Shown: positions 1 through 64,000 of the stretch, piece after piece | Numbering within the stretch: position 1 is the stretch's first letter | How the letters are laid out: every line of letters starts with the position of its first letter | NCBI RefSeq assembly: GCF_038561935.1 | Contig: NZ_CP102770.1 | Span: 3,720,001 to 3,784,000 of the forward strand | Reading direction: 5' to 3' | Length of the DNA stretch: 64,000 bases | Origin: Myxococcus stipitatus | GTDB taxonomy: Bacteria; Myxococcota; Myxococcia; Myxococcales; Myxococcaceae | Position numbers and translations under genes: made by a program | Notes under the pieces: generated by a model | What the model saw: only the letters and a program-made list of their open reading frames with translations | What the model was told of the DNA's origin: nothing | Database searches by the model: none

Positions 1-507
1 GCGCCGCTGACGGCCGAGGACTCGATGGGGCAGGAGACCACGAAGCTGTCGCTGGGCGCGCGCGGGTGGGCGCTCCTGGACGCGGACGTGGCGAAGGCGG
101 ACGAGGTGACGGTGCACCTGGGGCCCGGCGCGGCGCTGAAGCAGGCCGCCATCGTCGTCCCGAAGATCGTGGGGCAGATGGTGAAGGTGCTCGCGGGGCT
201 GGTGACGCGCGACGTGCCGCTGAGCACGGTGGGCGGCCCCATCATGATGTACCAGCTCGCCGCCAAGAGCGCCGAGCAGGGGTTGGACTCGTTCCTCAAC
301 CTGATGGCCATCATCTCCATCAACCTGGGCGTGATGAACCTCTTGCCCATCCCCGTGCTGGATGGCTTCGCGCTGCTGTCCGCCGCGTGGGAGGGCATCC
401 GCCGCCGCCCCATCCCCGTGCGCGTGCGCGAGGCCGCCAACATGGTGGGCCTGGCGCTGCTCATCCTCCTGATGCTGCTGGTCTTCACCAACGACATCAC
501 CCGCTAG
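1..507 (+). CDS. rseP: RIP metalloprotease RseP-like, C-terminal part (5' end outside window)
   Basis: Reading frame 1 is open from the first base to the TAG at 505-507, so the gene starts upstream of the window; the ATG at 25 is internal. The visible residues include the end of a PDZ-like region, a GGPIMMYQ stretch, and the motif NLLPIPVLDG, which carries the third zinc ligand (Asp) of M50 site-2 proteases. A final hydrophobic helix (about LALLILLMLLVF) precedes the C-terminus. Family members are inner-membrane proteases that cut transmembrane anti-sigma factors after a site-1 cleavage. The HExxH half is not visible, so activity cannot be judged. It is followed after 7 bp by an RlpA gene in the same direction. 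A second M50 protease is encoded at 8311-10158 on the other strand. Confidence 0.9.
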   Translation, partial: APLTAEDSMGQETTKLSLGARGWALLDADVAKADEVTVHLGPGAALKQAAIVVPKIVGQMVKVLAGLVTRDVPLSTVGGPIMMYQLAAKSAEQGLDSFLNLMAIISINLGVMNLLPIPVLDGFALLSAAWEGIRRRPIPVRVREAANMVGLALLILLMLLVFTNDITR

Positions 508-514
508 AGGCCCC

Positions 515-997
515 ATGCGCGCGACGACCCTTGTCCTTCTCCTGGCGCTGGGGTTGTCCACGGCGTGTGCCTCGCGCGCGGCGAAGCCGGACCGGCCCGA
601 GGACGTGGGGCCGGAGCCGGGCTCGCCTCGGGTGACGAAGCGCGAGCAGATGCCTCGCTCGTATCTGGGGGAGGGGCTGGCCTCGTTTTACGGCCCCGGG
701 CTGCATGGCCGTCCCACGGCGAGCGGGGAGCGCTTCAACCAGAACGCGCTCACGGCCGCGCACCGCAAGGCGCGCTTCGGCTCGTGCCTGCGCGTGGTGA
801 ACATGGAGAACGGGCGCTCCGTGGAGGTGCGCGTCAACGACCGCGGGCCCTTCGTCGAGGGGCGCATCGTCGACGTCTCGCAGGCCGCGGCCGCGAAGCT
901 GGGCATGTTGGACAAAGGCGTGGTGCGGGTGCGCTTGTATCGCTGCGCGGACAACGTGTCGGAGATTCCCCGCGCAATGTGGGCGGCTCCGGTGTAG
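515..997 (+). CDS. RlpA-family lipoprotein (double-psi beta-barrel, lytic transglycosylase type)
   Basis: The 160-residue product starts with a lipoprotein signal, hydrophobic residues 4-17 ending in LSTAC, so the mature protein should be lipid-anchored. Residues about 50-150 form the RlpA double-psi barrel, with GLASFYG, a TASGERF motif, TAAH and VRVNDRGPF followed by GRIVDVS. In characterised RlpA proteins this domain cleaves naked glycan strands at division septa. There is no SPOR domain, so septal targeting as in Pseudomonas cannot be assumed. The acidic and His residues expected in the cleft are present, so activity is plausible. It sits 7 bp after rseP and 9 bp before tsaB, indicating co-transcription. 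Confidence 0.88.
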   Translation: MRATTLVLLLALGLSTACASRAAKPDRPEDVGPEPGSPRVTKREQMPRSYLGEGLASFYGPGLHGRPTASGERFNQNALTAAHRKARFGSCLRVVNMENGRSVEVRVNDRGPFVEGRIVDVSQAAAAKLGMLDKGVVRVRLYRCADNVSEIPRAMWAAPV

Positions 998-1006
998 GGA
1001 GCCCCC

Positions 1007-1741
1007 ATGTTTCTCTCGCTGGACACCTCGACGTTGACGATGTCGCTGGCCCTGGTGGAGCGCGGGCCGGACGGCGTGCGCGCCGTGGAGCACCTGGTGG
1101 TGCCCCCGCCCGTCAAGCAGAGCGAAGCGCTGCCGGGAGTCGTCGGTGAGCTGCTGGCCCGACACGACACGCGGCTGGCGGACCTGGAGGGCCTGGTGGT
1201 GGGCCTGGGGCCGGGCTCCTTCACGGGCTTGCGCATCGGCCTCGCCACGGTGAAGTCGCTGGCGTACGCGGCGAAGCTCAAGGTGGCGGGGGCGTCATCG
1301 CTGGCTGCCCTCGCGCTGGAGGGCCCGGAGGACGTTCCGCTCTACTGCCTCGCGGTGGCGCGCAAGGACGACCTGTACCTGGGCGCCTACGTCCGGCGGG
1401 GTGGGGCGGTGGAGGCGCTGGAGCCGGAGACGGCCATGTCGCCCCAGGAAGTGGCGGCGCGGATGGCCGCGGAGCCTCGCGCGCTGGCGCTGGGGCCGGC
1501 GCTGGTGGGCTACCACGCGGCGCTGGTGTCGCACGGGGTGGCGCCCGAGCGGCTCCTCTCGGGGCATGACTTCCCCTCGGCGGTGGCGCTGGCGCGGCTG
1601 GCGCGCTTCCCAGAGGAGTTCTCGCTCCAGGCGCTCTTCGCCATGGAGCCGCACTACGTGCGCGCCTCCGAGCCGGAGCGCAATCCGAAGTTCCCTCCGC
1701 TGCCGGGGCCCACGCCCACGGCGCGCTTGAAGGACGACTGA
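1007..1741 (+). CDS. tsaB: tRNA threonylcarbamoyladenosine biosynthesis protein TsaB
   Basis: The 244-residue protein has the ASKHA-fold start LSLDTSTLTMSLAL and the TsaB signature GLGPGSFTGLRIGLATVKSLA at about residues 66-86, followed by ASSLAALAL. TsaB is the non-catalytic partner of TsaD and TsaE in forming t6A37 on ANN-decoding tRNAs in the cytoplasm. Length and motif spacing fit the family. GGAG five bases before the ATG at 1007 supports the start. It lies in the run rseP - rlpA - tsaB - Usg-like gene. Neither tsaD nor tsaE is in the window. Confidence 0.93.
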   Translation: MFLSLDTSTLTMSLALVERGPDGVRAVEHLVVPPPVKQSEALPGVVGELLARHDTRLADLEGLVVGLGPGSFTGLRIGLATVKSLAYAAKLKVAGASSLAALALEGPEDVPLYCLAVARKDDLYLGAYVRRGGAVEALEPETAMSPQEVAARMAAEPRALALGPALVGYHAALVSHGVAPERLLSGHDFPSAVALARLARFPEEFSLQALFAMEPHYVRASEPERNPKFPPLPGPTPTARLKDD

Positions 1742-1789
1742 AGCGTCGGGCGCACCCGCGCTCGGGCGATGCACGCACAAGGACGCGTC

Positions 1790-2824
1790 ATGAAAGACGA
1801 TTTGCAGATTGCCGTGGTGGGTGCCACCGGCGTGGTGGGCCGTGAAGTGCTGGCGGGGCTGTACGCGCGCGACGTGCCCGCGGAGAACGTGAGGGCCTTC
1901 GGCTCGGAGCGCTCGAAGGGGCTGGAGGTGGAGTACGGCGAGGACTCGCTGGAGGTGGAGCGCGCCACGGCCGACGCCTTCCGGGGTGTGGGGCTGGTGC
2001 TGCTGGCGACGCCGGGCGAGGTGTCTCGCACGCTGGCTCCCGCGGCCCAGGCCGCGGGGGCGTGGGTGGTGGACGTCAGCCCCGCGTTCCGGGGCGATGG
2101 CAACGTCCCGCTGGTGCTGCCGGGCTTCAACACCGAGTCGCTGAGCACTGTCACGAAGGGCCGCGTGGTGTGCCTGCCGGGCGCGGTCACCACGGCCGCG
2201 GTGCACGTGGTGGAGCCGCTGCGCCGGGCCTTTGGCGTGGCGCGTGCGCAGGTGACGGCGATGATGGGCGTGTCCAGCGCGGGCGTGCGCGGCGTGGCGG
2301 AGCTGGAGAAGCAGACGGCGGACCTGATGTCCGGGCGCGAGCCGGAGCCGCATGCCTTCCCGCACCGGGTGGGCTTCAACCTGGTGCCGCAGGTGGGCGG
2401 CTTCATGGTGGGCTCGCCGTGGACGGAGGAGGAGGCGGGCTGGACGCTGGAGGCGGCGCGGCTGTTCGCGGGTCGGGGCGAGGCCCCCGTCCTCGCGGGC
2501 ACGGCGGTGCAGGTGCCCAGCTTCTACGGGCACGGGCTGGTCATCAACGTGCAGCTCAAGAAGGCGGGCCCGGTGGAGCAGGTGAGGGCCGCGCTGAAGA
2601 CGTCCCCCTCGCTCAAGGTGCTGGATGCGCCGGGGGAGCGCGTCTACCCCATGCCCATGCTCGTCACGTCGGACCCCGCGGTCCATGTGGGCCGGGTGCG
2701 CGCCTTCCCGCAGTCCCCGGAGTGGGTGACGCTCTTCGCCGCCATCGACAACGCCACCCGGGGCGCCGCGCTCAACCTGGTGGAGACCGGGTTGAAGCTG
2801 GCCGAGCGGGAGCGGGCTGCCTGA
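1790..2824 (+). CDS. Usg-like aspartate-semialdehyde dehydrogenase paralogue, active site lost
   Basis: The fold is that of aspartate-semialdehyde dehydrogenase: an N-terminal Rossmann motif GATGVVGREV (residues 11-20), a C-terminal domain with VPSFYGHG, and a closing AIDNATRGAALN. The catalytic positions are altered. Where Asd has PNCST this protein has PGAVT, so the nucleophilic Cys is Ala132. The catalytic Gln appears to be Met159, and the Arg before the conserved His is Gln241; only His248 remains. Similar losses define the E. coli Usg family, whose role is unknown. I chose the ATG at 1790 over 1769 because AAGGA lies six bases upstream. It is probably not the biosynthetic Asd; a regulatory or binding role is possible but unproven. 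Confidence 0.8.
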   Translation: MKDDLQIAVVGATGVVGREVLAGLYARDVPAENVRAFGSERSKGLEVEYGEDSLEVERATADAFRGVGLVLLATPGEVSRTLAPAAQAAGAWVVDVSPAFRGDGNVPLVLPGFNTESLSTVTKGRVVCLPGAVTTAAVHVVEPLRRAFGVARAQVTAMMGVSSAGVRGVAELEKQTADLMSGREPEPHAFPHRVGFNLVPQVGGFMVGSPWTEEEAGWTLEAARLFAGRGEAPVLAGTAVQVPSFYGHGLVINVQLKKAGPVEQVRAALKTSPSLKVLDAPGERVYPMPMLVTSDPAVHVGRVRAFPQSPEWVTLFAAIDNATRGAALNLVETGLKLAERERAA

Positions 2825-2950
2825 CATTTTGGCACGCGGCCCGGGGCGCTCCTGTCTGTTTGGCGCTCCGGGGCTGGGACTCCAGGGCCACAACGGCGCG
2901 TGCCAGAAGGAGTTGAGTGTGGCCCCCCACTTGCTAGCGTCCGGCTACCC

Positions 2951-3844
2951 ATGCGCCACATATTCGTCGTGCTCCTGCTCACCGCATCGACCGCCCTGGG
3001 GCAGACCGTGTCCTTCACGGGTGCGGCCATCCAGAATGGCGAAGTCACAGTCTCCCTGGCCAACTGCGAGAAGCTCAATCCAGTCACCTGGACGAGGACG
3101 GGGACGTTGCTGTGTTCCTCCCTCACCTTCTTCCTGACCGAGGGGAGCTGCACGGACAAGCCGGATGCGGCGGGCAACTTCGAGGTCGACGAGATCGGCC
3201 AGAACGACACCACGGCGAGCGGCACGATCAACCTCCAGATGAGCAAGGCGCTCAACGCGAAGGGCGAGACGTGTGAGGCGCAGAAAGCGAACCGGACCTA
3301 CAAGCTCTGCGCTTCGACGACCCGGCAGACCAACCTGGGGCAGTGCGACTCCACCCTGGTGAGCATCGGGAACAGCGTCAGCTTCATCCTGGACCCGGTC
3401 GCGCCCAATGCCCCGGAGGCTCCGGCGGTCACGGGCCTGGACAGCGCGCTCAGCGTCAGTGTGACGACGACCAGCGACATGGCTCGGCTGAAGGTGGAGG
3501 TGGTGGAGGTGACGCAGGGCGACGATGGCGGCAGCGGCACGCCGGGGGCGGTGGTGCGCTCCAAGGAGCAGGTGACGCCGAACAACGTGTTCCGCATGGA
3601 TGGGCTGGAGAACGGCAAGACGTACGGCGTTCGGGCCATCGCCTTCGACAAGGCGGGCAACGAGAGCCCCGCCTCGGCGCTCGCGACGGGCGCGCCCATT
3701 GCCAGCAATGGTTTCTTCGATGAATACGTCGACGCGGGTGGCCAGGAGACGGGTGGCTGCGGCGCGGGCGGTGGTGGGCTTGCTGTGGGCGCCGCGATGG
3801 CGGCTCTGGGGTTCTGGCTGACGTCCAGGAGGAAGCAGTCATGA
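2951..3844 (+). CDS. Secreted protein with fibronectin-like region and MYXO-CTERM anchor
   Basis: Residues 1-17 from the ATG at 2951 form a signal peptide (MRHIFVVLLLTASTALG). This favours 2951 over an upstream in-frame start at 2900 that would place polar residues in front of it. A region at about residues 155-255 resembles a fibronectin type III fold, ending in NGKTYGVRAIAFDKAGN. The C-terminus has the MYXO-CTERM layout: a Gly/Cys-rich stretch (GGCGAGGGG), a hydrophobic helix, and a basic tail SRRKQS. Such tails direct myxobacterial proteins to the cell surface. The gene overlaps the next one by four bases (ATGA). From memory, Myxococcus has an adjacent family pair of this kind (a MXAN_2561-like anchored protein beside a MXAN_2562-like barrel); I could not test the match. 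Confidence 0.75.
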   Translation: MRHIFVVLLLTASTALGQTVSFTGAAIQNGEVTVSLANCEKLNPVTWTRTGTLLCSSLTFFLTEGSCTDKPDAAGNFEVDEIGQNDTTASGTINLQMSKALNAKGETCEAQKANRTYKLCASTTRQTNLGQCDSTLVSIGNSVSFILDPVAPNAPEAPAVTGLDSALSVSVTTTSDMARLKVEVVEVTQGDDGGSGTPGAVVRSKEQVTPNNVFRMDGLENGKTYGVRAIAFDKAGNESPASALATGAPIASNGFFDEYVDAGGQETGGCGAGGGGLAVGAAMAALGFWLTSRRKQS

Positions 3845-4575
3845 GTCGGGCATGGGCGCTGGGTGTGGCCATGGTGGTCGCCGGGTCGCCGGCGTTGGCG
3901 CAGGACGTCGTGAGCGAAGTGGAGGCCGAGGACTTCTCCTCGCCGCGTTCAGGTGGAGTCGTCTTCCGGCTGGGTGGCTACAAGCCGCGCGTGGACTCGG
4001 AGAAGGGGCTCACCGAGGGGCGGACTCCGTACAAGGACACCTTCGGCGATTCCTCGCTGCTGCTCGCCGAGGTGGAGCTCCAGCACTTCTTCTACCAAGG
4101 CATCGGCACCGCGGGCCTGGGTGTGTCGGCGGGCTACGGTGAGAAGTACGCGAACGCCAAGCTGGAGGAGGGCGGTGATGCGGCGGAGAAGACGGCGCTG
4201 AAGGTGATTCCGCTGGGCCTCAATGCCTTCTACAAGTTCGACTACGCGGCCTTCGAGTGGGGCATCCCGCTAGTGCCATACGGCAAGCTGGGCCTCATCT
4301 ACACGCCGTGGTGGGTGACGAAGGGCGACGACACCGAGGTCTCCCAAGGTCGCAAGGGCAGCGGCGGCAAGTGGGGCTGGGGCGCGACGGCCGGAGTGTC
4401 CTTCCTGCTGGACGTGCTGCAGCCGCGCTTCGCGCGCGACTTCGACTCGGGGCTGGGCGTCAACCACAGCTACCTGTTCGCCGAGTACACCTACGCGGAT
4501 GTGGACAATTTCGGCGGGAAGGGCCTGGTGCTCTCCAGCCGGCGCTGGATGTTTGGACTCGCGCTGGACTATTAG
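3841..4575 (+). CDS. Outer-membrane beta-barrel protein (uncharacterised)
   Basis: The 244-residue protein starts with a signal peptide cleaved near ALAQD (residue 20). The mature part alternates polar and aromatic or hydrophobic residues and ends in Tyr (FGLALDY), as outer-membrane barrels usually do. Typical strand segments are VVFRLGGYKPRV, LLAEVELQHFF, and YLFAEYTYADV. No catalytic motif is visible. The ATG overlaps the stop of the MYXO-CTERM gene, so the two are translationally coupled and may act together at the envelope. The following lipoprotein gene begins six bases after its stop. Confidence 0.7.
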   Translation: MSRAWALGVAMVVAGSPALAQDVVSEVEAEDFSSPRSGGVVFRLGGYKPRVDSEKGLTEGRTPYKDTFGDSSLLLAEVELQHFFYQGIGTAGLGVSAGYGEKYANAKLEEGGDAAEKTALKVIPLGLNAFYKFDYAAFEWGIPLVPYGKLGLIYTPWWVTKGDDTEVSQGRKGSGGKWGWGATAGVSFLLDVLQPRFARDFDSGLGVNHSYLFAEYTYADVDNFGGKGLVLSSRRWMFGLALDY

Positions 4576-4581
4576 CGGTGA

Positions 4582-6423
4582 ATGCCGCTTGTCCCGCGCT
4601 CTGTCCGTTCCTCCGCCGCGCTCCTTGTCTTGATGGCCGCCGTGGGCCCCTGGGCCTCCGGCTGCCGGCGCGCCATTCGCGCGGAGATGGGCGAAGACCG
4701 CGTGGTGGAGGCGGGTGTTCCCGTCGAGCTGGGCTCGCGTGAGGAGGGGGCTCCGGTCCTCTCCTGGGAGCCCGGCGACGGGACGCCGTCCGTGCAGAGC
4801 CCTCGGCTGTCGCATGCGTTCGCGCGCCCGGGTGTGTACTCGGTGCGTGCGCTGCATGAGGGCCAGGAAGTCGGGCGCGTGCAGCTCACCGTCGTGCCGC
4901 GTCCACTCCTGAGGGCGGTGCCCGCGGAGGCGCAGACGGTGCTGTGGATGCCCACGCTGCGGGGCAACATGGAAGCGCTGGTGGATTTCTACGAGCGGCT
5001 CGTGGGCCCGGAGGAATCCGAGAACGCGCTCCGAGACGCTCCGCTGGTGGCGCTGGTGCTGGAGAGCCTGGCGCAGAGCTCCGGGGTCGTGGACCCGGAG
5101 GAAGGCTTTGGTCTCTTCCTGCTGCCCGCGTTCGATGGCGTGGTCGCGCTGCTCGGTGTGACGGAGCCCGAGGCCGCGATGCAGGCGGTGGCTCAAGAGC
5201 TGGAGAGCTCCGGACACCAGGTCTCGCCGACGGGTGACGGGGCCATGCGCGTGATTCCCGCGGACTCGGGCGAGCCGATGTTGTTGTTCGTCGACCGGGG
5301 CTACCTGTACCTGGCGATTCCCGACTCGGACGCCGACGAGGTGGAGCCGGGTGAGCCGGTGTCGGTGTTGGCCGTGGAGCCCGCCATCGCGGATGTCGAG
5401 GTGGCTCGTGGCGCGGTGAGGGACCTCAAGGGCCCAGGGCTCTCCGAGTCCGCCCTGTACCAGGAGCTCCGCGCGAAGGTCGCGGAGGGCCACGTCTATC
5501 TGTACTCGAGCGCGCTGAAGGCCGGAGCGGAGGAGAAGGAGTCGCCGGTGCGAGGCTTCATGGCCTCGCTGGTGGTCCAGTCCGAGCGCATGACGTTGGA
5601 TGGGTTCCTCGCATCCTCCCGGCCGTTGTTCCAGGGCGCGAATGCGCCCGCGTCGGCGCTCCTGGCGGACAGTGCGCTGGGGCCCGTGGCCGCCGCGCAG
5701 CTCTCGGTTCCTCCCGAGGAGCTGGCGAAGCTGGTGTTCGGTGCGCCGGGCTCCCCCCTGCGGGAGCGCGTGGTGGAGCGGTGGCGCTCGCGTGGTTTGG
5801 ACCCGGAGGCGCTGCTGAAGGCCCTGCGGGGCGATGTGGCCGTGCTCGTGTACTTCGACGCGCCGGGATTCCTGAAGAGCTTCGTCCAGAGTCACCGGCC
5901 GGAGCCTCGAGGGACGGTGTTGATTGACGCGGGGCTCACGTCGGCGGAGCCCGTGCTGCGGCTGCTCGATGAGCACCTCGATGGTTCGCTGTTGCGCTTC
6001 CGCGTGGAGAACGTCCCGGGCGGGAAGGTGTACCGGACGATGCTCCGAGGCTTCCCGGTGCAGCTCATGGTGGGGGCTCAGCGGGCGACGTTGCTGGCGG
6101 GGGAGCCGCTGGATGGGCGGCCTCGCGGTGACGTGGGCCGAGCCCTTCGCGAGCGCCTGGGCGGCGAGGCCTTTGGCGCGGGGCACCAGTCGCTGATGGC
6201 GGACCTGGGGCAGCTGCGCGCGGACCTGGATGCGCAGCACTCCGTGCCGGGCGTGACAGCGGAGCGACTGGCTTCCGCGCAGGGGCTCGTGAAGGCGGTG
6301 CTGGAGCGCTTCCTCCCGCTGGACTCGGCCTTCATGGACTTCTCGCTTGCGGAGGGGGGCGCCCGGCTGAAGGGGGGCCTGCGACTGCGCGAGGGGGCTC
6401 GAAGCGGGCAGGGGTGGCGATGA
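4582..6423 (+). CDS. Large lipoprotein with N-terminal PKD-like domain
   Basis: The 613-residue product begins with a lipoprotein signal ending in ASGC at about residue 28. Residues about 35-110 read as a PKD/Ig-like domain (SWEPGDG, SHAFARPGVYSVRALHEG). The remaining 500 residues resemble no enzyme I recognise; they contain long alpha/beta stretches such as VYLYSSALKAG and GDVAVLVYFDAPGFLK, the latter typical of large periplasmic or surface proteins. It is co-directional with the beta-barrel gene, and its stop overlaps the start of the fused molybdopterin synthase gene by four bases. Function unknown. Confidence 0.68.
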   Translation: MPLVPRSVRSSAALLVLMAAVGPWASGCRRAIRAEMGEDRVVEAGVPVELGSREEGAPVLSWEPGDGTPSVQSPRLSHAFARPGVYSVRALHEGQEVGRVQLTVVPRPLLRAVPAEAQTVLWMPTLRGNMEALVDFYERLVGPEESENALRDAPLVALVLESLAQSSGVVDPEEGFGLFLLPAFDGVVALLGVTEPEAAMQAVAQELESSGHQVSPTGDGAMRVIPADSGEPMLLFVDRGYLYLAIPDSDADEVEPGEPVSVLAVEPAIADVEVARGAVRDLKGPGLSESALYQELRAKVAEGHVYLYSSALKAGAEEKESPVRGFMASLVVQSERMTLDGFLASSRPLFQGANAPASALLADSALGPVAAAQLSVPPEELAKLVFGAPGSPLRERVVERWRSRGLDPEALLKALRGDVAVLVYFDAPGFLKSFVQSHRPEPRGTVLIDAGLTSAEPVLRLLDEHLDGSLLRFRVENVPGGKVYRTMLRGFPVQLMVGAQRATLLAGEPLDGRPRGDVGRALRERLGGEAFGAGHQSLMADLGQLRADLDAQHSVPGVTAERLASAQGLVKAVLERFLPLDSAFMDFSLAEGGARLKGGLRLREGARSGQGWR

Positions 6424-7094
6424 GCTCCGGTGGCTCCATCACGGTGCTCTACTTCGCCGCGGCCCGTGAGCGCGCGGGGCTGGCGCGTGAGTCCCTTCCG
6501 GTTCCCGAGGGCGTGACAGTGCGCGAGGTCCTGCGGCTGCTCTCTGTCGCGCATCCGGGGCTGGCGCCGCTGTTGCCGCACCTGCGCGTGGCGGTGGACC
6601 AGGAGTTCGTGGGCGTGGATGCGCCGGTTCGTCCGGGGGCGGAGGTGGCGTTGATTCCTCCCGTGGCGGGAGGCTCGCCAGGATTGTTCCGGGTGGTGGA
6701 CCGGCCGCTCCGGTTGGAGGAAGTGGTGGAGGCGGTGGGGGGCGAGTCGTGCGGAGGGCTCGTCACGTTCAGCGGTTCGGTGCGCAACCAGACGAAGGGC
6801 CGGCGAGTGCTGCGGCTCGAGTACGAGGCCTACGCGCCGATGGCGGAGAAGAAGCTGGCGGAGATTGGCGCGGAGGTCGCCACGCTGTGGCCGGGTGTCC
6901 GGCTGGCGGTGGTCCACCGCGTGGGCACGCTGGTTCCGGGGGAGCTGGCGGTGGTCATCGCCACCGCGTCGCCTCATCGCCGGGAAGCCTTCCGAGGGTG
7001 TGAGTACACCATCGAGCGCCTCAAGCAGGATGTGCCCATCTGGAAGAAGGAGTTCTTCGAGGATGGAGAGGTCTGGGTCGGGCTCGGGCCCTGA
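6420..7094 (+). CDS. Fused molybdopterin synthase (MoaD-MoaE)
   Basis: The 224-residue protein joins the two molybdopterin synthase subunits in one chain. Residues 1-85 are MoaD-like (ubiquitin-like fold, ITVLYFAAARE, ending ALIPPVAGG). Residues about 88-224 are MoaE, with FSGSVRNQTKGR, LEYEAYAPMAEKK, HRVGTL and the catalytic KQDVPIWKKE near the C-terminus. Together they add two sulfurs to precursor Z in molybdenum cofactor synthesis. Unusually, the MoaD Gly-Gly (84-85) is internal rather than the free C-terminus needed for adenylation. The comparable Mycobacterium MoaX fusion is cut after this Gly-Gly to become active. The ATG at 6420 overlaps the previous stop (ATGA). A MoeB/rhodanese protein at 33074-34240 could supply sulfur. 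Confidence 0.9.
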   Translation: MSSGGSITVLYFAAARERAGLARESLPVPEGVTVREVLRLLSVAHPGLAPLLPHLRVAVDQEFVGVDAPVRPGAEVALIPPVAGGSPGLFRVVDRPLRLEEVVEAVGGESCGGLVTFSGSVRNQTKGRRVLRLEYEAYAPMAEKKLAEIGAEVATLWPGVRLAVVHRVGTLVPGELAVVIATASPHRREAFRGCEYTIERLKQDVPIWKKEFFEDGEVWVGLGP

Positions 7095-7160
7095 GGCGGC
7101 GGCGACGTGCTGCTCAGCCTTCGCCCAGGCGCTGCACTTCCTCGCGCAGCCACGGATTGA

Positions 7161-7835
7161 TTAGCGGACGCGGAAGCTCGCGGGGACGTGGACCTCGGGG
7201 CCGCCGTCTGTTTGTTGCTGGGCTCGCTCCGTGTCGGTGATGGGGCGCATGGGGGTGTCGAGTCCCATGGCCTTGCGGCGCTCGGCTTCCTTGTCCGCGG
7301 CTTGTTGCAGGGCGCGTGCGTTGGATTCGGCGGCGCGCTCGGGGGTGGGGCCCGCGAGGAGGAAGCCCACGGGCAGGCTCAGGAAGAGCAGGGCGACGAT
7401 GGCCAACCAGCCCATGTCCTTCCACTGGAGTGGGCCGACGCGCTCCTTGACGACGGACGACTGGACGATGAGCGAGAGCTGTCCTTCCGTGAGGCGCAGC
7501 GTCATGCCGTCGCCGAGCACCACGGAGGTACGCCCCTGGTCCTGGACGAGCTGCTCCGAGGGGACAGGCGCGAAGCTGGCGCCGCGTGCCTTGCGTTCCG
7601 CCTGGACCTTGGGGGGCAGGTGGATGCGCCAGCCGCCCTGGGTGCGCTCGGCCATGAGGAAGGGTTCCTCGGGCAGCGTGAAGCCGTAGAGGGGGAGGGG
7701 GGCCTGCTCATCGGGCGCGGCGAGCACCTTCTCCAGCTCCGGGCCGTAGCTCCACGCTTCGGCGAGGTTCTCGCCCCAGTACAGCTCGAAGTACAACCCG
7801 CCGTCCGCCTTGGTGCTCATCTCACGGGTCAGCAT
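7161..7835 (-). CDS. Uncharacterised single-pass membrane protein
   Basis: The start chosen is the ATG at 7833-7835, which has AGGA five bases upstream; a later ATG (7820) lacks a clear ribosome site. The 224-residue product has a cytoplasmic-looking N-terminal half of about 130 residues rich in beta pattern (LYFELYWGENLAEAW, TSVVLGDGMTLRLTEG). This is followed by a transmembrane helix, WLAIVALLFLSLPVGFLLAG, and a charged, Gln/Ala/Glu-rich C-terminal tail. The first half is loosely reminiscent of FHA-type or gliding-machinery N-terminal domains, but no diagnostic motif is present. It is convergent with the molybdopterin synthase gene. Function not recognised. Confidence 0.6.
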   Translation of the reverse strand: MLTREMSTKADGGLYFELYWGENLAEAWSYGPELEKVLAAPDEQAPLPLYGFTLPEEPFLMAERTQGGWRIHLPPKVQAERKARGASFAPVPSEQLVQDQGRTSVVLGDGMTLRLTEGQLSLIVQSSVVKERVGPLQWKDMGWLAIVALLFLSLPVGFLLAGPTPERAAESNARALQQAADKEAERRKAMGLDTPMRPITDTERAQQQTDGGPEVHVPASFRVR

Positions 7836-8310
7836 ATGCGTCCTGATGGCTCCTGGCCTCGGCAACTCGCTTGGAAGCCCACGGGTGGACAGCGCGTGCC
7901 CGCCCGCTCACCGGACAACCTGGGGCCGGCGTAGGTTCCGAGAACGGGTAACGAGGCTGCCGGGGCGGCGCTTGCTGACGTGTGGACCACGAGGCCCCGG
8001 GTCGTCGGACCGCCCAGCCTGTTTCGAGGAGGGGGCCGCTCACGGTCGCGTGGCCGCTGGTGGTGGTGGTCTTCGATGGTGCCGCTGTGGGCGTCTTAGC
8101 CCCTGACGAGGCCACTCCCGGCTTCGAGCATGGCGCGGCAGCTGTCACCGCCGTAGCAGAAGGTGGCGTTCCCGCTGTGGACTCTGCCGTGGAAGTTGGT
8201 GCCGCCGCCGTGCTTGATGGTGCCGCACGATTCGACGCGGCTGGGGGCGTGGAGGTTGCCCCGGTCGCAGCTGCCGCTCCTGCTATCGGTAATCGCGTTG
8301 CTGATGCGGC
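7836..8310. other. 475-bp stretch without an assigned gene; decayed-looking tail sequence
   Basis: No gene with a convincing start lies here. On the minus strand, the reading frame of the M50 protease continues without another stop from its TGA (8311-8313) down to 7822. For about 88 codons, to roughly 8046, it still encodes an Ala/Pro/Ser/Thr-rich sequence like the protease tail. Below about 8046 the composition changes. A minus-strand 72-codon frame opened by a TTG at 8312-8314 was considered and not accepted. Confidence 0.55.
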
Positions 8311-10158
8311 TCAATGTGGGATTGCCGAAGCAGCGGAGGGTCCCCCGACTGCGGAGGGAATGGTAGGGGACGCCCCCTGGGTCTTCGCAGGCGCCGAGGA
8401 GGTTGTGCCCGCGGCAGGCGAGGCGGGCGTGGGGGCTGTGCCTCCCTCAGGCGAGGGAGACGCGGTGGTCGCGCCTATCGCAGGTGATGCGGGCGCGGCG
8501 GTCGTTCCCGCCGCAGGTGATGGAGTCGCAGGTGCTCCGCCTCCCGCAGGCGATGGAGTCGCAGGTGCTCCGCTTCCCGCAGGTGACGAAGTCGCAGGTG
8601 CCACGCCTCCTGCAGGTGACGAAGTCGTAGGTGCCACGCCTCCCGCAGGTGATGGAGTCACAGGTGCTGCGCGTCCCGCAGGTGACGAAGTCGCAGGTGC
8701 CACGCCTCCTGCAGGTGATGGAGTCGCAGGTGCCACGCGTCCCGCAGGTGACGAAGTCGCAGGTGCCATGCCTCCCGCCGGCAACACGGGCGAGGGGGTC
8801 GTCCCCGATGCAGGTGCTACGCCTCCCGCCGGTGACGGGGACGCGGTGGTCGTACCCATCGCGGGCACGATGCCTCCCGCAGAAGGTGGTGGAGCGGAAG
8901 CCGTGCTCGGCGCAGGAGCCTGTGTCGTCCCCGGGGTATTGGCCGGAGTCCCAGCGGGCGCGCCAACGACCGTTGGCGGAGTCGCGGTGGTCGTGGCAGG
9001 GGCTGCCTGTGTCGCACCAGGTCCCATCGCGGATGCGCCAGGACTCGACGGTGCGGGCGTCGCCACGGTTCCACCCGCTTGAGGCGCGGCCACCGCGGGT
9101 GCCCCTGGTGTCGGCGGCCTGGACTTGAATCGTTCTGGCAACGCGCTGCGAATCTCCGCGGCCGCGACCGCGACGATGACCGCGGAGATCGCCAGGAATC
9201 CCACCGTCTGCGCCAGCGTCTCCACCCGAGGAGGCAGCCTGCGTCCGCTCACGGCCTCGACCATCAGCAACAACACGCGCCCGCCATCCAGTCCGGGAAC
9301 CGGCAACAGGGTCAGCAGCGCCAGCGCCACCGACGCGGCCACCAAGGCCCGCAGCACCGAATCCAGACCCGACGAAGCCGCGTCCGACGACTCCTGCCGC
9401 ACCAACGCCCCAGGCCCGGTGGGCCCTCCATGCGCCGGGTCTCCCTTGGCCAGTCGCAGGAACATCGTCACGCCCTCGGAGGCGATGTTCATCGTGTGCA
9501 CCAGCGAGTGCCGCAGCGCCTCGCCAGGCGCATGCGTGCGGTACACGTACTGCTGACTCACGCCAATGCGCCCCTCGCCCTGCTCATCCGGTCGCGGACG
9601 CACCGTCACCGTGCGCGCCTCGCCATGTCGCGCCACCCGCAACTCGAGCGGACGCCCCACACCCACGGCCACCTTCTCGACGAACTCCGTCCAGGTGCGA
9701 AGGGGCTGCCCATCGACCATGTCGATGCGGTCCCCCGGCAGCAGCTGCGCCCGAGCCGCCTCCGAGCCCGGCTTCACCGTCCCCACCGTCAGCGGCACCA
9801 CCACGTGCGTGCCCGACGTGTACAGAGCGAAGAGGACCCCCAAGGCGAACAGGTAGTTCGCCAGCGGGCCCGCCAGGATGATGAGCGCGCGCCGCACGGG
9901 TCCCAAGGTCTGGAAGCTCGCCGCGTCCGCGGCGTCCGCGCGGTGCGGATTCATCCCCTGGATGTGCACCGTGGCGCCCAGCGGAACCGCGCCCACGACG
10001 AACTGCGTCCCGCCCAACCGGAAGGACGCCATGGGCGGACCAAACCCGAACACGAACCTGGGCACCCTCACGCCGAGCAATCGCGCGGCGACCAGGTGCC
10101 CCAGCTCATGCAGGGCGAGCAGCGCCCCCAGGGCGAGCAGAACGAGCGCGTAGTGCAT
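8311..10158 (-). CDS. M50 site-2 protease with PDZ domain and long Pro/Ala/Thr/Ser repeat tail
   Basis: The first 345 residues are a complete RseP-type intramembrane protease. They include zinc motif HELGH (17-21), a hydrophobic helix with ILAGPLANY (94-102), a PDZ domain at about 115-195 (GSEAARAQLLPGDRIDMVDG), and the third ligand in PVPGLDGG (287-293). The final helix spans about 318-336. Family members cleave anti-sigma factors or clear signal peptides in the inner membrane. Residues 345-615 are a low-complexity tail rich in Pro, Ala, Thr, Ser and Gly, containing about eight 11-residue repeats (PAGGVAPATSS type). Codons in the tail have far fewer G/C third positions than the catalytic part. 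By analogy with RseP the tail would be periplasmic. The gene starts 15 bp after the Nudix stop, with GGAG twelve bases before the ATG. Confidence 0.88.
   Translation of the reverse strand: MHYALVLLALGALLALHELGHLVAARLLGVRVPRFVFGFGPPMASFRLGGTQFVVGAVPLGATVHIQGMNPHRADAADAASFQTLGPVRRALIILAGPLANYLFALGVLFALYTSGTHVVVPLTVGTVKPGSEAARAQLLPGDRIDMVDGQPLRTWTEFVEKVAVGVGRPLELRVARHGEARTVTVRPRPDEQGEGRIGVSQQYVYRTHAPGEALRHSLVHTMNIASEGVTMFLRLAKGDPAHGGPTGPGALVRQESSDAASSGLDSVLRALVAASVALALLTLLPVPGLDGGRVLLLMVEAVSGRRLPPRVETLAQTVGFLAISAVIVAVAAAEIRSALPERFKSRPPTPGAPAVAAPQAGGTVATPAPSSPGASAMGPGATQAAPATTTATPPTVVGAPAGTPANTPGTTQAPAPSTASAPPPSAGGIVPAMGTTTASPSPAGGVAPASGTTPSPVLPAGGMAPATSSPAGRVAPATPSPAGGVAPATSSPAGRAAPVTPSPAGGVAPTTSSPAGGVAPATSSPAGSGAPATPSPAGGGAPATPSPAAGTTAAPASPAIGATTASPSPEGGTAPTPASPAAGTTSSAPAKTQGASPTIPSAVGGPSAASAIPH
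8518..8781 (-). repeat. 33-bp tandem repeats (about 8 units) in the M50 protease tail
   Basis: Successive GCAGG cores lie 33 bp apart (for example 8513 and 8546). Each unit encodes 11 residues of the form PAG(G/R)(V/A/M)AP(A/V/T)T(S/P)S. Neighbouring units differ by only a few substitutions, which suggests recent slippage or unequal exchange. There are no spacers, so this is not a CRISPR array. Confidence 0.85.
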
Positions 10159-10173
10159 CCCGGACGACGGCTC

Positions 10174-10596
10174 CTACAACTTCCGCCGCTGGCCGGTCCG
10201 CTTGTAGGCCAGGTAGTCCGCGAGGATGGTGCCGTGGTCGAAGCACAGGTCCTGGGGCAGCGCGTCGACCCGGAAGGTCCGCGCCTCCGCCGCGTCATCC
10301 GAGCCCTGGGGCTCTCCCTGCGCCGTGCCGATGTACACCGTCGACAGCGTGTGCTGCCTCGGGTCCCGCTTGGGGTCCGAATACGTGAAGAACTGCTCCA
10401 CCAGCTTCACGTCCATCCCCGTCTCCTCCTTCACCTCGCGGATGGCCGCCGCGTCCAGAGGCTCGCCTTCGTCCACGAAGCCGCCAGGCAGCGCCCACCC
10501 GAGGGGAGGGTTCGCGCGGCGGATGAGGACGATGCGTTCACCCGACAGCTCGATGATGCAGTCCACGGTGGGCTTGGGGTTGCGGTATTCGGGCAT
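10174..10596 (-). CDS. NUDIX hydrolase
   Basis: The 140-residue protein carries a full Nudix box at about residues 42-64: GGFVDEGEP followed by REVKEETGM, matching GX5EX7REUXEEXGU. Nudix enzymes hydrolyse nucleoside diphosphates linked to another group; the substrate cannot be read from the sequence. The ADP-ribose type is possible, given the substrate-strand wording [18 protein letters not shown] chose the ATG at 10594-10596 (MPEYRNPKP) because upstream in-frame starts would run into the divergently transcribed gene starting at 10655. It is followed by the M50 protease gene on the same strand. Confidence 0.85.
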
Positions 10597-10654
10597 GGCC
10601 CCCAGTCTACCCTCGACCGCCCCGAGCGCACTGCACTCGATGCATTCGTGAGGT

Positions 10655-11146
10655 ATGGTGCGCGCCGTGTCCACCCTGAGACGCTTCCGCCTGCTCGTGC
10701 CCGCCCTCCTCGTGAGCGTGATGTCGGGCTGCCTGCCCTTCGACCAGGACGGGGGCGACTACGTCTTCACTCCCGTGGAGATCTTCCGCGACGAGTGCGG
10801 CCTGTACCCCGCCAACCAGGACAAATTCCACGGCACCCTCCAAGTCACCGGACGTGTCGTCCGCCTGGACATGGCGCTGCTCGACACGCAGCTCATCGGC
10901 TACTTCCTCGCGGAGGGGGATGACTTCTCCATCGACGGCAACGTGGTGAACGCGGTGGCCCCGGTCCGCGGACAGGAGTGCCGGCTGGACGAGGCGAGCA
11001 TCCACATCGACGGGACGACGCAGTGCCGCACGGGCTTCGACGGCGTGATGCGCGTGCGCTACGAGGCCGAGCAGCGGCCGGCCGAATGCACCTGCGAGCT
11101 GTGGATGCGTTTTGAAGCCGTCAAGGAAGCCAAGCGCTGCGAATAG
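10655..11146 (+). CDS. Hypothetical lipoprotein
   Basis: The 163-residue product has a basic n-region, a hydrophobic segment and the lipobox VMSGC (about residues 22-26), so it is probably lipid-anchored. The mature part contains several Cys residues (ECGLY, QECRLDE, QCRTGF, CTCELW, KRCE) that could form disulfides in the periplasm. No known domain is recognised. It is transcribed away from the Nudix gene, leaving a 58-bp divergent gap, and ends 66 bp before acs. Confidence 0.65.
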
Positions 11147-11212
11147 CCGCTTGAGCCCGGCCTCATGGGTTCCTAGAACAGAGGGGCTGTCGCCCATTCT
11201 GCGGAGGAGCCC

Positions 11213-13171
11213 ATGGCTGAAACGCAGCACGAGATTGTCTCGGTCCTCACCGAGGCCCGCGTCTTCCCCCCGCCCGAGGCGTTCTCCCAGCGCGCCCACC
11301 TGCGGAGCATGGAGGACTACCAGCGGCTCTGGGACGAGGCCGCTCGCAATCCCGACAAGTACTGGGGCGACCGTGCTCGCGAGGAGCTCTACTGGAAGGA
11401 GCCCTTCCAGACGGTGCTCGACTGGAAGCCGCCGCACGCGCGCTGGTTCGTCGAGGGCCGCACCAACCTGGCCTACAACTGTCTGGACCGGCACCTCGCC
11501 ACGCGCCGCGACAAGCCCGCCATCCTCTTCGAAGGGGAGCCCGGAGACCGCCGCACCGTCACCTACGGCGAGCTGTCCGTCGAGGTGAACCGCCTGGCCA
11601 ACGGCCTCAGGTCGCTGGGCATCAAGAAGGGAGACCGCGTGGGCATCTACCTGCCCATGGTGCCCGAGGCCGCGGTGGCCATGCTGGCGTGCGCGCGCAT
11701 CGGCGCGGTGCACTCGGTGGTGTTCGGTGGCTTCTCCGCGGAGGCGCTCCAGGAGCGCATGAACGACGCGGGCGCCCGGGTGGTGCTCACCGCGGATGGT
11801 GGCTGGCGCAAGGGCGCCGTGGTGCCGCTCCTGAAGAACGTGGAGCAGGCGCTCAAGAACATGCCCTCCGTGGAGAAGGTCGTCGTGGCGCGCCGCACGT
11901 CGACGGACGCGCCCGCCTTGCCCGGCCCCCGCTACCTGGCGTGGGACGCGCTGGTGAAGGGCCAGTCCGACGTGTGCGAGCCCGAGTGGGTGGAGAGCGA
12001 ACACCCGCTGTTCATCCTCTACACCTCCGGCTCCACCGGAAAGCCCAAGGGCGTGCTGCACACCACCGCGGGCTTCGCGGTGAACGCGTCGCTCACCACG
12101 CGCTGGGTGTTCGACCTGCGCGAGGACGACATCTACTGGTGCACCGCCGACGTGGGCTGGGTGACGGGGCACAGCTACGTCGTCTACGGCCCGCTGATGA
12201 ACGGCGTGACGACCATCGTCTACGAAGGCGCGCCCACGCACCCGGGACCGGACCGCTTCTGGGACATCATCGAGCGCTACAAGGCCACCATCCTCTACAC
12301 CGCGCCCACCGCCATCCGCGCCTTCATGCGGCTGGGGGACGACATCCCTCGCAAGAAGGATTTGTCCTCGCTGCGTCTGTTGGGAAGCGTGGGCGAGCCC
12401 ATCAACCCCGAGGCGTGGATGTGGTACCGCGACGTCATCGGCCAGGGCCGCTGCCCCGTCGTGGACACGTGGTGGCAGACCGAGACGGGCTCCATCATGA
12501 TTTCACCGCTGCCGGGGGCCACGCCGACGAAGCCGGGCTCGGCGACGCTGCCGTTGCCGGGCATCCACGCCGAGATTCTGGACCGGCAGGGCAACGCCGT
12601 GCCGCGAGGGCAGGGCGGTCTGCTCTTCATCACCCGCCCCTGGCCCTCCATGCTGCGCACCGTCTACGGCGACCCGGAGCGCTACACGCGCACGTACTTC
12701 AGCGAGCTGCCCGGCAAGTACTTCACCGGCGACGGCGCGCGCACGGACGCGGATGGCTACTTCTGGTTGATGGGCCGCGTGGATGACGTCGTCAACGTGG
12801 CCGGACACCGGCTGGGCACCGCCGAGGTGGAGAGCGCGCTCGTCGCCCACCCGCGCGTGTCCGAGGCCGCCGTGGTGGGGCGTCCCGATGACTTGAAGGG
12901 CACCGCGCTGGTGGCCTTCGTCACGTTGAAGAACGGCAACGCACCCTCCGCCGAGCTCAAGAAGGAGCTGGCCCAGCACGTCTCCAAGGAGATTGGCGCC
13001 ATCGCCCGCCCGGACGAGATTCGCTTCGCCGAGGGGCTGCCCAAGACGCGCTCCGGAAAAATCATGCGGCGGCTCCTGCGAGATGTCGCCGCGGGCAAGA
13101 AGTCCTCGCAGGACACCACCACCCTCGAGGACCTCAACGTCCTCGCGGCCCTCCAGCAGAACGAGGAGTAG
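11213..13171 (+). CDS. acs: Acetyl-coenzyme A synthetase
   Basis: The 652-residue protein matches AMP-forming acetyl-CoA synthetase in length and motifs. It has the adenylation core [11 protein letters not shown] (about 268-278), DTWWQTETG (about 420-428), the hinge region YFTGDGA...DGYFWLMGR, and the C-terminal [11 protein letters not shown] whose Lys is the adenylation catalyst and is commonly controlled by acetylation in this family. It converts acetate, ATP and CoA to acetyl-CoA in the cytoplasm. GGAGGAG ends three bases before the ATG. It is likely a single-gene unit, with a strong hairpin just downstream. Confidence 0.97.
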
Positions 13172-13183
13172 CCCGCGGCCGAC

Positions 13184-13222
13184 GTGTGGGCGGGAGCGCT
13201 TCGTGCCGCCTCCCGCCCGCAC
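13184..13222 (+). terminator. Stem-loop after acs, terminator-like
   Basis: GGGCGGGAG (13188-13196) pairs perfectly with CTCCCGCCC (13210-13218), and GTG/CAC extend the stem. It begins 12 bp after the acs stop. The following sequence is not U-rich, so intrinsic termination is uncertain. Confidence 0.5.
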
Positions 13223-13344
13223 GCTTCTGGCCTTGTTCCAGGGCCCCCGCCGGTGTCTTGTGTTGCAGGTGAAATCAAGTTGCTATCAAGCTTCAATGTC
13301 TGCCAATCGCTAACAATCCGAAATAGTCGCTTTATGAGGAGTTG

Positions 13345-13373
13345 TTGACACTGGAAAGATGCAGGGGCATTAA
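13345..13373 (+). promoter_or_regulatory. Possible sigma-70-type promoter upstream of the oxoamine synthase gene
   Basis: TTGACA at 13345-13350 is followed after 17 bp by CATTAA (13368-13373), a weak -10 match. It lies in a comparatively AT-rich pocket of the 282-bp gap between acs and the next gene, about 80 bp before the start codon. Confidence 0.4.
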
Positions 13374-13453
13374 AGGCCGCGCTCATCGCTTGAGCGCGAC
13401 GCTCCAGGTCCCCTCCGGCGTCGTTCCCCTCCTCAGCGGAAGCGGATGTGTCC

Positions 13454-14809
13454 ATGGATCTACGCGATCAGCTCGACTCGCCGTTGTTCACGCATTTCAT
13501 CGCCAATTACACACACCCGACCGGGCCGGACCTGTTGGCGCGGACCGAGGCTTTCTATCAATGGCAGGAGTCGCGGCGGCAGTCGGGGCTCTGGCCATAC
13601 TCGCGCAGCCTGGAGGGGGCGCCCACGGCGGAGTGCTCCGTGCGCAGCGAGGCGGGCGTGGCTCGGCAGGGATTGAACTTCGGCTCGCAGGACTACCTGG
13701 CGCTGTCCACACATCCCCAGGTGGTGGAGGCCGCGCACCGCGCCATCCGTGACTTCGGCGTGCACAGTGCGGGCTCCGGGATGTTTGGCGGCAACACGAC
13801 GCCGGGGCTCCAGCTGGAGCAGGCGCTCGGGGAGCACCTGAAGATGCCGCACGTGGCCCTGTTCGCGACGGGGTGGGGCGCGGGCTTTGGTGCCATCGCG
13901 GGGCTGGTGCGGCCCGAGGACCATGTGGTGCTGGACGCGCTGTCCCACGCGAGCCTCCAGCAGGGCGCCAGCGCGGCGACGCAGAAGGTGACGCGGGTGC
14001 CGCACCTGAACAACCGCGCGATGCGCCGCAAGCTCCAGGAGCTGCGGGCCAGCGACGTGGACAACGGCATCCTCGTCGTCACCGAGGGCCTGTTCTCCAT
14101 GGACTCGGACGTGCCCCGCATCGAGGAGCTCCAGTCCATCTGCCACGAGTACGGCGCGACGCTGCTGGTGGACGTGGCGCATGACCTGGGCGCCCTGGGG
14201 CCCTCGGGCACCGGCAGCCTGGGCGCGCAGAACCTGCTGGGGAAGGTGGACCTGGTGGTGGGCTCCTTCTCCAAGACGTTCTCGTCCAACGGCGGCTTCG
14301 TGGCGACGCGCTCCGCGGCGGTGCGCCAGTTCGTGCGGGTCATGGGGGGCCCCCACATCTTCTCCAACGCGATTCTCCCCGTGCAGGCCGCCGTGGCGCT
14401 GGAGTCGCTGCGCATCGTCCGCTCGCCGGAGGGAGACGCCCTGCGGGCCAAGGCGATGGAGAACATCCTCACGCTGCGCGCCGCGTTCGCCGAGCGCGGG
14501 GTGACGTGTCTGGGCGAGCCGTCCAACGTGGTGCCGGTGCCGCTGGGCGACCCGAAGGTCGCGCGGGTCGCCTCCAAGCTCGTGTTCGAGCGCGGCGTGT
14601 TCCCCAACCTCGTCGAGTACCCCGCGGTGCGCATCCGCGAGTCGCGCTTCCGCATGCAGGTGATGTCGTCGCACTCCGTGGAGCAGATGCGGTACGGCGC
14701 CCAGGTGGTGCTCGACGCCGTCGAGGAGGCGCGCCAGCTGCTCGCGGCTCCGCAGCCGGGCCCGCTGCGCTCCCTGCGCGTCGAGGCGAAACCGCTCGCG
14801 CGGGTGTGA
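13454..14809 (+). CDS. Alpha-oxoamine synthase family PLP enzyme (BioF/KBL/SPT-like)
   Basis: The protein of about 451 residues has the fold-type I features of alpha-oxoamine synthases: a GSGMFGGNT glycine stretch, a LDALSHASL segment, VTEGLFSMDSD, the PLP-lysine motif GSFSKTFSSNGGF, and a C-terminal RESRFRMQ near the substrate-carboxylate Arg. Such enzymes condense an amino acid with an acyl-CoA (AON synthase, KBL, ALA synthase or serine palmitoyltransferase). The usual DEAH motif reads DVAHD here. The 60-residue N-terminal extension and about 450-residue length resemble serine palmitoyltransferases more than BioF, and myxobacteria make ceramides, but specificity is not shown. A GTG at 13448 with GGAA six bases upstream is an alternative start. 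Confidence 0.75.
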   Translation: MDLRDQLDSPLFTHFIANYTHPTGPDLLARTEAFYQWQESRRQSGLWPYSRSLEGAPTAECSVRSEAGVARQGLNFGSQDYLALSTHPQVVEAAHRAIRDFGVHSAGSGMFGGNTTPGLQLEQALGEHLKMPHVALFATGWGAGFGAIAGLVRPEDHVVLDALSHASLQQGASAATQKVTRVPHLNNRAMRRKLQELRASDVDNGILVVTEGLFSMDSDVPRIEELQSICHEYGATLLVDVAHDLGALGPSGTGSLGAQNLLGKVDLVVGSFSKTFSSNGGFVATRSAAVRQFVRVMGGPHIFSNAILPVQAAVALESLRIVRSPEGDALRAKAMENILTLRAAFAERGVTCLGEPSNVVPVPLGDPKVARVASKLVFERGVFPNLVEYPAVRIRESRFRMQVMSSHSVEQMRYGAQVVLDAVEEARQLLAAPQPGPLRSLRVEAKPLARV

Positions 14810-14828
14810 GGGGCCCGGCCCTCCGGCG

Positions 14829-15458
14829 TCACGGGTCGTCGCGGCTGGTGGCGTGCAGGTGGGTGAGGTCGCCCCACGTCACCAGCACGAACGAACCCTG
14901 GTGGTAGTCGAACTGGTTCCAGCAGGCGTTGCGGACGCTGAACGCGCGCGGCGTGTTGGGGGGAATCCCCAGGCTGTGGCGGAAGAAGCTGCTCAGCACG
15001 CCTCCGTGCGTGACGACGACCACGCGCTCACCCGCGTGGCGCTGGCCCACCTCGCCCAGGCACTCCACCGCGTGACTCAAGCGCTGGGAGGTGCTCTCGC
15101 CCCCGGGGACGACGTAGTCCGGGGCGTTGGTGGAGTACTCGCCGAAGATGTCGGGATGGCGCTGGCGGGCCTCGTCGCGGGTGAGGCCCTCGAGGAGCCC
15201 CAGGCCCCTCTCCCTCAGTCGGGCATCCGCGTGGACCTCGTGGCCCGTGCGGGTGGCGATGCGCCGGGCCGTCTCGAGGGCCCGGCCCAGGTCGCTGCTG
15301 TACAGCGCGCTGAAGGAGAGGGTGGACAGCCGCGCCGCGAGCGCGTCCGCCTGTCGCAGTCCCTCGGTGCTCAGCGGGCTGTCGCGATGGCCCTGGAGGA
15401 GCCCCAGGGCGTTCCACTCCGTCTCGCCGTGCCGCAGCAGGATGAGCTCGGTCTTCAT
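14829..15458 (-). CDS. Histidine phosphatase family protein (phosphoglycerate mutase-like)
   Basis: Residues 5-12 contain the catalytic LLRHGETEWN motif whose His is phosphorylated. A second His lies in VVVTHGGVLS, and the acid residue in LRERGLGLLEG completes the active site. The 209-residue length suits the cofactor-dependent mutase/phosphatase branch (CobC, PhoE and GpmB types). The substrate cannot be assigned. I took the ATG at 15456-15458 (MKTELILLRHGE) because upstream residues look non-coding. It is convergent with the oxoamine synthase gene, 19 bp apart. Confidence 0.85.
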   Translation of the reverse strand: MKTELILLRHGETEWNALGLLQGHRDSPLSTEGLRQADALAARLSTLSFSALYSSDLGRALETARRIATRTGHEVHADARLRERGLGLLEGLTRDEARQRHPDIFGEYSTNAPDYVVPGGESTSQRLSHAVECLGEVGQRHAGERVVVVTHGGVLSSFFRHSLGIPPNTPRAFSVRNACWNQFDYHQGSFVLVTWGDLTHLHATSRDDP

Positions 15459-15518
15459 GTGTGAAGCCTGACCTCGGGCCCGCGCCGGAGCAAGGCCGGC
15501 GTGGGTTCTGTCCACAGG

Positions 15519-16154
15519 TCAGCGCGAGCGCGCCAGGTGGGTCATCCCTTCCTCGAGCAGCGCGGCGACACCCCGCCGCACCACGTGGACCACCTTGTGG
15601 CTGTAGGCCGGACCGCCATGCGTGTAGTGCCCGCTGACCTTGTGGTGCAGCTCCGTGGCGCCCCACACGAGCACCAGGTCCGCCCAGTCCAGGTCACTGC
15701 GAGCCCGGTCCGCCGTCCGCCGCTCGGTGCCGTCCACCATGCGCAGGTCGATATGGTGCCCCAGCTTCTCCTCCAGCTCCTCGCGCACCGCGGGGGAGCC
15801 GCCCACCACCACCACGCGGCGCACGCCGTGGCGGTGACAGCTCTCCACGAAGGCCACCTCCGCGCGGTGGTTGGCCGAGCCTCCACACCGCGCGCAGTGG
15901 CTGCGTGGCTCCACCCGCAGGGGCTCGCGTCCGCTGGCCTGCGCCACCTTGAGGCACGCGCCGTCCGCGCACACGGGGAAGAAGCGCCCCGCGAGCACCT
16001 CGGCCGCCTTGTGCAGCTTCGGCTCGCTCATGCGCAGCTTGCCCGGGCGGGTGAGGCCCGCGTCCTCCAGCACCGCGCGCGCACGCTGCCTGGCCTCGGT
16101 CAGGGTGATGCCCCGGTCCGACAGCCATCCGTCGATGTCCCGGTCCGAGCTCAT
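15519..16154 (-). CDS. DUF2325-like protein with four-Cys cluster
   Basis: The ATG at 16152-16154 overlaps the rnhB stop (ATGA), so it is translationally coupled to rnhB. The 211-residue product has an N-terminal helical region, then Cys62, Cys67, Cys87 and Cys90 (VCADGAC, HCARC), which could bind zinc. Residues about 112-210 form a Rossmann-like half ([41 protein letters not shown]) resembling DUF2325 proteins. Biochemical role is unknown. Coupling to RNase HII hints at a nucleic-acid-related job, which is inference only. Confidence 0.65.
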
Positions 16155-17035
16155 GGCCGCCTCCGCGCCGGAGACGGGGCGAGGTCGAACAGCTCCGCCT
16201 GGGCGGAAGGCACCTCCGCGGGAGGCGCCACCAGCCCCAGCACCTCTCTCACGGGGCCGAAGCTGCGGCGGTGGATGGGCAGCACACCCTTCTCGCGCAG
16301 CGCCTGGATGTGGTGCGGCGTCGGGTAGCCCTTGTGCTGCGCCAGGCCATAGCCCGGGTAGCGCGCGTCCAGCTCGCCCATCAGCCTGTCGCGGGTCGTC
16401 TTCGCGAGGATGGAGGCCGCCGCGATGCTCATGGAGAGCGAGTCGCCCTTGATGATGCCGCGCTGGGGCGCGGGACACTCCGGGATGGTCCGGGCGTCCA
16501 CCAGCACGTAGTCCGGCTTCAGCCCCAGTCCCTCCACCGCGCGGCGCATGGCCAGCAGGCCCGCGTGGTAGATGTTGATGCGGTCGATCTCCTCGACCTC
16601 CGCATGGCCCACGGCCCAGGCCACCGCGTCGCGCTTGATGGCGACGGCGAGCGCCTCACGCTTCTCCGCGTCCAGGACCTTCTTCGAGTCGTCCAGCCCC
16701 TTGAGCCGGTAGCTCTTGGGCAGCACGGCCGCCGCCGCGACGACGGGGCCAGCGAGCGGTGCCATGCCCGCCTCGTCCACGCCCGCGACGTGGGTGTGGC
16801 CCTGCTCCCAGAGCTCCATCTCGAAGCGCAGCAGGTGGCGCAGCCGCTGGCCCTCGGAGCGGTTGCGCTCCTGGCGGGCCCGGATGCGGCGGGCAAGGGA
16901 TTGGGCGCCCCGTCGCGGGTCCGCGTCGAGGGCTTCCAGGAGGCCGGAGGGGACGGCGTGCGCCTGGGTGACGAAACGCTCGGTCAGCTCCCCGAGCGAG
17001 CATTCGAGCCACTGTTCCCGGCTATCGATAGACAT
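16151..17035 (-). CDS. rnhB: Ribonuclease HII with altered GRG motif
   Basis: The 294-residue protein has the RNase HII catalytic carboxylates in GVDEAG (Asp87, Glu88), LVDARTIPE and the later Asp in KTTRDRLM, plus [19 protein letters not shown]. The 80-residue N-terminal extension with DPRRGAQSL resembles that of Firmicutes-type RnhB. The enzyme removes RNA and single ribonucleotides from DNA. The usual DEAGRGPLAGP reads [11 protein letters not shown]: the Gly-Arg-Gly that senses the ribonucleotide 2'-OH is Gly-Met-Ala. The C-terminus ends with a Pro/Ala/Arg-rich tail that may include a clamp-binding segment (QAELFDL resembles a PIP-like motif). It overlaps the DUF2325-like gene by four bases. 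Confidence 0.92.
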
Positions 17036-17260
17036 GCTGGCGGACCCGAGGAGCTACCGGAACGGTAGAGCGCCGAGAAACATCCCCCCAGGGGGGAACG
17101 CGGCTCCCGCCACGACACGTCCCCGCCGCCGTACACTTCAGAGCGCCCGACTGGTGGGAGGCTCCGAGGACGAGGGCAAGGCGGAAGGGGGCGGACATGC
17201 GGGTCTCACGCATGCCTCTGCCGTACCGCAGCCAGCCGTCTCAAGACAACCTCCCCCGCT

Positions 17261-17290
17261 GCTTTCTCGCACGGAAATCCGTGCCAAAGC
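17261..17290. repeat. Perfect-core inverted repeat in the rnhB/lipoprotein gap
   Basis: GCACGGA-AA-TCCGTGC (17269-17284) is a 7-bp perfect stem, extended outward after a small asymmetric loop by GCTTT/AAAGC. It lies 25 bp beyond the stop of the minus-strand lipoprotein gene. There is no U-tract on either strand. It may be an RNA processing or termination hairpin, or an operator. The rest of this 280-bp gap shows no gene. Confidence 0.6.
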
Positions 17291-17315
17291 CGGGAAGTTG
17301 GAGGCCCGACGGGTC

Positions 17316-17708
17316 CTACGGGTCCAGCTCCAGCGTCAGGTCCGCGGGCTCGGGGACGCAGTTGCAGGTGTCGCACACCCAGTCGACCCGAGACGCGGGC
17401 GACACGCGGGCCCCGGCGACGGCCACCACTCGCACCGGGCTGGGGGCGAGTGTTTCATTGATGGCAGTCGTCACGCCGTCCGAGTCCGTGACGCCGGAGA
17501 TGCTGGCGTTGGACGTGAGGTTGGTGGCGGTGACGGTGGCGCCGCGCACTCGCACGCCCTCGGCGGAGAGGACCACCACGCGCAGGGCGTTCGGCACCGC
17601 GGCGCATTCTTCATCGGGCCTCGACGCTCGGGCCCGCGAGGGCGCCTCGTCACATCCCGTCAACATGCCAAGACCGATGAGCCAGCAGACTCCAAGCGCT
17701 CGAAGCAT
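17316..17708 (-). CDS. Small hypothetical lipoprotein
   Basis: From the ATG at 17706-17708 the 130-residue product starts with a signal sequence ending in the lipobox MLTGC (about residues 15-19). The mature part resembles a carboxypeptidase-regulatory or Ig-like beta sandwich (VRVRGATVTATNLTS, GVTDSDGVTTAINE), ending in a Cys-containing stretch CDTCNC. No enzyme motif is seen. The function would be a periplasmic or surface beta-domain. It is followed upstream on the same strand by the zinc-ribbon/TPR membrane gene, 43 bp away. Confidence 0.6.
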   Translation of the reverse strand: MLRALGVCWLIGLGMLTGCDEAPSRARASRPDEECAAVPNALRVVVLSAEGVRVRGATVTATNLTSNASISGVTDSDGVTTAINETLAPSPVRVVAVAGARVSPASRVDWVCDTCNCVPEPADLTLELDP

Positions 17709-17751
17709 GGATTCAAGGTGGGACTGATGTGGGGCCGCCGCAATGCCCGGC

Positions 17752-19194
17752 TCACTCGGGTTCGTAGCGCGCGTGCTTGCTCGCGAACCGCGCCGCGGCG
17801 GTGTCCGGGTAGCGGTGTTGCACGTAGCGGTAGACCTCCTCCGCGCGCGCGGTCTCATGCATCCGCTCACCGAGCACCCGCGCCAGCAGCACCAGCGCGC
17901 GGGGCGCGGTCTCCTGGTCCGGCGCGACATCCGCGGCGCGCTCCAAGGCGGAGACCGCCAGTGGGAAGTTCTCTTCCACGGCCGCGGCCTGCCCGATGAA
18001 CAGGTGAAGCGCCGCGGGAACACGTGCGGCGGGAAATTGCTCCAGCTCGGCATACGTCGCCAGGGCCAGCGGGATGTTGCGTGACTCCATCGCCGTGGTC
18101 AGGTTGCCGAGGGCCCCGTCGAAGGCGGCCTCCTGGTCGACGGCCCGCGTGACGACCTCCTGGGCGGCGGAATCCATCGCCATGTGTCCCACGAGCGGCG
18201 GCGCGTCCCGCACGGGCCGGGTTCCTCCCAGCAAGGGCTCCAGGTACTCCCTGGGCTCGCCGTAGCCCACTTGGTCGCCCCGGACGAAGAGCAGCAGGCC
18301 CAGGATGTGCGCCGCGAGCAGGGGCACGAGCAGCGTGAGGCACTCGGCGAGGAGGTGGGGGACGAAGGGGAAGGGCAGCAGGCGCAGCCCGGCCGCCAGG
18401 ACATGCGCCGCGAAGTGCAGGGGCACGAGGCCCGCGAGCGCGGCGGTGCCCACCCAGTAGTCGGACCCCAGGCCCCGCACGACCGAGAGCGCCAGTCGCG
18501 GGTTCAGAAGCCGCCACGCGGGCTGGTGGCTGGCCGCGAGCAGGAGCCCGACGGGAAGCCACAGGGCCCCCATCCCCACCAGGAGCCAGAACACCCCGTC
18601 ACGCAGCAGCTCCGGGGGAATCCGCCAGAGGATGAACCACGAGAAGACGTCCATGCCCGCGCCCACGCCGGAGTAGGCCACCAGGGCGAAGGCGAGCGCG
18701 GGGAGGCTCGCGACCAGGAACACCAGCACGCCCCTCAGCCCCGGGGCGAGGACGTCTCTGCCCAGCTCGGTGAACTCCGGGATGTCCAACGTCGTGTCGC
18801 CGCGCGCGGACTCCCGCACGAGGGCGAAGAAGGTGGCCCAGAAGGTCCCCGCGTAGAAGATGAGGACGGGCAGACGGATGAAGAAGGGGACCATCGTCGC
18901 GACCCAGCCCGTGGCCGCCAGGAACGCGCCCAGGGCCAGGACCAGCTGCACGGCGGGGAGCGAGAACGGGTAGCGCCACGCGCGCTTCAGCCGGTGCGCG
19001 AGCGGCACCACACCGCGATGGATGCGCAGCACCTCCGCGTCGCCGCCGCACAGGCCGCACCGGACCAGCTCCACCGTCTGGATGCGCTGGCCCACCGCGC
19101 ACTCGGGACAGAGCGCGGCCTGGCAGACCAGGCAACGCCAACCCGCGAGGGCACCCCGGTGTGTCTGACAGATGATGGCGGTGGGGGAGGGCAT
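17752..19194 (-). CDS. Zinc-ribbon, multi-pass membrane protein with C-terminal TPR-like region
   Basis: The 480-residue protein begins with a B-box or zinc-ribbon-like cluster (residues 9-50: CQTH, CLVC, CPEC, CGLCGG). Residues about 70-325 hold at least six hydrophobic helices, with LVLALGAFLAATG, GVLVFLVASLPALAFALV and LTLLVPLLAAHILGLLLF as clear examples. The last 130 residues are helical and TPR-like (LALATYAELEQF, PLAVSALERAADVAPD, RAEEVYRYVQHRYPD). The layout occurs in uncharacterised myxobacterial membrane proteins (a rhomboid or DUF4013-like core was considered, but no catalytic Ser/His is evident). The function is unknown. It starts 12 bp after the M61 peptidase gene ends, so the two may be co-transcribed. 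Confidence 0.6.
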   Translation of the reverse strand: MPSPTAIICQTHRGALAGWRCLVCQAALCPECAVGQRIQTVELVRCGLCGGDAEVLRIHRGVVPLAHRLKRAWRYPFSLPAVQLVLALGAFLAATGWVATMVPFFIRLPVLIFYAGTFWATFFALVRESARGDTTLDIPEFTELGRDVLAPGLRGVLVFLVASLPALAFALVAYSGVGAGMDVFSWFILWRIPPELLRDGVFWLLVGMGALWLPVGLLLAASHQPAWRLLNPRLALSVVRGLGSDYWVGTAALAGLVPLHFAAHVLAAGLRLLPFPFVPHLLAECLTLLVPLLAAHILGLLLFVRGDQVGYGEPREYLEPLLGGTRPVRDAPPLVGHMAMDSAAQEVVTRAVDQEAAFDGALGNLTTAMESRNIPLALATYAELEQFPAARVPAALHLFIGQAAAVEENFPLAVSALERAADVAPDQETAPRALVLLARVLGERMHETARAEEVYRYVQHRYPDTAAARFASKHARYEPE

Positions 19195-19206
19195 GCTCCC
19201 CGAAGC

Positions 19207-20982
19207 CTACGTCGTGCCGGGGGCCTCGTCCCAGGGGGCGCCCAGCCAGGACTGATAGGCGGCCTTCTGGGCCTCCGTGGGCTTGTCCACGCGCGCCAGC
19301 CACACCGCCTCGGAAGGCTTGGTGCCCAGCACCACGGGGACCTCCAGCAGCTTGTCGCGGCGGAACACCGTCACGCGCACGGTGTCCCCGGGCTTGCGGT
19401 CCTCGCACCGGCTCACCAGCGCGTTGCCGTCCGCCTTCCACCCATCCAGCGCCACCACGTCGTCCTCGGCGTACAGCCCCGCCTCCTGCGCGGGCGAGCC
19501 GTCCAGCACCGAGGCCACCGTGGCGCTCCCCTTGAGGGTGATGCCCAGCCAGCCCCGAGGCTTCGCCTCACCCGTCCGGCTCTTGGGCGGCGTGCCCCCT
19601 CGGTCTCCCGGAGACTCGCGCGTCCGGAAGCTGGCCTCGAGCCCCACGTGGGAGAACACCGAGTAGTCCAGCTCCTCCGTGGTGCGCAGCGCCCGGTCGA
19701 AGAAGGCCTTCAGGTCCGTGCCGGCCACCTCGCTCGCCGCGGCCTCCACGCCCTCCTCGTCCACTCCCGAGCCATCGCCATGGCGTGACCACAGCAACCG
19801 GAGAACATCATCCAGGCCGCGAGCGTCCTGCGTGGCCCGGCGGATCTCCAGGTCGAGGAGCGCCGACACCACCTCGCCCTTCAAATAGTAGGAGATGGCG
19901 CTGTTGGGGGAGTTCTCGTCGGGCCGGTAGTGCTTCACCCAGCTCACCATCGACGCCTCGAGGAGCGTCTGCGTGCGCCGGCCCGGCGTGGACTGCAGCG
20001 TCGTGAGGGTCTCTCCCAGCCGCGTGAGGTAGCGCGGCGCGGACATCAGCCCCGAGCGCCGGACGATGAGGTTGTCGTAGTACGCGGTGGTGCCCTCGAA
20101 GGCCCACAGCAGGGAGGTGTAGTTCTCCTGCGTGTAGTCGAAGGGCACCAGCGCCCGGGGCTTCACCCGCTTGACGACCCACAGGTGGAAGTACTCGTGC
20201 GCGGCCAGCGTCAGCAGGTCCTCCCAGCCGCGATTCGTGGCGAGCGCCGCGCGAGGGAAGAGCAGGGCGGTGCTGGCCTGGTGCTCCAGCCCCCCGCGCC
20301 CCTTGTCCGTCAGGTACAGCAGGAACAGGTAGCGGCGCATGGGCAGCCCGCCGAACAGCCTCGCCTGGACCTCGCACAGGCGCTGGAAGTCAGCGCACAG
20401 CCGCTCCGGGTCCGCGACGCTGTCGCCCCAGACGACGATGTCGTGAGGCACGCCGGCCACGGTGAAGGTGAGCGGCGTGTGAGGCCCCACCTCGAAGGGA
20501 CTGTCCACCAGCGTGTCGTAGTCCGGCGCGATGAAGGCGCCGTCGCGCGAGTCCAGCGCGCAGAACGTGTTCCACCCACCGGGTGCATCCACCGTGACGT
20601 GGTGCTCCAGGTTCCGCGTGGCGTCGGTGTAGAGGAACACGCTGGCGCCGTTGAGGTACGCGTGGGAGCCATCCACGTGGCTGGTGCGCACTGTCAGCTC
20701 GTTCGCGTAGACGCGGTAGCGCAGGGTGACGGCCTGCCCGCCCGCGTGCACGCGCCAGGTCTGCTTGTCCGTGCGCCGCACCGGCAGCGGTGTCCCGTCC
20801 GGGGCCGCCGCCGAGACGTCCTGGACGTGGCGGGCGAACTCGCGCACCAGGTAGCTGCCCGGTGTCCACACCGGCATCCGCGCATCGAGGGTGGCAGCAC
20901 CCCCAGGGAACGAGACCTCCACCTCCACCAGGTGGGTGTGGGGCCGAGGCATCGAGACGCGGTAACGGACGGTGTGGGACAT
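19207..20982 (-). CDS. M61 family glycyl-aminopeptidase-like protease with PDZ domain
   Basis: The 591-residue protein has the M61 layout: an N-terminal beta domain (about 1-165, MPVWTPGSYLVREFARHV), then a thermolysin-like catalytic domain with GGLEHQAST and the zinc site HEYFHLWVVKR. A Tyr-rich segment follows (FEGTTAYYDNLIV). Residues about 480-560 are a C-terminal PDZ domain (GWLGITL, GSPAQEAGLYAEDDVVALDG). Family members remove N-terminal Gly/Ala or act as PDZ proteases. No signal peptide is seen, so cytoplasmic location is likely. It precedes the zinc-ribbon membrane gene on the same strand. Confidence 0.9.
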   Translation of the reverse strand: MSHTVRYRVSMPRPHTHLVEVEVSFPGGAATLDARMPVWTPGSYLVREFARHVQDVSAAAPDGTPLPVRRTDKQTWRVHAGGQAVTLRYRVYANELTVRTSHVDGSHAYLNGASVFLYTDATRNLEHHVTVDAPGGWNTFCALDSRDGAFIAPDYDTLVDSPFEVGPHTPLTFTVAGVPHDIVVWGDSVADPERLCADFQRLCEVQARLFGGLPMRRYLFLLYLTDKGRGGLEHQASTALLFPRAALATNRGWEDLLTLAAHEYFHLWVVKRVKPRALVPFDYTQENYTSLLWAFEGTTAYYDNLIVRRSGLMSAPRYLTRLGETLTTLQSTPGRRTQTLLEASMVSWVKHYRPDENSPNSAISYYLKGEVVSALLDLEIRRATQDARGLDDVLRLLWSRHGDGSGVDEEGVEAAASEVAGTDLKAFFDRALRTTEELDYSVFSHVGLEASFRTRESPGDRGGTPPKSRTGEAKPRGWLGITLKGSATVASVLDGSPAQEAGLYAEDDVVALDGWKADGNALVSRCEDRKPGDTVRVTVFRRDKLLEVPVVLGTKPSEAVWLARVDKPTEAQKAAYQSWLGAPWDEAPGTT

Positions 20983-21006
20983 GGCCGGGCCTTTCTCCCC
21001 CGGAGG

Positions 21007-22434
21007 CTACTTCGCCCGGACGAGAACGGCTCCGAAGAAGCCGTCGGTTCCGTGGGTGTGGGGCGCCAGCCGCAGGAACGGGCCCGGCCCCACCTTCTCA
21101 CCCAGCTCCGCCCCCAGCAGCTCCGCCACGGGGCGCACCGTGTACTCGGGGTGCCGGGAGAGGAAGTCCTCGATGACGGCCTCGTTCTCCTCGCGCAGCA
21201 CGCTGCACGTGCCGTAGATGAGCCGGCCGCCGGGCTTCACCATCCGGGAGAAGCGCTCCAGCAGCAGCTTCTGCCTCGCCACGTGCTGCTCCAGCTCCTC
21301 GGGCGTGAGGCGGTAGCGCGCGTCCGGCTTGCGGCGGAAGGTGCCCGTGCCGCTGCACGGCGCGTCCACCAGCACGCGGTCCGCCTTGCCCACGAGCGGC
21401 TCCAGCGCGGTGTCCACCTCCGCGCCCTCCGCGGGGATGAGCTGCGCGCGCACGTTGTGCACCCCCGCCCGGCGCGCCCGCTTCTTCAGGTCGTCCAGGC
21501 GCCGCTCGTCGATGTCCATCGCGTGCAGGTCGCCCCGGTTCTTCATCTGCGCGGCCAACTGGAGCGTCTTGCCACCCGCGCCCGCGCACGCATCGACGAC
21601 GCGCGTGGGGGGCGCATCCACCAGCATGCCCAGCAGCTGGCTGCCCTCGTCCTGGATTTCGACGAAGCCCTCGCGGAAGCTCGTCAGCGAGAACACGTTG
21701 AGGCGCGTCTCCAGGTGCAGGCCCATGGGGGACAGGGGCGTGGGCTTCACCTCCACCTGCTCCGCGGCCAGCCGCTTCGCCAGCGCGTCGCGGTCCTCCT
21801 TGAGGAGGTTGGCGCGGATGGTGAGCGGGGCGCGCTCGTTCATGGCCTCGGCGGCGCGGGCGGCGTCCTTGCCGTAGAGCGCGAGGAACTTCTCGGCGAG
21901 GAAGTCCGGCAGCGAGGCGGCGATGGGGAAGCGCTTCTTCTCCGGCAGGGACTCCAGCGCCGCGGCGGCCTGGGGCAGGGCATTCAGGGCCGAGGCATCC
22001 GCCGGCGCCATCGACGAGGTGCGCACCACGTCCGTCAGGGCCTCTCCATGCAGCACGCGCGAGGCGGCCAGCCGCAGCACGTCCTGGCGCGAGGCGTCCA
22101 GCGTGTCGAAGCGCGGATGGGCGCGGCTCAGCAGGAAGTCCACTGTGCGCTGGCGGCGGAGCAGGGCGTAGACGCGCTCGGCCACGGCGCGGCGCTCCGA
22201 GGAGTACAGGTTGGCCTTGCGGCGCAGGGTGAAGTCCAGCGCCCGGTCCGACAGGCGGCCTTCATGGCGCACCAGCGCATAGGCCTCCAGGGAGGCTTGC
22301 AGCACCAGGTCCTCGCGCAGCGGCCGCGTGGAGCGCTCCTTCTCGGCGGCCGTGAGCTTCTTCCTCTTCGAAGGGGCGGGGGACTTCTTCGCGGAGTGGC
22401 GCGCGGTGGGGCGGAATCTGGATTTCTGAGCCAT
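21007..22434 (-). CDS. RsmB/NOP2-family RNA m5C methyltransferase
   Basis: The 475-residue protein combines an N-terminal NusB-like helical region (about 45-190, including the basic leader KRKKLTAAEKE) with a SAM-dependent methyltransferase domain. The latter has VDACAGAGGKTLQLA (SAM loop), the catalytic-pair motifs DAPCSGTGTFRRKPD and GTCSVLREENE, whose two Cys residues perform methyl transfer and release, and a final LRLAPHTHGTDGFF. This is the pattern of 16S rRNA C967 methyltransferase RsmB and relatives; the exact target is not determined. I took the ATG at 22432-22434 (MAQKSRF) as start. It is 24 bp before the M61 gene. Confidence 0.9.
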   Translation of the reverse strand: MAQKSRFRPTARHSAKKSPAPSKRKKLTAAEKERSTRPLREDLVLQASLEAYALVRHEGRLSDRALDFTLRRKANLYSSERRAVAERVYALLRRQRTVDFLLSRAHPRFDTLDASRQDVLRLAASRVLHGEALTDVVRTSSMAPADASALNALPQAAAALESLPEKKRFPIAASLPDFLAEKFLALYGKDAARAAEAMNERAPLTIRANLLKEDRDALAKRLAAEQVEVKPTPLSPMGLHLETRLNVFSLTSFREGFVEIQDEGSQLLGMLVDAPPTRVVDACAGAGGKTLQLAAQMKNRGDLHAMDIDERRLDDLKKRARRAGVHNVRAQLIPAEGAEVDTALEPLVGKADRVLVDAPCSGTGTFRRKPDARYRLTPEELEQHVARQKLLLERFSRMVKPGGRLIYGTCSVLREENEAVIEDFLSRHPEYTVRPVAELLGAELGEKVGPGPFLRLAPHTHGTDGFFGAVLVRAK

Positions 22435-22564
22435 GTCGGCAGGGGCCTTTGCATCCCCAGGGCTGGATGACAAGCGGGGAAAACAAACCCGGGTGGCCGG
22501 GGACTTTGGGTCCACCGGTCCACCCGGGCAAGGGGGACGTCCTCGCGGACGGGTGTCCAGGCCC

Positions 22565-24175
22565 TCAGGAGGGCCGGCGGGAGCGCCGTCGCAGGAGCCG
22601 GGACAACAGCAGCCCCCCCGCGGGGAGGAGGGTGGCGGTGCTGGTGGAGCAGCCTCCGCCGCCCGAGCCGCCGTCCTTGTCGGCGATGTTCGGAGGCGGG
22701 GTGGGGGTGCCCCCGTCCGTGCCCGGCGAGGTGCCCGCATCCGGGGTTCCGCCCGAGGTCTCGCTGACGCTGACGACGGCGGTCGCCGTGCGTGTCAGGG
22801 CCCCGAAGGTGGCGGTCGCCGTCACGGTGAACTGGCCGGGCCTGGTGTAGACGTGCTTCGCGGTGTGGCCCTCGGCGGTGCCACCGTCGCCGAAGTCCCA
22901 CCGCACGGGGACGTCGGGCGAGGACGTCGTCGCGCGGAAGAGGGCGCTGTGCGGGGCCACGCCGCGCTCACCCTCCACGTTGATGTTCAGCGCGTCGGCC
23001 GGAGGCGGCTGCTCCACGGGGGGCAGGTCCTTGCGCAGCGTGAAGCTGTCGAGCACCTTGTTGTCGATGGTGACGAGCTTCGCGGTGAGCACGCCCTCGA
23101 CGACCTCGACATCCAGGTAGCCGTAGGCCTTGTTGTCGCGCACGACGCTCCAGTCGGGCTGCGCGCCGGAGAAGGGCCGCAGCGCCGCGCCTCCGCCGCC
23201 CACGACGAGGTATGGGATTCCGCCCGACGACGCGATGCTGTCGCCCTGCATGTTCTTGCTGCGCTCGTAGTTGTGGTCATGCCCCGTGAGCACCAGGTCC
23301 ACGCCGTACTTCTCGAAGAGGGGCGCGAACTGGCGGCGCATGGTGAGCTGCGAGCCGTGCTCGCCGCTGGACCAGGCCGGGTGGTGGAAGAAGACGACCT
23401 TCCACGGCTGCTTCGTCGTGGCCAGGTCCGTCTCCAGCCACGCCTTCTGCGCCTCCAGCGTGCAGCGGTTCGGCGCCGCCAGGCCCAGCGCGCAGTTGGA
23501 GTCGATGGACACGAAGTGCACGTGTCCCCAGTCGAAGGAGAAGTAGCGCTCCGAGCCCGCCGGGTTGTTGGTGGGCATGAAGAGGTTGTTCAGATACGGC
23601 TCGCCCTGGTTCGTCACGTACTCGTGGTTGCCGGGGGTGGCGAACATCGGCACCTCGGCGAGCAGCGCGGCCATGGGGGTGAAGAGGTTGTTCTCGAAGT
23701 CGGCCTCGGTGCCGTCGGGGTAGGCGTTGTCGCCCAGCGCCACGAACAGCTCCGGCTTGTTCGTGAGCATGCGTGAGACGACCTTGCGCTGGTCCGAGCC
23801 GCCCGTGCCGAAGTCACCCATGGCGGCGAAGTGCACGCTGCGGGTCCCCGGCTGGGGGGCGGTGGTGAAGCGCTTGGGGGGCGTTGTCGTCCCGCAGGCG
23901 CTCACTTCATAGGTGTACTCGGTGCCGGGCTTCAGGCCCGTCAGCGTCACGGCGTGGTTGCGGCCCGTGGTCTCCGAGCGGGCGACCTCGCTCACGGCAC
24001 CCGTGCCGTAGCGCACCTCGGGCGAGCAACTGGACGCCAGCCGGAATGCCACCAGGGCGGTGTCCGGCCCCACTTTCTGGAGGTAGGGGTCGCGAGCGAG
24101 AACGCCCGCGGAAGCCACGCCCGACACAAGAGTCAGGGCCACGGCCATGAAGGTGAAGCGGGTCTTCAGTTGCAT
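22565..24175 (-). CDS. Surface-anchored purple acid phosphatase-like metallophosphoesterase (PKD, MYXO-CTERM)
   Basis: The 536-residue protein has a signal peptide (to about residue 23), a fibronectin-like N-terminal domain of the purple acid phosphatase type, and a metallophosphoesterase core. The five metal-binding motifs are GDFG, GDNAYPDG, GNHEY, HHPAW and GHDHNYER. A PKD domain (RWDFGDGGTAEG) and a Thr/Pro/Gly linker precede a C-terminal MYXO-CTERM tail (GGSGGGGCS, a hydrophobic stretch, RLLRRRSRRPS). It probably hydrolyses phosphomonoesters at the cell surface. It lies 130 bp downstream of the polyphosphate-type operon on the same strand, which fits phosphate scavenging; the link is inferred. 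Confidence 0.88.
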   Translation of the reverse strand: MQLKTRFTFMAVALTLVSGVASAGVLARDPYLQKVGPDTALVAFRLASSCSPEVRYGTGAVSEVARSETTGRNHAVTLTGLKPGTEYTYEVSACGTTTPPKRFTTAPQPGTRSVHFAAMGDFGTGGSDQRKVVSRMLTNKPELFVALGDNAYPDGTEADFENNLFTPMAALLAEVPMFATPGNHEYVTNQGEPYLNNLFMPTNNPAGSERYFSFDWGHVHFVSIDSNCALGLAAPNRCTLEAQKAWLETDLATTKQPWKVVFFHHPAWSSGEHGSQLTMRRQFAPLFEKYGVDLVLTGHDHNYERSKNMQGDSIASSGGIPYLVVGGGGAALRPFSGAQPDWSVVRDNKAYGYLDVEVVEGVLTAKLVTIDNKVLDSFTLRKDLPPVEQPPPADALNINVEGERGVAPHSALFRATTSSPDVPVRWDFGDGGTAEGHTAKHVYTRPGQFTVTATATFGALTRTATAVVSVSETSGGTPDAGTSPGTDGGTPTPPPNIADKDGGSGGGGCSTSTATLLPAGGLLLSRLLRRRSRRPS

Positions 24176-24305
24176 GCAGCCTCCTCCCGAACCATTTCGG
24201 GACGGAGGCCCAACGGTCTATTTCAGGACGTTCATCCTGAGCGGGGGTTGCCCGGCGGGCGGAGAGACAAGCCCTCGCGCCCTCCACGCACGTGCACCCG
24301 AGCGC

Positions 24306-25079
24306 CTACTTCTTCACGTCGTAGGACGCGAGGTCCTCGATGCGCTCTCCCTCCTCGCGCACCTTGCCGATGCCGGGCACCAGCCAGTACGTGCGCTCCT
24401 TGCCCTCCTTCGCCTCACCCGCGTCATTGAGCTTGTCGCGCCGCACCTTCACGGCGTTGGTGAAGGTGCCCGCCCGCGTCTGCACCGTGACCCCCATCTC
24501 CACCACGCGCCACGCGTAGGTCGGGTCGCCATTCTCCTGGGTGCCGTCGCCCAGCACGGTGAGCTCGCGCACCGCGTTGGTATAGGTCCAGGGCAGGGCG
24601 CTCGGCGCGCGGGCCAGGGACTTCACCGTGGAAGGAGACCACGTGGTGGTGCGCACCCGCGCGCCATCGCGATGGTCCTCCTCGCGCAGCCTCACCACCA
24701 GGCCGTTGTCCTGCTCGACCTGCCACGAGTACTCCTCGTAGACGACGCCCGAGGCGACGCGGTCCTGCTTGCTGTGCACGCGCACCCCCGTCGTGCCCGC
24801 GGGGGCGCCCGGCACGTCGCTGGGGCCTTCCACCGTCACGTGTTTCTGGAAGCGCCCGTGCACGGGGTCCTGGATGTCGTAGACCCAGACGGAGCCCGTC
24901 GTCAGCGGCCACAGGGACGTGGAGGCTGGCGTGTTGGGGGTCCCGGGCTCTCCCGGCAGGCCCACGTCTCCACCCGGAGGCGGCGACCCCAGGCCCTCTC
25001 CACCCGGCAGGCTCTCCCCGCCACCGCACCCCACGAGCAATCCACCGGCCGCGAGCGCGGCCATCCACCAGCGAGTCAT
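24306..25079 (-). CDS. Hypothetical lipoprotein, last gene of the VTC/DUF4956 operon
   Basis: From the ATG at 25077-25079 the 257-residue product has a signal sequence with the lipobox LLVGC (about residues 14-18), then a Gly/Pro-rich linker. The mature region begins with WPLTTGSVWVYDIQD and continues as beta-rich repeats (VTVEGPSDV, YSWQVEQDNGLVVRLRE, FTNAVKVRRDKLND). I recognise this as a common shape among myxobacterial lipoproteins of unknown role. The ATG overlaps the stop of the DUF4956 gene (ATGA), so the two are coupled. Confidence 0.7.
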   Translation of the reverse strand: MTRWWMAALAAGGLLVGCGGGESLPGGEGLGSPPPGGDVGLPGEPGTPNTPASTSLWPLTTGSVWVYDIQDPVHGRFQKHVTVEGPSDVPGAPAGTTGVRVHSKQDRVASGVVYEEYSWQVEQDNGLVVRLREEDHRDGARVRTTTWSPSTVKSLARAPSALPWTYTNAVRELTVLGDGTQENGDPTYAWRVVEMGVTVQTRAGTFTNAVKVRRDKLNDAGEAKEGKERTYWLVPGIGKVREEGERIEDLASYDVKK

Positions 25080-25780
25080 GTCAGCTCCTCCCGGCCCCCT
25101 TTGGGGCTCACCGCCGTCCATCGCAGCCCCCGCAGGGGCATCCCCTCCGTGCGTCCCAGCGCCGCGGTCAGCGAGCCAGGCACGGGCTCCTCCACTTCCA
25201 GCTCCAGCCGACGCCCGTCGAAGTCGAGCGCGCAGCTCTTCACCAACACGTTGCGCTCACCCAGCGCGCTCCTCAGCGTGGCCTCCGCCCTCACCAGGTC
25301 ATCGGCCTGCGCGGAGACGAGCAGCCGTTGCTTCAGCGCGCTCGGCGCCTCGCGGTTGAACAGGTCCAGGACGAGCAACAGCGTCGCCACGAACACGGTG
25401 CCCACGCCCGCGAGCCCCAGGCTGCCGTGGCCACACGCCATGCCCAGGCCAATCATCAGGAAGAGGATGGCCGCGTCGCGCGGGTCCTTCAGCCCCGAGC
25501 GGAAGCGCACGAAGCCGCCCAGGCCCACCAGTCCAAACGCCTTGGCCACGCTGTCGCCGATGACCGCGGTGATGACCGCCGCCGCGGCGCACAGCAGCAC
25601 CTGCGCCTGGACCATGTCCGCCTTCGGCAAGGGCCTGTTCATGAGCAGCCGCCACGGACGCAAGGACAGCAGCGCGCCGATGAACGCCGCCGCGAGCATG
25701 CGCGGCAGCATCACGGTGATGGACAAGGCGCTCATCTCCGCCTTGGCGGTTTCGAAGAGCGAGGGAAGCGAGACCTCCAT
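25076..25780 (-). CDS. DUF4956 family membrane protein
   Basis: The 234-residue protein has four hydrophobic helices in the first 145 residues. They include VMLPRMLAAAFIGALLSL, a second with VLLCAAAAVITAVIGDS, the conserved GLGGFVRFRSGLKDPRDAA loop, and a pair ending in VFVATLLLVLDLFN. A soluble C-terminal ferredoxin-like domain follows (LVSAQADDLVRAEATL). This matches DUF4956, a family found beside VTC-type polyphosphate polymerases and CotH kinases in many bacteria. Its function is unproven; channel or assembly roles have been supposed. GGGAG eight bases before the ATG supports the start. Ten bp separate it from the kinase-repeat gene upstream. Confidence 0.85.
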   Translation of the reverse strand: MEVSLPSLFETAKAEMSALSITVMLPRMLAAAFIGALLSLRPWRLLMNRPLPKADMVQAQVLLCAAAAVITAVIGDSVAKAFGLVGLGGFVRFRSGLKDPRDAAILFLMIGLGMACGHGSLGLAGVGTVFVATLLLVLDLFNREAPSALKQRLLVSAQADDLVRAEATLRSALGERNVLVKSCALDFDGRRLELEVEEPVPGSLTAALGRTEGMPLRGLRWTAVSPKGGREELT

Positions 25781-25791
25781 GGTGGCACTCC

Positions 25792-27507
25792 CTAGACTTC
25801 GGCCTGTGGCGGAGGCACATCCACCGCCAGTCGGCCCGCGCGGGACACGGTGCCCCGGGCGTCGAGGGTCGCCGCGGTGGCGACGACCGCGTAGGCGTTG
25901 CGCAGCACCGGAATCCGCGTGCCGTGGGCCTCCAGGATGCGCTCCATCAGCACGCGCGCCTCGGACTCCAGCGGCAGCCCCTCGAGCGAGGAGAGCACCG
26001 TGGCGGGCCAGCGGTTCGCCTGGGCCACGCGCAGCTTCCACGCCCGCGGGTCGTTCATTCCATCCACCGAATCGAGCGCCTCCTTCGTCCTGCCCGCGGA
26101 CCGCTCGCGCAGGGCCCACGCTTCCTGGGTGGAGAGCCCCGTCAACGAGCGCAGCACCAGCTTCAGCGCCTTGTTCGCCAGCGACTCGCGCAGGCCTCGC
26201 GCCACGGGGGTGTCCAACCCGAGCGTCCCGCGCAGCACCGCGAGCCTGTCATGGGACAGCAGCACCTCGCGCAGCGCCTCGGCCCGGGCGTCTGTCAGTC
26301 CTCCCAGGCTGCGCGCCACTTCGGCGTACAGCCCGCGCGTCATGCCCGCCTCGCGCACCACCCAGGCCTCGTCGTCATTCACGCCGCCCAGGCCCAGGAG
26401 CACCGCGGCCAGGTGTCCATCCCTCACCCCCCGCTCGCGCAGGGCCCAGCCCGGCGGGGAGTCATCGCCCCTCAGTCCTTGGAGGACCTCCGCGGGCGCG
26501 TGGACATACAGCCGCTCGCGCATCATCGCCGCGCGAGGCCCCTTCAATCCCAGAAGGCCGCTGGCCACCTGGAGGGGCGCTCGTGGCGCCAGCATCTCGC
26601 GCAGCGTCCACGCGGCCTCATCATCGAGCCCCTGGAGTCCGCGCGCGGTGAGGACCGGGAAGCGCTCCACGAAGTCCAACCTGCGCTGATGCGCGGCGAG
26701 CCCGGGCAGTCCTCCCAGCAGCCACACGGCCAACGTCGGCTCACGCAGCTCCACCGAGTCGAGTGCCTGGAAGAAGCGCTCCTCCACGTGCTCTACCCGG
26801 AGCGGCTCGGACGGGGGCGCGATGGCGGGGGAGGGGACGATTCGCTGAACGGGGATGTCGCGTCCTTCCAGCCGCGCCACCACCGCGTCCACCAATCGCT
26901 GCTCCAACACGCGCAACGGCACGTCGTTGTTCTCGAGGATGATCCAGCGCCGGGGGTCCTCCTTCGCCAAGGAGAGGAAGGCCTCGCGCATGCGCACGGC
27001 GAGCCCCGCGCCCGCCAGGCCCTTGCGGCTGTCGCCCTCCGGGCTTCGGTCCGTCTGCGCCTTGCCCAGCCGCTTGCGCAGCCGCGCCAGGTCCGGGTCC
27101 ACGTCGACGAGGACGACCAGGTCCGGCCACAGCCCCTGCGCGGCCAGCTCGCACGCGGGCCGCAGCTCCGACAGTGGCAGGCCTCGTCCTCCGCCGCTCA
27201 GCGCGAGCTGCGAGTACAGGTAGCGGTCGGTGATGCACACCTCGCCTCGGGAGAGCGCGGGCGCCACCACTTCCTCCAGCTGTTGAGCGTCTCTGGCCAG
27301 GTTGAGGAAGAACTCCGCGCGTGGCCCCATCTCCAGGAGGCGCGAGTCTCGCGTCAGCTCCCTCACGCGCCGGGCCGTGGATGAGCGGAGCTCTCCGCCC
27401 TCGCGCGCATGAGCCACCCGGTAGCCGAGCTTCTTCAGCCTTCCGGCCAGCAGGTTGGAGAGCGTTGTCTTGCCGCTGCCATCAATCCCCTCGAAATCGA
27501 TGAACAC
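25792..27507 (-). CDS. Thymidylate kinase-like protein fused to tandem 27-residue helical repeats
   Basis: From a GTG at 27505-27507 (GGGGATAGG upstream, six bases after the VTC gene's stop) the product is 571 residues. Residues 1-215 are a dTMP-kinase-type P-loop domain: FEGIDGSGKTT (5-15), DRYLYSQLAL (94-103), VVLVDVDPDLARLRKRLG, and a LID-like region near 150-165. Residues 266-535 contain about ten imperfect repeats of about 27 residues with core G(L/V)xDxxAWxLRE and V(L/A)xSL, predicted to be paired helices. I recall no standard thymidylate kinase with such an extension. Housekeeping dTMP phosphorylation is possible, but the position between VTC and DUF4956 genes suggests a special substrate or partner. 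Confidence 0.8.
   Translation of the reverse strand: MFIDFEGIDGSGKTTLSNLLAGRLKKLGYRVAHAREGGELRSSTARRVRELTRDSRLLEMGPRAEFFLNLARDAQQLEEVVAPALSRGEVCITDRYLYSQLALSGGGRGLPLSELRPACELAAQGLWPDLVVLVDVDPDLARLRKRLGKAQTDRSPEGDSRKGLAGAGLAVRMREAFLSLAKEDPRRWIILENNDVPLRVLEQRLVDAVVARLEGRDIPVQRIVPSPAIAPPSEPLRVEHVEERFFQALDSVELREPTLAVWLLGGLPGLAAHQRRLDFVERFPVLTARGLQGLDDEAAWTLREMLAPRAPLQVASGLLGLKGPRAAMMRERLYVHAPAEVLQGLRGDDSPPGWALRERGVRDGHLAAVLLGLGGVNDDEAWVVREAGMTRGLYAEVARSLGGLTDARAEALREVLLSHDRLAVLRGTLGLDTPVARGLRESLANKALKLVLRSLTGLSTQEAWALRERSAGRTKEALDSVDGMNDPRAWKLRVAQANRWPATVLSSLEGLPLESEARVLMERILEAHGTRIPVLRNAYAVVATAATLDARGTVSRAGRLAVDVPPPQAEV
25903..26712 (-). repeat. Protein-level repeats in the kinase C-terminal half
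   Basis: About ten units of 26-28 codons (residues 266-535) align on GLDDEAAWTLRE, GVNDDEAWVVRE, GLTDARAEALRE, GLSTQEAWALRE and GMNDPRAWKLR. Variation is higher than in recent DNA duplications, so the array is old and under selection for a helical-repeat fold. Confidence 0.75.
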
Positions 27508-27512
27508 GTTGC

Positions 27513-28226
27513 CTATCCCCTCGCGACCCCATCCGCGGCGAAGGCATGAACCCTCGCCATCCCCTCCGCGAACTTGCTGTACGTCGGCATCCCTCCAGGA
27601 TTGAGCGACGCCAGCCAGTCCGGCAGCTCCTGACCCAGGTGCTTCACCTCCACCACCACGCGCCCTTCCCGCGACAGCGGCGGTCCCAGTCGCTCGCTCG
27701 ACAAGGCGAACCGGGACATCGCCACTTCGGGGGCAATCTGGTGGTAGCCGATGTCCCGGTCCACCGTCACCCGCCAGCCTCGCGAGGAGGGATACACGTG
27801 GCGCTGGTACGTCACCGCCAGCACCGGCGACAGACTGCCTCCGGTGATGAGCGGCAACAGCCGCGTGCCTCCGCCCAGCACGCGCCCCAGCTCCGAGCGC
27901 GGCACCCAGACGCGCCGCTTCTGCGTGAGGCCATGGCGCTCGCGCTTCACCTCGAGCACCACGCGCTCCACGCCCTCGGCGCCGATGTCCGGTGCGTACT
28001 CCTTCGTGCGCACCTTGAGGCAGTCCTCGGGCGAGCGCAGCGCGCGCTCCGCCAGCGGACAGCCCGGACGGTCGAAGTACACGGAGGCGATGCGCGTGGG
28101 CTCCGGCACCAGCCCACCCAGGTCCTCCGACAAGCGCTGGCACAGCACCAGCGCCGCTTGCTCCTCCAGCACCAGCTTGAACTCACGCCGGAGCCTGGTC
28201 ACTTCCCCCTCGGAGAACGAGAGCAT
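27513..28226 (-). CDS. VTC domain protein, probable polyphosphate polymerase
   Basis: The 237-residue protein is a complete VTC catalytic domain. It has REFKLVL, YFDRPGCPLAE, LKVRTKEY, LEVKRERHGLTQKRR, VTYQRHVY, VTVDRDIGY, VVEVKHLG and TYSKFAEGM, i.e. the Lys/Arg-rich tunnel of the yeast vacuolar transporter chaperone enzyme Vtc4, which makes polyphosphate from ATP. Bacterial stand-alone VTC domains are annotated as polyphosphate polymerases, mostly without direct proof. It is transcribed with a porin gene (15 bp upstream) and the kinase-repeat gene (5 bp downstream). Confidence 0.88.
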   Translation of the reverse strand: MLSFSEGEVTRLRREFKLVLEEQAALVLCQRLSEDLGGLVPEPTRIASVYFDRPGCPLAERALRSPEDCLKVRTKEYAPDIGAEGVERVVLEVKRERHGLTQKRRVWVPRSELGRVLGGGTRLLPLITGGSLSPVLAVTYQRHVYPSSRGWRVTVDRDIGYHQIAPEVAMSRFALSSERLGPPLSREGRVVVEVKHLGQELPDWLASLNPGGMPTYSKFAEGMARVHAFAADGVARG

Positions 28227-28241
28227 GGCGTGTCTCCATGA

Positions 28242-29450
28242 CTAGAAACGGGTCGCCAGCTGCAGCGAGTACTCGAGGCCCGGCGCCTCATCCCCTGGCC
28301 GCAGCGCGCGCTCCACCTGGAACTGCCCCCGGAACCGACTCCCCAGCAGCAGGTTGAGGCCCCCCAACATCGAATGGCCTCGCCCCTTCACGTCACCCCT
28401 CAACTGCAAGCCCTCCACGCCCACCACGGGCTGGAGCGCCCACTCCACCGTCACTGGCACCGTCCAGCTGGCCAGCAGGAGCTGCGCGGTGAACGGCCCC
28501 ACGGGAAGACGTCCCGTGACGACCTCGCCCGTCACGCTCCACGCACCGCTCCTCCATTCCGCGTCCGCCGCGACGGCATGGCGGCGTGCCCGGTCCATGG
28601 CCTCCGCGACGTAGGTACTCACGCCCAAGGTGAGCATCTTCCCGAGCGGACGCACGCTCACGCGGCCGGCGATGTCCTCCTTGGTGCGCACGCCCAGCTC
28701 GTCCTTGGAGCCCTGGAAGACGCCCGCGGAGACGCGCACGTCCCAGAGGCTCTTGAGGCGCACCTCTCCCATGAGCCCGAGCCGGCGGCCCCCCAGCTCG
28801 TACTCACCCAGGTAGTCCTCCACCAGTCCGCGCCCTTGGATGGGCAGGCTCCAGGAGCCCTCGAGGCGGCGCTGGAGGAAGGGCGCCTTGAACTGGCCGC
28901 CGTAGAGCCTGAAGCGCTTCGCGTCATCCGCCAGGCGCACGAAGGCGTCCTTGAGCAGGGACGAGTCCGCGAGGTCCGCGCTCACCTCCGCCTCGAGGTT
29001 GGGCAGCGAGGTGCCCACGCCCACGCGCGCGGAAGGGATGCTCAGCGAGCGCTGGTATTTCTCCCGCTCATCCGCGCTGGCGCGTGCGTAGACGCGGCCG
29101 AAGACCCGCACGCGCTGGACTTCGTCCGCGGGGGTGTCGTCGAGCGCGGTGGAGTCCTCGCCCATCGAGTCCTCCTGCTGCGGGCCGGGCTTCGATTTCT
29201 TCTTCTTCGCGGGCGCGGCCGGCTCCGGCGGCACCCGCTGCGCCATCGCGTCGTCTGGAAGCCTCGATGGGGGCTCCAGGGGCTCGGAGCCCTCGGGCGG
29301 GCCGCTGTCGGAGGGCTCGACGCCATCCACCGCTCCACCCGAGAGCGAGTCCTCTCCGGCTTCCGGCGACGCCGCCAGCACCGGTGCACTCATGAGGACC
29401 GCGACGAGGAGGCCCCTTTTCCCACGTAGATTCCTCCACCTCCCGCCCAT
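28242..29450 (-). CDS. OprO/OprP-like outer-membrane porin, first gene of the VTC operon
   Basis: From the ATG at 29448-29450 (GGGGAGG seven bases upstream) the 402-residue product has a signal peptide (LLVAVLMSAPVLAASP) and a long charged linker with a Lys-rich stretch (PAKKKKSKPG, about residue 80). The remaining 280 residues have beta-barrel character and end in Phe (LQLATRF). The barrel shows the order typical of phosphate-selective porins: DAFVRLADDAKRFRLYGGQFKAPF split over residues about 170-195, then RLGLMGEVRL and VSAGVFQGS. OprP/OprO proteins pass phosphate or polyphosphate. Similarity is by pattern, not alignment. It heads the operon porin - VTC - kinase - DUF4956 - lipoprotein. 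Confidence 0.7.
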   Translation of the reverse strand: MGGRWRNLRGKRGLLVAVLMSAPVLAASPEAGEDSLSGGAVDGVEPSDSGPPEGSEPLEPPSRLPDDAMAQRVPPEPAAPAKKKKSKPGPQQEDSMGEDSTALDDTPADEVQRVRVFGRVYARASADEREKYQRSLSIPSARVGVGTSLPNLEAEVSADLADSSLLKDAFVRLADDAKRFRLYGGQFKAPFLQRRLEGSWSLPIQGRGLVEDYLGEYELGGRRLGLMGEVRLKSLWDVRVSAGVFQGSKDELGVRTKEDIAGRVSVRPLGKMLTLGVSTYVAEAMDRARRHAVAADAEWRSGAWSVTGEVVTGRLPVGPFTAQLLLASWTVPVTVEWALQPVVGVEGLQLRGDVKGRGHSMLGGLNLLLGSRFRGQFQVERALRPGDEAPGLEYSLQLATRF

Positions 29451-29663
29451 GTCCCCGCCTCCCCGTCGCAGCCGGCAGAGGCGTTGTGCAACTGCGGTGC
29501 CCGGAACGACAACGTCGGATGGACGACGGCCATGCGCACCGTGCGCGCACGCACCGAGGCTCAAACGTCGTGACGAGGTCGTTGCAGCGCCGTCACTGGG
29601 AACGAAAGTTCCACGGCGAGGGCAGCCGGGCCTGTACGAATGGCCTTCCGCCGACGGAAGGAG

Positions 29664-30362
29664 TTACTGGCTGGACGCCGCATCCGGCGGCGGGACGGTG
29701 GAAGCGGCGGGCGCGGTGGCCGTGGCCGTCTCCGCGGGCGCGACGGGCAGCGGCGCCGGGGCCGCGGGCGGGCTCGGGGGCGCGGAGGCCTTCACCCGCC
29801 GCACCATGGCCCGGACGCCCAGGGCCAGCGCGGTGCCCGCGGACAGGGCCAGGATTCCCCAGCTGAGGCCCGGAGGCAGGGGCTGGGCGGCGACGGTGAG
29901 GTGACCCGTGAGCACCTTCAGCCGCGTGTTCTGGTAGCGCACCTCCAGCTCGTAGAGGCCCGGCTCGTCGAACTCCACCTGCGTGTGCCAGTTGACCCCG
30001 TCGCGCTGGAGCGTCCGGGTCACCTGCTGGGCCGGCGAGTCCTTCAGGTGGAACGTCACGGTCAGCGGCCCGGTGAACTCGGGGCCCTCGAACGCGCCCA
30101 CGTGCAGGGACAGCATGGAGGGGTCGCCTTCCCGGGGGGAGGCGGGGTGAAGCGTACCCTGCAAGCGCTCCTCGGCGTCCGCCCAGCGCAGCTCCAGGAC
30201 GTCGCCCCTTCGCTCCATGCGGATCTGATCCACACGGGGAGTGGCCGCGAGTGCTCCCGTCCCGATGAGGCAGGTCATCAGCGCACCCGCCAAAATTACT
30301 GCGAGTGGCCTTTGCCTCCGAAGCCACTGTCTCCTAAGATGCCGAGCCCTGACGCGTTCCAC
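29664..30362 (-). CDS. Hypothetical exported protein with beta-sandwich domain and C-terminal helix
   Basis: The start is uncertain: a GTG at 30360-30362 has GGGGGAG nine bases upstream, and a TTG at 30371 is also in frame. A basic n-region (LRRQWLRRQRPL) precedes a hydrophobic segment ending in GALAATP. The next 110 residues look like an Ig-type beta sandwich (TVTFHLKD, TQVEFDEPGLYELEVRYQN). Then a helix (GILALSAGTALALGV) and a Pro/Ala/Thr-rich tail follow. This fits a membrane-anchored extracytoplasmic domain, with YtkA/FixH-like folds as one option. It is divergent from the adjacent Ser/Thr kinase gene, 31 bp away, and could be functionally linked. Confidence 0.6.
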   Translation of the reverse strand: MERVRARHLRRQWLRRQRPLAVILAGALMTCLIGTGALAATPRVDQIRMERRGDVLELRWADAEERLQGTLHPASPREGDPSMLSLHVGAFEGPEFTGPLTVTFHLKDSPAQQVTRTLQRDGVNWHTQVEFDEPGLYELEVRYQNTRLKVLTGHLTVAAQPLPPGLSWGILALSAGTALALGVRAMVRRVKASAPPSPPAAPAPLPVAPAETATATAPAASTVPPPDAASSQ

Positions 30363-30393
30363 CTGAGCCAACTCCCCCGGCCAGAGTCCCGGG

Positions 30394-32727
30394 ATGAACC
30401 CTCAATCTTTCGGGAAATATCAGCTCCTGAAGAAGCTTGCCACCGGCGGCATGGCCGAGGTGTGGCTGGCTCGTCAGATGGGCATCGAGGGGTTCCAAAA
30501 GAACCTCGTCGTCAAGCGCATCCTTCCTCATCTCGCGGAAGACCGTGAGTTCGTGGAGATGTTCCGCAATGAAGCGCTCATCGCCGCGCGCTTCAACCAT
30601 CCGAACATCGCGCAGGTCTACGAGTTCGGAGAGGCGAACGGGACCTATTACATCGCCATGGAGTACATCCACGGCGAGGACCTGGGCCGCGTCATGCGCA
30701 AGGCGGCCAGCGCGGGGCAGTGGATTGCCCGGCCGCTGGCCATCCGCATCGTCGCGGATGCGTGCCAGGGCCTGCACTACGCGCACAGCCGCACGGATGA
30801 CGCGGGCCGTCCGCTGCGCGTGGTGCACCGGGACATCTCCCCGCAGAACATCCTCATCAGCTTCGACGGTTCGGTGAAGCTGGTGGACTTCGGCATCGCC
30901 AAGGCGGCCGACCAGGCGTCGCTGACGAAGTCGGGCGCCATCAAGGGCAAGTTCGCCTACATGGCGCCCGAGCAGGCGGCCGGCAAGGCGCTGGACGGCC
31001 GCGCGGACATCTTCGCCATCGGCCTGGTGCTCTACGAGCTGCTCACCGGGGTGCGCCCGCTCAAGCGGGACTCGGAGCTCGCCACGCTCCAGGCCGCCAT
31101 GGAGTGCGCCATCGAGGCGCCGTCGCGCGTGGCGGATGTGCCGGCTGACATGGACCCGGTGGTGATGCGGGCCATCACCAAGAGCGCGGATGACCGCTAC
31201 CGGGACGCGCGGCAGTTCCAGACGGCGCTGGAGGACATCCTCTTCGCGCAGCACTGGGCGGCGGGCTCGGTCCAGATCTCCGAGCTGATGGAGACGCTGT
31301 TCGCCGACCGGCTGAGCCAGGAGAAGGCCCAGGGTCAGGTGCTGCCGGTGGACGACGAGTCGTCGGGCAGCTCGGGCTCGCCCGTGCCTCCCACGCCTCC
31401 GCCGCAGGAGCGGGGGCGGAGCCGTCCCTCGTCGGCCGACATGAGCTGGGATGCCCCGCCCGGAGAGTCGTCCGCTCCTCGGGAGCGAGGCCGGAGCCAG
31501 CCGCCCCGGACCACGCCGCCTCCGCCGCCGCGCCGCACGGGCACGTCGGCGCAGCCGGTGGTGGAAGAGGATCCTGGCGAGTGGGATGCGCCGTCGGGTG
31601 TCATGGAGGTGCCCCAGCGTCGCCGGGGTGGAACCTCCGACGCGATGCGCCGCCCCAGCAGCGCGAATGTCACGCAGGTGGGGCGCACCAACTCCCGCTC
31701 GGACATCCGCAGCGCCGACATCACCAGCCCGGGTGAGCCCGCGCCCCAGCCCCCGCCGCGCCGCTCCATGACGCGGGCGACGCCCGCGGTGGACGTGGAT
31801 GCGCCGCCTCCGCCGCGCTCCCGCTCCTCCGTGTCGCTGGACCTGGACGAGCGCACGCGGATGGATGACGACGAGGACGACGAGCGGACCCGGCTTCCGC
31901 CTCCGGAGCCCGTGCCTCCGCCTCGCCGCCGCACGGGGATGCAGTCGCAGGTGTCGACCCCCGAGGCGCCGCCTCGCCGCAGGACCTCCAGCCGCGCGGA
32001 GATGCCGTCCGCGCCTCCGCCGACGCGCTCACGGGCCTCCATGGCCGCCGCGCCCGCCGTGCGCCCGGAGGACGAGGTCGAGCGGGCCATCTCGGACGAC
32101 TCGCGCCGCACGCGCCGCACCATGGCGACGCGCAACATCGCGACGCTGGGCTTCATCGTGGGGCTGCTGGCCGTGGTGGCCATCTTCCACAAGCCCATCC
32201 TCGCGGTGCTCAACTCCACCGCCTCGGATGGGCAGGGTGTTCGGCTCACCATCAACACCAACGAGCGGGTGAAGGTGTCGGTGCGCCACTCGGAGCGCTG
32301 CGGTGGCGCGGGCCTCATCACCGAGCTGGGCCCCACGCCGCTGACGCTCGTGTCCGGCGCGCACCTGCAGGACACGCTCATCCTGGAGAACGAGCAGCAG
32401 GGCATCTACAAGGAGGACTCGGACACGCTGGCGTTCGGCGAGCCCGGTCAGGCCAAGGTGCTCACCCACGAGTTCCGCCGCGGCCAGCTCCAGCTCCTGC
32501 TCAAGCCGGACACCGTGCGAGGCATCACCGTGCGCCGCAACGGCCAGGAAGTGGGCATCTACCAGGGCCAGGGCGGCAGCAAGGGCCTGAAGATCGAGCT
32601 GATGGAGGGCAAGCACAAGCTCGAGCTGAGCGGGGGGCCGTTGAAGGACCCGTTCATCTTCGAGGTCGACATCAAGCCCAACTCCGTCAACCGCGACACG
32701 CAGGACCTGTCGGCCTTCATCGGCTAG
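30394..32727 (+). CDS. Membrane-anchored Ser/Thr protein kinase with disordered linker
   Basis: The 777-residue protein has a eukaryotic-type kinase domain (about 8-290): glycine loop LATGGMAEVWLA (16-27), Lys41 in VVKRIL, HRDISPQN (145-152), DFGIAKA, APEQAAGK and ADIFAIGLVLYELLTG. The catalytic loop reads HRDISPQN rather than HRDLKPxN, a form common in myxobacterial kinases. Residues about 310-570 are a Pro/Arg/Ser-rich disordered linker with repeated PPPPRR motifs. A helix at about 581-603 (FIVGLLAVVAIFH) anchors it. The last 170 residues form a periplasmic beta-rich domain that may sense ligand. Substrate unknown. A paralogous kinase lies at 38441-41290. Confidence 0.92.
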   Translation: MNPQSFGKYQLLKKLATGGMAEVWLARQMGIEGFQKNLVVKRILPHLAEDREFVEMFRNEALIAARFNHPNIAQVYEFGEANGTYYIAMEYIHGEDLGRVMRKAASAGQWIARPLAIRIVADACQGLHYAHSRTDDAGRPLRVVHRDISPQNILISFDGSVKLVDFGIAKAADQASLTKSGAIKGKFAYMAPEQAAGKALDGRADIFAIGLVLYELLTGVRPLKRDSELATLQAAMECAIEAPSRVADVPADMDPVVMRAITKSADDRYRDARQFQTALEDILFAQHWAAGSVQISELMETLFADRLSQEKAQGQVLPVDDESSGSSGSPVPPTPPPQERGRSRPSSADMSWDAPPGESSAPRERGRSQPPRTTPPPPPRRTGTSAQPVVEEDPGEWDAPSGVMEVPQRRRGGTSDAMRRPSSANVTQVGRTNSRSDIRSADITSPGEPAPQPPPRRSMTRATPAVDVDAPPPPRSRSSVSLDLDERTRMDDDEDDERTRLPPPEPVPPPRRRTGMQSQVSTPEAPPRRRTSSRAEMPSAPPPTRSRASMAAAPAVRPEDEVERAISDDSRRTRRTMATRNIATLGFIVGLLAVVAIFHKPILAVLNSTASDGQGVRLTINTNERVKVSVRHSERCGGAGLITELGPTPLTLVSGAHLQDTLILENEQQGIYKEDSDTLAFGEPGQAKVLTHEFRRGQLQLLLKPDTVRGITVRRNGQEVGIYQGQGGSKGLKIELMEGKHKLELSGGPLKDPFIFEVDIKPNSVNRDTQDLSAFIG

Positions 32728-32734
32728 CGGTTCG

Positions 32735-33067
32735 TCAGTAGCGGGGCAGGGCCGGGTCGACCTGGAGCGAGTACAGGTCGATGCCCCCTCGCAGCGACAC
32801 GGCCTCCATCCCCAGCGACATCAGGTACGCGGCGCCGCTCAGGCTGCGCACGCCGTGGTGGCAGTACACGACGACGGGGCGGCCCCGCAGGGGCTCCAGC
32901 TCCTCGGCGCGCTCGTCCAGCTCCGGCAGGGGGATGAGCACCGAGTCCGGCAGCGCCACATAGGCGTGCTCGTTCGGGAAGCGCACGTCGAGCAGGGCGG
33001 GGCGGGACTCGGGCGGGCCCGAGAGGAGCTCGGCGAGGCGGGCGGGGGTGATTTCAGGGACGGGCAT
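32735..33067 (-). CDS. Single-domain rhodanese-like sulfurtransferase
   Basis: The 110-residue protein is a single rhodanese domain: LLDVRFPNEHAYVALPDS, LPELDERAEEL, then the active-site loop VYCHHGVRS with Cys at about residue 68, and a closing LRGGIDLYSLQVDP. It could carry persulfide sulfur. The ATG at 33065-33067 is taken; a GTG at 33073 directly follows the upstream stop. It is transcribed after the rhodanese-MoeB/ThiF gene, so the two sulfur-handling proteins probably work together. It is convergent with the kinase gene, 7 bp apart. Confidence 0.85.
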   Translation of the reverse strand: MPVPEITPARLAELLSGPPESRPALLDVRFPNEHAYVALPDSVLIPLPELDERAEELEPLRGRPVVVYCHHGVRSLSGAAYLMSLGMEAVSLRGGIDLYSLQVDPALPRY

Positions 33068-33073
33068 GGGCAC

Positions 33074-34240
33074 TCAGGCGGCGGTGGAGGTGGAGCAGAA
33101 GCGCTCGTAGTCGATGAGCTCCACCTTCGCGCCTGGCGCGCAGACGGGGCACTGGGAATCCTTGCGCAGCTTGAGCTCCTGGAAGCGGGTGCCCAGCGCG
33201 TCGAAGGTGAGGAGCCGGCCGACGAGCGTCTCGCCCTGGCCGAGGATGAGCTTCAGCGCCTCGTTGGCCTGGAGCAGTCCGATGATTCCAGGCAGCACCC
33301 CCAGCACGCCCGCCTCCGCGCAGGAGGGGGCCAGCTCCGGAGGCGGAGGGGCGGGGTAGAGGCAGCGGTAGCAGGGGCCCTGGCCGGGGACGAAGGTGGT
33401 CACCTGGCCCTCGAAGCGGAAGACGGAGCCGTGGATGTTGGGCAGCCCGCGCATGAGGCACGCGTCGTTGAGCAGGTAGCGGGTGGGGAAGTTGTCTCCG
33501 CCGTCGATGACCAGGTCGAAGCCCTCCAGCACGCGCAGGACGTTGTGCGAGGTGAGCCGCTCCTGGAAGGCGCGGACCTCGACGTCCGGGTTGAGCGCCT
33601 CCAGCGCGGCCTTCGCGCTGACGACCTTGGGCTGGCCCTGGCGCTCCTGTGTGTGCAGCACCTGACGCTGGAGGTTGCTCAGCTCCACCTGGTCCGAGTC
33701 GATGATGCCCAGCGTCCCCACGCCCGCCGCCGCCAGGTACAGCGCCGCGGGTGAGCCCAGGCCCCCCGCGCCCATCAGCAGCACGCGGGCCTTCAGCAGC
33801 CGTGCCTGGCCTTCCTCGCCCACCTCCGGGAGGGTGAGGTGCCGGCGGTAGCGCTCCTTCTGCGCGGCGGTGAGGACGACGGGCTTCTCCACGGGCAGGG
33901 CCGCGTCGCTCCAGCGGTTGTAGCCCCCCGCGAGCGACGCCACGCGCGTGTACCCCAGCTCCTTCAGCGTCCTCGCCGCCAGCGCCGAGCGCGTCCCGCC
34001 CGCGCAGTAGAGGACGAGCTCCTCGTCCCGGCCCGCGCGCTCCTCGATGCGAAGCTCGAGGTATCCCCGGGGGATGTGCAGCGCGCCGGGGAGCCGCCCG
34101 CCCGCGTACTCGTCCGCTTCCCGGACGTCGATGAGCTTCACGGGGGCCCGGGTGTCCAGGAGGCGCTTCACCTCGTCCGCGGTGACTTCGCGAATCTCCT
34201 GCTTCACACCGGCCAGCAGCTCTCGGAAGGTGGGGGCCAT
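33074..34240 (-). CDS. Rhodanese-MoeB/ThiF sulfur-carrier adenylyltransferase
   Basis: The 388-residue protein has an N-terminal rhodanese domain (about 15-115, LIDVREADEYAGGRLPGA, active Cys in LYCAGGTRS) and a C-terminal E1-like adenylyltransferase. The latter has MGAGGLGSPAALYLAAAGVG, IDSDQVELSNLQRQ, GDNFPTRYLLND, and zinc-binding Cys pairs in CYRCLYP and CPVC. These enzymes adenylate the Gly-Gly end of MoaD or ThiS and pass sulfur to it. Many fused versions carry rhodanese at the C-terminus; here it is first. A MoaD-MoaE fusion at 6420-7094 is a possible client if its Gly-Gly end is released by cleavage. Confidence 0.9.
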   Translation of the reverse strand: MAPTFRELLAGVKQEIREVTADEVKRLLDTRAPVKLIDVREADEYAGGRLPGALHIPRGYLELRIEERAGRDEELVLYCAGGTRSALAARTLKELGYTRVASLAGGYNRWSDAALPVEKPVVLTAAQKERYRRHLTLPEVGEEGQARLLKARVLLMGAGGLGSPAALYLAAAGVGTLGIIDSDQVELSNLQRQVLHTQERQGQPKVVSAKAALEALNPDVEVRAFQERLTSHNVLRVLEGFDLVIDGGDNFPTRYLLNDACLMRGLPNIHGSVFRFEGQVTTFVPGQGPCYRCLYPAPPPPELAPSCAEAGVLGVLPGIIGLLQANEALKLILGQGETLVGRLLTFDALGTRFQELKLRKDSQCPVCAPGAKVELIDYERFCSTSTAA

Positions 34241-34374
34241 GGGGCGGGGGTATAACCCGGGGACTCCCGTCTGGCCGCGAGGGATGATGACTCCTGGGCG
34301 GCCGGGCGGCCGGTCCCATGGATTTTCTGGCCCCGGGCGTTATAAAGCGCGGTTCGAGAGGAGATACTGCCGAC

Positions 34375-34758
34375 ATGGATACCACGACGACGACCCCCGA
34401 CACCTCGCAGGCCCCCCAGGGCGCCCCGCAGGTGGCAGTCCGCTTGACCGAGGCCGCCGTGCGGCAGGTGAAGGAGGTCATCAAGGCCCAGGGCTTCGAG
34501 GGCTACTTCTTCTCCATCCGCGTCGTCCCCGCCGGCTGCAGCGGCCTGGGCTACGACCTGAACCTGGTCAAGGAGTCGAAGGCCGGCGACGTCGTCTGGG
34601 AGCAGGATGGCGTGAAGCTCGCCACCGACGGCATGAGCAGCCAGTACCTGGGCGGCACGGAGATCGACTACGTCTCCGCGATCACCGGCTCGGGCTTCAA
34701 GTTCAACAACCCGAACGCCAAGTCGTCGTGCGGCTGCGGCACGTCGTTCACGACCTGA
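34375..34758 (+). CDS. A-type iron-sulfur carrier protein (IscA/ErpA/HesB family)
   Basis: The 127-residue protein begins with a Thr/Pro/Gln-rich leader of about 20 residues, then the A-type carrier domain: VRLTEAAVRQVKEVI, VPAGCSGLGYDL and the C-terminal SSCGCGTSF. The three conserved Cys residues (in AGC and CGC) bind an Fe-S cluster for delivery to apoproteins. I chose the ATG at 34375 (MDTTTTTPD), which has GAGGAGA ten bases upstream; upstream residues in the frame do not look coding. It is likely monocistronic and convergent with a thioesterase gene. Confidence 0.92.
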   Translation: MDTTTTTPDTSQAPQGAPQVAVRLTEAAVRQVKEVIKAQGFEGYFFSIRVVPAGCSGLGYDLNLVKESKAGDVVWEQDGVKLATDGMSSQYLGGTEIDYVSAITGSGFKFNNPNAKSSCGCGTSFTT

Positions 34759-34795
34759 GCCCGCGTCGTACTTCCGGGCTTGTTTGAATGAGGGA

Positions 34796-34818
34796 CGAGG
34801 GTGGGGTTTCCACCCTCG
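34796..34818. terminator. Stem-loop between convergent genes
   Basis: CGAGGGTGG (34796-34804) pairs with CCACCCTCG (34810-34818) around a GGTTT loop, a perfect 9-bp stem. It sits midway between the Fe-S carrier stop (34758) and the thioesterase stop (34843), so it could end both transcripts. Neither side has a clear U-tract. Confidence 0.5.
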
Positions 34819-34842
34819 CTCTCCATCGCCGAGCGGGCCTGC

Positions 34843-35361
34843 TCAGGCTCCGGCGATGGGGTTCATCACCTTCAGCCAGGATTGATTGGCCTTCTGCCGC
34901 GCCAGGCGCTGCACGCGCCGCTCCTGCGCTTCCTGGAAGGCCTCCCGCTCCGTGTCCGTCTCCGTCAGCAGCGGCGGCACCTGGACGCGCTGGCCGTCCT
35001 TGTCGATGGCCACGAAGGTGAGCAGCGCGCTGGTGGTGAGCGTGCGCTCGCCGGTGAGGGGATTCTCCGCGTGCACCGTCACGCCCACTTCCATGGAGGT
35101 GCGGAAGGCGGCCAGCACGCGCGAGTGCAGCAGCGCCACCATGCCGACCTTGATGGGGGCGTGGAAGTGCAGGTCATCCATGGACGCGGTCACGACGACC
35201 TGCCGGCAGTGACGCTGGGCGGCCACCGCCCCGCAGATGTCGATCCACTGCATCACCTTCCCGCCGAACGCGGCGTTCAGGTTGTTGGCATCCGGAGGGA
35301 GGATGAGCTGAGTCATCACCACCTCCGTGTCCTTGGCTCGCTTGGGCGTCATGTCCTGCAT
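34843..35361 (-). CDS. Acyl-CoA thioesterase, YciA/hotdog family
   Basis: The 172-residue protein has the hotdog-fold pattern of YciA-type acyl-CoA thioesterases: PPDANNLNAAFGGKVMQWIDICGAVAA with the expected Asn-Phe-Gly and catalytic Asp region, then VTASMDDLHFHAPIKVGM and TGERTLTTSALLTFVAID. Such enzymes hydrolyse a range of acyl-CoAs to free acid and CoA in the cytoplasm. The C-terminal 40 residues are charged and helical. GGAAGG six bases before the ATG at 35359-35361 supports this start. The next gene upstream on the strand (deoxynucleoside kinase) ends 52 bp away. Confidence 0.88.
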   Translation of the reverse strand: MQDMTPKRAKDTEVVMTQLILPPDANNLNAAFGGKVMQWIDICGAVAAQRHCRQVVVTASMDDLHFHAPIKVGMVALLHSRVLAAFRTSMEVGVTVHAENPLTGERTLTTSALLTFVAIDKDGQRVQVPPLLTETDTEREAFQEAQERRVQRLARQKANQSWLKVMNPIAGA

Positions 35362-35412
35362 CTCACACCTTCCATCCTGGGACTGAGGGCCGCGTGCGTG
35401 GGCCCCAGCGCC

Positions 35413-36168
35413 TCATGCCAGGAAGGTGGAGACGCGGTCCAGGAACTCCTCGCGTCCGCGGCCTCGGCGGATGTCCTGCTTGGAGACGTCCATCACCAGA
35501 CACTCCACGCCGTACTTCTCCTGGAGCACCTGGGGGAAGGAGGCGTAGTAGCCGTTGAGCCCTCGGAGGAACTGCGGCCGGATGCCCCGCTCCTCCTCAC
35601 GGCCGCGCGAGCGGATGCGGTCCAGCAGCACGTCCACGCTCCCCACCTCGAAGCAGATGACCTTGTCCGGGCGGATGATGTGGCGCGACAGGCGCTGGAA
35701 GTACTCGTAATACAAGTCCAGCTCCGCGTTGGTCAGGTGCCCCAGGCCGTGGAGGTACTTGGCGAAGATCTCCGGGTCCTCGTACAGCGTGCGGTCCTGC
35801 ACGCAGCTTCGGCGGTACGAGTGGATGAGCTCGTGGTGCTCCACGCGACGGATGAGGAACTCGAGCTGGAGCGTGAAGGACCAGCGCGACATGTCCGCGT
35901 AGTAGTCACGCAGGAAGCGGTTGTCGATGACGGGCTCGTCGAACAGCTCGTAGCCGAAGGACTGGCTGAGCATCTTCGCGGCCGTCGTCTTGCCCGCGCC
36001 GATGTTGCCCGCGAGCGCCACGAAGCGCCGGCCCTTGGGAGGCTTCACCTTCGTCTTCACCACGTTGCGGGCGCGCGGCGCGGCGGCCTCGGGGCTGGCG
36101 GCGGCGGCTTTGGAGGACTTGGGGGCGGCTGCCGAGGGGGAGGGCGGGCGCGGGGTGGAACGAGGCAT
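35413..36168 (-). CDS. Deoxynucleoside kinase family protein
   Basis: The 251-residue protein starts with a low-complexity Pro/Ser/Ala/Lys leader of about 48 residues, then the dNK core: ALAGNIGAGKTTAAKML (P-loop), ELFDEPVIDN, a substrate-binding FTLQLEFLIRR, the QDRTLYEDPEIFA segment carrying the ERS/DRS-like motif, and a LID-like RSRGREEERGI. The family phosphorylates deoxynucleosides in salvage. The specific base is not evident. The basic disordered leader is unusual and could be a mis-called start, but no better internal ATG lies before the P-loop. It is 11 bp after the glycerophosphodiesterase gene's stop, so co-transcription is likely. Confidence 0.82.
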   Translation of the reverse strand: MPRSTPRPPSPSAAAPKSSKAAAASPEAAAPRARNVVKTKVKPPKGRRFVALAGNIGAGKTTAAKMLSQSFGYELFDEPVIDNRFLRDYYADMSRWSFTLQLEFLIRRVEHHELIHSYRRSCVQDRTLYEDPEIFAKYLHGLGHLTNAELDLYYEYFQRLSRHIIRPDKVICFEVGSVDVLLDRIRSRGREEERGIRPQFLRGLNGYYASFPQVLQEKYGVECLVMDVSKQDIRRGRGREEFLDRVSTFLA

Positions 36169-36179
36169 GGAACCGGGGC

Positions 36180-36998
36180 TTAACCCGGCTTGGTGGTGGC
36201 GTCCATTCGTTGCCTCAGCAGGTCCGGCCTGTCCGTCATGATGCCGCCGACGCCTTCCTCGAGTAGCTGCCGCATCTCGCCTGGGTCATCCACCGTCCAG
36301 ACGTTGACCCACTTCCCGCGCGCGGCGCACGCGCGCAGGAATGGCACATCCACCAGCCTCAGCTCGCCGAAGTACAGCGGCATGTCGAGCACCGTGAAGC
36401 GCGGGTCCTCGGGCGGTGACTCGCCATTGCGCAGCGTGATGACGAAGCTGGCCAGCGCGTCGCGCGGATAGAAATGACAGGCGCGGGGCAGCCTCGCGAC
36501 GAGCCGCTCACCGACTGCGTCCAGCTCACTGCCGATGCAGACACGCTCCACCGCGCCCTCGGTCTCCAGCAGGCGAGCGAAGAGGTCCTCGTGACCCGGC
36601 ACGTCTGGCTTGAGTTCGACGTTGAGTCGCAGCGAGGGGAAGGCTCGCAACACCTCGCGCAGCGTGGGGATGCGGATGCCTTGGCCCCGGAACGGAAAGG
36701 TGCGGCCCTCATCCGGTGTAAAACCATACCCGGCGTCCAGCTTCTGAAGCTCCGCGAGCGTGTATCGCGCCAGTGGCCCCGTTCCATTCGTGCAGCGCTC
36801 GAGGGTGTCATCGTGAGCCACGACGACTTCGCCGTCCTGCGTCACGTGGACATCCAGCTCCAACATGTCTGTCTGGAAGACTTCCACCGCCCGGCGGAAG
36901 GCTTCCATCGTGTTTTCAGGCGCCAGCGCCGCCCCTCCACGATGCGAGATATGCAGTGTGGGACGCAGCCCCTGTAGAAACGCCGGCTGGATACTCAT
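36180..36998 (-). CDS. Glycerophosphodiester phosphodiesterase
   Basis: The 272-residue protein has the GDPD TIM-barrel motifs: ISHRGGAALAPENTMEAF (catalytic His), LELDVHVTQDGEVVVAHD (metal-binding Glu/Asp and second His), NVELKPD and the closing NVWTVDD and GIMTDRPD. It hydrolyses glycerophosphodiesters to glycerol-3-phosphate and an alcohol. No signal peptide is seen with the ATG at 36996-36998 (MSIQPAF, GAGGAA just upstream). A start at 37061 would add 21 residues without a signal character. It is divergent from the lipoprotein gene at 37148 by 149 bp. Confidence 0.9.
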   Translation of the reverse strand: MSIQPAFLQGLRPTLHISHRGGAALAPENTMEAFRRAVEVFQTDMLELDVHVTQDGEVVVAHDDTLERCTNGTGPLARYTLAELQKLDAGYGFTPDEGRTFPFRGQGIRIPTLREVLRAFPSLRLNVELKPDVPGHEDLFARLLETEGAVERVCIGSELDAVGERLVARLPRACHFYPRDALASFVITLRNGESPPEDPRFTVLDMPLYFGELRLVDVPFLRACAARGKWVNVWTVDDPGEMRQLLEEGVGGIMTDRPDLLRQRMDATTKPG

Positions 36999-37147
36999 GG
37001 GTTCCTCGAATTCACAGACATGTAACCCGTGGGGGAGTGGGTTCCTTGCCGGGCACGTCAAGCCACCGGTATAAGGCCAGCATCCTCGGACCGACCGGCG
37101 TCGACATCAACCCCCCAGGCGCCGCGACAAGAATGGAGATACGAGAG

Positions 37148-38230
37148 ATGCAACTGCGCAAGACGCTTGGCGCGGCGGCGCTGGTCGCCTCGGCTGTGAT
37201 GGCCTCCGTGGCGGGCTGCTCTGGTCGTGACGATGGCGACAACGAGCCGACCCCTGATGCGGGATGTTCGGGTGCGTGTGGCCAGGACGCTGGCACCGAC
37301 GCGGGCACCGACGCGGGTGGTCAAGTATGTCCCCCGGCTGTGGATGGGATGGGTCCCATCGGTTACATCAAGGCCAAGGGGAAACGGGGCGACATCATCG
37401 ACCTGGACAACGTGGTCGTGACGGCGGTGAAGGACACCGACGAGGGCGCCCAGGGGGACTTCATCGCCCGCTTCTGGGTGGTCGACCCGTGCTTCCCCAA
37501 GGAAGGCATCTACGTCGACAAGTTCTACAAGGACAAGGAGTCGCCAACCGCGAAGGACTTCAAGCCCGCGGTGGGTGACGTCGTTCGCATCAAGGGCTGG
37601 TTCCGCAAGTTCAACGCCAACGGCCGCGACGGTGCGCCTGAGCAGCGTGAGGCCTACCGCCCCGTGCTCAAGAGCACCTATCTGCTCAACGTGGACGGCG
37701 TCACCATCGGCGACATGATCGTCGCGAGGAAGGACGTGGAGCGCCGGATCCTCCCCGACAACGAGGTCGCCGCGGGCTTCGGCAACGCGGACTCGGGCAA
37801 GGAGAAGCCCAATGCGGACTACGCCGGTCTGCGCGTCCACATCCCGGGCCCGCTGACGGTCACCAACGTGCGCCCGCCCTCGATGAAGTCGCAGCCGGAC
37901 AACCCGGCGAACAACACCTACCTGGGCATCGAGGTCACGGGTGGCATCCTGGTCTCGACCTCCAAGACGTACCGGTCGGCCAACTGCAAGATCATGGAGA
38001 CGGTGGACGACGGCGGCACGGTGACCTTCCCGAAGGGCATCCGCGGCGTCTGGGAGACCTTCACGAACGTGCCGTGCACCGACGCGGGCACCACCACGCA
38101 GCTCCCCGATGGTGGCACCAGCACGCGCTGCAACGTCTACGGCAATGGCGTCGTCCCCGGCACGACCAACGACTACACGTACGTGCTGAACCCGATGGAC
38201 TGCGACACGGACCTGGCTCCCGCGCCGTGA
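37148..38230 (+). CDS. Large hypothetical lipoprotein
   Basis: The ATG at 37148 has GGAG eight bases upstream and starts a clear lipoprotein signal with lipobox SVAGC (residues about 20-24). A Asp/Gly/Thr linker with DAGTDAG repeats and several Cys residues follows. The mature domain (about 60-360) has motifs such as YIKAKGKRGDIIDLDNVVV, RIKGWFRKFN and ITYLGIEVTGG-like stretches, resembling OB-fold or NRPS-unrelated myxobacterial surface proteins, but no family is assigned. It has its own terminator hairpin downstream, so it is probably a single-gene unit. Confidence 0.7.
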   Translation: MQLRKTLGAAALVASAVMASVAGCSGRDDGDNEPTPDAGCSGACGQDAGTDAGTDAGGQVCPPAVDGMGPIGYIKAKGKRGDIIDLDNVVVTAVKDTDEGAQGDFIARFWVVDPCFPKEGIYVDKFYKDKESPTAKDFKPAVGDVVRIKGWFRKFNANGRDGAPEQREAYRPVLKSTYLLNVDGVTIGDMIVARKDVERRILPDNEVAAGFGNADSGKEKPNADYAGLRVHIPGPLTVTNVRPPSMKSQPDNPANNTYLGIEVTGGILVSTSKTYRSANCKIMETVDDGGTVTFPKGIRGVWETFTNVPCTDAGTTTQLPDGGTSTRCNVYGNGVVPGTTNDYTYVLNPMDCDTDLAPAP

Positions 38231-38267
38231 TTCCAGGGGGCATCCCATGAGGGTGTCCCGCTGAGTC

Positions 38268-38309
38268 GCCGCCCCTCGCCCGGACAGGGAGGGGCGGCTT
38301 CGTGTTTTT
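38268..38309 (+). terminator. Rho-independent terminator
   Basis: GCCGCCCCTC (38268-38277) pairs with GAGGGGCGGC (38289-38298) around an 11-base loop, followed by TTCGTGTTTTT. It is 38 bp after the lipoprotein stop and is the best intrinsic terminator in the window. Confidence 0.85.
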
Positions 38310-38440
38310 GGGGGGCTCCGCCTCCGGAGGGGTGTCCGCTACCCGTCGATGTGGGCCCCCCGCTCCCCCAACCCTCTGATTGTGGGTAAGCTCCGGAAAA
38401 GTCCAACCTCTCCCACCCTGTCAGACGTCGTGTTTGCTCC

Positions 38441-41290
<2,850 letters not shown>

Positions 41291-41446
41291 TCAGGACGGG
41301 CACTTGCCCATATGGGCGCGGCTCCCCCCGGGGAGGACAAGTGGGACCGGGTGCGCTTGAGTGCCCTTAAGTCGTTGGATTTCCTAGGTATTCCGCTCGG
41401 GGCGCGCATTGCGCATGTCAGAGGGGGCCGTAGAATCCGGCGCTCC

Positions 41447-42253
41447 ATGGCGCGCCTCAAGAAGCAGAAAAACATCGTGACGAAGAGGAGTTACACGGCC
41501 GGACGGGTAGTGCGGCAGCAACCTGTCGCACCGGAACCGAACCGGCTGTTGAAGGTCTGGAGACGCGTGCTCGAACGCCGGCTCCGCACGCGCTTGCGCG
41601 CGAAGGTGGCGGTGGAGGTTCACGACAACACGCACACGATGCTGACCTTTCAACGTCAGCGGGCGTTGTGGCGGTTGCGGCTCCACCACATGTTCCTGGC
41701 CGCACCGGATGACGTGGTGCAGGCACTCGCCAGCTTCGTGCGCAAGGGGGACCCGGAGGCGAGCACGCTGTTGGACCGCTACATCGAGCGCAACCGCATG
41801 TACATCCGGCGGCTGTCCCCCGCCCAGATGCGCAAGCGCATCCGGCTGGAGCCGGCGGGTCAGCACCATGACCTCGAGCGCATCTTCGACCGGCTCAACG
41901 AGCGGTACTTCAGCCGGCGCATCGACGCGGCCATCACCTATGGCCCGGCGCCTCGGGTGAAGGGGCCTCGCAAGAGCATCAAGATGGGCTCCTACTCGGC
42001 GGACTCGAAGGTCATCCGCATCCACCCCGCGTTGGACCAGCCGGTGGTGCCCCGGTACTTCGTGGAGTGGATTGTCTTCCACGAGATGCTTCACCACATC
42101 TACCGGACCCGGAAGGGTGACGACGGGCGGCGGTGCATCCATCCGCCCGAGCTCATGGAGCACGAGAAGCGCTTCCATGACTACACGCGTGCGCAGGCGT
42201 GGGAGCAGGAGAACCTGGACCTGCTGCTGCGCGCACGCGTCTCGCCGGAGTGA
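41447..42253 (+). CDS. SprT-like zinc metallopeptidase domain protein
   Basis: The 268-residue protein has a very basic N-terminus (KKQKNIVTKRS). Its second half has a SprT-like fold: DLERIFDRLNERYFSRRID, IKMGSYSADSKVIRIHPALD, the zinc motif HEMLHHIY, and a later His-rich PPELMEHEKRFHDY. SprT-like domains occur in DNA-protein crosslink proteases and in uncharacterised bacterial proteins. The basic N-terminal arm could bind nucleic acid, which is inference. I took the ATG at 41447 (MARLKKQKN); an upstream in-frame start at 41312 adds residues lacking coding character. Confidence 0.75.
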   Translation: MARLKKQKNIVTKRSYTAGRVVRQQPVAPEPNRLLKVWRRVLERRLRTRLRAKVAVEVHDNTHTMLTFQRQRALWRLRLHHMFLAAPDDVVQALASFVRKGDPEASTLLDRYIERNRMYIRRLSPAQMRKRIRLEPAGQHHDLERIFDRLNERYFSRRIDAAITYGPAPRVKGPRKSIKMGSYSADSKVIRIHPALDQPVVPRYFVEWIVFHEMLHHIYRTRKGDDGRRCIHPPELMEHEKRFHDYTRAQAWEQENLDLLLRARVSPE

Positions 42254-42277
42254 GGCGTTGGTCTCCTCCCCTCCAGC

Positions 42278-43498
42278 TCAGGGGAGGATGAGACCGCCGG
42301 GGCTGCGCCGCTCCTGGGAGGGAGCAGCCTCGGCGGGAGTGGGCTCGGCGGCTCCCGAGGCCCGTTGAGCCTGGGCCTCCGCCCGGGCTCCGGCCGCCGC
42401 CACCAGGCCGAGCACCTTCTCGAAGAGGTGCTCGGCGAAGCGGGAGTAGGGCTGTTGGGCGCCGTGGAAGAGTCGGCGCGCTTCTCCCCGGGCCACTTCG
42501 GCCTCCTTCGGACGGGCGCTGTGCTCGAAGTAGTCCGCCATCCTCCACAGCCGCAGGGCATACCGCCGGCTCATGTCGGGCGTGAAGAAGTCCTGGGTCA
42601 CCGCGCGCACGGCGGTCCTGAGCTGCTCCGACCGCTGGGTCTCGCTGAGCGCCAGGGGGCTGACGACCACCTCATCCATCTTGGCGAGGAGGCGCTTCAC
42701 CACGGCGTCCGGTGGGAGCCAGGTGGCCATCTCGGGGGTGGCGTGCAGCAGGTCCCCCTCCATCACGCGCCGGACGTCTTCCGGCTCGGGAGGGGGGAGG
42801 GTGGTGGGCTCCGCCTGGGGCTGGGCGCCGAAGTGGCGCAGGGCCACATCGAGTCCCTCGGGGAAGGGGGTGTGCGTGCGCAGGTTGAGGCCCGCGGCCT
42901 CGGCGAGCAGCGCCACCGCCTTCTGCAGGGGCAGCTCCACCGTGCCCCCTTGCTCCAGTCCTTCCTTGAGGATGCGGCGCCACGTGCCTCGGCTCTTCTC
43001 ATCGAGTTGGAGCTGGACGACCCCCTGCTCATCCGAGAGGAGGGCCTGCACCACCTCGATGCCGCCGCCACGCACGGCGCGGCCCAGCACCACGGCCCGC
43101 TCACCGCGCCCCGTCAACGTGCTGGCGAGCGCGGGGAGCTCCTCGGGCGCCGCGGCGGGGCGGGCCGCTTCCGGCGGTGGGAGGCGCGAGGGCTCGGCCA
43201 CGGCGACGCCTCGGGAGCGCAGCCGGTAGAGGGCCTTCTTGGCGAGCTTGGCCAGGGGCTTCACGGCGGAGGTGGCGAGGGCTTCCGCGAGCGCGGGCTG
43301 GCCATCCAGGACGGAGCCTTCGAGCAGGGCCGCGGCGAGAGGCTCTGGAAGGGCTTCGACGGACGAGGGCGTCGCGGTGCCAGGCGCGCTCGCGAGGGCC
43401 CGGGCGGCGTCCACGGCGCTGGCGGGCAGGTCGGGCAGGGGGCTTCCAGCGCGCAGCGCGTCCAGCAGGGAGCGAGGGTCCGAGGCGGAGGATTTCAT
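42278..43498 (-). CDS. Hypothetical Ala-rich cytoplasmic protein
   Basis: From the ATG at 43496-43498 the product is 406 residues with high Ala/Leu/Glu/Arg content and no signal peptide or membrane helix. Recognisable segments are a basic helix (KPLAKLAKKALYRLRSRGV), a beta-rich stretch (VQALLSDEQGVVQLQLDEK) and a helical C-terminal half (RSEQLRTAVRAVTQDFFTPDMSRRYALRLWRMADYF). I recognise no known family. Its stop is 24 bp from the SprT-like gene's stop (convergent). The GT-C gene at 43593-45161 lies upstream on the same strand, 94 bp away, so an operon is possible. Confidence 0.65.
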   Translation of the reverse strand: MKSSASDPRSLLDALRAGSPLPDLPASAVDAARALASAPGTATPSSVEALPEPLAAALLEGSVLDGQPALAEALATSAVKPLAKLAKKALYRLRSRGVAVAEPSRLPPPEAARPAAAPEELPALASTLTGRGERAVVLGRAVRGGGIEVVQALLSDEQGVVQLQLDEKSRGTWRRILKEGLEQGGTVELPLQKAVALLAEAAGLNLRTHTPFPEGLDVALRHFGAQPQAEPTTLPPPEPEDVRRVMEGDLLHATPEMATWLPPDAVVKRLLAKMDEVVVSPLALSETQRSEQLRTAVRAVTQDFFTPDMSRRYALRLWRMADYFEHSARPKEAEVARGEARRLFHGAQQPYSRFAEHLFEKVLGLVAAAGARAEAQAQRASGAAEPTPAEAAPSQERRSPGGLILP

Positions 43499-43592
43499 GG
43501 GGGCCTTGTACCGCGTGCCGCGCGACGCGGGGCATGGCCCGTGCGGCTTCCCCGACGACTGGCCCACACTCGCGGGCTCCGGTGGCCGTGTC

Positions 43593-45161
43593 TCAGCGCC
43601 TGCGCACGAGCCAGCTCCGCCCCGACTGGCCCACCACCACCAGCTCCGACTGGAGTCGCGCGCCGAACACCTGGGACGGGTGGGCGCCGCGCACGATGAA
43701 GTGGTCGTACCAGGCACCCTGCGTGTCCAGGTCGACGTCCTGGGGGCGCCACTCGGATGGGAATGTGGGGGGCATCTCACCCCGGTACTTCAGGGGCGAG
43801 TGCGGCGTGGAGGCGAACGTGAAGTTGGGAACACCCCCGCGCTCGCGGGCCAGCACCGCCGCCGAGTGGATGAACACGGGGAAGCGCACCACGCGCGAGC
43901 CCCCGTCGTAGATGAGGCCCATGACCCGGGGCTTCGGCGCCGTGGCCGAGACGAGTCCCTCCCACTCCGTCGCTTCGCGAGAGAAGGCGCGGAAGCCTCG
44001 GCCCAGGGTGAAGGCCAGCACCAGCGCGCAGGCCATGGCGGCCCAGCGCAGGGGCGTGCGCCACTCGGACACCGTGGCGGGCGCGGTGGCCACGAGCAGC
44101 GCGGCGGCAAGGTGCGCATAGCGCGTGTTGAGGTAGTAGACGTACCCGCGGATGTCGAAGGGCAGCAGGAAGAAGAGCGCGAGCGCCACCAGTCCCAATC
44201 CCAGGAGCCGTGAGCGCATCACCGCTCCGCCCGCGCCGGACGTCGAGGCCGGACGCAGGAGCCCCGCGACCCAGCCCGCCACCGCCACCGCCACGACGGC
44301 GTACAGCGCCCACCGGTCCGAGCCGTCGCGCAGCGTGTTGGCGAGCACGTCGAAGAACTCCGCGCGGTTCTGCTCGAAGCTCTTCCACGCCAGGTTCTGC
44401 GGAGAGAACGTAGGCCCCCAGGCCTTCCACGGCGCGCCGGGCTGGATGTCGGGCGGCTCGCCGAAGCGCAGCACCACCCAGCCCAGGAACAGCGCCACGC
44501 CGGGCACCACGCCCAGCAGCGCCGGCACGCGGGGCCGCAGCCGCTGCGCGACGCCGTGCGCCGTGGCGTCCTCGGGAACGCGCGTGGTGAGCAGGAGCCA
44601 GGGCAGTCCCAGGGCCAGGAACCCGAACGCCTGGACGTGGAACAGCAGCACCGTGACGAGGCAGAGGGCCAGGCCCACCACCCACTTCCGTCGGCGGGGG
44701 GCGTCTTCGAGGGTCCGCACGAAGAAGCCGCAGCACAGCAGCGTGAGCGGCAGCGCGGCGCAGTAGTTGATGAACCCCCAGCCGAAGCTGTCGCCATAGG
44801 CGAAGGGCAGGGCGAGCAGCGAGGGCCACGTGGGCCGGCCCAGCGAGCGCAGCAGGAAGCCCAGGCTCAACGGCAGCCCCACCACGTACGCGGTGAGGAA
44901 CACGCGGTTGGCCACCTCCAGGGGCAGCAGCCAGTTGAGCCCGCTGACCAGGTAGTAGTAGCCCAGGTACGGCGTCAGCGCGTGCCGGGCCTCGAACAGC
45001 TGGGGGTACAGCGTCGTCGGGTCGTCCAGCCGGTGCAGGACGGAGATGAGGTACAGGTGCTGCGGCAGGTCCACCATCGGCAGGTGGCGCGACACCCACA
45101 AGGGCAGCGCGCCCAGCAGCAGGGCGGCGATGTGAATAAAGCGGGGGCTGGGAGTCGTCAC
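43593..45161 (-). CDS. Multi-pass membrane protein, GT-C glycosyltransferase-like
   Basis: With a GTG start at 45159-45161 the product has 522 residues and about ten hydrophobic helices, such as FIHIAALLLGALPLWV, VFLTAYVVGLPLSLGFLL, WVVGLALCLVTVLLFHVQ, WALYAVVAVAVAGWVAGLL and LLGLGLVALALFFLLPF. The first outside loop carries MVDLPQHL, i.e. an acidic residue placed as in GT-C enzymes, and a soluble C-terminal portion follows. GT-C proteins transfer sugars from lipid carriers. No ribosome site supports the GTG; a TTG at 45206 is an alternative. Specific function is not assignable. It is divergent from the Cys-rich gene at 45341. Confidence 0.65.
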   Translation of the reverse strand: MTTPSPRFIHIAALLLGALPLWVSRHLPMVDLPQHLYLISVLHRLDDPTTLYPQLFEARHALTPYLGYYYLVSGLNWLLPLEVANRVFLTAYVVGLPLSLGFLLRSLGRPTWPSLLALPFAYGDSFGWGFINYCAALPLTLLCCGFFVRTLEDAPRRRKWVVGLALCLVTVLLFHVQAFGFLALGLPWLLLTTRVPEDATAHGVAQRLRPRVPALLGVVPGVALFLGWVVLRFGEPPDIQPGAPWKAWGPTFSPQNLAWKSFEQNRAEFFDVLANTLRDGSDRWALYAVVAVAVAGWVAGLLRPASTSGAGGAVMRSRLLGLGLVALALFFLLPFDIRGYVYYLNTRYAHLAAALLVATAPATVSEWRTPLRWAAMACALVLAFTLGRGFRAFSREATEWEGLVSATAPKPRVMGLIYDGGSRVVRFPVFIHSAAVLARERGGVPNFTFASTPHSPLKYRGEMPPTFPSEWRPQDVDLDTQGAWYDHFIVRGAHPSQVFGARLQSELVVVGQSGRSWLVRRR

Positions 45162-45263
45162 GAGCGGGGCGGGACTGTATGCGCCGACTCCCTGCCCGGC
45201 GAGCAACCGACGTCGGGCACGGGGCTCGAATCATCGGGGTAGACAAAGGTATGGCCGGTGACC

Positions 45264-45292
45264 TTGGCAGGCGATGGGGCCTGCGCTATAGG
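45264..45292 (+). promoter_or_regulatory. Sigma-70-type promoter for the Cys-rich exported protein
   Basis: TTGGCA (45264-45269) and TATAGG (45287-45292) are separated by exactly 17 bp, matching 5/6 and 4/6 consensus bases. The -10 box lies 48 bp before the ATG at 45341. Confidence 0.55.
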
Positions 45293-45340
45293 CGCCGGTG
45301 GACAGAGAGCCCGGCCGAGAGGCTCTCGAGGAGAGCGCAC

Positions 45341-45745
45341 ATGACACGCAACGCGACGATGGTGGTTGCGGGGCTGCTGGCCAGCGGTCTGCTGCTGCTC
45401 GCGCCCCGCGCGGCGAGCGCCTGCGAGGCCCACGCCCGCGCCGCTCAGGCCCAGAAGGAGAAGTCCGCGGAGACGCCGTCGCCCGAGGCGGCTGCTCCCC
45501 CCGCTCAGACGGAGGCCCGTCCCGCCGCCAGCGAGCAGGCGCGTCCCCTGGAGGCCATCGACTCGCTCCTGACCGCCAGGTGCCAGTGCGGCAGCAAGGC
45601 GGACTGCACCTGCAAGAAGGGCTCGTGCGAGTGCTCCAACTGCAAGCCCAAGCGGCAGATGATGGACGCGCTGCGCGGACGTCCCGCGAAGCTGAAGCTG
45701 GATGAGGCGCGCCGCACCGACGCCTCGGCCGGCATCTTCATCTGA
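45341..45745 (+). CDS. Exported Cys-rich, metallothionein-like small protein
   Basis: The 134-residue product has a signal peptide (TMVVAGLLASGLLLLAPRAASA, cleavage near residue 27), then an Ala/Glu/Pro/Gln linker of about 50 residues. A compact cysteine cluster follows at 81-101: CQC, CTC, CECSNC, giving seven Cys in 21 residues with three CxC pairs. That spacing is typical of metallothionein-type metal binding, so the protein may bind Cu, Zn or Cd outside the cytoplasm. Disulfide-stabilised structure is the alternative. GAGGAG about seven bases before the ATG supports the start. Its last 8 bp overlap, tail to tail, with the methyltransferase gene on the other strand. Confidence 0.7.
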   Translation: MTRNATMVVAGLLASGLLLLAPRAASACEAHARAAQAQKEKSAETPSPEAAAPPAQTEARPAASEQARPLEAIDSLLTARCQCGSKADCTCKKGSCECSNCKPKRQMMDALRGRPAKLKLDEARRTDASAGIFI

Positions 45746-46550
45746 GTGCGTCGGCGGAGGCCTTCTCCGCCTTGAGCACCAGCAGCGGCGGCAGGGCCAC
45801 GCGCTCGAAGCGCACCAGTCCCGCCGCGCTGGCCGCCGCGCGCAAGGTGGACTCCCCCCGAGGGTGCAGTCCCACGCTGCGGTGCAGGAACCCGGACGCG
45901 GAGCCCGGCGGCGCATACGTGCTCGCCACCCAGCGGCCCCCCGGACGCAGCACCCGCACCACCTCCAGCATCAGCCGGCCCAGGTCCTCGACGTAGTGCA
46001 GCGAGTCGGCCATGAGCACCGCGCCGAGCGTCTCGTCCTGGAACGGCAGATAGGGCGCCTGCGCGCGGAGGAAGTCCACCGTGGCGCCCGCCTCGCGCAC
46101 CTGGGCCACGCCTTCCTCCAGCATCGCGGAGGACACGTCCTGCCCCGCCACCAGCGCGAAGCCCGGCTCGCGCGCCAGCCGCCGCGCCACCAGTCCCGTG
46201 CCGCAGCCGACGTCCAACACCGGCCCGTCGGGGGTGCCCAGCAGGCTGCGATAGATGAGGTACTCGCTGTCCGTGTCCATCGGCTGGCGCAGCAGCGCGC
46301 GCTGGAGGGCGGGGCGCACGTAGCGCTCGTACGAGCGGGCCACGAAGCGGCGCTCCAGCCCCCGCTGAAGCCCCGTGGCCAGCGCGGGCTCGAGCATCAG
46401 GTCTGCGACGCCCTCGGCCACCGGGTAGCTGGCGCGACACTCAGGGCAGCGCAGGGGGCCGAACAGCAGGACGGCCGCGGGCGCCTCGGGACGAAGGGCG
46501 CCGCGTCGGCAGCGGGGGCATCGAAGGAGCTGGACGAGCGCGTGCCGCAT
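45738..46550 (-). CDS. SAM-dependent methyltransferase with N-terminal zinc ribbon
   Basis: The 270-residue protein has an N-terminal Trm112/RlmA-like zinc ribbon (CPRC at 11-14, CPEC at 35-38), then a class I methyltransferase: VLDVGCGTGLVARRLA (SAM loop), GQDVSSAMLEEG, MADSLHYVEDLG and VVRVLRPGGRWV. The ribbon plus methyltransferase layout occurs in rRNA guanine methyltransferase RlmA and in small-molecule methyltransferases; the substrate is not determined. Its 3' end overlaps that of the Cys-rich gene by eight bases. Confidence 0.82.
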   Translation of the reverse strand: MRHALVQLLRCPRCRRGALRPEAPAAVLLFGPLRCPECRASYPVAEGVADLMLEPALATGLQRGLERRFVARSYERYVRPALQRALLRQPMDTDSEYLIYRSLLGTPDGPVLDVGCGTGLVARRLAREPGFALVAGQDVSSAMLEEGVAQVREAGATVDFLRAQAPYLPFQDETLGAVLMADSLHYVEDLGRLMLEVVRVLRPGGRWVASTYAPPGSASGFLHRSVGLHPRGESTLRAAASAAGLVRFERVALPPLLVLKAEKASADALR

Positions 46551-46609
46551 GTGCGCTCGAGGCTACCGTCCCCCGACAAGGGCGAGAATCGCTTTGTGCG
46601 CGAAACGCG

Positions 46610-47212
46610 TCAGGCCGAGGGGCCCGGCTTGGCCGGCGCCCGCTGGTCCTCGGACACCAGCACGGGCCAGCCTCGGGCCATGGCCTCGCGGAAGAAGGCC
46701 GCCAGCTCCCGCCGGCTGTGGTTCACCGCGCCCTGGAAGGGGTCGATGAGCGCCTCTTCCCCCAGGCTGCGCGTGGCGTTGAGCTCCACCGGCGTGCCGC
46801 ACCGCTCACACCGGATGGACACCTGCCGCACCAGCGCCACGGGCACCGCATAGCGGGCTCCGCAGTCCCCGCACTTCCACACCAGCGCGCGCTCACCCGC
46901 CTCGCGCCGGGCCAGTCCGTCCAGCTCGTCCGCCAGGCGCAGCAGCGCCGGCAGGTCCTGGGGCGGCTGGGCGAAGACAGCGGACGGGCCGTAGCCCGTC
47001 TCGGGAGCACCCAGGGTGGGCGTCCGGTCTCCATGGAGCAGGGCGCGCAGCCTGTCGCGTGCGCGCATGTCTCGGAACTCCGTGCCTGTCAGGGCACGCT
47101 CCACGGCCTCGGGGACCGGGGGCAGGTCCGGCTCGAGACGCTCATCGACCGGCAGCGACTGGGGGTAATCCACCAGTCGGTGCGAGGGGACTGCGAAAAA
47201 TCGGAAGGCCAC
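46610..47212 (-). CDS. Hypothetical zinc-ribbon protein
   Basis: A GTG at 47210-47212 with GGAG five bases upstream gives 200 residues. The N-terminal half is Pro/Leu/Arg-rich with a helical section. Residues 114-138 hold a zinc ribbon (CGDC and CERC, Cys114/117/135/138), and a helical tail follows (RRELAAFFREAMARGWPVLV). The ribbon resembles those of RNA-polymerase-associated or chaperone-type proteins but is not diagnostic. No function is assigned. Upstream on the same strand lies nadA, 77 bp away; downstream the methyltransferase starts 59 bp away. Confidence 0.6.
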   Translation of the reverse strand: MAFRFFAVPSHRLVDYPQSLPVDERLEPDLPPVPEAVERALTGTEFRDMRARDRLRALLHGDRTPTLGAPETGYGPSAVFAQPPQDLPALLRLADELDGLARREAGERALVWKCGDCGARYAVPVALVRQVSIRCERCGTPVELNATRSLGEEALIDPFQGAVNHSRRELAAFFREAMARGWPVLVSEDQRAPAKPGPSA

Positions 47213-47289
47213 GATGGCTCCATTGCACCCTGGCCCTCCCGGCGCAAGACGCGAGTTGGCGAATGTCCGCCGCGACGACAGATTCCGCT

Positions 47290-48222
47290 CTACCTGGACC
47301 ACTCCAGCATCCGCTGCAACGGAGCCCGCGCCGCCTCCCGCAGTCCCTCCGGCATGGTCAGCTCCGGCGTGCGCTCCTTCATGCACTTCCAGAGCTTCTC
47401 CAGCGTGTTGAGCCGCATGTACGGGCACTCGTTGCACGCGCAGCCGTTGTCCGGGGGCGCCGGGATGAAGGTCTTCTCGGGCGCGCCCTTCTTCATCTGA
47501 TGGAGGATGCCCGCCTCCGTCACGACGATGAACTTCTGCTTCGGGCTCTTGAGGACGAAGTCCAGGATTCCCTTCGTCGACCCGATGAAGTCCGCGTGCC
47601 GCAGCACGTGTTCCTCGCACTCCGGGTGAGCCACCACCTCCGCATCCGGGTGCATCACCTTCAGCTCCACCAGCTTCTTCTCGCTGAAGATTTCGTGGAC
47701 GATGCAGCTGCCCGGCCACAGCACCATGTCCCGGCCGGTCTGCTTCATGACGTGGCGGCCCAGGTGCTGGTCCGGCGCGAAGAGAATCTGCCGGTCCTTG
47801 GGCACCTGGTTGACGATCTTCACCGCGTTCGACGACGTGCAGATGACGTCGCTCATCGCCTTCACCGCCGCGGAGCTGTTCACGTAGCTCACGACGAAGG
47901 CGCCCGGGTGCTTGTCCTTGAAGGCCTTGAAAGCCGCGGGCGGACACCGGTCTGAAAGGGAACAGCCCGCCTTCAGGTCCGGCAGCAGCACCTGCCGCGC
48001 GGGATTCAGGATCTTCGCTGTCTCCGCCATGAAGTGGACACCGCAGAAGACGATGACATCCGCCTCCGTCCGCTCCGCTGCCTGCGCCAACGCCAGGCTG
48101 TCACCAACGAAGTCCGCGACGTCCTGGACTTCGCTCTCCTGATAGTAGTGCGCAAGAATCACAGCGTTCATGGAACGCTTGAGCTCCTGGATTTCCTGCG
48201 CGTAGTCCACGCCCGTGCTCAT
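47290..48222 (-). CDS. nadA: Quinolinate synthase A
   Basis: The 310-residue protein is a compact Nad[21 protein letters not shown] near the N-terminus, [10 protein letters not shown] (Cys87), GSCIVHEIF (Cys173), [12 protein letters not shown], and [12 protein letters not shown] near residue 263. The [4Fe-4S] ligands fall in these Cys motifs. With NadB it makes quinolinate from iminoaspartate and dihydroxyacetone phosphate for NAD. AAGGGAGG four bases before the ATG is a strong ribosome site. NadB and NadC are not in the window. Confidence 0.96.
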
Positions 48223-48593
48223 CGCACCTCCCTTGCCTGGCTGACACTTAACTCGGTCGAAGGGGCCGGGCTACATCGTCGGATGCGGCCACCGGGCGGG
48301 CGGGCGGCTGATGAGGGACTTCCCTGGGTCGACTCTGCCACCGTCCCCCATCGAGCATGCGCTCCTCAAGCCCGCATCACCTGACGGCGCAGAGAGGGTA
48401 GACTGCGCGCAATCCTCCGGGTCGGCCCGGAGGGAGGCAGTCGCCTTGCTGTCAAGCTTGGGCAAGCCACACATTCGGGGTCGAGAAGACGTGATCGGCT
48501 GGCGGAGAGGGGGCGGCACCGGACCTGTGGCAGTGGGCAGACAGTGGATCTGCCCCTTCTCCATTTGAACGCCTTTCCCGTCGAGGAGAGAGC
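48223..48593. other. 371-bp divergent intergenic region between nadA and the PilZ/GNAT gene
   Basis: This gap must hold the promoters of nadA (-) and of the signalling operon (+), but no clear -35/-10 pair is visible. It contains a perfect hairpin: CCTCCGGG (48414-48421) and CCCGGAGG (48426-48433) with a TCGG tetraloop. GAGGAGAGAGC directly precedes the ATG at 48594. No gene is seen. Confidence 0.6.
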
Positions 48594-51014
48594 ATGAGTG
48601 TCCCCACTCAGGACGTCCTGATTGTGCACCCCAACGAGGACCGGCGCGCCGCGCTGGCATCCATGCTGGATCGCCACCGCGTCGTGGCGGTGGAGTCCCA
48701 GGTGGAAGCCACTCGCTGCATGGAGTCGGCGGCCCCAACACTCATCATCGCCCCGCCGGAGAACGCGCGGCGCTTCCTGCGTCACGTCGACCGGGCCGCT
48801 CCCGAAGCGGTCCGCGTCTTCGTGTGCTCGCAAGCGGACCGTCGTGGATTGGAAGAGCTGGTGGAGACCGCGGCCGAGGGCCACGTCTTCAGTACCCTGG
48901 ATGACAGCCTGACCCCGACGGAGATGGGGCAGCGCATCACCAACATCCTCCAGCTCCGCGCCTCCGCGCGGGTGATGCCCACCGCGCGCATGGAGGCGGG
49001 CTTCCGGCTTCAAGGACGGAGCTACACCGCGCGCTGTCTGGACGTGGGCAACTTCGGCGCCGCGCTCCAGGTCCCCATGGATTCCTCGGTGGGCGTCTTC
49101 CTGCCGGGCGTGGTGGTGGATGAGCTCTTCATCGCGCGCGACGGCCGCCGGGTGCTGCACTCCCGCCGCGCGCTGGTGCGCCACGTCCAGCCGGTGCGGC
49201 AGGGCACCGAGCCCGCGCTGCGCATCGGCCTGTCCTGGAGCCGCGCGCTGGAGGAGCCGTCGACGACGCCCCTCGCCGTCGTGCGCGAGCCGGTGAGTGT
49301 GCTCGCCGCGCTGCGCAAGGCCGTGCGGCGCAACGCCTCGCTCTGGGTCCACTACCCGGACACCACCGCGGGGCAGTTCGTGCTGGAGTCGCCCTCGGTG
49401 GACCTGGTGGAGGGGCGCTCGGTGCTGCGTGGCACCAGCGTCGGCGCGAACGCCGTGGCGACGGGCGACGTGCTCAACCTCTCCTTCGAGGTCGGCGGGC
49501 AGAGCTACGCGGGCGTCACCAGCGTCCTGCGCCACGGGGATGCGCTGGTGCTGAGCCTGCCGCGCACCTTGAACCTGCAGAACCGGCGCGGCCTGCAGCG
49601 CTTCCGCCCCGGCAAGGAGCACCGCTTCCTGGTCTCCTTCAATGCGCCATTCAGTGGCAAGAGCGTGACGCGCTCCGTGCTGGACTTGTCGAGCCGGGGC
49701 CTCTCCTTCGCGTTCGATGCGTCCTTCGAGGTCCTCCCCGCGGGCTCGCAGCTCGACGTGACGCTGCTCCTGCCCGACGGCAGCGAGGCCTCCTGCCGCG
49801 CGGAGGTGCGCTCCGTGGATGAGGTGTCGTCCGGGGATGGCGCGGAGAATCCGCTCCGGCCCTACCGCTGTGGCGTGCGCCTCCTGGATGTTCCCGCGCG
49901 GGTCCGCGACGCGGTCCACTCCGCCTTCATCTCGGCGCGCAGCCCGGTGGTGGAGGATGGGGGCCGGTCCGCCTTCGCGGAGATCTGGAAGATGATGGAA
50001 GCGGCCCACTACAACTTCCATCCCGACTACCCCTTCGGCTCCGAGGCCGACTACCTCCACCTGCTGGAGAACACCCACCGGCGGCTGTGCGGGTCGGGCG
50101 AGCTGGGCAGCTCGCTCGTCTACAAGGACAACGACGGGGTGCAGGGCCATGTCGCGGGCCTGCGCATCCACTCGCGCACGTGGCTGGTGCAGCACCTGGC
50201 GGTGCGCCCGGGCTTCCACCGCGCGGACCAGATCGCACACGAGCTGTCCGCGCTGGCCATCGAGCTGGGCGAGTCCCACGAGGACATCGACTTCATCCGG
50301 TTCTCCTGGCGCGAGGACAACCGCTGGCCGAGCCGCCTGGGCGCGTGGCTGCTGCGGGTGATGGAGAGCCACGGGCTGAGCTGGCTGCGCCACTTCGAGT
50401 ACATGCGCCTGCCGCTCGACACCGCGCGGGCTCCGACGGGGCCGCTGCCGGAGGTGCACGAGGCGCGAGACGAGGACTGCGCGCGGCTGGAGCACTTCCT
50501 GCGCGAGCGCGGCGAGGTGATGCGCGTGCTCGCCGAGGACCTCCAGGCCGACCAGATGCGGCTGGAGTCGCTGGGTGCCCGCTACGCGGCGCATGGCCTG
50601 CACCGGCGCCGGCGCGTCTTCGCGGTGGATGGGGAGAACGGCCCGCTGGCCATGGCCCTCCAGGAAGAGGGCAGCCCGGGCATCAACCTCATCGAGAAGA
50701 CCAACGCCTTCTGGTACGTGGTGCTCCAGCCCGACCACCCTGGCGCCGGCGCGGCGGTGAGCGCGCTCATCCAGCGCTGCGTGGAGCATGCCCGCGCGGA
50801 GGGACGAGGAACGGCTGTCGCACTCGCGGCCGATGAGGATGTCGCCACGCTGGAGGCGGTGGGCTTCCAGCGCATGGGCCGCTTCTCCGAGTGGTTCTTC
50901 CACCGCTCCATGGTGCGGCGCTGGGTGGAGCTGTTCCGCTCCATCTTCGAGCGTGTCCAGCACACCGCGAGCGGGGAGCGTGCGCGCAACCGTGCGTCGC
51001 GGAGGAGCGGGTGA
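48594..51014 (+). CDS. Pseudo-receiver, PilZ and GNAT-like signalling protein
   Basis: The 806-residue protein has four parts. Residues 1-120 look like a receiver domain (VLIVHPNEDRRAALASML) but lack the phospho-acceptor: the position after LII is Ala-Pro-Pro, and the conserved Lys is missing, so it is a pseudo-receiver. Residues about 130-215 resemble a first PilZ-type barrel (RCLDVGNFGAAL). Residues about 235-440 read as a YcgR-like PilZN plus PilZ pair with RRGLQR (331-336) and DLSSRG (364-369), the c-di-GMP-binding motif set. Residues about 460-806 look like a divergent GNAT acyltransferase region (FWYVVLQPDHPGAGAAVSALIQR). It probably couples c-di-GMP to acylation; substrate unknown. The stop overlaps the next gene. 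Confidence 0.75.
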   Translation: MSVPTQDVLIVHPNEDRRAALASMLDRHRVVAVESQVEATRCMESAAPTLIIAPPENARRFLRHVDRAAPEAVRVFVCSQADRRGLEELVETAAEGHVFSTLDDSLTPTEMGQRITNILQLRASARVMPTARMEAGFRLQGRSYTARCLDVGNFGAALQVPMDSSVGVFLPGVVVDELFIARDGRRVLHSRRALVRHVQPVRQGTEPALRIGLSWSRALEEPSTTPLAVVREPVSVLAALRKAVRRNASLWVHYPDTTAGQFVLESPSVDLVEGRSVLRGTSVGANAVATGDVLNLSFEVGGQSYAGVTSVLRHGDALVLSLPRTLNLQNRRGLQRFRPGKEHRFLVSFNAPFSGKSVTRSVLDLSSRGLSFAFDASFEVLPAGSQLDVTLLLPDGSEASCRAEVRSVDEVSSGDGAENPLRPYRCGVRLLDVPARVRDAVHSAFISARSPVVEDGGRSAFAEIWKMMEAAHYNFHPDYPFGSEADYLHLLENTHRRLCGSGELGSSLVYKDNDGVQGHVAGLRIHSRTWLVQHLAVRPGFHRADQIAHELSALAIELGESHEDIDFIRFSWREDNRWPSRLGAWLLRVMESHGLSWLRHFEYMRLPLDTARAPTGPLPEVHEARDEDCARLEHFLRERGEVMRVLAEDLQADQMRLESLGARYAAHGLHRRRRVFAVDGENGPLAMALQEEGSPGINLIEKTNAFWYVVLQPDHPGAGAAVSALIQRCVEHARAEGRGTAVALAADEDVATLEAVGFQRMGRFSEWFFHRSMVRRWVELFRSIFERVQHTASGERARNRASRRSG

Positions 51015-51795
51015 ACTACATCATGGAATCCGCCGAGGAGACTCGGCGGCTGTTGCTTCAGGAGCAGGTGGACGATGCGCGCTCGTTGCTTCTGGCCACG
51101 GGGCTGTCTCCGGGGGACCAGGCCCTGGACGCGGGCTGCGGGCCGGGAGGCATCACCCGGACCATGGCGGACATCGTCGGCGTCACCGGCGGCGTCACCG
51201 GCCTGGACATGAGCGAGGTGCGTCTGTCCGAGGCCATCCAGCGCTGCATGGGCCTGTCCCAGGCGCGCTTCATCCAGGGAGACATCCGCCGCACGGGCCT
51301 GCCCGAGGCGCACTTCGACTACACGTGGAGTCAGTACGTCCTCGAGTACCTGAAGGACCCCGAGGCCGCGGTCGCCGAGCTCCTGCGTGTCACCCGGCCG
51401 GGAGGCCGCGTGGTGGTGTCCGAAATCGACGGCCAGGGGCTCAACAACTGGCCCATGCCGGAGGGTCTGGAGGAGGGCGCGCGCACGTTCGAGCGCGGGC
51501 TGGCGGCGCAAGGGTTCGACCTGTTCGTCGGGCGCAAGCTGTTCAAGGTCTTCCGCCGTCTGGGGTTGAGGGACGTGCGGGTTCATGTGGTTCCCCAGTA
51601 CATCGTCGCGGGCGTCGCGGACGGCCGCTTCCTGGACGACTGGCGCACGCGCTTCGCCGCCCTGGCCCCCGCGGTCGCTCCAGCGTTTGGTTCTCGGGTC
51701 GCCTACGAGGCGTTCTGCGACGCCTACCTGCGAATGCTCGAGGATCCAGATACGCTCAAGTATTCGGTGCTCGTCATCACCGAGGGAGTGCGTGC

Positions 51796-51799
<4 letters not shown>
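51011..51799 (+). CDS. Class I SAM-dependent methyltransferase
   Basis: A GTG at 51011 overlaps the previous stop (GTGA) and has GGAGGA four bases upstream; an ATG at 51023 is an alternative. The 262-residue product has the SAM-binding ALDAGCGPGGITRTMA, then DMSEVRL, a GDIRRTGLPEAHFD segment and LLRVTRPGGRVVV, with a long C-terminal helical region. These are features of small-molecule or lipid methyltransferases; the substrate cannot be assigned. It sits between a c-di-GMP-binding protein and a sensor kinase, both overlapping it, so it is likely part of their output or of the modification of a shared signal. Confidence 0.82.
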
Positions 51800-54723
<2,924 letters not shown>

Positions 54724-54877
54724 TCCACGACGCAACCTGACGTGCGGGGGACGACCTGGGGGGCTGGGGAATACTCGGCCGCTTCTGTTGTCCACTCGCG
54801 CACGGCCTCGTGGCGGTCTGGTACAGTCAAGTGCTCTTTCCGTCACACCTCCCACCACCACCGAAGGAAACCACGGC

Positions 54878-56266
54878 ATGCAAGGAACCGCAGCGGCGGG
54901 CACTACCCGCCAGGGGCACCCGCCCGGGTTGTACCTCCTGTTCTTCACCGAGATGTGGGAGCGCATGTCGTATTACGGCATGCGCGGTCTGCTCGTCCTC
55001 TTCCTGACGAGCACGACCATGGGTGGGTTCGGGTGGAGCCGGGAGGACGCGCTCGGCCTCTACGGTACGTACACGGGGCTCGTGTACCTGACGCCCATCG
55101 TGGGTGGCTACATCGCGGACCGCTTCATCGGTCAGCGCAAGGCCGTGGTGCTCGGTGGCGTGTTGATGATGATAGGGCACCTGGTGCTCGCGGTCCCCAG
55201 CGTGATGATGTTCTACATCGGCCTGGGGTTCCTCATCATCGGCAACGGCTTCTTCAAGCCGAACATCTCCACAATGGTGGGTGGCCTGTACCCGCAGGGT
55301 GACGGCCGCCGCGACGGCGCCTTCACCATCTTCTACATGGGCATCAACGTCGGCGCGATGCTCGGCAACTTCATCTGCGGCACCCTGGGCGAGAAGATTG
55401 GCTGGCACTGGGGCTTCGGCTCCGCCGGTGTCGGCATGGGCCTGGGCCTCATCGCGTTCATGCTCCTGCAGAAGAAGTACCTGGGTGAGGTGGGCCTCGC
55501 GCCCTCGAAGCCCGCGACGGCCGTGGTCGCCCGCGAGGAGTCTCCGAAGAAGGCCTTCTCCCGCGACGAGATCGACCGCATCGTCGTCATCTTCATCATC
55601 GCCATCTTCGTCGTCGCGTTCTGGGCGGGCTTCGAGCAGGCCGGCGGCCTGATGAACCTCTTCACGAACGAGAAGGTGGACCGGACGGTGTTCGGCCAGG
55701 AGGTCCCCACGACTTGGTTCCAGAACTTCAACTCGTTCTTCATCGTGGCGCTGGCGCCGGTGTTCGCCGGACTGTGGAGCTGGCTTGCCGCGCGCGGCAA
55801 GGACCCGAGCATCCCGGTGAAGATGGGCATGGGCCTCATCTTCCTGGCCGTGGGCTTCGTCTTCATGCTGGGCGCCGCGAGCCAGAGCGACGCGGGCGCC
55901 AAGGCGGCCGCGCACTGGGTCATCCTGGCGTACCTGTTCCACACCATGGGCGAGCTGTGCCTGTCCCCCGTCGGACTCTCCATGGTGACCAAGGTCGCGC
56001 CCCACCGCATCGTCTCCGCGATGATGGGCGTGTGGTTCCTGGCGAACGCGGCGGCCAACAAGCTCTCCGGTGTCATCGGAGCCGCCTCCGCGAAGCTGGG
56101 GGAGTTCGACGTGTTCCTCTACCTCGGCATCGGCTCCGGCGTTGCTGGCGCCATCCTCGTCGTCGTGGCTCCCATCCTGAAGCGGATGATGCACGGCACC
56201 GACGAGGTGAAGCCGACCGCGCCCTCCGGCGACGCCGCGCAAGGCAACACCGCGGCGGCGGCCTGA
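54878..56266 (+). CDS. POT family proton-dependent oligopeptide transporter
   Basis: The 462-residue protein has about 12-14 hydrophobic helices and the POT signature in helix 1: FTEMWERMSYYGMRGLL, the ExxER(F/M)xYYG motif used in proton coupling. Further hallmarks are GGYIADRFIGQRKAV and GNGFFKPNIST (FxxKPN). It should import di- and tripeptides with protons. I chose the ATG at 54878 (MQGTAAAG), which has AAGGAAA upstream. It starts 154 bp after the hybrid kinase gene and is convergent with a second POT gene. Confidence 0.93.
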   Translation: MQGTAAAGTTRQGHPPGLYLLFFTEMWERMSYYGMRGLLVLFLTSTTMGGFGWSREDALGLYGTYTGLVYLTPIVGGYIADRFIGQRKAVVLGGVLMMIGHLVLAVPSVMMFYIGLGFLIIGNGFFKPNISTMVGGLYPQGDGRRDGAFTIFYMGINVGAMLGNFICGTLGEKIGWHWGFGSAGVGMGLGLIAFMLLQKKYLGEVGLAPSKPATAVVAREESPKKAFSRDEIDRIVVIFIIAIFVVAFWAGFEQAGGLMNLFTNEKVDRTVFGQEVPTTWFQNFNSFFIVALAPVFAGLWSWLAARGKDPSIPVKMGMGLIFLAVGFVFMLGAASQSDAGAKAAAHWVILAYLFHTMGELCLSPVGLSMVTKVAPHRIVSAMMGVWFLANAAANKLSGVIGAASAKLGEFDVFLYLGIGSGVAGAILVVVAPILKRMMHGTDEVKPTAPSGDAAQGNTAAAA

Positions 56267-56310
56267 GTCTCGGGCCTTCCGCCCGCGACCTCCCGGACGT
56301 GAAGTGATGA

Positions 56311-56352
56311 CGCCGGAGCCTCCTGAGTCCAGGGGCTCCGGCGTTCTTCTTC
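56311..56352 (+). terminator. Terminator hairpin between the two POT genes
   Basis: CGCCGGAGCC (56311-56320) pairs with GGCTCCGGCG (56334-56343) around a 13-base loop, then TTCTTCTTCG. It lies 44 bp after the first POT gene. The pyrimidine run supports termination on the plus strand. Confidence 0.7.
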
Positions 56353-56401
56353 GAGGCCACCCCTCCACCCGAAGGGGAGGGGCCAGCCCCAGGTGCCTCT
56401 T

Positions 56402-57847
56402 TCAGGCGGACTTCGCGGTGATGCCCGGAGCGGCGGCCTCACCGGACGCCTGCGTCGCGGACGTCTGGTAGTAGTCGCGCACCACGTAGCGACGGGCCAC
56501 CAGCGCCATGCCCACCGCGGCCACCAGGGCCATGCCGGCGTAGAAGAAGAACTGGCCGGAGCCCGAGAAGACGTTGAGCGCCGCGGCGATGGCCACCGCC
56601 ACGTTGGCCAGCGTGTTCGTCACCAGCCACACGCTCTGGATGGTGCCCTTCATCTGCCGAGGCGCCTGCGTGTACGCGAACTCCAGGCCCGTGGTGGACA
56701 TCAGGATTTCGCCCAGCGTCAGCACGATGTACGGGAGGATCTGCCAGGAGATGTTCAGCACCGTGCCGCTCTCCATCACCACCTGGAAGAAGCCGGCGAT
56801 GATGAACGACACCGCGCCGAACACGAGCCCCAGCGGCATGCGCCGCAGCGGCGTCAGCTCCCACCCCGCGCGCTGCGACAGCGGGTAGACCACCCCCGTC
56901 AGCAAGGGGATGAGCAGCATCACCAGCATCGGGTTGACGAACTGCATCTGGCTGGGCTGGAACTCGAACCCCAGGATGTTCAGGTCCATGGACGCCGCCT
57001 GGACCACCCAGGTCGAGGCCTTCTGGTCGAAGAGCATCCAGAAGAAGGGCACGAAGGGCAGCATCAGCCCGCTCACGCGGAACACGGCCTTGGCGCCCTC
57101 GACGGCCTCCTCGGGGTGCTGCGCGCGGGCGCCGTCGAGCCAGTGCCCGCCCTGGCCCCGGTTCTTCAGGGCGCTCAACACCACCTTGAGGAACGAGTGC
57201 GGATTGGCGCCCGTGGGCGGCACGACGACGTAGTGGCGCCGGCCCGCCCAGAAGATGATGGTCGCGATGAACATCAGCACCCCGGGGATGCCGAAGGCCA
57301 CCGACGGCCCGAAGTTCTTCAGCAGCAGCGGGATGAACAACGACGCGAAGAACGAGCCGAAGTTGATGGTCCAGTAGAAGATGGCGAAGAGCTTCTTCAC
57401 CAGGTGGCTGTTGGACTCGTTGAACTGGTCTCCCGCCATGGCCGCGACACACGGCTTGATGCCGCCGCTGCCCACCGCGATGAGCGCCAGGCCCGTGTAG
57501 AAGCCCGTGGCGTTGTTCTCGAAGACGGCCAGCAGCCCATGGCCGATGCAGTACACGATGCTCAACCAGAGGATGGTCCGGTACTTGCCCCAGAACCGGT
57601 CCGCCAGATAGCCACCGATGAGCGGGAAGAAATACACACCCGCCATGAAGGTGTGCATCAGGCTCTTGCCCTGGGCGGTGCGCAGGGCAGGGTCCGGCAC
57701 CTCGTTGAGCAGCAGGTACTGGATGAGGAACATCGTGAGGATGTTCCGCATCCCGTAGAAGCTGAAGCGCTCACACGCTTCGTTACCGATGATGAACGGT
57801 ATCTGCGGCGGGAACTTGTTGTCCTTCGCAGCGGGACTCTCAGCCAT
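56402..57847 (-). CDS. POT family oligopeptide transporter (second copy)
   Basis: The 481-residue protein has the POT fold and motifs GNEACERFSFYGMRNIL (ExxER), GGYLADRFWGKYRT, and GSGGIKPCVAA in place of the FxxKPN seen in its neighbour. Helices are clear, for example LLMLLIPLLTGVVYPL-like and FIIAGFFQVVME. It should transport small peptides with protons. It differs considerably from the convergent POT protein at 54878-56266, so the pair is not a recent duplication. GGGAG twelve bases before the ATG is a weak ribosome site. Confidence 0.92.
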   Translation of the reverse strand: MAESPAAKDNKFPPQIPFIIGNEACERFSFYGMRNILTMFLIQYLLLNEVPDPALRTAQGKSLMHTFMAGVYFFPLIGGYLADRFWGKYRTILWLSIVYCIGHGLLAVFENNATGFYTGLALIAVGSGGIKPCVAAMAGDQFNESNSHLVKKLFAIFYWTINFGSFFASLFIPLLLKNFGPSVAFGIPGVLMFIATIIFWAGRRHYVVVPPTGANPHSFLKVVLSALKNRGQGGHWLDGARAQHPEEAVEGAKAVFRVSGLMLPFVPFFWMLFDQKASTWVVQAASMDLNILGFEFQPSQMQFVNPMLVMLLIPLLTGVVYPLSQRAGWELTPLRRMPLGLVFGAVSFIIAGFFQVVMESGTVLNISWQILPYIVLTLGEILMSTTGLEFAYTQAPRQMKGTIQSVWLVTNTLANVAVAIAAALNVFSGSGQFFFYAGMALVAAVGMALVARRYVVRDYYQTSATQASGEAAAPGITAKSA

Positions 57848-58268
57848 GAGTCGGGGTGCTCCCTGGTGGAGAAAAGTGGGGGCTCAAGCGAGTCAAGCGC
57901 CCAACCCTACCCAAGCCCCGGCCTGGACTCCACCGAAGGCCCTCACCCCGACACCTATCTCCCCGGTAACCGGCCCCCCGCTCCACGGAGGGGCAACCTC
58001 ATGTCACCCGCGGAGTCACCCTCAGCGCTCCCGCACCGGGCTTGCCTGCCCTCCCGCATTCCGATGACGGTGTGCCTTTGTTGGTACACCTTAATCTGAG
58101 TGCACCCGTTTGACAGGAATTGATAAGGGCCTATCATGTGATCAGCGGATGAAACTGATTCCGCGAATCACACCCCACCTGTGAAGTCTTCCTCCAAGGT
58201 GGACGGGGGGTTGGGGGTGAATGAAGGCACCCCCGCCCCCCGCTCCATGTTTTGGAGGGGCGGAGTCG
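57848..58268. other. 421-bp gap between the POT gene and uvrA
   Basis: No conventional gene is visible. The stretch 58070-58190 is AT-richer than its surroundings and holds a good plus-strand promoter with no gene behind it. It also carries an 11-codon ORF (58149-58184, MKLIPRITPHL), an interrupted inverted repeat TGTGAT/ATCACA (58138-58172), and G-rich and C-rich inverted runs at 58210-58250. Part of it must serve transcription of the POT gene, which starts at 57847. Confidence 0.5.
58110..58137 (+). promoter_or_regulatory. Strong sigma-70-type promoter with no assigned gene
   Basis: TTGACA (58110-58115, perfect) and TATCAT (58132-58137, 5/6) are separated by 16 bp. It reads toward the uvrA 3' end. 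A short RNA or an antisense transcript to uvrA are possible products. Confidence 0.55.
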
Positions 58269-61169
58269 TCAGCGCAGCGCGCCATTCGCCAGCGGCGCGG
58301 GCCCATCCACGCGCTTGCCCACGCGCGCGCGCCGCGACTTGCCCAGCACGTGCGCCAGGTAGCGGCCCGTATGGCTGCCGGCGACCTTGGCGACGCTCTC
58401 CGGCGTGCCCACGGCCATCACCTGGCCTCCGCCGGCGCCGCCCTCGGGCCCCATGTCGATGAGCCAGTCCGCGCTCTTGATGACATCCAGGTTGTGCTCG
58501 ATGACGAGCACGCTGTTGCCCGCGGCCACCAGCCGGTTGAGCACGGACAAGAGCTTGCGGATGTCCTCGAAGTGCAGGCCGGTGGTGGGCTCGTCCAGGA
58601 TGTAGAGCGTGCGGCCGGTGGCCACGCGCGCCAGCTCTCGCGCCAGCTTGATGCGCTGGGCCTCGCCGCCGGACAGGGTGGGGGAGGGCTGCCCCAGGCG
58701 GATGTAGCCCAGGCCCACGTCGCTCAGCGTCTGGAGCACGCGCATGATGTCCTTGTGCGCGCCGAAGTGCTCCATCGCCTCGCGCACGCTCATGTCCAGC
58801 GTCTCCGCGATGTTCTTGCCCTTGTAGCGCACGCGCAGCGTCGCCTCGTTGAAGCGCTTGCCGCCGCACACCTCACAGGGCACGTACACGTCCGCCAGGA
58901 AGTGCATCTCCACCAGCTTGACGCCGTCGCCCTCGCACGCCTCGCACCGGCCGCCCTTCACGTTGAAGCTGAAGCGCCCCGGGCCATAGCCGAACGCCCG
59001 GGCCTCCGGCGTCAGCGCGAACACGTCGCGGATGGTGTCGAACAGCTTCGTGTACGTAGCCGGGTTGCTGCGCGGCGTGCGACCGATGGGCCGCTGGTCG
59101 ATGTCGATGACCTTGTCCAGGTGCTCCACGCCCAGCACGGCCTTGTGCTTGCCGGGGGCCTCGCGGCTCTCGTACAGGTGCCTGGCCAGCGCGGGGAAGA
59201 GGATCTCGTTGATGAGCGTGGACTTGCCGGCGCCGGACACGCCGGTGACGGCGGTGAAGATGCCCAGCGGAATCACCGCGTCCACGTCGCGCAGGTTGTT
59301 CTCCTTCGCCCCTTGAATCACCAGCTGGTGCTTGGGATTGGGCGCGCGGCGCTGCTCGGGGATTTCAATCTCCAGGCGGCCGGACAGGTAGCCACCCGTC
59401 ACGCTGTTCTCGTCCGCCATCACCTGCTTGGGCGTGCCCTGGGACACCACCTGTCCGCCCAGCTCACCGGCGCCCGGCCCGAAGTCCACCAGCCAGTCCG
59501 CCTCCTCCATCGTCTCCTCGTCATGCTCCACGACGATGACGGAGTTGCCCAAATCCCGCAGGCGCTTGAGCGTGGTCAGCAGCTTGCCGTTGTCGCGCTG
59601 GTGCAGGCCGATGGAGGGCTCATCGAGGATGTAGATGACGCCCGTCAGCTCGCTGCCCATCTGCGACGCCAACCGGATGCGCTGGCTCTCACCCCCCGAC
59701 AGCGTGGACGCGGTGCGGTCCAGCATCAGGTAGCCCAGGCCCACGTCCACCAGGAAGGACAGGCGGCTGCGGATCTCCTTCAAGAGCTCGGTGGCGATCT
59801 TCCGCTCGTGCTCCGACAGCGCCATCGCGCCCAGGAAGGCCAGTGCGTCCGCGATGGTCAACCGGCTCAGCGCCACGATGGAGTGGCCGTGCACCTTCAC
59901 CGCGCGGCTCTCGGGGCGCAGGCGCTCGCCCTTGCACGTGGGGCAGGGCTTGTCGCTGAAGTACTTCTGCAGCTCGGTGCGCCGGGCCTCGGACGTGGTC
60001 GTCTTGAAGTTGCGCATCAGGCGCTCGACCAGGCCCTCCCACTCGACCTTGTAGTTGCCGCCCTCGCCCCACTGGATGTTGAAGCTCTTGCCGTTGGCGC
60101 CGTGCATCAGCGTGTCGCGCTCGCGCTTGGACAGCTTCGCGTACGGCACGTCCAGGTCAATCTTGAATGCCTTGGCCAGGCTCTCCACGAAGTCCGCCGT
60201 CCAGCCCTCGCCGCGATTCATGCCGCTGGCCCACGGCTCGATGGCGCCGTCGCGGATGCTGCGCGAGGTGTCCGGGACGATGAGGTCCGGGTCCATCTCC
60301 GGCCGGGTGCCCAGGCCGTTGCAGTCCGTGCACATGCCCAGCGGGTTGTTGAAGGAGAACGACGCGGGCGTCAGGTCTCCGAACGACACGCCGCAGGACG
60401 GGCACGCGTTGAGCTCGCTCATCACCCGGTCCGCCGTCGCGGCGCCCGTCTCGTCGGTGATGATGAGGGTGCCCTTGCCCTCGCGCAGCGCGGTCTCCAC
60501 GGAGTCGGTGAGCCGCGTCTTGATGTCGGCCTTGAGCACCAACCGGTCGATGACCAGCTCGATGTCGTGCTTGGTCTTCTTGTCCAGCTCGACGCGCTCC
60601 TCCAGGCTCTTGAGCTTCCCGTCGATGCGCGCGCGGGAGAAGCCGCGCTTCTGCGCCTCCGTCAGCAGGTCCTTGTGCTCGCCCTTGCGGTTGCTGACGA
60701 GCGGCGCCAGCACCTGCACCTTGCTGCCGGCGGGCATCTTGAGGATTTCCTCGACGATCTGCTGCGCGCTCTGCTTGCCCACCTTGCGCCCGCAGTTGGG
60801 GCAGTGCTGCACGCCGATGGAGGCATAGAGCACGCGCAGGTAGTCGTGCACCTCCGTGACGGTGCCCACCGTCGAGCGCGGGTTGTTGCTGGCCGCCTTC
60901 TGCTCGATGGAGATGGTGGGCGACAGGCCCCGGATGGTGTCGTACTTGGGCTTCTCCATCTGCCCGAGGAACTGCCGGGCATAGGCGGACAGGCTCTCGA
61001 CGTAGCGGCGCTGTCCCTCGGCGTAGAGCGTGTCGAAGGCGAGCGAGCTCTTGCCGGAGCCGGAGACCCCCGTGAAGACGACCAGCTTCTTCTTGGGGAT
61101 GTCCAGGGAGACGTTCTTGAGGTTGTGCTCCTTGGCGCCTCGGAGGGAAATGACGTCGGGCTCGGACAT
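58269..61169 (-). CDS. uvrA: Excinuclease ABC subunit A
   Basis: The 966-residue protein is a full UvrA with two ATPase modules: [19 protein letters not shown] and [11 protein letters not shown] in the first; [19 protein letters not shown] and [11 protein letters not shown] in the second. The zinc modules appear as [10 protein letters not shown]...CTDC and CEACEGDG...CEVC. It finds DNA damage with UvrB in nucleotide excision repair. The start is taken at the ATG 61167-61169 ([16 protein letters not shown]); a GTG at 61190 adds seven residues. No ribosome site is strong. It is divergent from the EamA gene. Confidence 0.97.
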
Positions 61170-61347
61170 GATGGGCGGGCGATCTACCACTGAATGGACG
61201 TTCCGGTAGTGGGAAAACTCGGGACGGTGGGTGGAACCTCGTCAACGCGCGACGTTGCTCCCACACTCCCTTCCAGGGTGGGAGCCAGGAGGGCCAACCC
61301 GGCGTCACTGGAGGTGGGGCCGGGATTCCGATACAGGGGCGCCCTCC

Positions 61348-62253
61348 ATGACACCCCGCTGGGTCCTCCCCGTGCGCTACCGCGGCACGCCACTGCTCAT
61401 CTTCTCGAGCGTGTTGTTCGCGGTGATGGCGCTGTGCGCCCGTCTGCTCGCTGGCCGCCTGTCCACGGGCCAGGTGGCGTCCGGGCGCTTCCTCATCGGC
61501 CTGCTCTTCCTGGCGTTCTACTTCCCGGTGCTGCGGCGCATGCCCCGCTTCGGCCGGATGCACCTGTGGGCGCTGCGCGGCGTCTTCGGCGGCGCCGCCG
61601 TGTACCTCTACTTCATGGCCATCGACCAGATGACCGTGGGGCCCGCGGTGATGCTCAACGCGAGCTGGCCCATCTACGCGGCCATCATCGGCTGGCTGTT
61701 CCTGGGCGAGCGCGTGACGGGCACGCTCTTGGCGGGGCTGGTGCTCACCACCGTGGGCGCGGGGCTCGTGATGTGGAGCACGTTCGCCGAAGGCGTGTCC
61801 CTGTCCATGGGGCTGGGCGCCTGGGCGGGCCTGGGCTCGGCGGTGCTGGGCGGCGCGGCCGTCGTCGTGGTGCGCGCGCTGCGCAACGAGTCGGACGCGG
61901 CCTCCGTCTACCTCTCGTTCTGCTTCTTCGGACTGCTGTTCAGCCTGCCCTTCGCGCTGCGCGACTGGAGGCCGCTCGGCTGGGATGTTGTTCTTCCCCT
62001 GCTGGGCGTGGGGCTGACCTCCGTGGTGGCGCAGATGACCTTCACGTATGCCTTCAACTACGTCACCGTGCTGGCCGGTGGCGTCGCCACGCAATTGACG
62101 CCCGTCTTCTCCTGGGTGATGGGCACGGCGCTGCTGGATGAAGCCGTCTCCCCCCTGGCCGTCACGGGCGCCCTGGTGTGCATGCTGGGTGTCCTCTGGG
62201 GAACGGGCGTGCTGGAGCGCATGCGCCCCGTGAGCTCCCGCCCCACGACGTGA
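61348..62253 (+). CDS. EamA/DMT family membrane transporter
   Basis: From the ATG at 61348 the 301-residue protein has ten hydrophobic helices in the two-fold repeated EamA pattern. Examples are LLIFSSVLFAVMALCARLL, YAAIIGWLFLGERVTGTLLAG and VFSWVMGTALLDEAVSPLA, with the (F/W)LGE(R)-type helix end in the first half. These transporters export metabolites or amino acids; substrate unknown. Residues upstream of 61348 in the frame lack coding character. It begins 178 bp from the uvrA start, divergently. Confidence 0.85.
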   Translation: MTPRWVLPVRYRGTPLLIFSSVLFAVMALCARLLAGRLSTGQVASGRFLIGLLFLAFYFPVLRRMPRFGRMHLWALRGVFGGAAVYLYFMAIDQMTVGPAVMLNASWPIYAAIIGWLFLGERVTGTLLAGLVLTTVGAGLVMWSTFAEGVSLSMGLGAWAGLGSAVLGGAAVVVVRALRNESDAASVYLSFCFFGLLFSLPFALRDWRPLGWDVVLPLLGVGLTSVVAQMTFTYAFNYVTVLAGGVATQLTPVFSWVMGTALLDEAVSPLAVTGALVCMLGVLWGTGVLERMRPVSSRPTT

Positions 62254-62263
62254 AGACTTTCTC

Positions 62264-62287
62264 ACCCGCGAGTTGCGGGTAGTTTGT
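62264..62287 (+). terminator. Short hairpin after the EamA gene
   Basis: ACCCGC (62264-62269) and GCGGGT (62275-62280) form a 6-bp stem with a GAGTT loop, followed by AGTTTGT. It is 10 bp after the stop. The next 240 bp to 62524 hold further small inverted repeats, such as TGGGAA/TTCCCA near 62340, but no gene. Confidence 0.5.
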
Positions 62288-62524
62288 CCTGCCCGCCTCC
62301 TGGAATTCCTGAAGGAATTTCAGTCCCACCTTCCTCCTGGGAAATGTTGTTCCCACACAGGGCAACTCGTTTCTCAGGGAGCCCCACGACTTGCCCTGTT
62401 GTCCGGCGGACGAGCGCCGTCGGCTGCATTCGGGCACCCGGGTTGCAGAGGCGCCCCCTCCGCCGGAATCGCGCGGTGCGAGGCCGCGTGGAACCCGGGC
62501 CCGGGGTGTCGTGGGGAGGCAGGA

Positions 62525-64000
62525 ATGAGACGTCTGTATTGGGTGGCGTGGGTGGCGTGGGTGTTGGTGTTGGGTTGTGAGCCCCCGTCATCCCAACGCG
62601 CGCGGAGCGCCTTCGTGGTGAACCCGGAGGCCATCGACTTTGGCGCCGCCGCGGTGGGCCGCACGAAGAGCCTCAAGCTGCGGGTGACCAACGGAGGCCG
62701 GGCCTCGTACCGCGTGGAGGGCGCCGTCTCCAGCATCCCCAATGTGACGGTGCCGTCCTTCGAGCCCTTCATCTTGAGCGGCGGCGGTGAGCGCGAAATC
62801 GAGGTGCTCTTCAAGCCCGACGTGGAGGGCCCGGTGCAGGGCTCGCTGGAGCTCATCACGGACGCGGACTCGCGCGGGGATGTGCCGGTGCTGGGCCGGG
62901 GCGTGAAGGCCTTCGTCGAGGTGCCCGAGACGGAGCTCGACTTCGGCAACGTGGCGATGGGGTTGGTGGAGATGCGGCAGGTGACGGTGCGCAACCCGTC
63001 GGACGTGGAGTCTCCACTGGAGCTGTCGCTGCAGGGCACGGACGCGGACCAGTTCACCGCGGAGCGCGGCGAGACGGAGATGCTGGCGCCCGGGGAGTCG
63101 CGGGTGGTGTCGGTGGCCTTCGCGCCCAAGCGGTTGGGCTCGGCCTCGGCGGAGCTGCGCGTGGCGGTGTGCGAGGGCTGTGAGCCCGCGGTCGTTCCGT
63201 TGCGGGGCACGGGCGTGGCGTCCAAGCTGGAGGTGACGCCGCTGCGGCTGGACTTCGGGCGGGTGGCGCTGGGCGCCAGCGCCGAGCAGTCCATCACCGT
63301 GCGCAACCAGGGCAACCTGCCGCTGCGCTGGTCGGGCGTGGAGCTGCAGGACAACCCGGGGGGCGTGTACCGGGTGGTGAGCACGCCGGTCGTGTCCGGA
63401 GGCACACTGGAGCCGGGGGCCGTGGTGGAGGTGCGCGTGGCCTTCCTGCCCACGGCGCTGGGGAAGGCGGGCGAGGGGCGGGTGGAGGTGGGCGTGCACG
63501 AGCAGGGCTCCAGCGCGCCGGGCCCCAAGGTGTCCCTGGTGGGCGAGGGCGGCACGTCGTGCGTGTCGGTGCTTCCGCGCGAGCTGGACTTCGGCGTGGT
63601 GGCGGAGGGGATGACGGCGACGCGCTCGGTGGAGGTCGTCAATCGCTGCCGGGACAGCGTGCTGGTCAACAACCTGCGGCTGGACACGGCGCAAGGGGGC
63701 TACTTCACGTTGGCGCAGGCGCCGGCCAGCATGACGGTGCCCGCGGGGCAGTCCGCCTACGTGGGCATCACCTTCAGTCCTCGCACGGGGACGGCGCGCG
63801 CCAGCACCGGCCAGCTCGCCGTCACGGTGCGCTCGGGGGGCACGTTGTCGACGGAGGCGGTGAGCCTCAAGGGCACGGGCCGCGTGTTCCAGCCCTGCCA
63901 GTTCCAGCTGCCCGAGCACCTGAGCTTCGGCAAGGTGCCCGTGGGCGCGGAGGTGTCCATGGGCCTGGTGCTGCGCAACACCGGCACGCAGCCCTGCTAC
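62525..64000 (+). CDS. Repeat lipoprotein with choice-of-anchor/ASH-type domains (3' end outside window)
   Basis: The frame from the ATG at 62525 (GGAGGCAGGA upstream) stays open for 492 codons to the window end, so the gene is truncated. A lipoprotein signal ends in LVLGC. The mature part is a row of about 100-residue Ig-like domains. Each opens with a motif like (I/L)DFGxVxxG and then VTVRN: AIDFGAAAVG (near 37), ELDFGNVAMG (near 138), RLDFGRVALG (near 240), ELDFGVVAEG (near 354) and LSFGKVPVG (near 468). This is the ASPM-SPD2-Hydin or choice-of-anchor D type found in myxobacterial surface proteins, probably for adhesion or structure. A long opposite-strand frame at 62588-63919 is a shadow. 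Confidence 0.8.
   Translation, partial: MRRLYWVAWVAWVLVLGCEPPSSQRARSAFVVNPEAIDFGAAAVGRTKSLKLRVTNGGRASYRVEGAVSSIPNVTVPSFEPFILSGGGEREIEVLFKPDVEGPVQGSLELITDADSRGDVPVLGRGVKAFVEVPETELDFGNVAMGLVEMRQVTVRNPSDVESPLELSLQGTDADQFTAERGETEMLAPGESRVVSVAFAPKRLGSASAELRVAVCEGCEPAVVPLRGTGVASKLEVTPLRLDFGRVALGASAEQSITVRNQGNLPLRWSGVELQDNPGGVYRVVSTPVVSGGTLEPGAVVEVRVAFLPTALGKAGEGRVEVGVHEQGSSAPGPKVSLVGEGGTSCVSVLPRELDFGVVAEGMTATRSVEVVNRCRDSVLVNNLRLDTAQGGYFTLAQAPASMTVPAGQSAYVGITFSPRTGTARASTGQLAVTVRSGGTLSTEAVSLKGTGRVFQPCQFQLPEHLSFGKVPVGAEVSMGLVLRNTGTQPCY

Follow-up and report, generated by a model that had tools for sequence, protein, structure and literature searches.

The route by which polyphosphate leaves bacterial cells is, to our knowledge, an open question, and it is raised here by six minus-strand genes of Myxococcus stipitatus, lying within the 64,000-nucleotide stretch of DNA that was analysed (the window), in which a VTC-type polymerase gene stands together with genes of a membrane protein and a putative outer-membrane barrel. 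The barrel gene (29450-28242, 402 aa) is followed after 15 bp by the VTC gene (28226-27513, 237 aa), after a further 5 bp by a thymidylate kinase (Tmk)-like gene with a GTG start (27507-25792), and after 11 bp by a DUF4956 gene (25780-25076), which overlaps a lipoprotein gene (25079-24306) by the 4 bp ATGA. These five genes form one tight operon, and a phosphatase gene (24175-22565), located 130 bp downstream of the lipoprotein gene, is associated with it. The order, strand, gaps, overlap and spacing given in the first-pass annotation proved exact to the base.

The first-pass annotation had made its reading depend on the genes co-occurring in other genomes, and such co-occurrence was found: of the 79 VTC stretches that were fetched, 40 show the order barrel-VTC-Tmk, thus the arrangement is not due to chance. 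Within these 40 stretches the DUF4956 gene was always present, the lipoprotein gene was present in 39 and the phosphatase gene, anywhere in the stretch, in 33; the stretches are not independent, since they come mostly from close relatives and share their flanks. Presence was counted with HMMs on the six-frame ORFs of the fetched stretches, because our home-made gene caller had missed or misread some loci (shadow genes appeared with its self-trained version in L094, L098, L100, L127 and L129). The same clusters served to build the HMMs, so that the counts represent presence in relatives rather than a blind test, and the Pit HMM was built on one sequence only. A literature search on extracellular polyphosphate secretion gave no title on this system, PMC13318637 and PMC10657179 contributed background only, and no title on it was among the matches listed for thymidylate kinase combined with HEAT repeat or polyphosphate, or for Myxococcus combined with polyphosphate, VTC or CotH.

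Could the VTC protein make polyphosphate? It clearly exceeded the curated cut-off of PF09359 (58.6 bits against 23; E = 9e-16), and the profile of its alignment matched the yeast Vtc4 structures at 1.2e-22; phmmer with the single sequence against PDB did not find Vtc4, giving one chance match at E = 0.51. Ten positions of Vtc4 were compared which we take to be catalytic or tunnel residues, K458 being named as such. As read off the alignments, eight of them are identical in the window protein, with its triphosphate tunnel of the Vtc4 type (K200, R264, K281, K294, R361, R373, E426 and K458 of Vtc4 corresponding to K17, R73, K94, K103, R142, R152, E193 and K218), while R266 is replaced by K75 and the position of R253, occupied by A62, is not kept. 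The Lys/Arg tunnel motifs noticed at first pass, therefore, mostly hold in the alignment with Vtc4. The numbers of the Vtc4 residues were searched for in PMC9911596, and none was found there; a VTC match in the available part of PMC6514570 was dropped, as it concerned another domain (Vms1 treble clef). The bacterial VTC proteins have an invariant Glu15 at the position of a Thr in Vtc4, which, judging from the sequences, may be a likeness to TTM phosphatases and counts against the reading of the locus as a polyphosphate exporter. Thus, the polymerase domain is related to that of the yeast VTC complex over nearly its full length and keeps most of the tunnel residues, but in the window it stands alone as one domain of 237 residues that apparently lacks membrane and SPX parts; the separate DUF4956 protein would here supply the former, and the system would face the periplasm instead of the vacuole.

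The DUF4956 protein consists of about four hydrophobic regions (residues 19-141) and a C-terminal soluble part. It exceeded the cut-off of PF16316 (44 bits against 30.6; E = 2.5e-11) and gave a weak, sub-threshold match to MgtC (E = 0.0026); its profile had no sequence relative in PDB at E up to 1. Every VTC genome in the phylum sample (94 of 94) also has DUF4956, as do 16 further genomes with no VTC match. In each of the 73 stretches holding both genes they lie within 4 kb of each other, and in the window they are one gene apart. DUF4956 was named in only three papers of the collection searched, and no function is given for this bacterial pair in the part of one of them, PMC7112168, that was available. 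On the basis of homology and genomic context, we tentatively favour, with somewhat less than even confidence, the reading that VTC makes polyphosphate, DUF4956 passes the chain and an outer-membrane partner exports it. In such a phosphate-polymer system spanning the envelope, VTC would lie on the inner side of the inner membrane and polymerise phosphate of ATP, as its homology and conserved residues suggest, and DUF4956, by analogy with the transmembrane part of yeast VTC, would form the path of the growing chain through that membrane. If so, the widespread bacterial gene pair VTC/DUF4956 gains a job, and synthesis-coupled translocation of the yeast kind exists in bacteria. Two loci in which no DUF4956 was found next to VTC-Tmk (L128 and L129) count against this reading, as does L125, where neither VTC nor DUF4956 was found.

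The exit of the chain through the outer membrane would be the porin-like barrel, in which about 108 disordered N-terminal residues precede 16 predicted strands (pTM 0.65). The window barrel has no match of its own to Porin_O_P (PF07396), whereas 20 of 30 aligned barrel proteins match this family (E up to 0.1, best 8.8e-14), so that it is by its homologues that the protein would be assigned to the OprO/OprP-like porins. In the fold search OprO came second, and the two OprO entries had the highest query TM-score, 0.58, among the 50 matches listed (rmsd 10.6). The family match of 20 of the 30 members and the 16 predicted strands are common with OprO/OprP, but the window barrel differs in its long disordered N-terminus and in having no PDB relative by profile at E up to 1. 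OprP and OprO are known for uptake, which counts against export.

The comparison of loci supplied a new point in this respect: in some Myxococcota an HlyD adaptor and a TolC-type channel replace the porin after VTC-DUF4956. The barrel occurs in 58 of the 73 loci with VTC and DUF4956 and in none of them together with OEP, the TolC-type channel; five loci (L058-L060, L085, L097) have HlyD and OEP after VTC-DUF4956, and two more (L101, L108) have HlyD at the contig end. Eight loci contained neither barrel nor HlyD/OEP within the stretch fetched, which counts against the export reading. The five loci resemble tripartite HlyD/TolC exporters, but no match to an ABC, RND or MFS pump was obtained among 10 genes scanned of the 19 called in L059; DUF4956 would fill the pump's place.

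Outside the cell, the lipoprotein and the metallophosphatase would use or trim the exported chain. The lipoprotein bears LLVGC at its N-terminus, as read by eye, and gave a sub-threshold DUF3108-like match and nothing else. The phosphatase, purple-acid-phosphatase-like, has Metallophos, Pur_ac_phosph_N and PKD domains and a MYXO-CTERM-like tail, and is probably exported; the earlier description of it as a MYXO-CTERM purple acid phosphatase-like enzyme is borne out by its domains, while the tail scored just below the cut-off of the MYXO-CTERM model (15.4 against 15.85 bits). This gene adjoins the locus in Myxococcaceae and in all four fetched Anaeromyxobacter-like loci. The enzyme fits scavenging as well as export, which counts against the export reading.

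The same genes can indeed be read as phosphate scavenging and storage: the phosphatase would free Pi, the porin would admit Pi or oligophosphate, a transporter would import it and VTC would store it, while DUF4956 would sense or regulate, as MgtC-like proteins may. The Porin_O_P family of the barrel, the phosphatase neighbour, the sub-threshold MgtC match and the phosphate genes of some sister loci speak for this scheme; the barrel family and the phosphate genes were counted in favour of export too. Among the latter, DUF4956 is followed by PhoU_div and PHO4 in L055, and PhoU_div is also found in L064, L078 and L082; that no more than 4 of the 79 stretches yielded a call of PhoU_div or PHO4 counts against the export reading. 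In L129 Na_Pi_cotrans lies between VTC and Tmk, and the genes after Tmk are of the arsenic type (ArsD, ArsA, SBF-family transporter), so that the phosphate genes beyond them could be part of an arsenic/phosphate island and not of this system, another point against export. We nevertheless consider scavenging rather unlikely: plain storage is already covered by the PPK1 and PPK2 of the genome, the replacement of the porin by HlyD and a TolC-type channel suggests an outward direction, and the CotH or PPDK_N lipoproteins of sister loci are left unexplained. The first-pass idea of an envelope-spanning system is supported; its phosphate theme agrees with the Vtc4-like tunnel, the porin family and PHO4 and/or PhoU_div at the four sister loci, the polymer and its direction being inferred only.

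The kinase of the locus combines a P-loop thymidylate-kinase fold (residues 1-212) with predicted helix pairs spaced by about 27 residues (237-549). It matched Thymidylate_kin (PF02223) at 7.7e-24 and passed the NCBI dTMP kinase model TIGR00041 (92.1 bits, cut-off 83.25), and its structural model had the Tmk fold with Z = 26.6; since the rows of VIA-align cover residues 1-216 only, the term "helical repeat" rests on the helices of the model. An ordinary dTMP or nucleotide kinase, present in the operon by chance, would explain the passed cut-off and the fold, but a canonical tmk (148 bits) exists elsewhere in the genome, 93 of 97 Tmk-repeat copies adjoin VTC (one counted across a contig break), and a comparison of 28 homologues showed invariant residues in the repeat part as well. 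Moreover, in all 12 fused copies the ATP-side residues D9, K13, R49, D94, R95 and R161 (P-loop, DR motif, lid Arg) are kept, whereas the position of Arg73 is Asp/Glu and that of Gln104 is Ser/Ala/Gly, all 14 canonical Tmk having Arg and Gln there; in A2 Ser, Ala or Thr replaces the Gln in 28 of 28, which makes Ser/Ala/Thr/Gly over all fused copies compared. These two are presumably the thymine-reading sites, and their change in every fused copy compared casts doubt on dTMP kinase identity, leaving the ordinary-kinase explanation quite improbable. Hence the acceptor is, as the residues indicate, probably no longer dTMP, a gene passing NCBI's dTMP kinase model would encode a different enzyme, and the role of a nucleotide kinase adjusting NTP, proposed at first pass, is unproven. 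The protein shares fold and ATP-side catalytic residues with thymidylate kinase and differs from it in the replaced positions, an SRKG motif in the lid and a tail of helical repeats about 300 residues long. Apparently a P-loop phosphotransferase, it may dock by its repeats to the VTC-DUF4956 complex and there prime, cap or recycle phosphate. A bolder version of the export reading, which we regard as rather doubtful, is a pump-less exporter where polymerisation would drive the chain through DUF4956 docked to interchangeable exits (OprO/P-like porin or HlyD with a TolC-type channel), the former thymidylate kinase with helical repeats would be the machine's dedicated kinase, acting on the end of the chain or on an acceptor other than a nucleotide, and extracellular kinases (CotH, PPDK_N lipoproteins) would take their phosphoryl groups from the exported chain.

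Does the Tmk-like fusion occupy the slot of CotH, as was suggested at first pass? Both genes occur together in all 12 type-2 loci and in all four fetched Anaeromyxobacter-like loci, and the substitution was rejected. CotH had no match among the six window proteins nor, by HMM, within the surrounding 20 kb (L111); four CotH genes lie elsewhere in the genome. Of the 79 fetched stretches, 11 contain PPDK_N-type proteins, with confirmation by Pfam in L033 and L125, and in sister loci such lipoproteins, as well as CotH, would likewise use or trim the chain outside. Exported polyphosphate could serve extracellular kinases and polymers as a phosphoryl donor or graft, CotH and PPDK_N lipoproteins acting where ATP is scarce and needing another donor. 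CotH in every type-2 locus and the PPDK_N-type proteins argue for such a supply, which we hold to be unlikely: the window operon has neither gene, a search of the genome for a PPDK_N lipoprotein, run with no positive control, gave none, and we know of no case of polyphosphate serving as donor for CotH. The association of CotH with VTC and DUF4956, cited at first pass as known, is supported by the available part of PMC7112168. Judging from the portions available of this paper and PMC12345266, the CotH-PPP-DUF4956-DUF4832 module of Gram-positive Pel loci has likewise VTC and DUF4956 as neighbours; the window operon differs in that neither Pel genes nor CotH nor DUF4832 were found in it and in that it adds the porin, the Tmk-repeat kinase, the lipoprotein and the phosphatase. 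According to the accessible part of PMC12345266, S. intermedius mutants in CotH-like and MgtC/ACT-type genes of the Pel locus had altered Pel level and aggregation, which also favours the supply of a donor. In the same direction points one myxococcotal locus (L127), closer to the Gram-positive module, where PelG and a DUF3492 glycosyltransferase accompany VTC, DUF4832, DUF4956 and Tmk-repeat.

In the window (C1:3720001-3784000 on contig C1 of the 10.17-Mb genome), the positions of six genes claimed by the first-pass annotation were borne out, as was their spacing, with gaps of 15, 5 and 11 bp, a 4-bp ATGA overlap and then 130 bp before the phosphatase gene. Pfam and NCBIfam assigned VTC, Thymidylate_kin / dTMP kinase and DUF4956 to the operon proteins; the phosphatase gene was recognized as encoding a metallophosphatase that also carries PKD and purple-acid-phosphatase N domains. 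The gene set is real, conserved and phosphate-linked, and the operon represents the VTC-DUF4956 module in a new form that includes an unusual kinase; its transport direction and chemistry are what we infer. A conserved gene upstream of the barrel gene on the same strand (window 29664-30218, minus; cluster 7, found in 36 of 80 loci) could be part of the operon transcript.

The repeat part of the kinase was detected in 76 of the 195 phylum genomes; with one weak partial match (G162) left out, there were 97 repeat places in 75 genomes, 89 of them at most 5 kb from a VTC match. Four of the remaining eight do adjoin VTC (G126, G031, G032 and, across a contig break, G139), the VTC having been missed by the family search or assigned to another contig; two are split repeat copies with VTC elsewhere in the genome (G127, G102), the G078 copy is at the start of a contig, and the one in G157 stands alone, no VTC being called in its 16.5 kb (locus L205, where a divergent Tmk-repeat protein is encoded at L205:7062-8726). 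Counted per genome, 70 of the 195 have both families, 5 the repeat kinase only, 24 VTC only and 96 neither, the overlap being undercounted because the family search missed some VTC. DUF4956 was present in 110 of the 195 genomes, including all 94 with VTC. A scan of named genomes gave at least 80 loci and at least 11 full-length fusions, 69 of the loci listed matching the kinase part only or little more. Full-length fusions among the matches listed belong to Myxococcaceae, Kofleriaceae (L125), Myxococcales UBA2376 (L127), a Myxococcales MAG (L129) and a Planctomycetota MAG (L128); VTC was found in 10 of the 11 listed full-length fusion loci, though not in L125; in L127 some 8 kb separate it from the kinase.

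Families were scored with HMMs in 79 stretches fetched from 119 other VTC places. The window's order, barrel-VTC-Tmk-DUF4956 (Type 1), occurred in 40 stretches, and CotH-VTC-barrel-Tmk-DUF4956 (Type 2) in 12, with CotH in 12/12; 27 had neither order, L088 being placed among them solely through overlapping ORF coordinates. A phosphatase and a CotH gene are divergent and adjoin the barrel gene in all four fetched Anaeromyxobacter-like loci (L087, L088, L203, L204; genus guessed from relatedness), an arrangement that favours membership of the phosphatase in the system; synteny in the window alone would not show that. DUF4956 is short in Anaeromyxobacter-like loci (173-176 aa; L087:5791-6321, L203:7748-8269, L204:7828-8358), the L087 copy being without most of the C-terminal soluble part.

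The window's VTC protein (P0002) was aligned with 30 others from genomes of its phylum, and 16 columns were invariant among the 31 (E15, Y50, D52, R73, Y77, E92, K94, R105, R142, R152, D156, E193, K195, P202, W204, K218). Vtc4 structures were the top matches of the alignment profile (3g3q, 1.2e-22). Among the residues that we take to be catalytic in Vtc4, K200, R264, K281, K294, R361, R373, E426 and K458 are retained in P0002 by profile alignment, and R266 and R253 are replaced by Lys and Ala, respectively. The part of PMC4641920 available names K458 as catalytic, and describes basic residues leading the chain away in Vtc4 and glutamates there in AtTTM3, a short-chain polyphosphatase. Lys195 is retained at the E-x-K position, but Glu15 occupies the position of a Vtc4 Thr. 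On the whole, P0002 thus looks, from its sequence, like a polymerase, though one feature (Glu15) would be compatible with a different reaction.

The kinase was modeled confidently (570 residues; pLDDT 91.4, pTM 0.89): predicted residues 1-215 superpose on thymidylate kinases (4edh; Z 26.6, rmsd 1.9, 204 aligned), and residues 237-549 form helix pairs spaced by about 27. The acceptor site was compared between 12 fused and 14 canonical Tmk proteins. Arg73 is replaced by Asp or Glu, with a new Arg just before it, in 12/12 fused and 0/14 canonical proteins; Tyr103 and Gln104, present in 14/14 canonical, are Leu (one Gln) and, in 12/12, Ser, Ala or Gly in the fused copies; and in the fused lid Lys162-Gly163 replace a hydrophobic residue plus Glu/Asp (12/12 versus 14/14). 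Asp9, Lys13, Arg49, Asp94 and Arg95 are identical in every row, fused and canonical, and Arg161 in all fused and 13 of 14 canonical rows. Across 28 Tmk-repeat homologues (alignment A2), position 73 is Asp (16) or Glu (12) and position 104 Ser (13), Ala (11) or Thr (4). These two positions presumably contact thymine, as in the S. aureus and human enzymes. The window's genome also encodes a canonical tmk (148 bits), and Thymidylate_kin has a third match there, a weak one (26.5 bits), at C1:2933422-2933931. Common ancestry of PPK2 enzymes and thymidylate kinases is stated in the part of PMC8776046 available, so that a polyphosphate-related acceptor would be conceivable.

As for exit through the outer membrane, a barrel was found in 58 of the 73 loci having VTC and DUF4956, and eight of the 73 had calls of HlyD or OEP: both in line in L058, L059, L060, L085 and L097, HlyD where the contig or stretch ends in L101 and L108, and, in L057, left out of the adaptor loci, an HlyD match about 3 kb past DUF4956 plus a barrel. 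Barrel and OEP never occurred together (0/73), and neither barrel nor HlyD/OEP was found in 8/73 within the stretch examined. Porin_O_P matched 20 of 30 barrel family members. The barrel model has 16 strands (pLDDT 71.2 overall, first 108 residues disordered), and in the fold search OprO was second (E 2.8e-10, TM 0.58, rmsd 10.6) alongside many general porins, one of them first. At L097:9480-11510, between DUF4956 and OEP, an HlyD-type adaptor is fused to a Phytase-like domain. The order in L059 is LTD, two unnamed genes, a PPDK_N-type lipoprotein, VTC, DUF4956, HlyD and OEP, with no pump among the 10 of 19 L059 proteins scanned. This PPDK_N-type family accompanies VTC in 11/79 stretches; its ATP-binding domain lies in probable lipoproteins (L033:505-2520, minus; L125:4429-6312, plus), the L033 signal being read by eye, and would be odd outside the cell.

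Phosphate genes adjoin a few loci. The order in L055 is CotH-VTC-barrel-Tmk-DUF4956-PhoU_div-PHO4, and Pfam-confirmed PhoU_div occurs in 4/79 stretches (L055, L064, L078, L082). VTC, Na_Pi_cotrans and Tmk are in line in L129, where arsenic-type genes (ArsD, ArsA and an SBF transporter) directly follow the Tmk-repeat gene (L129:11816-15019), and then PHO4, PhoU_div, a response regulator, a histidine kinase and a PBP_like_2 protein. Because arsenic-type genes precede it, this last group may be an arsenic/phosphate island and is weak evidence for a phosphate link. The L129 findings are not a main support of the overall reading, whose likelihood the arsenic genes leave as it was. PPK1 and PPK2 are both encoded in the window's genome.

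Gram-positive Pel genes are flanked by CotH, polyphosphate polymerase, DUF4956 and DUF4832, according to the part of PMC7112168 available. In S. intermedius, the available part of PMC12345266 reports that mutants of the CotH-like SIR_1594 and the MgtC/ACT-type SIR_1592 differed in aggregation and in the level of Pel; it proposes that phosphate is involved and states that the trio was not found outside Pel loci. Here the VTC-DUF4956 pair is common where no Pel genes were noticed, as judged without a locus-by-locus Pel search. A stretch of the Myxococcales MAG locus L127 (L127:1202-11725), its DUF4956 match just below the cut-off, combines PelG and a DUF3492 glycosyltransferase with VTC, DUF4832/DUF4874 and Tmk-repeat.
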